Assembly: GCA_029262475.1 (NCBI GenBank)
Contig: JAJCZG010000013.1
Coordinates: forward strand, 1 to 43,517
Length of the DNA stretch: 43,517 nt
Source: Deltaproteobacteria bacterium
GTDB lineage: Bacteria > Desulfobacterota > GWC2-55-46 > JAJCZF01
Direction of reading: 5' to 3'
Position numbers and translations under genes: made by a program. The notes beneath the pieces were generated by a model. The model was not told the DNA's origin. It worked only from the letters and a program-made list of their open reading frames with translations, and made no database searches. This document shows positions 1 to 43,517 of the stretch, piece by piece (the first letter of the stretch is position 1; every line of letters starts with the position of its first letter).

Positions 1-402
1 CTTTTTCTGGAAGTGTTCGAGGGTAATCCTCGGGTACTTTGTGCCGACGCGGATGTGGGTCCACTTTGAAGGGTCGTCGCGTTCCTTTAGCTCTTTGGCC
101 TCGGCCACGGCCATGCGGCAGTAACCTATCTTAAGGTCCAGCGGCTCGTAGAGGTCTCTTGCCTGTTCGGTGAGGACGTCCTTACCGGCGATGCCGATGT
201 CGGCGGCCCCGTACTCAACGTAAGTCGGTACGTCCTGGGCCCGGAGTATCATTAACTTAAGCCCCTCGGCCTTGTTTTCGTATATGAGAGAGCGGTCGTC
301 GGAAAGGACCATGCTGACGTCTATTCCGGCACGCTCGAAGAGTCGTACGGATTCTTTTAGTATCCTGCCCTTAGGGAGCGCTATTGTAAGTGTCTCATCC
401 AT
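1..402 (-). CDS. hisG: ATP phosphoribosyltransferase, HisG (3' end off the left edge)
   Basis: HisG condenses ATP with PRPP in the first step of histidine synthesis in the cytoplasm. Reading leftward from the ATG at 402, 134 codons are visible. The protein opens with the family signature TIALPKGRI, followed by the segments [22 protein letters not shown] and [11 protein letters not shown], which match the short (HisZ-dependent) or catalytic N-terminal form. The C-terminus is cut by the window edge, so short and long forms cannot be told apart. The start overlaps the murA stop by eight bases, implying translational coupling as the distal gene of the prfA-murA run. Identification is secure. Confidence 0.93.
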
Positions 403-1660
403 TGTCTTTTACCCTCTTAATCTCCGCGCCGAGCGCAAGGAGTTTATCTTCTATCTTTTCGTAGCCCCTGTCAAGGTGATAAATTCTTGAAACTTCGGTC
501 GTGCCTTCTGCGACGAGCCCGGCCAGTATTAAAGAAGCGCTGGCCCTTAAGTCCGTTGCCATGAGTTGAGCGCCGCTTAAACCCCTTACCCCTTTTACTA
601 TGGCGGTTCTGTCGTTTATTGTGATATCCGCGCCCATCCGTTTAAGCTCTGAGACATGCATGAACCGGTTCTCGAATACCGTCTCCAGTATTACGCTAAG
701 GCCGCTGGCTACACTCATCATGCTCATCATCTGCGCCTGCATATCGGTCGGAAAGCCCGGAAAGGGTTGGGTCCTGAAGTCAACACTCCTTATAGGATAG
801 TGGCCGATGACGCGGAGCCCGTCCGGCTCTTCATCCACTGTCGCCCCGGCCTCCCTCAGCTTTACGCTTATCGTTTCAAGGTCCATTATATTGCAGTTCT
901 TTATGAGCACGTTTCCTCTCGTCATCGCGGAGGCGACCATGAATGTCCCGGCCTCAACCCTGTCGGGGATGACGGTGTGCTTAAGCGGGCGAAGCGCCTT
1001 TACGCCACTTATCCTTATGGTGTCGGTGCCGGCCCCTGTGATATCTGCCCCCATAGAGTTTAGCGCATCGGCGAGGCAGACGACCTCCGGTTCCATCGCG
1101 GCGTTCTCAAGGACTGTTTCGCCGTCTGCGTAGACGGCGGCTAGCATAAGATTCTCAGTGCCGGTGACGGTCGGGGAGTCCAAATATATCTTTTCGCCGT
1201 GCAGGTGCTCGGCGCTTACGGTAACGTAGCCGTGTTCTATTTCTATATTGGCGCCCATCTTCTCAAGACCCATGAGGTGAAGGTCTATCGGGCGAGCTCC
1301 GATGGCGCACCCACCGGGGAGTGAGACCTTTGCGCGTTTGCACCTTGCGACGAGCGGGCCAAGGACGAGTACCGAAGCCCTCATCGTCTTGACGAGTTCG
1401 TAAGGGGCCTCGGGCTTTTTTATCTCTCCGGCGCGGATTCTTAGCTTGCCGGCGGCGGGGTCCTCTTCGATCTCCGCTCCCATAAAACGCAGAAGAACCT
1501 TTAGCGTCTCAATGTCCCTGAGCTCCGGGACGTTGGTGAGCTCGCACCAGTCGTCCACGAGCAGGCACGCGGCCATAAGCGGGAGCACTGCGTTCTTCGC
1601 CCCGCTTACGGTAACTTCTCCAATGAGGCGGTTTCCGCCCTCTATAACTATCTTATCCAA
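395..1660 (-). CDS. murA: UDP-N-acetylglucosamine 1-carboxyvinyltransferase MurA
   Basis: MurA transfers enolpyruvate from PEP to UDP-GlcNAc, the first committed step of peptidoglycan synthesis. The 421 residues match the usual length (about 419). Lys22-Asn23 of the SGAKNA motif and the catalytic-loop cysteine Cys118 in [10 protein letters not shown] are present; Cys118 is the fosfomycin-target cysteine of the family. The start is TTG at 1660, since no ATG lies upstream in frame; AAGGA sits rather far upstream. It begins 35 bases after prfA and its stop overlaps hisG. In many relatives prmC lies between prfA and murA; it is missing here. Confidence 0.96.
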
Positions 1661-1695
1661 TTAAAAATTTAATCCTTTCGCCATCAGGACGCGCT

Positions 1696-2760
1696 CTATG
1701 AGGCCTTGAGGCTCTCGGTCTGGTAGTAGGCTATTATCCCGTCTGTAAGCTCGGTGAGGTCGCCTTCCATTATCTCTGTAAGCTTATGGAGAGTAAGGCC
1801 AATTCTATGGTCGGTCACCCTGTTCTGCGAGAAGTTATAGGTCCTTATCTTCTCGCTCCTGTCCCCGGAGCCAACGTGGCTCTTCCTCTCTGCGGCTATC
1901 TTTTTTTGCTGCGCCTGAACTTCGAGGTCGAGGAGCCGGGCGAGGAGTATCTTCATGGCCTTTTCGCGGTTCTTGTGCTGGCTCTTCTCGTCCTGGCACG
2001 ATACCGCCATGCCGCTCGGTATGTGGGTTATACGTACCGCTGTCTCTAGTTTATTTACGCTCTGTCCACCGTGCCCCCCGGCCCTGAAGGTATCTATACG
2101 GAATTCGTCCTGGGATACGTCAAGCTCCACCACGTCTGCCTCAGGCATGACGGCGACGGTGACGGTAGATGTATGGCGGCGCCCGGAGGCCTCGGTCTCG
2201 GGGACGCGTTGAACACGGTGCACGCCGCTTTCGAACTTGAAGCGCGAGTACGCCCCCTTGCCGGCGATCATGGCGATCACCTCTTTATAGCCGTTTAGTC
2301 CTGTGGGGCTCGCTTTCATTATCTCGACCTTCCAGCCGAGCATCTCAGAGTACTTTGAGTACATCCTGAAGAGCTCGGCGCAAAAGAGAGAGGACTCGTC
2401 CCCGCCGACCCCGGCTCTTATTTCCAGGAGTATATTCTTATCGTCATTCGGGTCCTTTGGCAGCAGTAAGATCTTTATCGCCGCTTCAAGCTCTTCATGC
2501 CTCTTCTGGAGCTCTGGTATCTCTTCCTTTGCAAGTGCTTTAAGCTCCTCGTCCTTGCCGTCGAGGATCGCCTTATTATCCAGGAGATCTCCGTTAACGA
2601 TGAGGATTTCCTTATAGCCGTCCATAAGTGGCGTGAGCGAAGAGTGCTCCTTTGCGTACTTCTGGTAGACCTCCTGATTAGAGATCGTTTCCGGGAGGCT
2701 AAGTAGCCTCTCAAGCTCATCGTACCTCTTTTCTACTTCTTTTAGCCTGTCCAGTAACAT
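1696..2760 (-). CDS. prfA: peptide chain release factor 1
   Basis: RF1 reads UAA and UAG in the ribosomal A site and triggers release of the finished peptide. The 354-residue protein has the GGQ hydrolysis motif at 231-233 and, at 187-189, Pro-Glu-Thr in the position of the PxT stop-codon recognition tripeptide. PxT marks RF1; RF2 has SPF. The coiled N-terminal domain occupies about the first 100 residues. The ATG start at 2760 lacks an obvious Shine-Dalgarno sequence. It lies downstream of thyX on the same strand, separated by the 106-bp repeat array, and 35 bases upstream of murA. Confidence 0.96.
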   Translation of the reverse strand: MLLDRLKEVEKRYDELERLLSLPETISNQEVYQKYAKEHSSLTPLMDGYKEILIVNGDLLDNKAILDGKDEELKALAKEEIPELQKRHEELEAAIKILLLPKDPNDDKNILLEIRAGVGGDESSLFCAELFRMYSKYSEMLGWKVEIMKASPTGLNGYKEVIAMIAGKGAYSRFKFESGVHRVQRVPETEASGRRHTSTVTVAVMPEADVVELDVSQDEFRIDTFRAGGHGGQSVNKLETAVRITHIPSGMAVSCQDEKSQHKNREKAMKILLARLLDLEVQAQQKKIAAERKSHVGSGDRSEKIRTYNFSQNRVTDHRIGLTLHKLTEIMEGDLTELTDGIIAYYQTESLKAS

Positions 2761-2820
2761 AATTTAAATGCTTTCTAATTCAATGCACTCTTTTTAAAGA
2801 GTAAATTATCGGCAAAGGGT

Positions 2821-2843
2821 TTATTCGCTTAGCGAGTCCCGAA
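2821..2843. repeat. inverted partial copy of the 106-bp repeat
   Basis: The reverse complement of this stretch reads GACTCGCTAAGCGAATAAAC, close to the CCTCGCTATGCGAATTAAAAC segment of the adjacent array with a few differences. The array is therefore bordered on its prfA side by an inverted remnant of its own sequence. Between it and prfA (2761-2820) I see only a short ACTCTTT/AAAGAGT dyad. Confidence 0.55.
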
Positions 2844-2844
2844 A

Positions 2845-3155
2845 AGAGACTTTTTGCTTGTACGCAACATTTGCCGTATAGTGCGTCTTGGGCAAATCAC
2901 TTTACGCCTCGCTATGCGAATTAAAACCACACTGGTGTGGTGCTTCTAAAAGAGATTATTTACTTGTACGCAACATTTGCCGTATAGTGCGTCTTGGGCA
3001 AATCACTTTACGCCTCGCTATGCGAATTAAAACCACACTGGTGTGGTGCTTCTAAAAGAGACTTTTTACTTGTACGCAACATTTGCCGCGTAGTGCGTCT
3101 TGGGTAAATCACTTTACGCCTCGCTACGCGTATTAAAACCACACTGGTGGTGTGG
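2845..3155. repeat. three tandem copies of a 106-bp intergenic element
   Basis: Units begin at 2845, 2951 and 3057, so the period is exactly 106 bp. Units 1 and 2 differ at three positions by eye. Unit 3 has several more changes, a 3-bp insertion in its last hairpin, and ends at the thyX stop codon. Each unit contains two dyads: ATTTGCC/GGCAAAT with a 15-base loop, and ACCACAC-TG-GTGTGGT. On the minus strand the second is followed by TTTT, like a mini-terminator placed right after the thyX stop. No reading frame or unique spacer is present. The array lies between thyX and prfA, so it would be transcribed with them if they form an operon. Confidence 0.93.
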
Positions 3156-3845
3156 TTAGAGGTTTTTGAATTTTTCTCTAATTTCTAGGGGCTTTCCGCA
3201 GGTCATACTACCTTCGCTGCACTTGCCGGTGACGCACGCCGGGCCAGCGTCCTTAAAGATAATAGGAGCGGCTTCTTTTGCGAGCTTAGCCATGTCGATA
3301 GCCATCTCGCGTATCTCCCACTGGGCGCGTTCGCAGCCCCTGAGGCTAAAGAAGTGGAGGAGTGTTCTGGCATTCATGGTTATTATGATTTTTGTGCATG
3401 CGGCATTCGGGAGGATGAAGCGCGCGTCCTCGGGCGGCAGCCCAGCGTCCAATAACTCTCCGTATATGGCATAGATATCGGCGACCGCTTCTTCGAAGCG
3501 TTTACTTATATCCGGCCTTTCGGCAATGGACGGGGGAGTGACGTATTCGTTGTTTTGATCGAAGGTGACGTAACGCTGGCTCTGCTGAGAATATGAGGCG
3601 ATCCTGTGACGGACAAGCTGGTGCGAGGCGGAACGCGAGATGCCGTCCACTCCGAATGTGAAATTTGCGTGTTCGAGGACTGAAAGGTGCCCCATATCCA
3701 GTATCTTTCCGAGAAACTTCTCGTAAGATATACCCTCGACCTTATCTTCGAGTTCCTCGACGGAACACGGAGAGTAGCAGAGCTTGGCGGCTAGAACTAC
3801 CGTCTTCTCAGGCTCGGGTGTGTGGGTTAAGAGCGTAACTTTCAC
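3156..3845 (-). CDS. thyX: flavin-dependent thymidylate synthase ThyX
   Basis: ThyX makes dTMP from dUMP using methylenetetrahydrofolate, FAD and NADPH, and replaces ThyA in many anaerobes and deltaproteobacteria. The 229-residue protein carries the ThyX signature RHRxxSxxxxSxR as RHRIASYSQQSQR, starting at residue 79. The C-terminus is cysteine-rich (CVTGKCSEGSMTCG), an unusual tail that could bind metal, though this is inference. The start is GTG at 3845, 15 bases after the rpmE stop, so the two are probably cotranscribed. The 106-bp repeat array starts immediately after its stop. Confidence 0.95.
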   Translation of the reverse strand: MKVTLLTHTPEPEKTVVLAAKLCYSPCSVEELEDKVEGISYEKFLGKILDMGHLSVLEHANFTFGVDGISRSASHQLVRHRIASYSQQSQRYVTFDQNNEYVTPPSIAERPDISKRFEEAVADIYAIYGELLDAGLPPEDARFILPNAACTKIIITMNARTLLHFFSLRGCERAQWEIREMAIDMAKLAKEAAPIIFKDAGPACVTGKCSEGSMTCGKPLEIREKFKNL

Positions 3846-3860
3846 GTTTCAAAGCCTGAA

Positions 3861-4067
3861 TTAGGCGTCTTTTTTACCGTACTTGCGCTTGAACTTTTCT
3901 ATTCTACCGGCGGTATCGATGAGCCTCTGCTTACCGGTGTAGAATGGGTGGCAGCTTGAGCATATCTCGACTGAGATATTAGGCTTTGTCGAACGTGTCG
4001 TTATATCTGTCCCGCAGGCGCAGTGTATGGTCGCCTCTACGTACTCGGGGTGAATTCCCTCTCTCAT
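3861..4067 (-). CDS. rpmE: 50S ribosomal protein bL31, zinc-binding form
   Basis: bL31 bridges the ribosomal subunits on the large-subunit side. The 68-residue protein is the C+ (zinc-containing) type: Cys16, Cys18, Cys36 and Cys39 form the zinc site. It starts with MREGIHP, typical of the family. AGGAG lies eight bases before the ATG at 4067. Its own promoter is at 4103-4131. The order rho, rpmE, thyX, prfA on one strand is a translation and housekeeping cluster. No Zn-free paralogue is visible here. Confidence 0.96.
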
Positions 4068-4102
4068 CGTTTTAACTCCTTTAAAAATAAAATGAATTTA
4101 GA

Positions 4103-4131
4103 ATAATAGCAGGTAAACTCCCTGATTGCAA
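4103..4131 (-). promoter_or_regulatory. sigma-70-type promoter for rpmE-thyX
   Basis: On the minus strand TTGCAA (4126-4131) and TATTAT (4103-4108) are separated by exactly 17 bases. The -10 lies about 35 bases upstream of the rpmE start. The 40-bp tandem repeats begin ten bases upstream of the -35 box, a place where an activator site or UP-like element could act. Confidence 0.75.
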
Positions 4132-4140
4132 GAGTTTTTA

Positions 4141-4241
4141 TGATCCGTTGCACGGTTATCACAGACTACAAAGGCTTTTATGATCCGTTGCATGGTTATC
4201 ACAGACTACAAAGGCTTTTGTGTTCCGTTTACTGCTTATCA
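4141..4241. repeat. 40-bp tandem repeat upstream of the rpmE promoter
   Basis: Two nearly identical 40-bp units (4141-4180 and 4181-4220) differ at two positions. A degraded third copy starts at 4221, keeping TCCGTT and TTATCA. Each unit contains CCGTTGCACGG or its close variant, a small dyad. The period is close to four helical turns, so the copies face nearly the same side of the DNA. There is no coding potential in the region. Confidence 0.85.
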
Positions 4242-4337
4242 AGCGATTTACAGGCCCACGCCCCGGCCTGTGGAAAAAAGAATGGTCCGGTCGAGCGGGT
4301 TTCAGTAGGGCGCTCGCCAGGTGATGGAAATTAATAA

Positions 4338-4364
4338 GCCGGGCCGCATGCAAAGCGGCCCGGC
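4338..4364 (-). terminator. intrinsic terminator after rho
   Basis: A perfect 10-bp G+C stem, GCCGGGCCGC/GCGGCCCGGC, with a seven-base loop. On the minus strand it is followed by TTATTAATTT. It lies about 45 bases after the rho stop and separates rho from the rpmE promoter. Confidence 0.85.
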
Positions 4365-4408
4365 CATCAGATAATCATTACAGATCGTTAAGTAAACTTA
4401 AAAATATC

Positions 4409-5659
4409 CTATTTGCTCATGGACTCTATAAAATCCTGATTCGTCTCGCTATTTTTAATCTTCGTGAGCAGGAATTCCATGCTTTCTATCGGGTTAAGCG
4501 GCTGGAGTATCTTCCGTAGTATCCAGAGCCTGTTCAAAACGTCCTTTTCGAGCAAAAGTTCTTCCTTACGCGTACCTGACTTGTTTATGTCTATAGCCGG
4601 GAATATTCTCCTCTCAGAGAGCTTCCTGTCGAGGACGATCTCCATGTTACCGGTTCCCTTGAACTCCTCGAATATGACCTCGTCCATGCGCGATCCGGTC
4701 TCGATTAAGGCCGTGGCGATGATCGTCAGACTTCCGCCGTCCTCGATATTCCTGGCGGCGCCAAAGAAGCGTTTTGGCTTATGGAGGGCGTTAGAGTCCA
4801 CACCACCGGAGAGTACCTTGCCGCTCGGCGGTACGACTGTATTGTAGGCGCGCGCGAGCCTCGTTATGCTGTCAAGGAGGATTACGACGTCTTTTTGGTG
4901 CTCTACCAGCCTCTTGGCCTTTTCTATTACCATCTCGGCGACCTGTACGTGGCGTTGAGCGGGCTCGTCGAATGTTGAGCTAATGACCTCGCCGTTTACA
5001 GAGCGTTCCATGTCTGTCACCTCTTCGGGCCTCTCGTCTATCAGGAGGACCAGGAGGATTACCTCAGGGTGCGTGTTGGTGATGGCGTTTGCAACTTTTT
5101 GGAGGAGTACTGTTTTACCGGTCCTCGGCGGGGATACTATAAGCCCTCTTTGTCCCTTTCCTATAGGTGTAAAGAGATCCATTATTCTCATTGAGAGGTC
5201 GCCGTCAGGTATTGATTCGAGTTGGAGTCTCTCCTCCGGGTATAGCGGAGTTAAGTTGTCGAATAGTATCTTGTCCCTTGAGACTTCGGGGTTTTCGAGG
5301 TTTACCTGCTCTACCTTTAAGAGCGCGAAGTAACGCTCGCCCTCCTTGGGGGGCCTAATTTGTCCTGAGACGATATCGCCGGTCCGGAGGTTAAACCTTC
5401 TTATCTGCGAGGGGGATACGTATATGTCGTCGGGGCCGGGGAGATAGTTATAATCCGGCGCCCTTAGGAAGCCGAATCCGTCGGGGAGCGTTTCCAGGAC
5501 CCCTTCTCCGTATATCAGGCCGTTTTGTTCGCTTTGGGCCTGCAGGAGCGAGAATATGAGATCCTGTTTTCGCATGCGTGCAACGCCGTCGATATTATAT
5601 TTTTTAGCTATGTCGGTGAGTTCGTTAATTTTGAGTTCTTTGAGTTCTTTCAGATTCAT
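4409..5659 (-). CDS. rho: transcription termination factor Rho
   Basis: Rho is a hexameric RNA helicase that terminates transcription. The 416-residue protein has an N-terminal Rho-N helical domain (1-45), the RNA-binding cold-shock fold with RNP1 GFGFLR at 61-66, a Walker A motif with Lys182 (PPRTGKT), DSITR at 263-267, the Q-loop ([11 protein letters not shown]) and the R-loop ([10 protein letters not shown]). AGGAG lies six bases before the ATG at 5659. It is the compact type without the large N-terminal insertions of actinobacterial Rho. A strong promoter about 260 bases upstream leaves a long leader, consistent with the known autoregulation of rho genes; that last point is inference. Confidence 0.97.
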
Positions 5660-5912
5660 TGATTGCTCCTGTGCGGGGTTTGTGCCAGTCGAGTAAAGCC
5701 GGGCGTCGTTAGTGCGGCTTGTGCGGATAAGGGTATTTTTTTGTAGTTTGATTTATTCTATAAGGGTTTGCAAAAAGGGTTACTGGTTTTTGAAATGAAA
5801 TTATATTAACCCAGGCCTTTATTATGGGGTTCTATTTACCTCGTGGGAATTTAACATAAGATGGTTAAAGTCTTTTGGTGGAAATATATATAGGTAATTC
5901 TACTTTGAAAGG
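5660..5912 (-). promoter_or_regulatory. long 5' leader of rho (possible autoregulatory region)
   Basis: About 250 transcribed but untranslated bases lie between the rho promoter and its ATG. Read on the minus strand it is A- and C-rich and poor in G, with C-rich patches such as CCACCAAAAGACTTTAACC and CCTTATCCGCACAAGCCGC. Unstructured C-rich RNA is what Rho loads on, and Rho-dependent attenuation of rho is known in other bacteria. That this leader does so is inference. No riboswitch fold is recognised. Confidence 0.5.
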
Positions 5913-5919
5913 TGCTTTC

Positions 5920-5948
5920 AGAATAGCATGACTCTTTCGGCGTGTCAA
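5920..5948 (-). promoter_or_regulatory. strong sigma-70-type promoter for rho
   Basis: On the minus strand a perfect TTGACA (5943-5948) is 17 bases from TATTCT (5920-5925). It points at rho, roughly 260 bases before the ATG. The remaining stretch to 6130 is A+T-rich and should hold the divergent promoter for the receiver protein. The best candidate there is TTGACT at 6056, with only a weak -10. Confidence 0.8.
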
Positions 5949-6130
5949 CTTAATTTTTTCTTCTTTTGTCTTGCAGCCCTTCCGGGGCGTAAGCCCGTCA
6001 ATAGAGAGGATGCGCAAGGTGTGTCATCTTACCATATGGACGGAGCAAAATGGTCTTGACTTACTCGACCTATAAATGTTAATTTTTTTAATAGTATAAC
6101 TTCTAAATGTATAAAATATAAAGGGAGATT

Positions 6131-8068
6131 ATGGCTGAGAAAAATATACTACTAGTCGACTCGAGCCAGGCTGTACAGAAGGTCATCTCCAGGGCCTTCT
6201 CAAAGCTTGATTACGAACTTATTGTTGCGGAAAATTTTAACGACGCAGACGATTTTCTAAGGGACGAAAAACCGGACCTTGTAATGGCCGATGTGGCCCT
6301 GCCCGGAAAGAACGGCTACGAGCTCTGTGAATATCTGAAGTCCAATCCCGGCACGGCATCCATTCCCGTAATACTCATAGTCGGAACGGACCACACCATA
6401 GACAAGAAAGAGTCTTTACGGGTGCATGCCGATGAGTATATCTTAAGGCCCTTTGACTCTAAAGGCCTTCTGGATAAGGTGGGCGCCCTTTTGCATGAGT
6501 CGCCACCTGTCCTGAATTCCAACGCTGTGCTATCCGACATGAACCTTACAGGGAACAATAACTCGAAACCCGACAGCAGGGAGGAGATCTCCGAATTGGA
6601 GCCCCTGGAACTCCTCGATGCCGAAACACTCCCGGATGAGCTTGTAACAGACGCGCCACGCCAGGAGACGATCCCGGTCCCTGACTTTACCGCAGCCTCT
6701 CCGGACGAACTCCCTTCAATACTCACTGGCCCTGAATACGACGAAGAGGCCTCCGAGATACCGCCTCTCAGTAAGGTTAAGAGAAGAAGCACCAGTAGCG
6801 AGGATATAATACTATCCCAGATGGGTATCGGCAGCGATGATGAAGACGAGACGGGGGTAGAGACGGCTACCGGCCTTATAGGAAATAAAATGGAGACTGA
6901 GGCGCTTTCAGAGATAGTACCGTCAGAGAAAGCTGCCGAGGCGAGCCAGTTAGAGAAAGATTCAGAGGAGAGCCCCTCAGTCATTGACGCCTCCCCTGCG
7001 GAAGAGGTGGTCTCATGGCCCACTGCGTCCGCCGCCACTGATGAGACCTCGAAGCTCCCCGACGTCGACTTTGCCTCGTCTGCGCCCGTCGGCGTGCCGC
7101 GCGGAGAGATAGAGAGGCTCGTAGTCGATACCGTGATGGAGATAGTCGGGCCCACGGCGAACGGCCTGGTAAAGGAAGCGGCTATCGACGCTGTTTCAGC
7201 CATAGCTGATGAGGCCGTAGAGGCGAGCGTTGAGAAGGCTGTCTCGGAGCACGCAGCCCTACTCGTCGCCAAGGTCGCCGAAGAGGCCGTCGGAGCCGTC
7301 ATTGAAAAGTCCGTACGCGTAGCCGCAGAAAAGGCCATAGAGGGCAAAGTCGCGAAGGCAGTTAAGGAGGCGGCTGAGAAGGCCGTTACCGCCATAGCTG
7401 AAGAGGCCGTAGAGTCGGCAGTAACAAAGGCCGTGGAGAAGGTGGCGGTCGCAGCTTCCGAGAAGGCCGCCACGGAGGCTGTCGATAAGATCGCTGTCAT
7501 GGCCGTTGAGGCAATTGCTTCGGATACGGTTGATAAGGTGGTTGAAGAGATCGTAAGTAAAATAGCATCGTACTCGGTACACAGGTCCGCAGATGAATTC
7601 ATGAAGAAGGAAGCTCCGGCAGCTTTGGCAAAGGCCGCCGTAGAGGCCGTAAGTACAGGGGCCGAGGAGGCGATCATACATGTAGCAGCTGAAACCGTGC
7701 AGAAGACGGTGGGCACGGCTGTTGAAAAGGCAGCACAGGACGCCGTCGCGAAGAAGGCGCCTGCGGCGATAAAAAAGGCGGCCACCGCCGAGGTGAAGAC
7801 CACGGCAGCCGAGACCGTCAAGAAGACGGCCGGGGGTCTTATCGCAATATCCGCCGAGAAGGCGGTTTCGGCCCTCGCCCAGGCGGCTGTAGATAAGGCG
7901 GCATCGAAGGTTGTTGGAGATAAGGCCGGAGAGGCGATTACAAAGGCTGCCGAGGAGGCCGCTAGCGAGCTTACATCGAAGACCGTTGAAAAGGTCGCGG
8001 CCGAGTTCGTCAAAACCACGGCTGAGAATATAGTAAAGGCCGAGCTTAAGAAGGCTTTTGCAAAGTAA
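6131..8068 (+). CDS. receiver-domain protein with long Ala/Val/Lys/Glu helical repeat
   Basis: Residues 1-120 are a CheY-like receiver with phosphoacceptor Asp54 (MADVALPG), Asp10 and Thr86. The usual second acidic residue is Ser11 and the conserved lysine is Arg106, so signalling may be altered. An acidic low-complexity linker follows (about 120-325). Residues about 330-645 form a low-complexity amphipathic helix array built from variants of EKAVEAAVEKA and EEAVExAVxKAV. Deltaproteobacterial receivers with one C-terminal helical motif of this kind are known beside valS; here it looks multiplied. AAGGGAG lies just before the ATG. The output is unknown; scaffold, coiled filament or membrane-binding roles are possible. 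A terminator follows. Confidence 0.85.
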   Translation: MAEKNILLVDSSQAVQKVISRAFSKLDYELIVAENFNDADDFLRDEKPDLVMADVALPGKNGYELCEYLKSNPGTASIPVILIVGTDHTIDKKESLRVHADEYILRPFDSKGLLDKVGALLHESPPVLNSNAVLSDMNLTGNNNSKPDSREEISELEPLELLDAETLPDELVTDAPRQETIPVPDFTAASPDELPSILTGPEYDEEASEIPPLSKVKRRSTSSEDIILSQMGIGSDDEDETGVETATGLIGNKMETEALSEIVPSEKAAEASQLEKDSEESPSVIDASPAEEVVSWPTASAATDETSKLPDVDFASSAPVGVPRGEIERLVVDTVMEIVGPTANGLVKEAAIDAVSAIADEAVEASVEKAVSEHAALLVAKVAEEAVGAVIEKSVRVAAEKAIEGKVAKAVKEAAEKAVTAIAEEAVESAVTKAVEKVAVAASEKAATEAVDKIAVMAVEAIASDTVDKVVEEIVSKIASYSVHRSADEFMKKEAPAALAKAAVEAVSTGAEEAIIHVAAETVQKTVGTAVEKAAQDAVAKKAPAAIKKAATAEVKTTAAETVKKTAGGLIAISAEKAVSALAQAAVDKAASKVVGDKAGEAITKAAEEAASELTSKTVEKVAAEFVKTTAENIVKAELKKAFAK

Positions 8069-8158
8069 TATGCGTTTGTGTTGCAGCGGCGCCCCTGGTT
8101 TAATCTAGAAGCTCGCTGTGATTTACCAATAACAGCTTTTAAAGTTTTTTTTATAGTT

Positions 8159-8198
8159 CCGGAAGAGCGGGGTACACCACGTTCTTCCGGCTTTTTTT
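8159..8198 (+). terminator. intrinsic terminator after the receiver gene
   Basis: The stem CCGGAAGAGCG/CGTTCTTCCGG (one mismatch) has a ten-base loop and is followed by seven T residues. It lies about 90 bases after the stop codon. Confidence 0.88.
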
Positions 8199-8329
8199 AG
8201 GGCTTCTCTTCTTTTCTGATTGACACTTAAGGGTCGGTCACGAGGGTTTGTTTTATTCTTTGCCCTAAGGGCTTTTATCTGGTCGCTCCTTTTGCGGTCC
8301 GCTATCCTTAAGGTGTGTGCAGTACCTTG

Positions 8330-8372
8330 AAAGGCCGAGGCGTAAGGTTACGCCGGGCCTTTTAATTTTTTT
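8330..8372 (+). terminator. terminator-like hairpin in the valS leader (candidate attenuator)
   Basis: AAGGCC-GA-GGCGTAA-GG-TTACGCC-G-GGCCTT is followed by TTTAATTTTTTT and lies only about 30 bases before the valS start, after the real terminator at 8159-8198. An intrinsic terminator directly before an aminoacyl-tRNA synthetase gene suggests attenuation control. The T-box consensus (GGGTGGNACCGCG) was not found. A smaller hairpin, AAGGT/ACCTT, precedes it. TTGACA at 8220-8225 has no good -10 at standard spacing. Confidence 0.6.
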
Positions 8373-8402
8373 ACTAACAAATATATTAACATGAGGAGAG
8401 TG

Positions 8403-11129
8403 ATGGGTAGCAGCGAACTTGATAAGGTATATAAACCTTCGGAGGTGGAGGCACGGTGGGCGGAGTACTGGCTCGCCGAAGGGCTCTTCACCGCAAAGGT
8501 TGATACGGAGCGGGAATCATATTCCATGGTCATCCCGCCGCCCAATATCACCGGCACTCTTCATCTGGGGCACGCGCTAAATAATACGCTCCAGGACGTG
8601 CTCGCCCGCTACAACAGGATGCTAGGTAAGAACGTCCTCTGGCTCCCGGGAATAGACCACGCAGGTATAGCCACGCAAAATGTCGTCGAAAGACAACTCG
8701 CCGCCGAGGGTACGGACCGCCACAGCCTGGGTAGAGAGGGTTTTATCGAGCGCGTCTGGAAGTGGAAGGAAGAGAGCGGCGGCACAATAATAAACCAGCT
8801 AAAGAGGCTCGGCGCCTCATGCGACTGGTCGAAGTTACGTTTCACCATGGACGAGGGGTTAAGTAAGGCCGTAAGGGAGGTCTTCGTTAGCCTCTACAAG
8901 GAAGGGCTCATCTACAGGGGAGACTACATCATCAACTGGTGCCCGAGGTGTCATACTGCACTCTCCGACCTTGAGGTCGAGGCCGAAGAGACGGACGGCA
9001 GCCTATACTACCTCCAGTACCCGCTTAAGGGCTACGAGGGGCATCTTGAAGAACATATGAAGATAACCGTCGCAACGACCCGACCCGAGACGATGCTCGG
9101 AGATACCGCGGTAGCCGTAAACCCGGAGGACGAACGTTTCTCGGAGCTTATCGGGAGAAAGCTGCTTCTTCCTATAATCGATAGAGAGATACCCGTAATA
9201 GCCGATGACGCCGTGGATGTGGAATTCGGAACGGGTGCGGTTAAAATTACCCCGGCTCACGACTTTAACGACTTCGAGATGGGCAAACGCCACGGCCTCG
9301 AGGCGATAAAGATCATGGACTTAAACGCCGCTATGAACGAGAATGCCGGACCCCTTAAGGGAATGGACCGTTTTGATGCGAGGAAGGCCGTTATAGAGGC
9401 TTTTAAGGAGAAGGGTCTTTTACAAAAGATTGAGCCCCACAAGATGATGCCCGGCAAGTGTTACAGGTGTCGTACAGTTACCGAGCCGTCGCTTTCAAAG
9501 CAGTGGTTCGTATCCGCAGCACCACTTGCGGCACCGGCGATAAAGGCGGTTGAAGAGGGCAGGACGCGTTTTATCCCCAAGAACTGGGAGAATACGTACT
9601 TCGACTGGATGCACAATATCCGCGACTGGTGCATATCAAGGCAAATCTGGTGGGGGCACAGGATACCTGCCTGGTACTGTAAGGAGTGCGACCATATTAC
9701 CGTCGATACCCTCGACCCGGACGAGTGTGAGAAGTGCGCAAGCCCCGGGCTAACACAGGAGACCGACGTCCTTGACACCTGGTTTTCGTCAGCTCTGTGG
9801 CCCTTCTCAACGCTTGGCTGGCCTGAGAAGACTGAAGAGCTAAAACTCTTTTACCCGACGAGCGCGTTATCCACAAGTTTTGACATAATATTCTTCTGGG
9901 TCGCCAGGATGATGATGATGGGCTTAAAGTTCATGGACGAGGTCCCCTTTAAGGACGTCTATATCCATGCCCTCATCCGCGACGCCGAAGGTAAGAAGAT
10001 GAGCAAGAGCAAGGGTAATGTCATTGACCCGCTTTCGGTGATGGACGATTACGGGACAGACGCCCTCAGGTTCACGCTCGCGGCCTTGGCCGCACAGGGA
10101 AGAGATATTAAGATCGCCGAGGACCGTATTGAAGGGTACCGTAACTTCGCCAATAAGATTTGGAACCTCGCGAGATTCGCGCTTATGAATATTGAAGAGG
10201 GTAAGGAGATTAAAGACCCGTCCCCCGAAGCCCTCTCTATGGCCGATGAGTGGATACTTGACAGGCTTTCGAGGGCCGCCTCTGAGGTGCGGCGCGGCAT
10301 AGAGACCTACCGCTTCGACGAGTCTGCGAAGTCGCTTTACCGTTTTATCTGGCACGAGCTCTGCGATAGGTACGTTGAGGACTCGAAGGAAGATCTGTGG
10401 GGGACTAACGGTATCGAGCGACAGGAGACGTCGAGGGCAGTGCTCGTTAGTACGCTTAAAGAGGCGCTAAAGCTCCTCCACCCCTTCATGCCGTTTATAA
10501 CCGAAGAGATATGGGATAAGCTCCCCGGCACAAACGGGTCGATTATGCTCCAAAGTTTCCCCGAGGGTCAAGAGGGCAACGAGAGTGAAAATGCAAAGGC
10601 GATGCAGGTGGTGCACGAACACATAAGTTCTGTTAGACACATGAGGTCTGAAATAAATATACCTTTATCTGCTGAAATTCCTGTGATGTCTACTACAACA
10701 ACAAGTTCATCAGCCGGTTATCTAAGGGCCGGCGAAGGTTATATAAAGAAACAGGGTAAAATCAGTGAATTTGTTATACACGAATATAGTGAGGACGTAT
10801 CACCTGAAACCGATAAGGGCGATGCTACCGATGCTTCCAGTGTAAGCACCAGCGCTTTTATTTCTACATTTGCAAACGGTGATTCTTACAAAAATGAAGT
10901 CCCGCTTAAAGGGCTTATAGATGTAGAGGCCGAGACGGCGAGGCTCACCAAAGAGATGGATAAGATAGAGACGGAAGCCGCAGGGCTTGAAGGGAAACTC
11001 TCTAACGAAAAGTTCGTAAGCCGCGCCCCGGTCGAGGTCGTCGAGAAGGATAGATTAAGGCTCGCCGGACTGAAGGAAAAGGTTTTAAAGATAAAAGAGC
11101 AGATAGATAGCATAGAGTCGATAGGTTAA
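8403..11129 (+). CDS. valS: valyl-tRNA synthetase
   Basis: ValS charges tRNA-Val and edits threonine. The class I signatures are present: the HIGH-type motif HLGHA after PPPNITGT and the KMSKS loop (KKMSKSKGN). Two CxxC zinc-type pairs (CPRC and later CKEC/CEKC), a CP1 editing domain and the C-terminal coiled coil (IDVEAETARLTKEMDKIE) are also visible. The total is about 908 residues, normal for the family. I place the start at ATG 8403 because GAGGAG ends four bases before it; an in-frame ATG at 8391 has no ribosome site. Bases about 10620-10920 are distinctly richer in A+T and encode a Ser/Thr-rich patch before the coiled coil. Confidence 0.97.
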   Translation: MGSSELDKVYKPSEVEARWAEYWLAEGLFTAKVDTERESYSMVIPPPNITGTLHLGHALNNTLQDVLARYNRMLGKNVLWLPGIDHAGIATQNVVERQLAAEGTDRHSLGREGFIERVWKWKEESGGTIINQLKRLGASCDWSKLRFTMDEGLSKAVREVFVSLYKEGLIYRGDYIINWCPRCHTALSDLEVEAEETDGSLYYLQYPLKGYEGHLEEHMKITVATTRPETMLGDTAVAVNPEDERFSELIGRKLLLPIIDREIPVIADDAVDVEFGTGAVKITPAHDFNDFEMGKRHGLEAIKIMDLNAAMNENAGPLKGMDRFDARKAVIEAFKEKGLLQKIEPHKMMPGKCYRCRTVTEPSLSKQWFVSAAPLAAPAIKAVEEGRTRFIPKNWENTYFDWMHNIRDWCISRQIWWGHRIPAWYCKECDHITVDTLDPDECEKCASPGLTQETDVLDTWFSSALWPFSTLGWPEKTEELKLFYPTSALSTSFDIIFFWVARMMMMGLKFMDEVPFKDVYIHALIRDAEGKKMSKSKGNVIDPLSVMDDYGTDALRFTLAALAAQGRDIKIAEDRIEGYRNFANKIWNLARFALMNIEEGKEIKDPSPEALSMADEWILDRLSRAASEVRRGIETYRFDESAKSLYRFIWHELCDRYVEDSKEDLWGTNGIERQETSRAVLVSTLKEALKLLHPFMPFITEEIWDKLPGTNGSIMLQSFPEGQEGNESENAKAMQVVHEHISSVRHMRSEINIPLSAEIPVMSTTTTSSSAGYLRAGEGYIKKQGKISEFVIHEYSEDVSPETDKGDATDASSVSTSAFISTFANGDSYKNEVPLKGLIDVEAETARLTKEMDKIETEAAGLEGKLSNEKFVSRAPVEVVEKDRLRLAGLKEKVLKIKEQIDSIESIG

Positions 11130-11132
11130 CAA

Positions 11133-11166
11133 AGAGAGGGGTTTTAGAAGCTCTCTCTTTTTTTTT
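11133..11166 (+). terminator. intrinsic terminator between valS and nadC
   Basis: The AGAGAG/CTCTCT stem (11133-11138 with 11151-11156) has a 12-base loop and is followed by a run of about nine T residues. It ends 11 bases before the nadC ATG, so nadC expression must depend on readthrough or a promoter inside valS. The stem is short and may be leaky. Confidence 0.65.
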
Positions 11167-11176
11167 GGTAAGAATT

Positions 11177-12106
11177 ATGACAAATAAGAAGAAGGCCTCG
11201 CGCCGTGCCCCGGCAGTAGAAGCATTAGACGAGGGGCTTATAAAATATACGGATATGGTCGTTAGTGCCGCTCTCTCGGAAGACGTAGGTCCGGGCGACA
11301 TTACGACTCTCCTGACGGTGCCGTCGAGAAAAAAGGGTTTTGCTAAGATAGTAGCCAGAGAGCGGCTCGTCGTCTCGGGACAATTCGTAGCGCGAGCGGC
11401 CTTTAAGCAGCTAAACAGCAAAGTCGTCTACAGGGAACTCGTCCCGGACGGAGGAATAGCAAAGAAGGGTGAAGTGGTCGCTACCATTAGCGGTAACCTT
11501 CGGGCGATGCTCACCGCCGAGCGCGTTGCGCTTAACTTTCTCCAGAGGTTAAGCGGCATAGCGACACTTACCAGTGCATTTGTAAAGAAGGCAAGGGGGG
11601 TCGAACTCTTAGATACCCGCAAGACGACGCCTTGCCTGAGGCTCCTTGAGCGCTACTCCGTAGCTGCGGGTGGAGGGGTAAACCACCGCTTCGGCCTCTA
11701 TGACGCTGTCCTTATAAAAGAGAACCACATCGTTGCGGCAGGGGGAGTAACAAAGGCGGTGGAGAAGGTAAAGCTGGGGTTTTTAGCAGGCTCCGCCGCT
11801 GTCCTTCCCGAGGGTTTCCCCTCTCCGCCCGGCGGGTTTATAATAGAGGTTGAGGCTAGCTCCTTAAAAGAGGTAAGAGAGGCGGCAGCTCTCGGCGTGG
11901 ATATAATCCTCCTCGATAATATGCAACCCGCGACGCTAAGGAAGGCCGTCCGGATAGTCGGTGGAAGGGCGCTTACCGAGGCCTCGGGAGGCGTGACGAT
12001 AGAGAGTATTGGTGAAGTTGCCGCTACCGGAGTGGACCGCATATCGACCGGGACTCTAACCCACTCGGCGCGTGCGGTGGATTTAAGCCTTCTGGTTGAT
12101 ACTTGA
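11177..12106 (+). CDS. nadC: nicotinate-nucleotide pyrophosphorylase (quinolinate phosphoribosyltransferase)
   Basis: NadC converts quinolinate and PRPP to nicotinate mononucleotide in de novo NAD synthesis. Family motifs are clear: EDVGPGDITT near the N-terminus, ERVALNFLQRLSGIAT, the substrate-binding DTRKTTPCLR, HRFGLYDAVLIKENH and IILLDNMQP. The start is taken as ATG 11177; an upstream TTG at 11165 is inside the terminator T-run. The length of 309 residues is slightly long because of a basic N-terminal tail (TNKKKASRR). Its stop overlaps the birA start by four bases. nadA and nadB are not in the window. Confidence 0.95.
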   Translation: MTNKKKASRRAPAVEALDEGLIKYTDMVVSAALSEDVGPGDITTLLTVPSRKKGFAKIVARERLVVSGQFVARAAFKQLNSKVVYRELVPDGGIAKKGEVVATISGNLRAMLTAERVALNFLQRLSGIATLTSAFVKKARGVELLDTRKTTPCLRLLERYSVAAGGGVNHRFGLYDAVLIKENHIVAAGGVTKAVEKVKLGFLAGSAAVLPEGFPSPPGGFIIEVEASSLKEVREAAALGVDIILLDNMQPATLRKAVRIVGGRALTEASGGVTIESIGEVAATGVDRISTGTLTHSARAVDLSLLVDT

Positions 12107-13116
12107 GCGCCGTAGCGCACCGGGCCGACTCTGCCCTTCTTAAGGTTTTAAAGGAGCAGCGCGGCTCCTTCGTTTCGGGGCAGTCGATAAGTGTGGAACT
12201 CGGCGTATCGCGCTCTGCGGTCTGGAAGCACATATCGAACTTAAGGCGCATGGGTTACCCTGTGGAGGCTGTGCGCTCAAAGGGTTACCGCCTGCCCGTC
12301 GAGGCACTTGATATCGATCCGTTTAATGAAGTCGAGATCGCGAGCGAGGTAGGGGCTGGCGTTATAGGCAAGACGGTCCACTTCTTCGATGAGCTTAAGT
12401 CCACGAATGTAAAGGCGCTTCAGTTAGCTGCCGCAGGCGCAGAAGAGGGCGTAGTCGTCGTGGCGGACTGTCAGCTCGGCGGCAAAGGAAGGCTTGGGAG
12501 GAGTTGGCATTCGCCGAAGGGTGTTAACCTCTATACCTCGGTAATTCTAAGGCCAGGGATAAAACCGGCCGATGCGCCATCCCTTACCCTCCTCTTCGCA
12601 GTGGCGGCGGCGGAGGCGATTTCGGCCTTCTTAAGCCCCGTAAGGCCCGTAGTCAAATGGCCTAACGACATCCTCATCAATGGGCGCAAGGCGGCCGGCA
12701 TCCTTACGGAGATGTCGAGCGAGATGGAGAGGGTTAACTACATTGTCGCAGGCTTCGGGGTGAATCTTAATATGGATACCACGGGGCTTACGAACTTCGA
12801 CCGTGCTCCGGCGGTGAGCTTGAAGGAGATCTCTCCGAGAGCAGGGGAAGATATCCCAAGGGCCAGATTCGCTGCCTCGCTCTACGGGTGCCTTGACAAG
12901 TGGTATGCCTTGTACCGGAAAGACGGGATCGGGCCTGTGGTGGAGGGTTGGCGTTCTTACTTCGACGCTGTTGGTAGGGAGATTACCGTAGATACCATCG
13001 ACCGGTCGGTTAAAGGGTCTTGCGCCGGTATAGACGAGACCGGAGCGCTTCTGGTAAGGGAACCATCCGGGAGAGTAGTTACGGTCACATCCGGGGATAT
13101 GTCTATCTGCGGGTGA
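12103..13116 (+). CDS. birA: biotin-protein ligase / biotin operon repressor BirA
   Basis: BirA makes biotinyl-AMP and attaches biotin to carrier proteins; forms with a helix-turn-helix also repress biotin genes. Residues 10-60 are a winged helix (SISVELGVSRSAVWKHI), so this is the bifunctional type. The catalytic domain carries GKGRLGRSW at 127-135 and KWPNDI at 185-190, followed by the C-terminal SH3-like domain. The TTG start at 12103 overlaps the nadC stop (TTGA), indicating coupling. The length of 337 residues fits. No biotin biosynthesis genes are nearby, so any regulatory targets lie elsewhere. Confidence 0.95.
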   Translation: MSAVAHRADSALLKVLKEQRGSFVSGQSISVELGVSRSAVWKHISNLRRMGYPVEAVRSKGYRLPVEALDIDPFNEVEIASEVGAGVIGKTVHFFDELKSTNVKALQLAAAGAEEGVVVVADCQLGGKGRLGRSWHSPKGVNLYTSVILRPGIKPADAPSLTLLFAVAAAEAISAFLSPVRPVVKWPNDILINGRKAAGILTEMSSEMERVNYIVAGFGVNLNMDTTGLTNFDRAPAVSLKEISPRAGEDIPRARFAASLYGCLDKWYALYRKDGIGPVVEGWRSYFDAVGREITVDTIDRSVKGSCAGIDETGALLVREPSGRVVTVTSGDMSICG

Positions 13117-13140
13117 CACACCAGTGTGCTTTTGATTCGC
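13117..13140 (+). repeat. single dispersed copy of the 106-bp element's hairpin end
   Basis: Starting at the base after the birA stop, CACACCAGTGTG-C-TTTT-G-ATTCGC matches the minus-strand start of the thyX-prfA repeat unit (CACACCAGTGTGGTTTTAATTCGC) at 22 of 24 positions. In both places the hairpin follows directly after a stop codon. The remaining bases to coaX contain AAGGGG as its ribosome site. Confidence 0.65.
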
Positions 13141-13200
13141 GCACCGTACAGCCTATGGATTGCAAACAGCCATTCTATTTTGTAAGGGGTTTACGAGTTG

Positions 13201-13965
13201 ATGTTTCTTGCAATAGATATAGGCAACACCAATATAGTAGTCGGTGTCTTCTCCGGGGGAGTTCTCAAGACGCACTGGAGGATCGCCACAAGAAAACGCT
13301 CAACCGCCGATGAGTATGGTATAGTATTAAAAGACCTTTTCAGAGTTGCCGGGCTTGACGCCGGGGAGGTCTCCGGCGCTGCGATGAGCTGTGTCGTGCC
13401 CTCTCTGGAGAGCGTGCTTAAGCTCGCCCTTACGTCGTACTTCGGTATTACGCCCGTAGTAGTCGGGCCCGGCACGAAGACGGGTATGCCTATAAGGACG
13501 GAGAACCCCAGGGAGGTCGGAGCCGACAGGATCGTAAACGCGGTAGCCGCTTTTGATATATACCGGGTGGCCGTTATTGTCGTTGACTTCGGCACCGCCG
13601 TTACATTCGATTATATTTCACCTGAAGGGGCGTACTCGGGTGGGGCCATCGCTCCGGGCATCTCCATCTCGACCGACGCCCTGTTTCAACGTGCGGCGAA
13701 GCTCCCGAGGGTGGATATATCAAAGCCCGCCTCTGTGGTTGGGAGGAGCACTCTTGAGAGCCTCAGGGCCGGTATATTTTATGGTTCTGTGAGTATGGTG
13801 GACGGTATAGTGGAGAGGATGAAGAAGGAGGTCGGTACGAAGCCGAAGGTGGTAGCCACCGGCGGCATGGCCGCACTTATCGCCGACGAGTGCAAGACTA
13901 TTGATTACATTGACGAGTTCCTTACGCTTAAGGGGCTTAAACTTATATACGAGGTGAACAGTTGA
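13201..13965 (+). CDS. coaX: type III pantothenate kinase CoaX
   Basis: CoaX phosphorylates pantothenate in the first step of coenzyme A synthesis and, unlike CoaA, is not inhibited by CoA. The N-terminus has the ASKHA phosphate-1 motif AIDIGNTN. GADRIVNA, DFGTAVTFD, GGAIAPGI and the C-terminal ATGGMA are characteristic. The start is ATG 13201; a TTG directly before it is in frame, and AAGGGG lies 8-11 bases upstream. The length of 254 residues is typical. The stop TGA overlaps the TTG start of the next gene. The birA-coaX pairing is common in bacteria. Confidence 0.96.
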   Translation: MFLAIDIGNTNIVVGVFSGGVLKTHWRIATRKRSTADEYGIVLKDLFRVAGLDAGEVSGAAMSCVVPSLESVLKLALTSYFGITPVVVGPGTKTGMPIRTENPREVGADRIVNAVAAFDIYRVAVIVVDFGTAVTFDYISPEGAYSGGAIAPGISISTDALFQRAAKLPRVDISKPASVVGRSTLESLRAGIFYGSVSMVDGIVERMKKEVGTKPKVVATGGMAALIADECKTIDYIDEFLTLKGLKLIYEVNS

Positions 13966-14909
13966 ATAGCGAGGAAGGTGTAGAGGGAGGGGGCGGCCGT
14001 AACGAGACGAACGAGGAATCTGAGGGTTCCTCTTCGGGAGGACGCAGGGAGAGAAGGGGCAGTGGCAGGGAGAGGCGCGACCGTGCCCCCAGGGGTGGTT
14101 CAGAGAAGAGAGACGCCTCGGGGGAAGAAGCTCAGGGAAAGCGCGAAGACGGCAGGGAACGCAGGAGACGCAGTAGCAACAGGAGGCGAGGAGCAGGTAA
14201 ATCAGAGGATAATGCTCAGTCGACTGAAGGAAGCGCCACCCGGGAGAAAGAAAAGGGCCAGAGGGGCGGACGGGGAAGAGGCGGGCAGGGAAGGAACGCT
14301 CAGAAGAGAGCTCCTCGCGCCGGACTGGAAACCAGAACTGATAGGGGCGGAAACAAAAGGCCCGATGGCGGATACAGAAAGAGAGACGTCTCTGGAAGGA
14401 ATGGCGACCAGCCCAAAGAGCAGGAAGAAGACCTCGGTACGATTGATGCGGCCGAGCTTTTCAAGAAGGGTAAAGAGCGGTTGAAGGAAGATCGCCTCAT
14501 AGACGCCTGTAAGCTCTTTAAGAGGGCTTTTAAGGCCGAACCTGAGAACCCTGCATATATGTCCTACTGCGGACTTGCGTCGGCCACGGGCTTCGGGGAG
14601 ATAAAGCACGGCCTGGAGCTCTGTACGAGGGCAATAAAATATGAATGTAACATCCCCGAGTTTTATATCAATCTCGCGAAGGTATATATAGCCTCCGGGA
14701 ATAAAAAGGGCGCTATAATGGCGCTGACAAAGGGCACGAGATATGAGCTCGGTAGCGATACCCTGCACCGGATGCTCGTAGATATGGGCGTCCGGAAGCA
14801 GTCCATCCTGCCTTTCATGAAGAGATCCAGCCTTATTAACAAGGGGCTAGGTATTCTCTTAAGACGCACGCTTCCAGGGTTTAAGACTAGAAAGAATGCC
14901 GGGAAGTAA
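13962..14909 (+). CDS. Arg/Gly/Glu-rich disordered protein with C-terminal TPR domain
   Basis: The 315-residue protein starts at TTG 13962, which overlaps the coaX stop. Residues 1-145 are low complexity and rich in Arg, Gly, Glu and Ser, with RGG-like patches (GQRGGRGRGGQGR), so probably disordered and able to bind RNA. Residues about 150-265 look like tetratricopeptide-type helix pairs (AAELFKKGKERLKEDRLIDA, then AEPENPAYMSYCGLAS and PEFYINLAKVYIASGN). A basic tail ends the protein. No enzyme motif is seen. The coupling to coaX may be incidental. An RNA- or ribosome-associated scaffold is a reasonable guess, not a demonstration. Confidence 0.8.
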   Translation: MNSEEGVEGGGGRNETNEESEGSSSGGRRERRGSGRERRDRAPRGGSEKRDASGEEAQGKREDGRERRRRSSNRRRGAGKSEDNAQSTEGSATREKEKGQRGGRGRGGQGRNAQKRAPRAGLETRTDRGGNKRPDGGYRKRDVSGRNGDQPKEQEEDLGTIDAAELFKKGKERLKEDRLIDACKLFKRAFKAEPENPAYMSYCGLASATGFGEIKHGLELCTRAIKYECNIPEFYINLAKVYIASGNKKGAIMALTKGTRYELGSDTLHRMLVDMGVRKQSILPFMKRSSLINKGLGILLRRTLPGFKTRKNAGK

Positions 14910-14941
14910 GGCGGTGTTGCTCTTCGGCGTGACTTTTATAC

Positions 14942-15916
14942 ATGAAGATAAAAAAGCTACTACTCGAATACGTCTCCCCTGACGCCCCGAAAGAGAGCCG
15001 CCTTAAAGCCGCGCAAGGTAGTGCACTTCTAACGGCGGCCGAGATGGTGACGGCCCTTGTCATACTCTCCTTCGACAAGGACGAGGAGGTGGCGTCCGTG
15101 GCGAGGGAAACCTTCAAATCCCTTCACTTCACTAAGGTGGCGTGTGCCCTGACCGCCAGCCTGGACCCTTTTGTTATAGAGGAGATCTACCGGTTGCATG
15201 CCGAGGGTGGCCTGGTCCTCAATATGATGGTCTTAAATGAAAACACACCGGAAGCTCTGCTCATAGATATTGCGACTCGGGCCAGTGATTCGGTTCTTTC
15301 CATACTGTCTCACTCCGAAAAGATGATCGGTAACGTGGCCTTGCTAGAAGCCGTTAAGGATAATACTCTGCTTCAACCTGCTACGCTTGCCGCTTCAATG
15401 AAGACCTTTGCCTTGGCTACACCGGAGGCAGGAGAAACTAAGGTAACCGGTCTTTACGATTCTCTCGTCGATGATACCGAGGAAGCACCGAATGAAGAGG
15501 AAGAAAAAAATCTTTTTAAAAAGATCACCTCCATGAGCGTAGTCCAGAAGATCAAGCTCGCCATGATCGGAAACAGGGAGGCGAGGAATATCCTTCTTAA
15601 CGAGTCCAATAAGGTGATTCTAAAGTGCGTAATCCGGAACCCGAGGATTACGGAGGAAGAGGTGATGAATCTCGCCTCTTCAAAGACCGTCTCCGATGAG
15701 ATATTAAGGGATATATCGAATAAGAAGGAGTGGATGAAGAGCTATAATATTCAAAAGTGTCTTGTCTTTAATCCGAAGACGCCTGTGCCGGTCGGAATCA
15801 AATACCTAAAATTTATGAGAGAGAAGGACGTACGACTTTTATCCACTAGCAGGGCCGTATCAAATGCGCTTCGTTCTGCCGCTGTAAGGAGACTGGCACA
15901 GATGAAATCGGTCTGA
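14942..15916 (+). CDS. HEAT-like helical repeat protein of unknown function
   Basis: This 324-residue, mostly helical protein resembles a family I recall as common and uncharacterised in deltaproteobacteria. Its C-terminal half carries the recognisable block VQKIKLAMIGNREARNILL, NPRITEEEV and KEWMKSYNIQKCLVFNPKTP. Short HEAT-like helices follow one another from about residue 20 (RLKAAQGSALL, DKDEEVASVARE). An acidic linker (EEAPNEEEEKN) splits the two halves near residue 185. There is no signal peptide or membrane segment. It sits 32 bases after the TPR gene and 22 before nfo, so probably in one transcript. Protein-protein interaction is likely; the partner is unknown. Confidence 0.8.
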   Translation: MKIKKLLLEYVSPDAPKESRLKAAQGSALLTAAEMVTALVILSFDKDEEVASVARETFKSLHFTKVACALTASLDPFVIEEIYRLHAEGGLVLNMMVLNENTPEALLIDIATRASDSVLSILSHSEKMIGNVALLEAVKDNTLLQPATLAASMKTFALATPEAGETKVTGLYDSLVDDTEEAPNEEEEKNLFKKITSMSVVQKIKLAMIGNREARNILLNESNKVILKCVIRNPRITEEEVMNLASSKTVSDEILRDISNKKEWMKSYNIQKCLVFNPKTPVPVGIKYLKFMREKDVRLLSTSRAVSNALRSAAVRRLAQMKSV

Positions 15917-15938
15917 GCGTCCCTGGAGATAGTTAGCC

Positions 15939-16784
15939 ATGTCAATAGGAGTTCATGTTTCAATAGCGGGTGGTGTCTCTACCGCGGTCGAGAGGGCAGA
16001 GGATCTCGGCTGTGACGCCCTCCAGTGCTTTGGCGGAAATCCGAGAGGGTGGAAGCAAAAACCGCTTGCCGCCGAAGAAGCCACGCTCTTTAGAGAGAAG
16101 AGGGGTGCGTCAGGAATCGATACCGTCGCCATCCATACCTCGTATCTAATTAACCTCTCAAGCCCTGATGACGAGCTCTTTGAGAAGTCGCTCTCGCTCT
16201 TCAGTGTGGAACTTGAGAGGGCGGAAGCGATAGGCGCCGACTACCTGGTAACTCACCTCGGCAGCTCCAGGGGCGAAGGCTCAGTCTTTGCCATGGGAAG
16301 GGTGAAGGAGGCCTTTGAGACGTTAAGGGGCGCTCTTTGCTCAGCCCCTGAAGTCGAAATTCTCTTTGAGAATACCGCCGGAGGCGGTGACACCACCGGC
16401 TCGGATCTGGCAGTCATGGGAGATATCCTTAACTCGCTGGACGGGACGGATATGGGTTTCGGTTTTTGTTTCGATACCTGTCACGGTTTTGCCGCTGGCT
16501 ACCCGCTCGCCACGGCTAAAGAGGTAGAGGCCCTGGTCTCCCGGTTTGAAGATACCGTCGGCCTTCGGAGACTAAAGCTCATTCATCTGAACGACTCGAA
16601 GGGTAAGCTCGGGAGCAAGCTAGACAGGCACGAGCAGATTGGGGAGGGGATGATAAAGACCTTCGGCCCTTTCTTAAGGCACCCGGCGATAAGGGGGGTG
16701 CCGCTCATACTTGAAACACCGAAGACCACTCCCGAGGACGACCCGAGAAATTTGAAGAAGGTAAGAGGACTGAGGAAGGTTTGA
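15939..16784 (+). CDS. nfo: endonuclease IV (AP endonuclease)
   Basis: Nfo cuts DNA 5' to abasic sites in base-excision repair using three zinc ions. All nine ligand positions of the family can be assigned in the 281 residues: His66, His106, Glu144, Asp179, His182, His216, Asp229, His231 and Glu259. The first-ligand motif reads HTSYLINLSS where most have HAPYLINLAS. The fold is a TIM barrel and the length matches E. coli Nfo (285). It is the last gene before a 159-base gap without a clear terminator, upstream of trkA. Confidence 0.96.
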   Translation: MSIGVHVSIAGGVSTAVERAEDLGCDALQCFGGNPRGWKQKPLAAEEATLFREKRGASGIDTVAIHTSYLINLSSPDDELFEKSLSLFSVELERAEAIGADYLVTHLGSSRGEGSVFAMGRVKEAFETLRGALCSAPEVEILFENTAGGGDTTGSDLAVMGDILNSLDGTDMGFGFCFDTCHGFAAGYPLATAKEVEALVSRFEDTVGLRRLKLIHLNDSKGKLGSKLDRHEQIGEGMIKTFGPFLRHPAIRGVPLILETPKTTPEDDPRNLKKVRGLRKV

Positions 16785-16943
16785 CGCAGGCGTTCACCCA
16801 CGAAGCCGTAGGCAAAGCGGCAAGGGGCAGGCCTTGTAATATATATTATATGCGGATAAGGGTTTGATGGTTAATCTTTCGTTGGGGTAAGGCTTCTTTT
16901 CTTCTTTTGAAAGTAGCCGTCTTTAACGTCCGGGAGTTCGTAA

Positions 16944-18308
16944 ATGAAGATTATAATCGTAGGCGCCGGTGTGGTTGGCTTTACAATAGCCAAGAAGCTA
17001 TCGAGCGAGGGGCACGACGTAGTTGTCATCGAGAAGGACGAACGGCGCGTAAAGGAACTGCGCGAGAGCCTGGACGTTCGAATTGTTCAGGGCAGTGGAT
17101 CAAGCCCGAGCGTTTTAAATGAGGCCGGAATATCTAAGGTCGATATGGTCATCTCCGTCACCGACTCGGACGAGGTCAATATGGTAGCGAGTCTCATCGC
17201 AGGCACGCAGTCGCGCGTGCCGAAGAAGATAGCCAGAATCAGAGACAGGGAGTATATAGATTGCCCGCAGATATTCGGCAAAAAATACCTGGACCTCGAC
17301 CTTAATATAAACCCCGAGCGGGTGGCTGCCGAATGTATCATGAAGACGGTCGAGATACCGGGGGCTATCGAAGTTGAAGATTTTGTCGACGGCAGGATAA
17401 AGCTCGTCGGTTGCAGACTCTCCCCGCAGTCCGAGCTTTCCGGGAAGACGCTTGAGGATTTTCAAAAGCTTCACCCTGACGAGAATATACTTGTAGTAGC
17501 CGTCTACAGGGGAACCGAGACGATCATCCCGGACGGCTCCACGAGCTTTCAGGAAGGGGACCTCGTATTTGCCGTAACCTTTCCGGAGAAAGCCGAGAGG
17601 GTGTTGCAGCTCTTTGGCTCCGGCGGCTCGCTCGGGAATAAGATTTTAATAGTTGGCGGAGGCGATATCGGCTTCTATCTCGCCGAGAGCCTGGAGGCTA
17701 TTGGACTATCCCCGAAAATTATAGAAAGGAACGCAGAGCGCTGCCTCTTCCTCGCCGAGAATCTCAAAAAGACCCTGGTCCTCGTCGGAGACGGCACGGA
17801 CCGCGAACTCCTTGAAGAAGAAAATATCTCGGACGTCAGCACCTTCATCGCCACGACCGACGACGAAGAGGCCAATATCCTCTGCTCTCTACTCGCCAAG
17901 AGGCTTGGGGCCGAAAGATGCATTACCATCATCGACAAACCCGAGTACATGTCCATGACGTCGGCTATAGGTATCGATGTCGCCGTCTCGCCGAGGCTTG
18001 CGAGCGTAAGCGGCATACTACAGTTTATACGGAGGGGAAAGATACTCTCGGTTAAAGCCCTCTACGAGGACCGTGTCGAGGGGATAGAGACGATAGCCAT
18101 GGAGACCTCAGACATTGTGGGGAAGCCGCTAAGGGAGATGAAGTTCCCCAAAGGTGCGCTCATAGGGGCGGTAGTAAAGGGTGACCAGGTGCTGCTCCCA
18201 AACGGCTATACCGTAATAAACCCGGGTGACAAGGTAATAATTTTTGCCTTACGTGAGACTATTTCGAAGGTGGAGAAGGCCCTCATGGTGAAGCCGGAGT
18301 TCTTCTGA
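16944..18308 (+). CDS. trkA: Trk potassium uptake regulatory protein TrkA
   Basis: TrkA is the cytoplasmic NAD-binding gating ring of the Trk K+ channel. The 454 residues are a tandem duplication: Rossmann RCK-N with GAGVVG at residues 7-12 and an RCK-C to about 225, then a second RCK-N starting near residue 233 (ILIVGGGDIG) and a second RCK-C. Length and layout match E. coli TrkA (458). GGGAG lies seven bases before the ATG. The stop is 43 bases before the annotated trkH start, and the two form the functional pair. Confidence 0.96.
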   Translation: MKIIIVGAGVVGFTIAKKLSSEGHDVVVIEKDERRVKELRESLDVRIVQGSGSSPSVLNEAGISKVDMVISVTDSDEVNMVASLIAGTQSRVPKKIARIRDREYIDCPQIFGKKYLDLDLNINPERVAAECIMKTVEIPGAIEVEDFVDGRIKLVGCRLSPQSELSGKTLEDFQKLHPDENILVVAVYRGTETIIPDGSTSFQEGDLVFAVTFPEKAERVLQLFGSGGSLGNKILIVGGGDIGFYLAESLEAIGLSPKIIERNAERCLFLAENLKKTLVLVGDGTDRELLEEENISDVSTFIATTDDEEANILCSLLAKRLGAERCITIIDKPEYMSMTSAIGIDVAVSPRLASVSGILQFIRRGKILSVKALYEDRVEGIETIAMETSDIVGKPLREMKFPKGALIGAVVKGDQVLLPNGYTVINPGDKVIIFALRETISKVEKALMVKPEFF

Positions 18309-18351
18309 TGCGCCACTCACGTACCTCTAAACCCTTGAGCGGCCTTGGAGG

Positions 18352-19830
18352 ATGGGTAGCTTCCGAGCCGGATGGAGGCCACTTTTGAAGTTCCGTCCCG
18401 CGCTCCAGATCGCAGGCATCATTAATATGGTAATCGCAGCCGCGATGCTCTGCCCGCTCGCCATAACGGTATACTATAAGGACGGCGATACATTCGTCTT
18501 CATCTATTCCATTATAATCTGCGCCGTTATCGGGGCCGTAATGTTTACCCTCTTTCGTGGTAAAGGCTTTGAGATCAGCCACAGGGAGGGGTTCCTTGTC
18601 GTATCCTTTTCATGGATTACAGCGAGCCTTGCCTGTTCCGTACCCTTTATTTTATCAGGGTATTTTCCATCATTGGTTGACGCTATCTTCGAGGGCGTAT
18701 CGGGTATAACAACCACAGGGGCGTCGGTGCTTACCGATATAGAGTCGCTCTCCCACGGAATGCTCTTCTGGAGGTCCATGACGCACTGGATCGGGGGGGT
18801 GGGGATAGTGCTCCTCTGCCTCGCGATACTCCCGCTCCTTGGCGTCGGCGGCATGCAGCTCTACAAGGCCGAGGCCTCTGTCGTCTCCTCCGATAAGATA
18901 GCGCCGAGGGTCAGGGAGATGGCGAGGATCATTCTGGCCGTTTACCTGGGGATGAGCATATCCCTGCTTGTCATACTAAAACTCCTTGGGATGGACCTCT
19001 TTAACGCGACCCTCCATATGTTTGCTACCGTCAGCACTGCCGGCTTCTCACCTCAGAATGCGAGTGTTGGATACTTTAACAGCGTATATATCGAGGCGGT
19101 GATAGTGCTCTTCATGATTCTTGGGGCTACTAACTTTGCTCTTCATTTCAAGTTCTTTAGAGGAGGATACAGGGTATATACCAAAAACTCCGAGTTTAAG
19201 TTCTATATCATAGTGATGGCCCTTGCTAGCGTACTCATAGGTCTAAATCTTTGGCTTTCGGGCGAGACCGGCATATTTAACTCGTTCAGGCATTCGATCT
19301 TTCAAGTCGTGAGCGTTACGACGACTACCGGTTTCAGTACGGTGGATTTCTCCGCATGGCCCGCCTTCGGTCAGCTCATGCTGCTGGCGTTGATGTTTAT
19401 TGGCGGTTGCGCAGGCTCTACGACGGGCTCCATAAAGAGCATCCGGCTCCTGCTTATGATAAAGCTCGGTTACAAGGAGATATACAGGCTCGTCCATCCG
19501 CACGCCGTGGTGCCTGTGAAGCTAGGCGGAAGGCTCGTTGAACCGGAGATTTTAAGGAGCGTCATGGGCTTTACCGTCTTGTATCTTCTGGTCTTTATCA
19601 TCTCCACATGCGCCCTTGGATGGCTCGGCGTAGACCTTACGACTGCCATTTCGTCGGCTGCGGCGACGCTCTCCAATGTCGGACCGGCGCTCGGCCTTGC
19701 CGGCCCGGAATCTGGATATGCTTTCATGCCCGAGCCCGGAAAATGGGTGCTGATTCTCAATATGCTCCTCGGCAGGCTTGAGATATATACGCTGATGATA
19801 CTCTTTATCCCGGCATTCTGGCGTGGTTGA
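18352..19830 (+). CDS. trkH: Trk/Ktr potassium uptake channel subunit TrkH
   Basis: TrkH is the inner-membrane K+ pore. Four pore-loop filters in the expected order are visible: TTTGAS, VSTAGF, TTTTGF and SNVGP, each between hydrophobic M1-P-M2 helices, in about 490 residues. It follows trkA directly, whose RCK ring gates it. The ATG at 18352 has GGAGG touching it, which is too close. A TTG at 18385 with GGAGG six bases upstream may be the true start and would remove 11 residues. A stop codon at 18328 bars anything longer. Confidence 0.95.
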   Translation: MGSFRAGWRPLLKFRPALQIAGIINMVIAAAMLCPLAITVYYKDGDTFVFIYSIIICAVIGAVMFTLFRGKGFEISHREGFLVVSFSWITASLACSVPFILSGYFPSLVDAIFEGVSGITTTGASVLTDIESLSHGMLFWRSMTHWIGGVGIVLLCLAILPLLGVGGMQLYKAEASVVSSDKIAPRVREMARIILAVYLGMSISLLVILKLLGMDLFNATLHMFATVSTAGFSPQNASVGYFNSVYIEAVIVLFMILGATNFALHFKFFRGGYRVYTKNSEFKFYIIVMALASVLIGLNLWLSGETGIFNSFRHSIFQVVSVTTTTGFSTVDFSAWPAFGQLMLLALMFIGGCAGSTTGSIKSIRLLLMIKLGYKEIYRLVHPHAVVPVKLGGRLVEPEILRSVMGFTVLYLLVFIISTCALGWLGVDLTTAISSAAATLSNVGPALGLAGPESGYAFMPEPGKWVLILNMLLGRLEIYTLMILFIPAFWRG

Positions 19831-19901
19831 TTTATTGTTTTAATTTTATCCCCGGTGTTCTATAATTATGAAATCATAATGAAATATTTCAGGAGGTGGA
19901 T

Positions 19902-20801
19902 ATGTACGACCTTATAATAATCGGCGGCGGTCCGGGTGGGCTTACCGCGGGAATCTACGCCCAGAGGGCGATGCTAAAGACTCTCCTCGTGGAGAAGTTG
20001 GCCCTGGGAGGACAAATTGCCGTAAGCGACGTCATAGAGAACTACCCGGGCTTCCCTTCCATTAGCGGCCCGGGGTTGATGGAGAAGTTCGAGGAGCACG
20101 CAAAGGGCACGGGGCTGGAAGTAAAGTACGCCGAGGTCGAGAGTGTTACGACCGACGGGGACGAGAAAGTCCTCTCCACTAGCGAAGGAGAGCTTCGCGC
20201 AAAGGCGGTTATCGTCTCTACCGGCGCAAAGCCGAGCAGAATTAACGTTCCGGGAGAGTTGGAGCTTACCGGCAAGGGCGTATCTTACTGCGCCACATGC
20301 GACGCACCTTTTTACAGGGGACAAGAGGTGGTGCTCATAGGCGGTGGGGACACAGCCGTTAAGGAGGCCGTCTACCTCTCGAAGATCGCCTCTAAAGTAA
20401 CGCTCATCCACAGGCGAGACGCTCTGAGGGCAGAGAAGATACTCCAGGAAAAAGCTCTTAATACGGAAAATATAGAAATACTCTGGAGCCACGTCCTGAA
20501 GGAAATTACCGGCGATAAGCTAGTTACAGGGGTCGTAATCGAAGACCTTAAGGCCGGTGCAGAGAAAGAGATAGCTACTGAAGGCGTTTTCATATTCGTC
20601 GGAACAAACCCCTCGGCCATATCCATCGACGTAGAGAAGGACAAGAGCGGCTTTATCATAGCCAATCAGAATATGGAGACATCGGTAAAGGGCATCTACG
20701 CCATAGGAGACGCAAGGAATACGCCTCTAAAGCAGGTGGCCACGGCTGTGGGCGACGGCGCAATAGCCGCCTTCAAGGCAGAAGAGTATATAAGCGAATA
20801 A
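19902..20801 (+). CDS. trxB: thioredoxin reductase
   Basis: TrxB passes electrons from NADPH through FAD to thioredoxin. GGGPGG near residue 8 binds FAD, GGGDTA near 148 binds NADPH, the redox pair is Cys130-Ala-Thr-Cys133, and GIYAIGDAR closes the FAD site. The total is 299 residues from ATG 19902, which has AGGAGG five bases upstream (19891-19896); a GTG two codons earlier overlaps that site. A perfect TATAAT at 19861 suggests its own promoter, though the -35 is weak. The thiol-redox genes at 25.8-33.3 kb could draw on this system. Confidence 0.96.
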   Translation: MYDLIIIGGGPGGLTAGIYAQRAMLKTLLVEKLALGGQIAVSDVIENYPGFPSISGPGLMEKFEEHAKGTGLEVKYAEVESVTTDGDEKVLSTSEGELRAKAVIVSTGAKPSRINVPGELELTGKGVSYCATCDAPFYRGQEVVLIGGGDTAVKEAVYLSKIASKVTLIHRRDALRAEKILQEKALNTENIEILWSHVLKEITGDKLVTGVVIEDLKAGAEKEIATEGVFIFVGTNPSAISIDVEKDKSGFIIANQNMETSVKGIYAIGDARNTPLKQVATAVGDGAIAAFKAEEYISE

Positions 20802-20915
20802 GAAGCTCGCAGTAGTTACCTGAGGCGCGGCAGGGTATCGTGGGCCGAAGGGTTGAGTTGGGCTTTTCGCACTGCAGCGCCTTCGGCTCTCCGCACTCTT
20901 CCCTGGGCCGATAGC

Positions 20916-20941
20916 AGCGGTTTTTTTATAAAAAAACCGCT
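20916..20941. terminator. bidirectional terminator between trxB and the TPP enzyme
   Basis: A perfect 12-bp palindrome AGCGGTTTTTTT/AAAAAAACCGCT with an AT loop. The T-run and A-run are inside the stem, so it can act in both directions between the two converging genes. The rest of 20802-20988 holds no gene that I can support. Confidence 0.85.
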
Positions 20942-20988
20942 AAGGCGCCGTAAGCTAACTTCTATTCCTCGTCGCCATCTGCCTTTAA

Positions 20989-22641
20989 TCATATTGCACA
21001 GAAGATATTTCCCATGCGCTCCGATAGCTTCATATTCTCGCGATAATCTATCGGCACGACTATCAGGCTTGGGCCGGCTTCGGCAAAGGCGGTTTTGAGC
21101 GTCTCTTTGAGTTCCACGCTTTTCTTTACGTGGTGCCCATGCCAGCCGAAGGCTTTAGCGAGCATCATCCACTCCGGGTTATCGAAGTTCAGGTCGGTAT
21201 GATGACCAAACTGATTTTGCTGCTTCCATTCGATCAGCCCGTAGGCTTTATCCTCCCAGACCATCACGACGATATTGCTCATAAGCCGCTTGGCAGTCTC
21301 CATTTCTTGAAGATTCATCATGAACCCCGCATCCCCGCAGATGGCAAGAATATACTTGTCGGGGTGCACCAGTGAGGCTCCTATTGCGCCTGGCAGAGCA
21401 AAGCCCATCGAGCAGAAACCGTTAGGAATGAGGCACGTGTTGGGCTCGTGACATTGGTAATGCCGGGCAATCCACATCTTGTGCGCACCTACATCGGAGA
21501 GTAAAATATCAACTCTTCCCATTACGCTTCTGACGTCGGCGAGCACCTTTTGCGGCCGGATAGTGCCCTCTGTTTCGTCTTCAGCATACTCAAGGAGTTC
21601 GTGCTTTATCTGACGGCGAGTTTCGGCCTGCTGTGAGAGGTTGCGCGAAACTGTTCCAAGTTTTTCGATATCAGTATTTAGGCTGGAGAGCGTATAGTTT
21701 AGATCCCCGACGAGTTCAAGCTCCGGGTGATAATACTCGTCAATCTCCGCCGGATGGGAATCGATGTGGATAATTCGCTTGTCGCGCTCGGCATTCCACA
21801 GGCGCGGATGGTATTCGACCATGTCGTAGCCGAGTGTAAGCACCAGGTCTGAGGCATCGAGCGCGCATGTTACGAAGTCCCTGGCCTGAAGGCCAATCGT
21901 ATACAGGCAGTAGTCGGCATCGGCATCGACGCATCCCTTGGCCATGAAGGTGTTTATCGCTCCTATGCCGGTGGCTTTACAAAAACGGCGAAGCTCCGAG
22001 CTGGCCTTCTGGCGAACGCAGCCGTTACCAACGAGAATGACGGGGCGTTTTGCGTTTCTAAGCATACTGAATGCTATTTCTATCTGATCGGGGGCGGTTA
22101 CGGGTCGCCGGTAGCGGTGAGGTTTCATTGGCTTTGCGTCTGTCTCTATTTTGGCGATATCTTCAGGTAGCTCTATGTGACATGCGCCGGGTTTTTCACC
22201 GCGCGCCAGACGCACGGCCTTTCGTACGATTTCAGGCACGGAGGATGGGTGAAGGATCGTGGTAGCCCATTTGGTCACAGGCCTGAACATGCCTACGACA
22301 TCCATTATCTGGTGCGATTCTTTATGGAGCCTGGTAGATGCCCCCTGACCGGTCAGCACCAACATAGGCGCGCGATCCATATTGGCGTTGGCCACACCGG
22401 TAATCAGATTGGTCGCTCCCGGCCCAAGTGTGCCGAGACACGCAGCCGGATTGCCGGTTAAGCGCCCGTAGGCTTCGGCCATGAAGGCCGCGCCCTGCTC
22501 ATGGCGTGTAAGGATAAAGCGAATCGATTCGGAGCGCTCCAGTGCGATCATGAAGTCGGCGTTCTCTTCACCGGGCACGCCGAAGATGTATTCGATACCT
22601 TCTGTCTCCAGGCAACTGACGAGTAATTCCGATGTTTTCAT
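20989..22641 (-). CDS. acetolactate-synthase-like thiamine-diphosphate enzyme
   Basis: This is a TPP-dependent enzyme of the acetolactate synthase / pyruvate oxidase fold. From ATG 22641 (GGAG six bases upstream) it has 550 residues. Cofactor-activating Glu48 sits in RHEQGAAFMAEAYGR, and the TPP/Mg motif begins GDAGFMMN but continues to WEDKAYG where acetolactate synthases usually have NDNAYG. No small regulatory subunit gene is adjacent, which argues for a catabolic or specialised role rather than branched-chain amino acid synthesis. It is the last gene of a compact cassette with an aldehyde dehydrogenase and a GOGAT-like flavoprotein. The substrate is unknown. Confidence 0.85.
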   Translation of the reverse strand: MKTSELLVSCLETEGIEYIFGVPGEENADFMIALERSESIRFILTRHEQGAAFMAEAYGRLTGNPAACLGTLGPGATNLITGVANANMDRAPMLVLTGQGASTRLHKESHQIMDVVGMFRPVTKWATTILHPSSVPEIVRKAVRLARGEKPGACHIELPEDIAKIETDAKPMKPHRYRRPVTAPDQIEIAFSMLRNAKRPVILVGNGCVRQKASSELRRFCKATGIGAINTFMAKGCVDADADYCLYTIGLQARDFVTCALDASDLVLTLGYDMVEYHPRLWNAERDKRIIHIDSHPAEIDEYYHPELELVGDLNYTLSSLNTDIEKLGTVSRNLSQQAETRRQIKHELLEYAEDETEGTIRPQKVLADVRSVMGRVDILLSDVGAHKMWIARHYQCHEPNTCLIPNGFCSMGFALPGAIGASLVHPDKYILAICGDAGFMMNLQEMETAKRLMSNIVVMVWEDKAYGLIEWKQQNQFGHHTDLNFDNPEWMMLAKAFGWHGHHVKKSVELKETLKTAFAEAGPSLIVVPIDYRENMKLSERMGNIFCAI

Positions 22642-22673
22642 GGTTAACTCCTTCTTCTTTGGGCTTCGCATGC

Positions 22674-24125
22674 CTACTGAATTGCATCCGAGTGGATGAC
22701 GGTCATTTTTTCAATTTGCATATCGCGCATAGTGTGCGGAATGCCGCCCGTGCCGAGCCCCGAGTGTTTAAGGCCTGCAAACGGCATCCAGTCTACCCTA
22801 AATGCCGTATGGTCGTTAACCATCACAGCCGATGCCTTAAGGCGCTCGGAGATATAGAAGGCCGTATCGATGTCGCGGCTGTAGACCGAGGCTTGAAATG
22901 CCACAGTAAGAGAATTGGCCTCTTCTATGGCCGCGTCCAGATCAGTGAAGGGGTATATGGATACCAGCGGGCCGAAGACCTCCATTGTTGATATCTTAGC
23001 GTCAGTCGGCGGACTAAATAAGACGGTTGGGGCGTAACAATTATTATTAAGGCGTCTTCCACCGGAGAGGAGCTTTGCGCCACCCGTAACCGCTTCTCTG
23101 ACCCACATATCAACACGTTCAATCTCCCTTGCCCTGATGAGCGGCCCTACCTCTGTATCCTCAGACAGGGGGTCGCCTACGACGAGCGTTTTTGCGAGCT
23201 TTGCTATTTTACCGGCCACTTCCTCTGCTATGGAGGAGTCTGCGAATATGCGCTGCACCGATACGCACACCTGTCCGGCGTGGTAAAATGCCCCTTTTAT
23301 AAGAGAAGGCAGGGCGCGTTCTATATCGGCGTCCCTTGTGATGATAACCGCCGCCGCCCCTCCGTGCTCAAGCGCCACGCGCGTCCCCGGCGCGAGCCTC
23401 GACCGTAAGTGCCAGCCAACTTTAGCGCTGCCTATAAAGCTTAGGAAGGCTACGCGAGGGTCTGTCACAAGTGTCTCCGAGAGCGCAATCGACTCCGGCA
23501 TTATCCACTGACACCACTCTTCGGGTAGTCCTGCCTGATGCATAATTCTAACGAGCCGTATACAGGATAAAGGCGTATCTTCAGCCGGTTTGACGATGAC
23601 CGGGCATCCGGTAGCAATGGCGGGTCCTATTTGATGGGCGATAAGGTTTAGCGGATGATTAAAGGCGCTTACCGCCACAACAACACCGATTGGTTCTTTT
23701 TTGATCAACGTGGCGCGATGTTTCGAAGCTTCGTTAATCCCCATCACAGGCGGGTGAGAACTCTCGGTACGGAGCGTGTCTACACAGATACGAATACTGT
23801 CGATTGAGCGCGCCATCTCGATTCGTGAATCGATCATAGGCTTACCACCCTCTCTGGCGGCTTCTCGCGCCAGCTCACTAGCCTGCTCCCGCATTATTAT
23901 TATAGCCCGTTCGAGTATTGCGATGCGCTTATCCACACTTATTAAGCGGCCCCTATCTGCAAAGAGCTCGGTAGCAATGCGCAGCGCCTCGTCAACACAC
24001 GAGGCGTTTGCAGTCGCTACGGTTGCAATCAAGGCGCCATTGTACGGTGATACGACCTCGAGCGGCTTTCCTTCCAGTTCGGTTGCACCGGAGATCATCA
24101 TCGGGAAATACTTAGGTGAGTTCAT
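22674..24125 (-). CDS. NAD(P)-dependent aldehyde dehydrogenase family protein
   Basis: It oxidises an aldehyde to an acid. In 483 residues the catalytic set is present: oxyanion Asn156 (FNHPLN), general base Glu253 (LEHGG) and nucleophile Cys287 (HAGQVCVS). The sequence resembles the lactaldehyde / phosphonoacetaldehyde / non-phosphorylating glyceraldehyde-phosphate branch, but the substrate cannot be read from sequence. AAGGAG lies seven bases before the ATG. It begins three bases after the upstream gene's stop and ends 32 bases before the TPP enzyme, so the three are one operon. The product of the TPP enzyme could be its substrate, or the reverse; this is inference. Confidence 0.88.
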   Translation of the reverse strand: MNSPKYFPMMISGATELEGKPLEVVSPYNGALIATVATANASCVDEALRIATELFADRGRLISVDKRIAILERAIIIMREQASELAREAAREGGKPMIDSRIEMARSIDSIRICVDTLRTESSHPPVMGINEASKHRATLIKKEPIGVVVAVSAFNHPLNLIAHQIGPAIATGCPVIVKPAEDTPLSCIRLVRIMHQAGLPEEWCQWIMPESIALSETLVTDPRVAFLSFIGSAKVGWHLRSRLAPGTRVALEHGGAAAVIITRDADIERALPSLIKGAFYHAGQVCVSVQRIFADSSIAEEVAGKIAKLAKTLVVGDPLSEDTEVGPLIRAREIERVDMWVREAVTGGAKLLSGGRRLNNNCYAPTVLFSPPTDAKISTMEVFGPLVSIYPFTDLDAAIEEANSLTVAFQASVYSRDIDTAFYISERLKASAVMVNDHTAFRVDWMPFAGLKHSGLGTGGIPHTMRDMQIEKMTVIHSDAIQ

Positions 24126-24128
24126 TGT

Positions 24129-25643
24129 TTACTCCTTTGGCTTGCCGTGCGGATAACCTTCCACTGTCTCAGGATGTAGGATGTGCAGTCCGGTACTGTT
24201 CCCACCGGCGGTAACAACTCGCGCATGACTGCGCGATAACTTGCGCGGATCCTTTACGCCGCAGGAGTGAGCTATCATACCGACTTCATGGAGCATGTTC
24301 TTAACATAATGCTCAACACGCACCGCTTTATCCGCCGGGACAAGGCCGTGCTGCAAGTGTTTCTGGTGCGTGGTAACGCCGGTAGGGCATGTGTTTTTAT
24401 TACACTGCATGGCCTGGATGCAGCCAAGCGCAAACATAAAACCGCGTGCCGAGACAATAAAGTCCGCCCCCATTGAGAGCGCCCAGGCCACCCCCGATGG
24501 GGTGATGAGTTTCCCCGAGCAGATTACGCGTACTCGTTCGCGCAGGCCGTAGCCGACGAGATGGTCAATCAGCATAGGCAGGCTCTCTCTAAGCGGCAGA
24601 CCCATGAAGTCCATCAGGGGCTGCGGTGCGGCCCCCGTGCCGCCATCCGAGCTATCCAGTGTAATGAAATCAGGGGCCGATGAGTCGCCGCGCCGTTTGA
24701 TCTCATCGAATAGATTATCCAGCACATTGCAGCCTCCTATCACAAACTTGAAGCCGACGGGTTTGCCGGTGACCTCCCTTATACGGGCGATCATATCCAG
24801 GAGTTCACCCGGGCTATTGATATCAAGATGCCTGTTGGGGCTTATCGAATCCTCGCCCTCGGGGATACCTCGAATAGCGGCGATCTCAGCCGTCACTTTA
24901 CTAGCCGGTAGAATTCCGCCCTTACCCGGTTTGGCGCCCTGGCTGAGCTTGATTTCAAAGATTCTGATTTGCTCTATGGCGGCCAGTTCGCGGAGGCGTT
25001 CGTCGGAGAGGAGTCCGTCTCTGTCACGAACGCCGTACTTCGCCGTACCTATCTGCATTACGATATCACACCCGCCTTCGAGGTGATAAGGGGAAAGTCC
25101 ACCCTCGCCGGTATTCATCCATATGCCTGCCTTTGCCGCCCCGCTAGATAGCGCTTGAACCGCTACCTTCGAGAGTGCGCCGTAGCTCATGGCGGAGATA
25201 TTAAATATGCTCTTCGCTTCGAATGGGTCTCGGCACTCGGGGCCGATGATCACCGGCTTACCGGGAGCCTCGTCTATATCGAGCTCCGGGTATGGGCAAT
25301 TGACGAAGCTGATGCTGCCGGGCGGAGTTAAATCACGCGTCGAGCCGAAGGGGATGGTGTTATCTTCATTTTTTGAGGCACGGTAGACCCATTCCCTGAG
25401 AGCGCGGTTAAAGGGCATCTCTTCTCTATCCATGGCAAAGAAATATTGCCTGAAGAAGGTGCCAAGACGTTCGAATAATGACCGGAAACGACCAATGACA
25501 GGGTAGTTACGACGCACGGCATTTTTTGTCTGGCTTATATCAATGATGAAAAGGATGAGTGTCGTCAGGATGAGCGCCGTCAGTCCGATCAGAAGAAGAG
25601 CGGAGAGACCTCTGTAAGCGGTTTCGATTAAATCGGTGGTCAT
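24129..25643 (-). CDS. membrane-anchored FMN glutamate-synthase-domain protein
   Basis: Residues about 10-35 form one transmembrane helix (ALLLIGLTALILTTLILFII). The rest is the FMN-binding TIM-barrel domain of glutamate synthase: ISAMSYGALS, GEGGLSPYH, IKLSQGAKPGKGG and SSDGGTGAAP. A [3Fe-4S]-type cysteine set C-x5-C-x4-C is at 408, 414 and 419. The glutaminase domain of true GOGAT is absent, so an oxidoreductase acting on another substrate is likely. AGGAG precedes the ATG at 25643. It leads a three-gene cassette with aldehyde dehydrogenase and a TPP enzyme. A promoter in 25644-25780 is expected but not clear. Confidence 0.87.
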   Translation of the reverse strand: MTTDLIETAYRGLSALLLIGLTALILTTLILFIIDISQTKNAVRRNYPVIGRFRSLFERLGTFFRQYFFAMDREEMPFNRALREWVYRASKNEDNTIPFGSTRDLTPPGSISFVNCPYPELDIDEAPGKPVIIGPECRDPFEAKSIFNISAMSYGALSKVAVQALSSGAAKAGIWMNTGEGGLSPYHLEGGCDIVMQIGTAKYGVRDRDGLLSDERLRELAAIEQIRIFEIKLSQGAKPGKGGILPASKVTAEIAAIRGIPEGEDSISPNRHLDINSPGELLDMIARIREVTGKPVGFKFVIGGCNVLDNLFDEIKRRGDSSAPDFITLDSSDGGTGAAPQPLMDFMGLPLRESLPMLIDHLVGYGLRERVRVICSGKLITPSGVAWALSMGADFIVSARGFMFALGCIQAMQCNKNTCPTGVTTHQKHLQHGLVPADKAVRVEHYVKNMLHEVGMIAHSCGVKDPRKLSRSHARVVTAGGNSTGLHILHPETVEGYPHGKPKE

Positions 25644-25783
25644 TATTTACTCCTGAAAGATCATCATCTAATGGCTGTATCTCTCTGGATAAGAACAGTT
25701 TTTTTGCATCTTTGGCCGTGGCGGCATCTACGCTTGCATAGCAGTGTTTTCTGTTACAATAAGATGATCTTTATTGATTTTAA

Positions 25784-25816
25784 CTGAGCGGACAGGCTGG
25801 TGACCTGTCCGCTCAG
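25784..25816 (-). terminator. intrinsic terminator after the cytochrome operon
   Basis: A perfect 13-bp stem CTGAGCGGACAGG/CCTGTCCGCTCAG has a seven-base loop. On the minus strand it is followed by TTAAAATC, so the T-run is weak. It separates the cytochrome gene from the FMN cassette. Confidence 0.78.
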
Positions 25817-25842
25817 TATAAAAGGGGTGATTTAATTCCCGA

Positions 25843-26448
25843 CTACATGCCTCCGCACGGATTCTTCATGGAGCAAGGGTTCATTGTACCACACGGGTTC
25901 ATCGCTCCGCATGGGTTTTTCATGGCGCAGGGGTTCTTTGTGGCGCAGGGATTCATAGCTCCGCACGGGTTTTTCATGGCGCAGGGATTAGGCGCTGAAG
26001 AATTTGCGTTTATATAGGCGACAAGGGCCTTCATTTCTTTGCCGTTTACGTCCAGAGCTTTGGCCTTCATCGGAGTTTCCATGCAGAAGTTCACCATCCC
26101 CTTAAGCGAGATAACCTTGTCCGGCATCTTTATATATTTGGGATACGGGGTATTATACAGGCCCTGCCCATTCGGGTGGCAGGTGGCGCACGACATCCCC
26201 GAGTTACCGAGGGAGACGTCTTTCCAAAGCTTCTCTCCGTGCTTTAACGCACCGCTGGCGCAGGGATTTTTCATGGAGCAAGGGTTCATCGCTCCGCATG
26301 GGTTTTTCATGGCACAGGGGTTCTTTGTGGCCGACGGTTTCTTCGACATTGCTACCTGCTGGTACTCTACGGCCTCTGTTGCTTGAACCATCCCAGTAAA
26401 GGCTAGAAGAATGGTAGGGATGATTAGCAGACTCAGTATCTTTTTCAC
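25843..26448 (-). CDS. periplasmic monohaem cytochrome c with NPC hexapeptide repeats
   Basis: A signal peptide (residues 1-23, cleavage after VQA) sends it to the periplasm. A small class I cytochrome c domain has the haem site Cys87-Ala-Thr-Cys90-His91 and candidate methionine ligands around 123-128. On both sides lie hexapeptides of the form NPC[AGS][MAT][KM]: four at residues 43-66 and eight at 154-201, giving 12 cysteines and many methionines. The DNA repeats have an 18-bp period. Similar NPC-rich tails occur in other environmental bacteria, with no known function. Metal (soft copper-type) or multi-thiol chemistry is a plausible inference. The start is GTG at 26448, with GGAG six bases upstream. 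Last gene of its operon. Confidence 0.88.
   Translation of the reverse strand: MKKILSLLIIPTILLAFTGMVQATEAVEYQQVAMSKKPSATKNPCAMKNPCGAMNPCSMKNPCASGALKHGEKLWKDVSLGNSGMSCATCHPNGQGLYNTPYPKYIKMPDKVISLKGMVNFCMETPMKAKALDVNGKEMKALVAYINANSSAPNPCAMKNPCGAMNPCATKNPCAMKNPCGAMNPCGTMNPCSMKNPCGGM
25846..25989 (-). repeat. eight 18-bp coding repeats (C-terminal NPC block)
   Basis: Eight in-frame hexapeptide units encode residues 154-201 of the cytochrome, all with Asn-Pro-Cys at positions 1-3. A second block of four units is at 26251-26322. Near-identical 18-bp units suggest expansion by slippage or unequal exchange. Confidence 0.85.
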
Positions 26449-26482
26449 TTTTTTCTCCTCTTTCTATTCGTTACTTTATTAT

Positions 26483-26716
26483 TTAGAGATCTTCGATCTT
26501 GGCGCTAAAGTTGATGTGAAGATCATCCGCGTCCTGAATGACGGCTGGTACGGACTCTGTCCCGTCGACACTCTCCTTCCCGGTTATGCGAGCCCGCTCC
26601 TCGCCTATACTTAGAACTAACATCTCATGTTTTGACTTCTCGTGTATGCCACGCAGGTGCTCCCGAGGGTTAAGGCAGACCGGAGATGCAGCGTGGTAAA
26701 AGACTCCCTTTGACAT
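26483..26716 (-). CDS. thioredoxin-like small protein with degenerate SPVC active site
   Basis: This 77-residue protein starts at ATG 26716 with GGAG seven bases upstream, and ends 34 bases before the cytochrome. It resembles small thioredoxin-fold proteins that begin YYHAGCPVC. Here the segment reads FYHAASPVC, so the first active-site cysteine is Ser and only Cys14 remains. The cis-proline region (ESVPAVI) and the end DLHINFSAKIEDL fit that family. It may therefore act as a monothiol carrier or binding protein. It lies between a DsrE-like protein and the cytochrome in one operon. The family assignment is from memory of the pattern and is moderately sure. Confidence 0.72.
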   Translation of the reverse strand: MSKGVFYHAASPVCLNPREHLRGIHEKSKHEMLVLSIGEERARITGKESVDGTESVPAVIQDADDLHINFSAKIEDL

Positions 26717-26748
26717 GACGAAGCTCCTTTCATTTCCGTGTGTAGAGC

Positions 26749-27114
26749 CTACAGGGTAATTACCTGAAACCCATCGCCTATGATACTAGCTATGCTTGGA
26801 TGTCCCATATAGTCGCCTGCCAGAGGAAGACCGCACTCTTCTATATCCTTGGTATTTCCCCCAAATGCCCCTACGCAGTACTCGCAAACCCCCGAAATGG
26901 CTCCGGATGCCTTTACCGCGTTGAAGATAGACGCAAGAGGGTGGTCCTGCTTTATGAGCTCTCCTACCCATTTTGTCGCGCCGCCGTCAAATATGAGCTT
27001 TACCTCGTGCCCGGCCTCTTTAAGCTCCCGGGTATAGAGCAGGGCATGGGCCGCCCTCCCCATTGCGTCCTGACTCCCCGGCTCCGCGTGGAGTATGATT
27101 GCTATCTTCTGCAT
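26749..27114 (-). CDS. DsrE/DsrF-like family protein
   Basis: This 121-residue protein belongs to the DsrE-like fold used in sulfur carrier and relay proteins. It has the N-terminal strand KIAIILHAEPGS, the segment AGHEVKLIFDGGATKWV, and a Cys77-Glu-Tyr-Cys80 motif in the position where DsrE-family proteins carry the reactive cysteine. Cys94 is a third candidate. It is cytoplasmic, with no signal peptide. AGGAGG precedes the ATG. It is the second gene of the putative operon, 15 bases after the 62-residue gene. A thiol or persulfide transfer role is inference. It could also bind another ligand, as many DsrE-like proteins are uncharacterised. Confidence 0.82.
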   Translation of the reverse strand: MQKIAIILHAEPGSQDAMGRAAHALLYTRELKEAGHEVKLIFDGGATKWVGELIKQDHPLASIFNAVKASGAISGVCEYCVGAFGGNTKDIEECGLPLAGDYMGHPSIASIIGDGFQVITL

Positions 27115-27129
27115 TGTATCCTCCTCTCT

Positions 27130-27318
27130 TTAATAATTACTGTTTTCGTATCCTGAGATACCCGTATATTTTCCCTCTTCTTTACGCTCGCCGCCAGGAG
27201 TGTGACGGCTTAATTCAACTCTCTCGCCCTGCTTCATGAGAATACAATTCTCACGAAGCCCTACTACCGTTTTCTTAACGCTCGTAGGTGGAAGTAAAGG
27301 ATTGTGAATCATGCTCAT
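27130..27318 (-). CDS. 62-aa protein of a new small family (copy A), probably leaderless
   Basis: No known family is recognised. The start at ATG 27318 has no Shine-Dalgarno sequence and lies eight bases after a TATTCT -10 box, so the message should be leaderless. The first 38 residues align without gaps to the protein at 33105-33257, with 11 identities: Met1, Ser2, Leu9, Thr12, Thr17, Cys25, Ile26, Lys29, Glu32, Leu36 and Ser37. The common core is C-I-x2-K-x2-E-x3-LS. The tail (GGERKEEGKYTG) is hydrophilic. It heads the DsrE-like, thioredoxin-like and cytochrome genes, with 15 bases to the next. Paralogy and promoter conservation support it as real. Confidence 0.68.
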   Translation of the reverse strand: MSMIHNPLLPPTSVKKTVVGLRENCILMKQGERVELSRHTPGGERKEEGKYTGISGYENSNY

Positions 27319-27326
27319 ATATAAGA

Positions 27327-27369
27327 AGAATAATGGAAGTTACGGAGAAAAGATGTATGGAGGATTACA
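27327..27369 (-). promoter_or_regulatory. promoter A with Crp/Fnr-type operator
   Basis: On the minus strand TGTAATCCTCCATACA contains GTA-N8-TAC (27355-27368). After exactly 22 bases comes TATTCT (27327-27332), with no -35 match. The dyad centre is about 41.5 bases before the predicted start, the class II position of Crp/Fnr-family activators such as NtcA (GTAN8TAC). The same arrangement occurs at 33264-33306. Confidence 0.68.
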
Positions 27370-27422
27370 AAAAAGAACTTCAAGGTCGGGAAAGCTGATA
27401 GAGAAGTTGATGGGCGTCGGCG

Positions 27423-28706
27423 TTACGGCATCTTTCGCGCCTTGTTCCTGTAACTGAGATTAGCACCGATGCGGTACTTTAGACCTCTCGGGCTCCTCAA
27501 GGCCCGCTTGAGGATGTTCTTCGCAGTATATGTTTCCTTGAAGATCCAGTGGTAGCCGTCGAGGAGCTCTTCGGGTGTCATGCCAATGGGCTTGTAGACG
27601 ACCTCGCCGGTGTGGTAACATGACCAGTCACGGTTTGTTATGCGCCCGTCCTTATCCATCTCACTGTAGGTGCGTGTCCCCGGAAGCGGGGTGAGTATAT
27701 GGTACTGGGCGGCATCGACTTTGTTCTTCATTATAAAGTCGAATGTTCGCCTGAATACGCCAGGGTCGTCGCCGTCTAAGCCGAAGACGAAGCTTGCGAC
27801 GATATTTATCCCGGCCTTCTGAATCTTCTTTATGGAGTCCGCGTACTCATCGGCAGAGTTCCACCCCTTATTAAGCTTCTCCAAGGTCTTTTGCGAGAGG
27901 CTCTCAAAGCCTATGAATGCGTAAGTACCGCCGCTCTTTGCGTAGAGCTCCATAAGCTCCGGGTCTCTGGCAAGGGTAATAGAGGCCTGACTTCCCCATG
28001 TGAGCTTAAGTGGGATGAGGGCCTTGAAGAGCTTTTTGGCGTACTTCGGCCGGCCGATGATATTGTCGTCCATAAAGAAGAACTCTTTAGCGCCGATGGC
28101 CTTAATCTCGGAGACGACCTCTTCGACGGGGCGGGTTCTGAACTCGTTACCGAAGAAAGCGGTCACAGCGCAGTAGTCGCAGTCAAAGGGGCAGCCCCGT
28201 GAACTTTGGAGAGTATTAAAGCCCGAGCCGTACATGGAGCGGTCCAAAAGCTCTCTACGCGGGATGACCATATTCTTCATATTCGTGAGCGAGTGGGCCT
28301 GGTACTTATCTTTTAACAGGCCATCTTTGAAATCTTGAAGGAGTTTTGCCCAGAGATCTTCGGCTTCGCCGATGACGACGCTGTCTGCGTGCTTAAGCGC
28401 TTCGTCAGGGAGCGCCGAAACGTGCACCCCGCCCATGACCACTGTTACGCCCTTTTTTCTAAAACCGTCAGCTATTGCGTAAGCGGGCGGGATCTCGTTG
28501 GTATAGGCTGATATGCCTACGAGGTCAACATTGGCGTTGTAGTCTACAGGCGTTACGCGGGCGTCCAGAATTTCAACTTCCCACTCGGGCGGGGTAAGGG
28601 CGGCTATGGTCGGAAGGCTTAGGCGCACGAAGCCGGCCTTGCCGCTCCTTGATACCTTGCCCCACCAGCCGCGCTCACTATTCGGCAGTATTAAAAGTAA
28701 TTTCAT
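27423..28706 (-). CDS. B12-binding-domain radical SAM protein (first copy)
   Basis: Residues 1-125 form a cobalamin-binding-like Rossmann domain (VDLVGISAYTNEIPPA, VVMGGVHVSALPDEAL, VVIGEAEDLW) without the DxHxxG histidine. The radical SAM core follows, with the 4Fe-4S cluster cysteines Cys172, Cys176 and Cys179 (CPFDCDYC), then GFESLS, FVFGLDGD and LTPLPGTRTY. The enzyme is probably a methyltransferase or another C-C or C-S bond former; the substrate is unknown. AGGAG lies before the ATG at 28706. It shares its layout with the gene at 37140-38636. It lies 104 bases upstream of promoter A on the same strand. Confidence 0.88.
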   Translation of the reverse strand: MKLLLILPNSERGWWGKVSRSGKAGFVRLSLPTIAALTPPEWEVEILDARVTPVDYNANVDLVGISAYTNEIPPAYAIADGFRKKGVTVVMGGVHVSALPDEALKHADSVVIGEAEDLWAKLLQDFKDGLLKDKYQAHSLTNMKNMVIPRRELLDRSMYGSGFNTLQSSRGCPFDCDYCAVTAFFGNEFRTRPVEEVVSEIKAIGAKEFFFMDDNIIGRPKYAKKLFKALIPLKLTWGSQASITLARDPELMELYAKSGGTYAFIGFESLSQKTLEKLNKGWNSADEYADSIKKIQKAGINIVASFVFGLDGDDPGVFRRTFDFIMKNKVDAAQYHILTPLPGTRTYSEMDKDGRITNRDWSCYHTGEVVYKPIGMTPEELLDGYHWIFKETYTAKNILKRALRSPRGLKYRIGANLSYRNKARKMP

Positions 28707-28935
28707 TCTTCTCCTGGTAAATGGAAGTATTTTTTCTGGTATCCCGGTGACGACTGAACTCGGTAAATGATATCATAATTGTTTGATATTCCACATGTCA
28801 AATCATCGTTAAGCTTGTCGAGCTTTGATATGAAAAATATCGTTTTATATCTTTAAGGTGTAGAAGGGATATTCCAAAGAAACACAGGCAATATAGATAA
28901 TGCTATACTTTACCTGTCATACTACGTGAAATTCC

Positions 28936-28965
28936 TTGACATGCTATAATTGATTATAATATAAT
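28936..28965 (+). promoter_or_regulatory. consensus sigma-70-type promoter upstream of the GGDEF gene
   Basis: TTGACA (28936-28941) is 18 bases from TATAAT (28960-28965). It points right, toward the terminator at 29189-29235 and the GGDEF gene at 29330. Confidence 0.72.
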
Positions 28966-28971
28966 GTTAGA

Positions 28972-29235
28972 GCATAAGCCACTTAATCCAAAAATATATA
29001 TTAAGTTACTGATAGACATTTATAGTATTGACTTATTTTTGTCGGTGCAATTCGATGGTCAATGCCGTAGTTATTATTAAAATTTAGCGGTAGTGCGTGA
29101 CATTTAGCACATAAAAGATCCGTTTTATCTGATTTAATAAGTTAAGCTTCCAATGTTCAAGGCGGGCTTGGGACTCGTTGTAGTGAAGGCGCTACAGGAT
29201 CACAATTAATCGTGATTCCAGTGGTGCTTTTTTTT
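28972..29235 (+). ncRNA. candidate small RNA or attenuated leader, about 260 bases
   Basis: It is bounded by the consensus promoter at 28936-28965 and the long-stem terminator at 29189-29235, with no supported reading frame inside. It could be a free small RNA, or the leader of the GGDEF gene with terminator control. TGTAG (29179-29183) can pair with CTACA (29192-29196) in the terminator's 5' arm, a possible antiterminator. The boundaries are inferred. Confidence 0.4.
29189..29235 (+). terminator. strong intrinsic terminator before the GGDEF gene
   Basis: The stem GCGCTAC-AGG-ATCAC with GTGAT-TCCA-GTGGTGC pairs along nearly its whole length, with GU pairs and one mismatch, has a loop of eight bases, and is followed by eight T residues. 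It lies 95 bases before the GGDEF start. Confidence 0.78.
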
Positions 29236-29329
29236 ATTGAATTATTGATATAATCATTTATGTTTTTTTGACTTTATTGTAAATCCAGACAGATCATGTC
29301 TTGCCCGGCTGGAATGAATTGAGGGACTA

Positions 29330-30922
29330 ATGTCATCAGCTAATAAGAAAAAACGTAATAAAAATAATAAGAAAAAGAGTTCTGATAAAATTTTCATAGT
29401 GAGCGGTACTGAGACGAACCTCGACACCTACGAGAGAGAGGGTTTCGATATCCACTACGCCTCCGATCTGAAGGAAGCATCCAGGCTTGCCGAAGAGTTC
29501 GATCAGTGCCTGGTTCTAGGCACGCTCACGGCAGAGAAGAAGGTCAAGAGCAGAGCCGCCGCCCATATGGACGGGATTGCAAAGATAAGTAAATCCCTTC
29601 AGAGCGCCCTTACGACGGTGCAGGAGGCCATGAGCAACGAGGCTGCGCGCCTTATGGGAAATAACGACTGCGGTTCCGATCAGCTCGCCGTGATAAGCAC
29701 CGTCAATAAGTCTCTTCAAGAGGCCCTGATGACAATATACGAGGACATGAACAACGAGTCCGACAGGCTTCTTGTGGAGAGTGAGTCCTGTGTGAATTAT
29801 GTGATAGAACCCTTTGAAGACGTGGAGCTTGCCACAAGGCTTAGAGGGCTTTTAAGCTCCTCCATGGAGGTCGCCGAACTTCAGGAAGAGAAACTTCGCC
29901 TTGAGAATCTGGTTTCGATCATTACATCCGTACTCTCAAGCCTAAGTATTGCAGAGATCATCCGCGTAATCGTCACCAGGCTCGCCGAGGCGATACAGAG
30001 CAATGACTGTTCGGTCCTGCTCCTCAAGAAGGATCACGATGAGTGTTACGTCCTGGAGAGCGCAAAGGAGCTCCCCAATAGCGAGCTGATGGTCAGTCTC
30101 AACAATTATCCGGAATTAATGGAGGTTCTTCAGACCAGGAAACCGCTCGCCATCAGGAATATACTCGAAGACCCCCTGATGTCTGAGGTAAAGGACTCCA
30201 TCAAGGACAAGATCGAGTTAAGTTCTCTGGTGATACCGGTTGTCTTCGACGAACCGGTACTCGGAACGATATTTATTAAGCTCAACAGGTGCGGAGCCGA
30301 GTTCAGCGAGGAAGAGATGACGCTCTGCTGTGCGGTAGCCGAGGCCTCGCACTTCGCCATGAAGAACGCCATCACTCACGAGGAGGTTCAAAGGGAGAAG
30401 GGCCTCCTGGAGAAGACTGCAATAACCGACCAGCTTACGAACATCTATAACCAGAATTACTTCTATATGCGTCTTGATGAGGAGTTCTCCCGGGCATCGC
30501 GTTTTAATACCCCACTCAGCCTTATGTTGATGAATATTGACGACTTTAAGCATATAAACGACCTCTACGGCTTCAAGGTCGGAGACGGAGTGCTGCAGCA
30601 AATTGCAACTCTATTAAAGGTTTCGGTACGGAAGGTGGATATCGTCGCTAGGTACGGCGGCGAAGGGTTCGCGGCGATCCTCCCCGCAACGACTATCGAA
30701 GGCGCCATTGAAAAGGCGGAGAGGATACGTGAGAGGCTCGAGGGGTATACCTTTGACGAGATGCCAGAGCAGAGGGTAACCAAAAGCATCGGCATAGCCA
30801 CATACGACAAGAAGACAGTTAAAGACCTTGGCCAGTTTGTAAATATGGCTGGTATGGCGCTTAACGAAGCCAAAAATTGCGGAATGAACTGCGTGCGCGT
30901 CGCTCCTTTTGACGACAAGTGA
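29330..30922 (+). CDS. GAF-GGDEF protein with degenerate diguanylate cyclase site
   Basis: This 530-residue cytoplasmic protein has four parts: a basic Lys/Asn-rich N-terminus; two similar helical segments (about 86-109 and 126-148, both KSLQxALxTxxExMxNExxRL); a GAF-type sensor domain (about 195-345); and a GGDEF domain. The signature at 443-447 is GGEGF, not GG[DE]EF. NRR is NQN (IYNQNYF), the NDxxGH histidine is Phe, and the ADxALYxAK motif reads AGMALNEAK. The fold is kept (MNIDDFKHIND, RYGGEGF), but cyclase activity is doubtful, so it may bind GTP or c-di-GMP or act by interaction. GAGGG lies before the ATG. Confidence 0.87.
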   Translation: MSSANKKKRNKNNKKKSSDKIFIVSGTETNLDTYEREGFDIHYASDLKEASRLAEEFDQCLVLGTLTAEKKVKSRAAAHMDGIAKISKSLQSALTTVQEAMSNEAARLMGNNDCGSDQLAVISTVNKSLQEALMTIYEDMNNESDRLLVESESCVNYVIEPFEDVELATRLRGLLSSSMEVAELQEEKLRLENLVSIITSVLSSLSIAEIIRVIVTRLAEAIQSNDCSVLLLKKDHDECYVLESAKELPNSELMVSLNNYPELMEVLQTRKPLAIRNILEDPLMSEVKDSIKDKIELSSLVIPVVFDEPVLGTIFIKLNRCGAEFSEEEMTLCCAVAEASHFAMKNAITHEEVQREKGLLEKTAITDQLTNIYNQNYFYMRLDEEFSRASRFNTPLSLMLMNIDDFKHINDLYGFKVGDGVLQQIATLLKVSVRKVDIVARYGGEGFAAILPATTIEGAIEKAERIRERLEGYTFDEMPEQRVTKSIGIATYDKKTVKDLGQFVNMAGMALNEAKNCGMNCVRVAPFDDK

Positions 30923-30988
30923 AGCAGATACGGAAACTCGGGGCCTTAATACTGATACTCATGATTCATCAGGGTCTATGGAGTTCAA

Positions 30989-31198
30989 TTGGCTTACCTT
31001 AAATGCCAGAAGTGCAACTATTTAGAATCATATGTACCTGTCTCGGTTTCTCCCGAAATTCAGGAACTCGAAGCACAGATGTGTCCCAACTGCGCCACTG
31101 AGCTCATGTACAGGTGTAGAAACTGCGCTATTATTGACGTACCATACAGATTTAAAAACAGATGTAATCATTGCGGAGATTCACTGATAAGAAAGTAA
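30989..31198 (+). CDS. small double zinc-ribbon protein
   Basis: This 69-residue protein has four CxxC knuckles: Cys6/Cys9, Cys32/Cys35, Cys43/Cys46 and Cys59/Cys62. Two structural zinc ribbons are therefore expected. There is no signal peptide or catalytic motif. The start is TTG at 30989, with GGAG five bases upstream, giving MAYLKCQKCNY. It lies 66 bases after the GGDEF gene on the same strand and may be cotranscribed. Such ribbons usually bind nucleic acid or protein; its partner is unknown. The convergent gap after it (31199-31298) shows only a weak CCCC/GGGG hairpin. Confidence 0.82.
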   Translation: MAYLKCQKCNYLESYVPVSVSPEIQELEAQMCPNCATELMYRCRNCAIIDVPYRFKNRCNHCGDSLIRK

Positions 31199-31298
31199 AT
31201 CCATCTCCTTATACCCACCCCACCCGGATAAGCCCCGTTAAGGGGGTTTAGGTCAAAAGAGCCTTCCCCCCACAGGCAATTATCCGCCTCTCCCAATC

Positions 31299-32417
31299 TT
31301 AAATTTTTAATAATAAATATATACACCCGCTAAGTATTGCGGCAATCGGAAGGGTTAAAAGCCATGATAAAAGTATCTCCGATATAATACGCTTATTGCC
31401 CTTTTTTGTAATGAGTCCGATGCCAAAGATGGAACCAACGGATACATGGGTAGTAGATACCGGTATGCCGAGCCTGCTTGCAAATACCACAAGCGCGCCA
31501 GTGACGATGTTTGCCGTAAAACCCTGTCCGTGATTAAGTGGAGTGATCTTCTTGCTCATTGTTAGAGCGACCCTTCTGGCATTTAGAAGCCCGCCGGTGG
31601 CCATACCAATGGCCACGAAGAGCATTGCGGACTGGACTTCAAGCGCCTTTATAGCAAGAAGTAACGCTACAATTTTAGGAGTGTCGTTTAAGCCGCGAGC
31701 AAAGCACACAATGCCGGCGCTTATATAATGAGCAAAATCCAGTGCCTTCTGGCAGTTTATTCCAAGGACACTTCCCCGGTATAGCTCTCTGCAATTTTCT
31801 TCCTTATCCAGGGTGGAGTAGGTAGTAGTAACTGAAGCGCTTGTGATGACGGAAGCCGGTTCAACTAGTGGAATAGTCTTTTCGGTCTTCCCGATGCACA
31901 GGCACCAGTCTTTTGTTACTCCAAAGTGAACCCTCACCCTGCGAAAGAAACTATAAAGAGTAGCCCCCAGGGTAACCGCAATTATTGGACTTATGAGGAG
32001 AGGAAGAAGAAAAGAGTTCCCAAGAATGCTGAAATCGACATTTGTCCCTACTGCCATTAAACCGGCGCCAATAAGGGCGCCTATCAAGCTGTGGGTTGTT
32101 GATATTGGGAAGCCCAGGACGGTCGCAAGCATTACAGTTGAAGCTCCGCCCATTGCAACGGAAAGGAGAAAGTCCGGGGATAGAGCGATAGCGTCCGGAA
32201 CAAGTCCCTTCCCGGAGAAGCTTTTGACCAGAGACTCGGCGAGAAAGATAGAGCAGAGTGAGCCGATAAATGTTGCTATGGTTGCCAGCCAGATTGCGGA
32301 TTTATAGTTTGTAGTTCCGCTGCCAAATAAGGTTGCCACCCCTTTGAAATTATCATTGGCCCCGTTGGAATATGATAGAAAGCAAGTGCCCAGGAAGAGA
32401 AGTATCAAAACCGTCAT
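31299..32417 (-). CDS. PiT-family inorganic phosphate (anion) permease
   Basis: This is a polytopic inner-membrane permease of about ten helices, built as an inverted repeat. Both PiT signatures are present: GANDNFKG near residue 19 and GLNDTPK in the second half, each later followed by STTHSLIG or STTHVSVG. The length of 372 residues is short for the family, with a brief central hydrophilic loop. PiT proteins move phosphate with cations, and some relatives carry sulfate. The ATG overlaps the stop of the glutaredoxin fusion gene (ATGA), so they are translationally coupled. No phoU-like (DUF47) gene, the usual partner, is present. The pairing with a thiol protein raises the possibility of another substrate. 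Confidence 0.9.
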   Translation of the reverse strand: MTVLILLFLGTCFLSYSNGANDNFKGVATLFGSGTTNYKSAIWLATIATFIGSLCSIFLAESLVKSFSGKGLVPDAIALSPDFLLSVAMGGASTVMLATVLGFPISTTHSLIGALIGAGLMAVGTNVDFSILGNSFLLPLLISPIIAVTLGATLYSFFRRVRVHFGVTKDWCLCIGKTEKTIPLVEPASVITSASVTTTYSTLDKEENCRELYRGSVLGINCQKALDFAHYISAGIVCFARGLNDTPKIVALLLAIKALEVQSAMLFVAIGMATGGLLNARRVALTMSKKITPLNHGQGFTANIVTGALVVFASRLGIPVSTTHVSVGSIFGIGLITKKGNKRIISEILLSWLLTLPIAAILSGCIYLLLKI

Positions 32418-32989
32418 TTGATTATCGCCGGTAGCTTTAGTAATTCTCTTAGCGTATCGGAGCCGCCGACGTATTTACCGTCGAGCCATATCTGAGGCAC
32501 GGTAATGGGGGTTTTTGAGTCGATTAGCGGTTTTACCCGTGCAAACATCTCGTACAAATCCCTCGGGCTCGCTACGACGTCATGGTACTGGTAGTCGATC
32601 CCCGCATCTTTAAGGTCTTTCTTCGCCCTTTTGCAATACGGACACCCGGTTTTTCCGAAGAAGTGATTTCCTGTAATAAAGGATTTTTCACAAAAACTCT
32701 CTATTACCGCCTGGGTAAGGAGGCCACGGTTTAAGGCCACCCCCTGTGATATTACCTTACCGTCCACCATTACTATTGGAGCGTGCCACCCGCCTTTGAG
32801 AAGCGGCTTCCACCACTGGGTAAGCCACTCCCTGAACTCCGTCTCTACGGGTATGCCGGCGAGCTCTTTGTGTACTGTATCCTCAATAACATCTTTTGTA
32901 AGCGCGCACTCTCCACAAGGGATTTTAATCTTAAAAGGACCCCATGAGCCCGCCCATCTGTAGACTGTTATATTTACACTCGTTTTCAC
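32414..32989 (-). CDS. thioredoxin-like / glutaredoxin two-domain fusion
   Basis: The first about 100 residues look thioredoxin-fold: VYRWAGSWGPF, a Cys25-Gly-Glu-Cys28 pair and a candidate cis-proline at HAPIVMVDGKV. Residues about 108-191 are a glutaredoxin with Cys116-Pro-Tyr-Cys119, TVPQIWLDGKYVGG and a final helix. A two-CxxC fusion suggests internal electron relay for disulfide or glutathione chemistry in the cytoplasm; no signal peptide is seen. The start is GTG at 32989, with AGGGA upstream. Its stop overlaps the permease ATG. Upstream at 33105-33257 is small protein B with promoter B, so the three may form one operon, though the 115-base gap could hide another start. Confidence 0.85.
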   Translation of the reverse strand: MKTSVNITVYRWAGSWGPFKIKIPCGECALTKDVIEDTVHKELAGIPVETEFREWLTQWWKPLLKGGWHAPIVMVDGKVISQGVALNRGLLTQAVIESFCEKSFITGNHFFGKTGCPYCKRAKKDLKDAGIDYQYHDVVASPRDLYEMFARVKPLIDSKTPITVPQIWLDGKYVGGSDTLRELLKLPAIIK

Positions 32990-33104
32990 GTCTTCCCTGC
33001 TATCTTTAAAAGTTAAACGTTCTTTTCTAATTCGTCTTTAAATACGCATAAAACGTGGTAGGCGCCTTCGATAATGAAATGAATGCTTATACGAAAACAG
33101 ATCA

Positions 33105-33257
33105 TTACTCATCATCTTTTTTCTTGGCCTTATTTAAAACTGCTTTACTTAACTTAATCTTTTCATTTCTTTTAAGTATTATACAGTACCCCAAATGCTC
33201 TTCTTCTGTATAGTCTTTACCAGTTGATGACAAGTTTGATGATTGCTCTTTACTCAT
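33105..33257 (-). CDS. 50-aa protein of a new small family (copy B), probably leaderless
   Basis: The frame is open further upstream to 33419, but the start at ATG 33257 is chosen because it aligns exactly with copy A at 27318 and lies six bases after the TATTCT box; no Shine-Dalgarno sequence precedes it. Cys25, Ile26, Lys29, Glu32, Leu36 and Ser37 are shared with copy A at the same positions. The C-terminus is Lys/Asp-rich (NKAKKKDDE). There is no known domain, signal peptide or membrane segment. It leads toward the glutaredoxin fusion and PiT permease. The role could be a small redox switch or adaptor; this is a guess. Confidence 0.66.
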   Translation of the reverse strand: MSKEQSSNLSSTGKDYTEEEHLGYCIILKRNEKIKLSKAVLNKAKKKDDE

Positions 33258-33263
33258 ATAATA

Positions 33264-33306
33264 AGAATAGTGGAAGTTAGAGAAAAAACATGTAAGGAGG
33301 CTTACA
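33264..33306 (-). promoter_or_regulatory. promoter B with Crp/Fnr-type operator
   Basis: On the minus strand TGTAAGCCTCCTTACA is a 6-bp perfect dyad containing GTA-N8-TAC (33292-33305). It lies 22 bases upstream of TATTCT (33264-33269). The whole block from the dyad to the ATG is largely the same as promoter A, including TAACTTCCA before the -10. Confidence 0.7.
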
Positions 33307-33437
33307 AAAACTCGTCTTTGTAGAAGCCGACATCGTTGAAAGAGGCGCCCCAATAAGTAGGTTTGGAGGCTCGTCTCTTCTCTAGACAATGTGAGACGCA
33401 CCCCAAGTAATACGCGCAAAACTCTTAGGGGAAGCTA

Positions 33438-33466
33438 TTGCTTCGGTCATAGGCTCGGGGTATAAT
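33438..33466 (+). promoter_or_regulatory. promoter for the carbamate kinase gene
   Basis: TTGCTT (33438-33443), a 17-base spacer and a perfect TATAAT (33461-33466) point right, about 110 bases before arcC. The region from 33307 to 33437, between it and promoter B, has no gene that I can support. Confidence 0.7.
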
Positions 33467-33576
33467 AGAGCGGAAAAGGAAAGACAGAGAAGTCAGCAAC
33501 GGGTATTTATACCAGAACGGCCTTTGGGGGCCTAAAATAAAAACCCACTATAAGGAAAGAGACTGTGCGGGGATAA

Positions 33577-34548
33577 GTGATTGATATCTCAAATAAACTA
33601 ACGCTCGTCTCTCTCGGCGGCAACGCCCTCATAAGGCGCGGTGAGAAGGGGACAATCGAGGAGCAGCTTCGTAACGCAAAAGATGCGCTTGAGTTTGTGG
33701 CGCGCCTCTTCCCCGACGGGGAGGGACTCATCATCACTCATGGTAACGGTCCGGTGGTGGGTAATATCGTCCTTCAGGGAGAGGCCGCAAGGTCAGTCGT
33801 CCCTCCGATGCCCCTCTATATTGCGGATGCCGAGAGCGTTGGCGCGGTCGGGGCCCTGATACAGCAAACCCTCTATAACGAGCTAATGAGGAGAGGAGGG
33901 AGCGCGCGTCCGCGAGTCGTCACCATCGTTACTCAGGTCGTCGTAAGCGCCTCTGACCCTGCCTTCACTGCCCCATCAAAACCTATAGGCCCTTTTTACA
34001 GCTCCGAAGAAGCAAAAATGCTTGAGATATCCGAGGGGTTTGTAACGGTCGAAGTCCTTCCAAGTCTTTACAGGAGGGTAGTGCCCTCTCCAAAACCTCG
34101 GCGTATCGTCGAAGCAGAGGTTATCTCTTCACTCATTAACGCGGGCGTAATCGTGATAGCAGCAGGCGGGGGAGGGGTGCCGGTAGTAGAGGCTCCGGAC
34201 GGGACGCTCTCAGGCGTTGAGGCGGTAATAGATAAGGACAGGAGTGCAGCTCTGCTTGCTCTGAGCTCCGGTGCGGAGAGGATAGTAACTCTAACCGATA
34301 TAGATATGGTCTATAAAAACCTTGGTAAGGATAACGAAGAGGGGGTTGAGAGCATGACACCGGCTGAGGCACGGCTCTTCCTTAAAGAAGGACATTTCCC
34401 GCCTGGAAGTATGGGGCCGAAGGTAGAGAGCGCCGTAGAGTTCGTGGACAACGGCGGAAGGGAAGTGATAATAACAAACCCTGAGCTTATGGAGGATGCG
34501 CTTCAGGGGAGGGCTGGTACGAGGGTATGGGCCGGGGGGGCCGGGTGA
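33577..34548 (+). CDS. arcC: carbamate kinase
   Basis: Carbamate kinase interconverts carbamoyl phosphate plus ADP with carbamate, ammonia and ATP. The amino-acid-kinase-family motifs are present: SLGGNALIRRGEKG at the N-terminus, ITHGNGPVVGN, VVTQVVVSASDPAF with the following PIGPFY, IAAGGGGVPV, and GSMGPKVESAVEF near the end. The length of 323 residues is normal. The start is GTG at 33577, with GGGG four bases upstream. No arcA or arcB lies nearby, so it may serve purine or cyanate breakdown or carbamoyl phosphate balance rather than an arginine deiminase operon. A shared terminator follows. Confidence 0.94.
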   Translation: MIDISNKLTLVSLGGNALIRRGEKGTIEEQLRNAKDALEFVARLFPDGEGLIITHGNGPVVGNIVLQGEAARSVVPPMPLYIADAESVGAVGALIQQTLYNELMRRGGSARPRVVTIVTQVVVSASDPAFTAPSKPIGPFYSSEEAKMLEISEGFVTVEVLPSLYRRVVPSPKPRRIVEAEVISSLINAGVIVIAAGGGGVPVVEAPDGTLSGVEAVIDKDRSAALLALSSGAERIVTLTDIDMVYKNLGKDNEEGVESMTPAEARLFLKEGHFPPGSMGPKVESAVEFVDNGGREVIITNPELMEDALQGRAGTRVWAGGAG

Positions 34549-34584
34549 GCTTTGAAAGAGACGACTACTTGGAAGATTAAAAAA

Positions 34585-34612
34585 CCCCCGCGAGACTATT
34601 CTCTCACGGGGG
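34585..34612. terminator. bidirectional terminator between arcC and mtnA
   Basis: The stem CCCCCGCGAGA/TCTCACGGGGG has one mismatch and a six-base loop. It is preceded by six or more A residues and followed by TCTCTTTATTA, so it can serve both converging genes. Confidence 0.85.
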
Positions 34613-34637
34613 TCTCTTTATTATATATGAAGAGAAT

Positions 34638-35675
34638 TTACTTTGAAAAGAGCTTCTTGATGCTTTTCTTATAAGGTGCCGTTACTACGCCCTTCTCGGT
34701 GATGATAGCCGTAACCAGGCGCGAGGGCGTTACGTCGAAGGCCGGGTTCTTTATGTTTATACCGGCTGGGGCGACGCGAACTCCTGCAAAGTGCGAGACC
34801 TCTTTTTCGGAGCGTTCTTCTATCGGTATCTCCGAGCCGTCCTTTATATTCATGTCTATGGTTGACGTAGGGCCTGCCACATAGAATGGTATCTTATGGG
34901 CCCTTGCGAGTATCGCTACCGAGTAGGTGCCGATCTTATTGGCGACGTCGCCGTTGGAGGCGACTCGGTCAGTGCCTACGACGACGGCGTCGATGTGCCC
35001 CTGCTGCATCATGTAGCCCGCCATGTTGTCGGTGATGAGGGTGACGTCTATGCCGTCCTTCTTTAGCTCCCATGCGGTTAGCCTTGCGCCCTGAAGAAAG
35101 GGTCTTGTCTCGTCGGCAAAGACTTTTACGTTCTTACCGGCTTCTACTGCGGCGCGTATTACTCCGAGTGCCGTGCCGTAGCCTGCGGTGGCGAGAGCGC
35201 CGGCATTACAATGGGTGAGGATGGTAGAGTTCATCTTTAGGAGTTTAGCGCCGTTTTTGCCCATGCGCTTGTTGATCTCGATATCCTCGTCGTGGATCTT
35301 TATCGCCTCTTTAATAAGTATCTTTTTTATCTCGCCCGTGGATTTAGCAGAGTTCGCCTCGAAGACGCCCCTCATCCTCTCTATAGCCCAGAAGAGGTTT
35401 ACGGCCGTCGGTCTCGTTGCGGCAAGGTGCTTGCAGACTCGGTTAAAGTCGCTCTTGAAAGCTCTCGGGGTTTTGGCTGTGCTCTGAAGCGCTCCTAAGG
35501 CAGAGCCCATTGCGGCCGCTACACCAATCGCTGGCGCCCCTCTTACGACCATATCCTTAATGGCCTTCGCCACTCCCTTGTAGTCTTTATAGGTGTTGTA
35601 TTTCTCTTTGGTGGGTAGTAACCTCTGGTCGATCATGACCACTTTGTTGTCTTTCCATTCGACTACATTAAACAT
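34638..35675 (-). CDS. mtnA: S-methyl-5-thioribose-1-phosphate isomerase
   Basis: MtnA converts methylthioribose 1-phosphate to methylthioribulose 1-phosphate in methionine salvage; close relatives act in methylthio- and deoxyribose shunts. The key motifs are RGAPAIG (45-51), catalytic Cys156 in [22 protein letters not shown] and Asp236 in [14 protein letters not shown]. The total is 345 residues from ATG 35675, with GGAGAG upstream; the TTG just before is in frame but less likely. It distinguishes itself from eIF2B-like proteins by the Cys/Asp pair. No other salvage genes are in the window, so the pathway is completed elsewhere or shunted. Confidence 0.94.
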
Positions 35676-35710
35676 CAATCTCTCTCCATGAATTATTTAG
35701 TAGGTAGACC

Positions 35711-37132
35711 CTAGAGCCCTGCCTCGGTATTATAATCTAGCTTTGCTTCCTTTAAGTGAAGTCTCTGTCCGGGCTTAAGGATATCGGACTTATCAATATT
35801 GTTCCACTTCAGCACGTCCTTCATTGGAAGCCCGAAGCGCCTTGTGATATCCCAGAGAGTATCTCCCGTTTTTACTATATACGCTCCGCCGGAGGGTACA
35901 CCCGCTCTGGCTACCATGGCACTGCCTCGTCTGGCGCTATTCTTCCTCTCTCTAACCGGTACTACAAGTGTGGACCCGGCCCTTATGAGTCTCTTCTTCT
36001 TTATATTATTAAGGTATACTATTGGTTTAATTGAGGTATTGTAACGCCTGGCGATGGAGTAGAGGCTCTCGCCGGGGCGAACCTTATGCGTGTGGAAACG
36101 AACCCTCTCTGAGGGGGCGATACGAGTTAGATTAGCCTTGAAGAGCTCGGTACTCCCGGCAGGGATTCGTATCTCGTAGCCATCGTCTCCGGGTGGAGTA
36201 AACCACCTGAGGAGCGCCGGATTAAGGCGTTTAATTTCGGCGACACTCACCTCCGAAGCCTTTGCGATGACCTTAATATCCGTCGGCCTTTCAATAATGA
36301 TCTTGTCGTAGGCGATGGGGTCCTTGTAGTTTAGATCGGTGAAGCCGTAGGCCGAAGGCTCCTTGGCTATAAGCATCGCCGCCAGGAACTTGGGTACGTA
36401 GTTCTTTGTCTCTCTCTTTAGAGCCCTTCTGTTCTCGGCCACCACCCAGAAGTCTTCGCTATTGACCTTTTTAATCGCTCTTCTTATACGCCCCTCGCCG
36501 CCGTTATAGCCTGCGGCCGCCAGGTACCAGGAGTCGAACTTACTATAGAGTCTGCGGAGGTGGCGCGCAGCAGCCCTCGTAGCAAGCTCCGGGTCGTGGC
36601 GTTCGTCCACCCACCAGTCGCTCCTGAGGCCGTTATGTTTCCCGGTAAGGAGCATGAACTGCCAGATGCCAAGGGCATTGGCGCTGCTCTTGGCATAAGG
36701 GCTAAAGCCGCTCTCTATAAGGGCGAGGTAGGCGAGGTCTTCAGGAAGTCCCTCTTCCCGGAGTATCTCCGTTACCATCGGCATGTAGGTGGTGCTGCGT
36801 TCGAGCCACCTCGTAAATGTGGTCTTCCCGCGTCCCCTGAAGTAGTCGATGAACTTCTCGACCTCATCGTTTCGTACTACAGGGACGTCGAAGGATGGCG
36901 GCTCGTAGGCGGGGTCTACGGAGACAGCTCCTTCGAGCCATACCTCCCCGTATATCTTTTGAAGGGAATCCCTCTCCAGAGAAGCGAGCCTTTCGTCATG
37001 AAAGGAGTCCGGCAATATAGCTTCGGTGACGGTGTGGTTCTCTGTAAGGCCCTTTGGCACAGGCGAGGCCTTTAAGTCGGCAGGCGGGCAGACAAGTACA
37101 GCGAGAAGGGTTATAAGTAAAAATCTATACAT
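35711..37132 (-). CDS. MltD-like lytic transglycosylase with LysM domains
   Basis: This periplasmic enzyme cleaves peptidoglycan glycan strands. A signal peptide covers residues 1-22; Cys15 lacks a proper lipobox, so lipidation is doubtful. The SLT domain has catalytic Glu140 in ALIESGFSPYAKSSANA, then GIWQFM and AAGYNGGEGRI. A linker leads to two clear LysM repeats (HKVRPGESLYSIARRYNT and IVKTGDTLWDITRRFGL), and a third degenerate one may lie at about 300-345. The order matches MltD. The ATG at 37132 is seven bases after the upstream radical SAM stop, suggesting coupling. Confidence 0.92.
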   Translation of the reverse strand: MYRFLLITLLAVLVCPPADLKASPVPKGLTENHTVTEAILPDSFHDERLASLERDSLQKIYGEVWLEGAVSVDPAYEPPSFDVPVVRNDEVEKFIDYFRGRGKTTFTRWLERSTTYMPMVTEILREEGLPEDLAYLALIESGFSPYAKSSANALGIWQFMLLTGKHNGLRSDWWVDERHDPELATRAAARHLRRLYSKFDSWYLAAAGYNGGEGRIRRAIKKVNSEDFWVVAENRRALKRETKNYVPKFLAAMLIAKEPSAYGFTDLNYKDPIAYDKIIIERPTDIKVIAKASEVSVAEIKRLNPALLRWFTPPGDDGYEIRIPAGSTELFKANLTRIAPSERVRFHTHKVRPGESLYSIARRYNTSIKPIVYLNNIKKKRLIRAGSTLVVPVRERKNSARRGSAMVARAGVPSGGAYIVKTGDTLWDITRRFGLPMKDVLKWNNIDKSDILKPGQRLHLKEAKLDYNTEAGL

Positions 37133-37139
37133 AAAAACG

Positions 37140-38636
37140 TTATCCTGCCCTGTGGTTATGATGTGCGGGGACGTTTCCGGATAGTTCGAGTTTATTGAAC
37201 TGCTCCTTAAGGTCTTCTGCGGTACTTCTGGCGGCTATCTCGATGGTTTTGCCTGCTTCGGATAATTTTTTGGTGAAGTCTACGTAATACTGGTGCGTCT
37301 TGAACCACTCGCGCGTGAGCTTGTAGCCGTACGCTCCGATGGCGATATTAAAGAGGTCGAATTTGAGCGCGCGTTTGAATATGCCGCCGAAGGAATAGAA
37401 CTCCCTCGTTGCGTTCATCGTTTCGGTCTGGAGCTGGAAGTAGCTCATCTGTTTCGGCGTGTATACCACGTGGTGGGCGTCGTAGAGGGCCCAGTCCCTG
37501 GTGACTATGCGTCCTGCCTGTTCAAGGTCGTGTTGCATCTTGGTGCCGGGGAGTGGAGTGAGCATCAGGAACTGAATGCTCTCGATGGCGTTCTTTTTTG
37601 CAAAGGTTACGGTCTGGTGTATGGTATCCACCGTATCCTCGTCCGATCCGAAGACGAACATGCCGTGGATGCGAATGCGATTCTTGTGGAGTATCTCTAT
37701 GCAGTTCTCTATATCATCAAGTGACTGACTCTTGTTGTAGGCCTCGAGTGTCGCCGGGTTAACGGATTCGAACCCGACATAGACGGTGTGACAGCCGGAG
37801 CGTTTCATCAGGTCGATGAGCTCAGGGTCATTGGCCACCTCGACACGCACCTGTGCGGTCCAGTGAGGCGTTAGCTTCCTGGCTATCATCTCCCGGAGGA
37901 GCTCCTTGGTCCTCTTCTTGTTGGCGATGAAGTTGTCATCATAGAAGAATACCCAGTCTGCCCCGTTGTCTTTTATTATCTGGAGCTCTTCTAAGACGAG
38001 TTCCTTGCTCCTAAAACGGTACTTTCTACCGAACATGGATGTGACCGAGCAGAAGCTGCAGTCGTAGGGACAACCCCTCGACGTCATGACCGGCATGATA
38101 CAGAACTGCTTATGGGCGTTGGTCACACCCTGTACAAGTGTATAGTCCGGTATCGGGAGGGTGTCCATATCCTTACAGTAGGTTGGTGTTTTATTGTGAA
38201 TGATCTCGCCGTCTTTCCTGTAGGAGAGGCCGGGGATCTTTGAAAGATCTTTACCCTGGGTCAGGGCATTCACTAAGTCGACTACCATATCGTCGGCCTC
38301 GCCGCGCACGACGTAATCGCAGTACTCAAGTGCTTCATCCACCAGGTAAGTTACATGAGGCCCGCCCATGAAGACCGGCACGCCTACCTTCTTTAGTATC
38401 TTGGCTATCTCGTAAGAGCGCTTGGATGTCGAAGTAATGGAGGAGATGCCAACCAGGTCAGCGTCCAATAAATCTTTAAGATCGAGTGCTCCGAGCTCCT
38501 CTATGTAGCACTTAACTTCGTAGCCTGCCTGCTTAAGTTTGGTGCCGAGAAGCAGGGTTCCTAGCCTCGGTAGCGGCGTTTTGGAAAAGATGTGAGCGTT
38601 AGGCGGCTTGGCTTCAATAAAGACGATCTTCTTCAT
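37140..38636 (-). CDS. B12-binding-domain radical SAM protein (second copy)
   Basis: The layout is the same as the gene at 27423-28706. An N-terminal cobalamin-binding-like fold (DLVGISSITSTSK, VFMGGPHVTYLVDEAL, VVRGEADD) lacks the DxHxxG histidine. The radical SAM core has Cys189, Cys193 and Cys196 (CPYDCSFC), then GFESVN, FVFGSDED and LTPLPGTKM. The 498 residues include a longer helical C-terminus than the first copy, ending in a hydrophilic tail. AAGGA lies nine bases before the ATG at 38636. It is coupled to the lytic transglycosylase gene, which may hint at an envelope or lipid substrate; the substrate is unknown. Confidence 0.88.
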   Translation of the reverse strand: MKKIVFIEAKPPNAHIFSKTPLPRLGTLLLGTKLKQAGYEVKCYIEELGALDLKDLLDADLVGISSITSTSKRSYEIAKILKKVGVPVFMGGPHVTYLVDEALEYCDYVVRGEADDMVVDLVNALTQGKDLSKIPGLSYRKDGEIIHNKTPTYCKDMDTLPIPDYTLVQGVTNAHKQFCIMPVMTSRGCPYDCSFCSVTSMFGRKYRFRSKELVLEELQIIKDNGADWVFFYDDNFIANKKRTKELLREMIARKLTPHWTAQVRVEVANDPELIDLMKRSGCHTVYVGFESVNPATLEAYNKSQSLDDIENCIEILHKNRIRIHGMFVFGSDEDTVDTIHQTVTFAKKNAIESIQFLMLTPLPGTKMQHDLEQAGRIVTRDWALYDAHHVVYTPKQMSYFQLQTETMNATREFYSFGGIFKRALKFDLFNIAIGAYGYKLTREWFKTHQYYVDFTKKLSEAGKTIEIAARSTAEDLKEQFNKLELSGNVPAHHNHRAG

Positions 38637-38765
38637 TAGAACTGTCCTTCATTTTTTTAAAAATTTTAGAGATAGTATGGGCGAAAATATCAGCCTAGAT
38701 GATACTCTCTCAAGCAAGTTATGTCAAGGGTTAATGAGGTGTAGCTTTAGTGCTGCTGTTTCGGA

Positions 38766-38801
38766 AAGTTTCCATGAAAAACGAAAGTTGAATGGAAACT
38801 T
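38766..38801 (-). terminator. hairpin between uvrA and the radical SAM gene
   Basis: AAGTTTCCAT/ATGGAAACTT is a perfect 10-bp stem with a 16-base loop, about 35 bases after the uvrA stop. The T-run on the minus strand is poor, so it may be a weak terminator or a processing site. Confidence 0.5.
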
Positions 38802-38834
38802 TTTCAACACGGTAGAGAGTAGGTGGGCTCGTCC

Positions 38835-41684
38835 TTATTCGGCTGGAAGGAGAACCCTTTTAAGGTATTGTCCCGTGTAGCTTCCGGGAGTATCCACGAT
38901 CTCTTCGGGGCTCCCCTCGGCGACTATCCGGCCTCCCTCGTCGCCCCCCTCAGGGCCAATTTCAATTATGTGGTCGGCGGTCTTTATGCAGTCCAGGTTG
39001 TGCTCGACTGTAAGGACGGTGTTGCCGTCGTCGGCGAGACGGCCAATTACGGAGAGTAGCTTTTTTATATCCGTCATGTGGAGGCCCGTCGTCGGCTCGT
39101 CGAGGATGTAGAGCATGGAACGTGCCGTGCCGGTCGAGAGCTCCCGGGCAATTTTTAGCCTCTGGGCCTCGCCGCCGGAGAGTGTCGTTGCCGGCTGACC
39201 GAGTTTAAGGTATCCGAGCCCAACCTCTTTTATTATGGAGAACCTGGCTTCAGTCTTCCTGTCGGCCGGAAAGAAGCGCGACGCATCGTCAAAGGTCATA
39301 TTGAGTACATCGAATATATTCTTTCTCTTATAGCAGACCTCAAGCGTCTGGGGCTTGTATCTCTTGCCCCCGCACGAGCCGCACTGGGTGTATATATCCG
39401 GCAGGAAATACATCTCCAGCTTCTCCGCACCCTCGCCTTTACATGCCTCGCACCTCCCGCCCGGCACGTTAAAGGAGAATGCCCCCGGGGTAAGCCCTGC
39501 GGCCCTAGCCGTTGGCTGGGCGGCGAAGAAACGCCTTATGTCGTCGAAGCCGCCTATGTATGTTATCGGGTTAGAGCGGGGCGTCCTTCCTATGGGTTCC
39601 TGGTTAATTAGGCGTACCCCGCCTAACGACTCGTCGCCGTTTAGCGATACGAAGGGTAGCGCTCGTTCGCCCTTCTCCTTTAGCCTGGCGGCGATGGCGT
39701 TATAGAGGGTATCTATAACGAGCGTGCTCTTTCCTGAGCCCGATACTCCTGTGACGCATGTAAATGTCCCGAGCGGCACCCTGAAGTTAACGCCCTTTAA
39801 GTTGTTTCCCGTCGCCCCCTTAAGCAGAAGGCTCTCGCCGCTGCCTCTCCTCCGCCACCTCGGGATAGTTATCTGGCGTCTTCCGGTAAGGAAGTCCGAT
39901 GTAAGTGTTCGGGCCGTCGTAAGGAACTCTTCCGAGGTGCCGGAGTAGACGAGGCGTCCGCCTTCGGTCCCGGCGCCCGGGCCGAATTCAAGGATATTGT
40001 CGGAGGCCCTCATTACCGACGGGTCGTGCTCCACGAGGACGACGGTATTGGCCCTCGCCGCGAGCTTTTTGATCTGTACGATGAGCATGTCTATGTCGCG
40101 CGGGTGGAGCCCTATGGAGGGCTCGTCCAGTATGTAGAGCACACCGGAGAGGGAAGAGCCTATCTGGTTGGCGAGCGAGACGCGCTGCGCCTCTCCGCCG
40201 GAGAGTGTTTTGGTGAGCCTCGTTAGCGTTATGTAGCCAAGGCCTGTCTGGTTCAGGAAGTCGAGCTTCGAGCCGATCTGCCTTAGCGTCTCCCTTGAAA
40301 GTTTCGCTTCCATTGGGGTGAGCTCCAAAGAGATAAAAAAGTCTCGTGCTTCTTTTATGGTAAGGGCCGTAACCAAGGCGATGCTCTTACCGGCAATCTT
40401 TACGCAGAGGGCTTCAGGCTTTAGCCGTCTTCCCTCGCAGGCGGGACACGAGACCTGCCCCTTGTACCTGGAGAGAAAGACTCTTATGTGGAGCTTGTAC
40501 TTCTTTCGTTCAAGCTCTTTAAAGAAGCCGTCTACTCCCTCGAAGCTTTCGTCCCCGGCGAAGACCAGTCGAACTTCCGACTCGGTTAACTTTGAAAACG
40601 GTATGTCGAGGTCTATCCCTCTGCGCAGGGCGAAGGGCTCAAGATCTTCGAGCCACCACCGGTAAGAGGGTTTGGTCCAAGGCTCCACAGCGCCGTCTCT
40701 AAGCGTCACCGAGCGGTCGGGGACTACGAGATCCTTATCGTATTCTAAAATATTACCGAAACCCTTGCACTCGGGGCACGCACCCACCGGGTGGTTGAAG
40801 GAGAAGAGCACCGGGGTGGGTTTCCTTGCCGTAATTCCGCACGAGGCACATCTAAAGGAGGTGGTGTAGGTCTTCATCTCTCCGCCGCCTGCATTGCTTA
40901 CCCACATCTCTCCGCCGCCTTCGGCAAAGGCAGTCTCAATTGAGCCGGTTAGACGCGTGCGCTCCTTTTCCTTAAGTATAAGTCTGTCGGTAATGACGTG
41001 CATTTCGTTCGTTTCGCTATTTAAGGGAGTATTTTGAGTGCCGTCGTCGTCGTCAGTGAGGTCGATTACTTCGCCGTCTTGCAGGATACGAATAAAGCCT
41101 TTTCTAATGAGGCCGTTCGTAATTTTATTGAAATCATTCGGCTGTCTCTTTGGTATGTTTATGGTGAAGCCCAGGAGGGCCTTTTTGCCGGGGGCCTCCT
41201 CTATAAGCAGGCTAGCGAGTCTTCCGGGCTCGGAGCGCTTTACCGGCACGCCGCAGCCTGAGCATTCGACGATGCCGATCTTCGCGAATAATACCCTCAG
41301 GTAGTCGTATATCTCTGTAGCCGTCGCAACGGTGGAGCGGCTCGTGCGTACAGGGTTCTTCTGTTCTATCGCAATAGCCGGGCGGATATTTTGAATAAGC
41401 TCAACATCCGGCCTGTCCATCCTCTCAAGGAAGAGGCGGGTGTAGGTGGATAGCGACTCGATAAAGCGCCAGCGCCCCTCGGCAAATAAGGTGTCGAAGG
41501 CGAGCGAGCTTTTACCCGAGCCCGACGGGCCGACGACGGTGGTGATGCTGTTGTGCCGGATCGTGATATCCAGGTTCTTTAGATTATTTTGTTTTAACCC
41601 CTTTATTATCAGCTCATTGGTGTTCGTGAGCGGCTGCGGGACGAACTTAAGGGGTTCTAAAGTGTTTAGCTTCTTTCTTGCCAT
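38835..41684 (-). CDS. uvrA: UvrA excinuclease subunit, divergent type
   Basis: UvrA finds bulky DNA damage and loads UvrB. Two ABC ATPase units are present: Walker A GPSGSGKSS and GVSGSGKST, signatures LSGGEAQR twice, and Walker B YILDEPSIGLHP and YILDEPTTGLH. Zinc knuckles (CSGC, CASC with CPEC, CEAC with CGSC) are present, and the region between the first knuckles can hold the UvrB-binding domain. The sequence after the first Walker A, SLSTYTRLFLERMDRP, differs from the standard SLSAYARQFL, so this may be a second UvrA lineage. The start is taken as ATG 41684 (949 residues); an in-frame TTG at 41717 lacks a ribosome site. Confidence 0.93.
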   Translation of the reverse strand: MARKKLNTLEPLKFVPQPLTNTNELIIKGLKQNNLKNLDITIRHNSITTVVGPSGSGKSSLAFDTLFAEGRWRFIESLSTYTRLFLERMDRPDVELIQNIRPAIAIEQKNPVRTSRSTVATATEIYDYLRVLFAKIGIVECSGCGVPVKRSEPGRLASLLIEEAPGKKALLGFTINIPKRQPNDFNKITNGLIRKGFIRILQDGEVIDLTDDDDGTQNTPLNSETNEMHVITDRLILKEKERTRLTGSIETAFAEGGGEMWVSNAGGGEMKTYTTSFRCASCGITARKPTPVLFSFNHPVGACPECKGFGNILEYDKDLVVPDRSVTLRDGAVEPWTKPSYRWWLEDLEPFALRRGIDLDIPFSKLTESEVRLVFAGDESFEGVDGFFKELERKKYKLHIRVFLSRYKGQVSCPACEGRRLKPEALCVKIAGKSIALVTALTIKEARDFFISLELTPMEAKLSRETLRQIGSKLDFLNQTGLGYITLTRLTKTLSGGEAQRVSLANQIGSSLSGVLYILDEPSIGLHPRDIDMLIVQIKKLAARANTVVLVEHDPSVMRASDNILEFGPGAGTEGGRLVYSGTSEEFLTTARTLTSDFLTGRRQITIPRWRRRGSGESLLLKGATGNNLKGVNFRVPLGTFTCVTGVSGSGKSTLVIDTLYNAIAARLKEKGERALPFVSLNGDESLGGVRLINQEPIGRTPRSNPITYIGGFDDIRRFFAAQPTARAAGLTPGAFSFNVPGGRCEACKGEGAEKLEMYFLPDIYTQCGSCGGKRYKPQTLEVCYKRKNIFDVLNMTFDDASRFFPADRKTEARFSIIKEVGLGYLKLGQPATTLSGGEAQRLKIARELSTGTARSMLYILDEPTTGLHMTDIKKLLSVIGRLADDGNTVLTVEHNLDCIKTADHIIEIGPEGGDEGGRIVAEGSPEEIVDTPGSYTGQYLKRVLLPAE

Positions 41685-41941
41685 AAACCATAGTGCCTGA
41701 TAAGGGTGAACTTTCAATTAAGCGAATCTATTAATTATATAATATTCAGGTGTCTTTTTCCAGAATAACAGGATGGGAGGGGGGGTGATGATGATTACTA
41801 TATAGTTAAAGCAGTAGGCGTCTTTAAAATAAGTGTGTGGGTGTATTGTTGGATATATATTTAAGTTACGAAGGAGACTGTCCGTATGAATAATTTATGT
41901 TTTCATAAACCAAGTAACTGTTTTTGTCGTTTATGATGAGG

Positions 41942-42571
41942 TTAAGATTGTGTTTCTAACGGATTTGCTTTGCACCAATTAGAAATGAAGAGGCTGTAGT
42001 CGTTATAGATTAGATCAGAGGGGCTTATTTTAGCTGTTGCGCAGATTTCAGGCAGGTCTTTATTAAAACTTCTGAATCTTTTCTGAATCTCTTTACCGCC
42101 GGGTATTAAGTTGGTCTTAACAGAAGTTCTTAACCAATTACGGACAAGAATAATCGCTTTTGAAGGTTTGTTGTTATGTGCCTCTATATCTTGTCCAGAA
42201 ATATCCGAGATAAATTTTTGATATCTGTAGGGTGTCTTATCAAGGATAAGGCAGTTTTTCTTGTTTTGTTTAGTATTTCCTGCATGAGCCATGCCAAGAA
42301 AAATACCTAGCTCAAGTGGCATATTAAATCGTGGTAGCTTGGTCTTATTATCTAACTCAGTTTTTGATATATCATGAATCCCAAATTTTGAGTCATGTAT
42401 AAGCCGTTTGATCTTGTCGAATCTAACAGTTGTGCTATCGGACTCTTCTAAAGAGCATCTAGGCACGAAACCGCAATCATAAATTGTAAACAGAATAGCA
42501 TTTCGTATTTTAAGATGTTCATTGTCAAAAGGGCAGTTCAGGAATACATTAATAGAGTAATTATTTTTCAT
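41942..42571 (-). CDS. TIR/nucleoside-deoxyribosyltransferase-like protein (possible defence effector)
   Basis: This 209-residue protein belongs to a conserved family I recall only as uncharacterised. Strong blocks are NVFLNCPFD, DCGFVPRC, GIHDISKTELD, LPRFNMPLELGIFLGMAHAG, CLILDK and YRYQKFISDISGQDI. The first strand, the HDIS segment and the Glu in NMPLELG resemble the Rossmann-like TIR or nucleoside deoxyribosyltransferase fold, where a Glu attacks N-glycosidic bonds. If so, it may cleave NAD or nucleosides. Its A+T-rich codon use differs from the core genes, suggesting transfer. It overlaps the 55-aa gene upstream by 11 bases, so the two are a pair. Function is inference. Confidence 0.75.
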   Translation of the reverse strand: MKNNYSINVFLNCPFDNEHLKIRNAILFTIYDCGFVPRCSLEESDSTTVRFDKIKRLIHDSKFGIHDISKTELDNKTKLPRFNMPLELGIFLGMAHAGNTKQNKKNCLILDKTPYRYQKFISDISGQDIEAHNNKPSKAIILVRNWLRTSVKTNLIPGGKEIQKRFRSFNKDLPEICATAKISPSDLIYNDYSLFISNWCKANPLETQS

Positions 42572-42728
42572 TGCTGCATTGTTTTCTTGCTTTGACTACA
42601 GTCAAAACTGCCTTCCGGGCTTTAGCACGACTTATTCGACCAGCCTTTGGAGCTTCATGGACTACTCTTATTTTTTTAGTATTAGTGCGAGCCTTTTTTG
42701 TTGCCCGGTCGCTTTCTGTCGAGTTCAT
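42561..42728 (-). CDS. 55-aa basic protein paired with the TIR-like gene
   Basis: This small gene has an excellent ribosome site: AGGAGG six bases before the ATG at 42728. The product is strongly basic (KKARTNTKKIR, RISRAKARKAVL, VVKARKQ), with no signal peptide, and could bind nucleic acid. Its last codons overlap the first 11 bases of the 209-aa gene, giving translational coupling. A promoter with an extended -10 lies about 100 bases upstream. No family is recognised. It could be a partner, inhibitor or antitoxin-like regulator of the downstream protein, or a DNA-binding autoregulator. Confidence 0.72.
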   Translation of the reverse strand: MNSTESDRATKKARTNTKKIRVVHEAPKAGRISRAKARKAVLTVVKARKQCSNEK

Positions 42729-42828
42729 TATTTACCTCCTGACCATAATTTGGAGTATTATCTAAATTATTAAAATTAATAGACCACAACCTTATCATTT
42801 ATCGGCGTATATGGCAATCCTGTTTAAT

Positions 42829-42856
42829 ATTATAGCATACACTGTACAGGGATCAA
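42829..42856 (-). promoter_or_regulatory. promoter of the two-gene A+T-rich module
   Basis: On the minus strand TTGATC (42851-42856), a 16-base spacer and TATAAT (42829-42834), with the extended element TGC just before the -10. The spacer contains the 8-bp palindrome CTGTACAG, a possible repressor site. The flanking region 42857-43037 is A+T-rich, and I see no gene in it. Confidence 0.65.
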
Positions 42857-43037
42857 GTTATTAAGTACCGCATACCGTATTAAAATCATTAATGCTATGC
42901 AACGCTTTATAGTATAATTCTATAATTGTATAAAATTTTAACAGACTATAATAATAACGAAGCAAGGCATAGTCCAGATTTGTCTGTAAGAAACTATAGA
43001 TTATTCTTTATTTAGTAAGCACTAAGCTCTTTCCTGT

Positions 43038-43160
43038 TTATGAGTGCGGTGTTTGTGTCCCTGTGTCATCTTTATTTTCGGTACAGCCGGTGATGACCAA
43101 AAGAGATAAGAGGAAAAATAGAGTGAAGATGATGCCCCGGTGTAAAGTAATAGCATTCAT
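43038..43160 (-). CDS. 40-aa small lipoprotein
   Basis: The start at ATG 43160 has GGAG eight bases upstream. The product has a basic N-terminus, a hydrophobic core (IIFTLFFLLSLLVI) and the lipobox ITGC with Cys26, followed by only 14 hydrophilic residues ending TQTPHS. It should be lipidated after Cys26 exposure, leaving a 15-residue mature peptide. Very short lipoproteins of this kind (entericidin-like in size only) are easily missed. There are no neighbours on the same strand close by. The role is unknown. Confidence 0.6.
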   Translation of the reverse strand: MNAITLHRGIIFTLFFLLSLLVITGCTENKDDTGTQTPHS

Positions 43161-43461
43161 TTTTTGATCTCCATATAATTAGATTCTGAAAAGCCTCTAT
43201 AGTAATGTAGTGTATTTATTCTATAGCTTGTCGGTTAAATATCTGTTTTTATTTCAATAAAATATATAAATTATTCCTCTTTCTGTTCCGGGTTAGTGCC
43301 TTAGTATTGATAAAATAAAGCGGAGATGCTATTTAATTTGTTTCGTTTAGATAATATAATATTACTAGCTGTTTTTCCAGATATAACGAGTGGTTAAGGG
43401 TTAGTGAAGGGTTCCGTCAATAAAAAAACAATACTTGAAAAAAAAGATATCCTATTTGCGC
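43161..43461. other. A+T-rich intergenic stretch with no supported gene
   Basis: About 300 bases between the lipoprotein start and the right-edge promoter. It must hold the lipoprotein promoter, but I find no convincing -35/-10 pair. There are no repeats or RNA genes that I recognise. Confidence 0.5.
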
Positions 43462-43490
43462 TTGACAAAATATAGGGGGATACCTATATT
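43462..43490 (+). promoter_or_regulatory. strong promoter with overlapping operator, reading off the right edge
   Basis: TTGACA (43462-43467), a 17-base spacer and TATATT (43485-43490). A perfect 8-bp inverted repeat with a six-base centre, AATATAGG-GGGATA-CCTATATT, spans 43469-43490 and covers the -10 box. The G-run inside A+T flanks resembles operators of the CsoR/FrmR family of small metal- and formaldehyde-sensing repressors. The controlled gene is outside the window. Confidence 0.72.
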
Positions 43491-43517
43491 ATTTCTATCC
43501 CGTACAATTATGTGCGG

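Follow-up and report, generated by a model that had tools for sequence, protein, structure and literature searches.

A family of small cysteine-containing proteins encoded behind a putative Crp/Fnr-type promoter

The two small ORFs and their operons

The window (the whole 43,517-nt stretch of DNA analysed) carries two small ORFs on its minus strand, of 62 and 50 aa, both correctly picked out by the initial annotation (Table 1); the 62-aa ORF is followed by genes for a DsrE-like protein, a thioredoxin-like protein and a cytochrome c, and the 50-aa ORF by genes for a thioredoxin/glutaredoxin (Trx/Grx) fusion and a PiT permease. The two small proteins align without a gap from their common start with 11 identities over 38 residues, including C25-I26, K29, E32 and L36-S37, again as first described. 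The ungapped alignment exceeds chance: the local BLOSUM62 score of 46 (shuffles 21.6 +/- 4.2) is reached by 1 of 5000 shuffles, and when the start sets the register and residues 1 and 2 are omitted, 1 in 20,000 shuffles (5 in 100,000) matches the score. Identity at codon positions 1, 2 and 3 is 47%, 61% and 26%, which reads as the pattern of diverged coding sequences; the evidence supports the view of both ORFs as homologous protein-coding genes from a family not catalogued before. The genome that contains the window is incomplete (2.4 Mb in 145 contigs) and is the sole member of its taxonomic family among the genomes compared, which carry labels of the form G026 below.

Table 1. Features of the two loci in the window
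Feature	Position	Strand	Details
SoxA/TsdA-type cytochrome c with NPC repeats	25843..26448	minus	PF21342, E 2.4e-16
Thioredoxin-like protein, 77 aa	26483..26716	minus	PDB 2k8s (solved thioredoxin), E 7e-13
DsrE-like protein, 121 aa	26749..27114	minus	PF02635, E 1.5e-4, just below cut-off
Small protein, 62 aa	27130..27318	minus	first ORF of its operon; core ENCILMKQGERV; profile E 1.3e-20 (itself a profile member)
Promoter repeat, copy 1	27319..27373	minus	operator-like TGTAATCCTCCATACA, then TATTCT; ATG 35 nt past operator
Operator-like palindrome, copy 1	27354..27369		imperfect
PiT-family permease (PHO4/PiT)	31299..32417	minus	PF01384, E 9e-65
191-aa Trx/Grx fusion	32414..32989	minus	C-terminal glutaredoxin domain, PF00462, E 8.7e-14
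Small protein, 50 aa	33105..33257	minus	core GYCIILKRNEKI; profile E 5.8e-14 (itself a profile member)
Promoter repeat, copy 2	33256..33310	minus	operator TGTAAGCCTCCTTACA, TATTCT, 6 nt, ATG; operator to ATG 33 nt
Operator palindrome, copy 2	33291..33306		perfect 6-bp arms

The DsrE-like protein has orthologues of 56-65% identity in four genomes. The permease also matches an NCBIfam sulfate permease family weakly (E 1.2e-21, below cut-off). Both ends of the cytochrome c carry NPC (Asn-Pro-Cys) motifs repeated in tandem, with an 18-nt period in the DNA, and the protein is a recurrent partner in related clusters.

A small-protein family in related genomes

Ten good members of the family were found in nine genomes, all at the same position, together with a weak third copy in the genome of the window (contig C54, 49 aa, core EPCAVIKVNKGGRF), which matches the family core poorly. 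The suggestion of a new two-member family therefore stands as to its novelty, as the small proteins have no match in Pfam, NCBIfam or PHROGs (0 families), but not as to its size. The core common to the ten members is C-[IMQ]-x-[LIFM]-[KR]-[KRQ]-x-[ED], in which the Cys is the sole invariant residue of the protein other than Met1; of the pattern first proposed, C-I-x2-K-x2-E-x3-LS, the first part is retained while the x3-LS tail is not general.

Single-sequence searches with either window protein give weak matches only; the first of these, with a best E of 0.005 in G018, was taken as chance, while weak matches in G026 and G013 turned out to be real by position. Both queries match the same place in G026, which lies 1.7 kb from a separately found DsrE orthologue. 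A profile search of 395 genomes of the phylum adds G104, from another class, and its other matches were rejected as they have no operator; a search with the regulator described below adds G047, G028, G013 and the third copy in the genome of the window. A plasmid search with a small-protein query and a search of viral contigs with the regulator found nothing, and a literature search found no paper on this gene cluster. The small peptide appears to be dispensable, since, among loci found by position alone, the third copy is weak, the ORF is cut to 12 codons in G051, 8 in G012 and 3 in G037, and G061, G049 and G056 have the operator with no small ORF at the expected start.

In the core of the ten members, some of which were picked by motif so that the conservation measure is biased, the mean pairwise BLOSUM62 score is 2.41 per residue in frame vs 0.04 and 0.11 in the other frames, entropy is 1.31 at the third codon position vs 0.48 and 0.51 at the others, and pN/pS is 0.26. 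This bias is countered by G047, G028, G013, G006 and G016, whose members were located through their place behind the operator and yet have the core. Across two classes the amino acids of the core are kept while synonymous sites turn over, and the core peptide is under selection at the amino-acid level; as the initial annotation had anticipated for a real family, homologues exist elsewhere and the substitution pattern is unlike that of noncoding DNA. The remainder of each protein is hydrophilic and shows no conservation. The AlphaFold model is poor (mean pLDDT 62, pTM 0.25) with better confidence only around residues 21-40, and the small proteins are mostly disordered. No PDB fold matches the model and no solved structure is credible by profile either; profile matches to CHMP3 in the PDB (E 0.05) were taken as chance.

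Each small ORF had been thought to head a thiol-redox operon, and the homologue search proposed with that claim showed that related genomes do carry homologues adjoining sulfur/thiol and cytochrome genes; the constant neighbour, however, is the Crp/Fnr-type promoter, mostly together with the regulator gene. A common layout is seen in G026, G022, G006 and G016, where the regulator gene is followed by the palindrome TGTAAG-N4-CTTACA (one base off in G016), the small ORF with a core of C-I-x-L-K-K-G-E or a variant of it, genes for DsrE and/or SEC-C, and an NPC-rich SoxA-like cytochrome c; longer loci add a multihaem cytochrome and a PiT permease. In G006 and G016 the small ORF and DsrE form one continuous frame, although DsrE retains a possible separate start; in G022 the stop of the small ORF overlaps the DsrE start, and in G104 and G013 there is no DsrE beside it. 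Behind the small ORF of G047 (locus L185) lies what seems to be left of a deleted DsrE gene, with the promoter and the peptide core kept.

The Trx/Grx fusion did not hold up as a partner: its orthologues elsewhere come without the small ORF, the association being absent in three orthologues from the same order and in 80 wider loci. Versions of the 191-aa fusion itself (L052-L131) from alpha-, beta-, gamma- and deltaproteobacteria and cyanobacterial MAGs share about 60-70% identity, a broad spread which suggests wide horizontal transfer.

A probable shared promoter and its putative regulator

The 55 nt directly upstream of the two window starts, overlooked by the initial annotation, are 85% identical, whereas the ORFs themselves are 45% identical in DNA; this stretch aligns as DNA with a score of 70, whereas shuffles reach at most 27, and its 29-nt operator part occurs in two copies only in the 2.4-Mb genome with up to three mismatches allowed. 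Both copies feature a palindrome, TGTAA-N6-TTACA, with the ATG 33-35 nt further on; the general layout is a palindrome, a TANNNT -10 box about 22 nt beyond it, and the ATG 6 nt after the box. Across 14 promoters the gap between palindrome and ATG is 33 nt in nine, 34 nt in three, 32 nt in one and 35 nt in one (the 62-aa ORF of the window), and in 11 of them exactly 6 nt separate the TANNNT hexamer from the ATG. The GTAN8TAC palindrome is present at 12 of the 14 sites, with one-base deviations in G016 (TGTAAGCCCCCTCACA) and G028 (TGTGAGCGCCATTACA); provided that the A of the ATG is +1, the operator centre lies at -41.5 in nine. A strict form of the promoter pattern gives 12 matches in 63 genomes, nine at these operons and three elsewhere, and one match for the reversed control.

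The 55-nt stretch is very probably a promoter with a Crp/Fnr-type operator, its reading as the target of such a regulator included, and its geometry suggests a leaderless start of the small ORF. Coding on the plus strand was rejected, as copy 2 has stops in the frame that best fits the mismatches and only the operator, the -10 box and the ATG are kept in relatives. A mobile element or REP-like repeat was set aside given only two copies in the genome, and a structured RNA or riboswitch given the lack of an Rfam match (weak sub-threshold matches only) and of a consistent folding excess.

The regulator gene immediately precedes the operator and the small ORF in most genomes, and regulator orthologues carry the operator right behind their gene. 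These orthologues form a clean group above 360 bits, with the next match at 213 bits; matches below 215 bits are considered to be paralogues and come without the operator-plus-start layout. The orthologue in the genome of the window is 56% identical to that of G022; its locus (G000:C54:3110-3835, L183) continues with the same operator, the weak 49-aa ORF and the start of an NPC-containing gene, at which point the contig ends. The regulator is Crp-like, and by score it is not NtcA (85 bits vs the NtcA equivalog cut-off of 245).

Class II promoters of NtcA in cyanobacteria feature GTAN8TAC centred at about -41.5 and a -10 box of TAN3T (PMC3898017). The promoters described here share with them the GTA-N8-TAC core, the spacing to the -10 box and to the presumed start, and a Crp-family regulator; they differ in the identity of that regulator, in the sulfur and cytochrome gene context, and in a presumed start which coincides with the ATG. 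The family is new, while the type of regulation is already known.

Proposed function and alternatives

The reading put forward is that the Cys proteins are the first ORFs of operons under a dedicated Crp/Fnr regulator, to which a probability of roughly 0.5 is assigned. The regulator would bind the palindrome as a class II activator, and the transcription start would coincide with the ATG or lie no more than a couple of bases from it; the small ORF would therefore be translated from a leaderless mRNA. Less firmly, the peptide may act in trans through its invariant Cys, as a thiol or persulfide-carrying partner of the sulfur-transfer and redox proteins encoded in the same transcript (DsrE, thioredoxin/glutaredoxin); together they would form a module handing sulfur and electrons to SoxA-like and multihaem cytochromes. 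The invariant Cys and the in-frame run into DsrE in two genomes argue for a role in trans, and the neighbouring DsrE, thioredoxin/glutaredoxin and cytochrome genes point to sulfur and electron transfer. DsrE/DsrF-like sulfurtransferases (PF02635) are a frequent next gene, although the small protein itself has no similarity to DsrE. A trans-acting thiol peptide of a sulfur-transfer module is, tentatively, slightly favoured over a leader acting in cis.

The main rival, considered to be rather unlikely, is such a cis-acting leader, in which the leaderless ORF would control, or be coupled to, translation of the gene that follows, with its Cys core read as nascent peptide. Each predicted target operon in the genome of the window has its own copy at the presumed +1, the small ORF travels with the promoter and not with any given enzyme gene, and both the stop-start overlap in G022 and the reduction of the ORF to 3-12 codons in three genomes would suit a leader. 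In mycobacteria, leaderless ORFs with Cys codons are attenuators according to a review (PMC9031893), which cites polycysteine short ORFs of this kind (Canestrari 2020); as far as they are described there, these resemble the present case in being short, Cys-containing, presumably leaderless first ORFs ahead of operon genes, and the promoter geometry here would fit translation from a 5'-terminal AUG. Unlike the ORFs in that account, the core here has a single Cys and no contiguous Cys codons, which speaks against the polycysteine mechanism, and the conserved core is longer; the RNA behind the ORF is not unusually structured in five cases (z -1.9 to +0.35), with no attenuator. Downstream genes often have a good Shine-Dalgarno sequence of their own, and the distance to the next gene ranges from overlap to more than 100 nt, neither of which favours a leader. 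It is improbable that the leaderless Cys peptide senses thiol or sulfane-sulfur state in cis, as a nascent chain, and was copied along with the promoter of the dedicated regulator; if true, every target operon would bear its own translational check atop transcriptional activation.

It is very doubtful that the promoter alone is functional, with the leaderless ATG yielding a short, meaningless ORF and the motif being residual: the promoter is indeed better conserved than the ORF between the two window copies, and the truncations in G051, G012 and G037 would follow, but conservation of the core as protein across two classes already makes this unlikely. An equally small chance is given to a peptide that serves the Crp/Fnr regulator itself, as a sensor or anti-activator, and not the enzymes; the small ORF constantly adjoins the regulator gene and its sites, yet three genomes retain regulator and operator with hardly any peptide, and multiple copies would be redundant.

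The finding extends well beyond the window, and the promoter-regulator unit is its centre of gravity. It adds a small-protein family that is missed by current libraries and is linked to a single regulator and a single, rigid promoter layout; a 50-nt pattern makes it possible to predict which genes an uncharacterised Crp/Fnr protein controls. The coupling of a putative class II activator site with an ATG at the presumed +1 is unusual, and would provide a clean test of leaderless small-ORF function outside mycobacteria.

Elsewhere in the window, three tandem 106-nt repeats (90-97%) lie at 2842-3159; an inverted match to part of them (24 nt, 92%) stands some 10 kb away, at 13117-13146.
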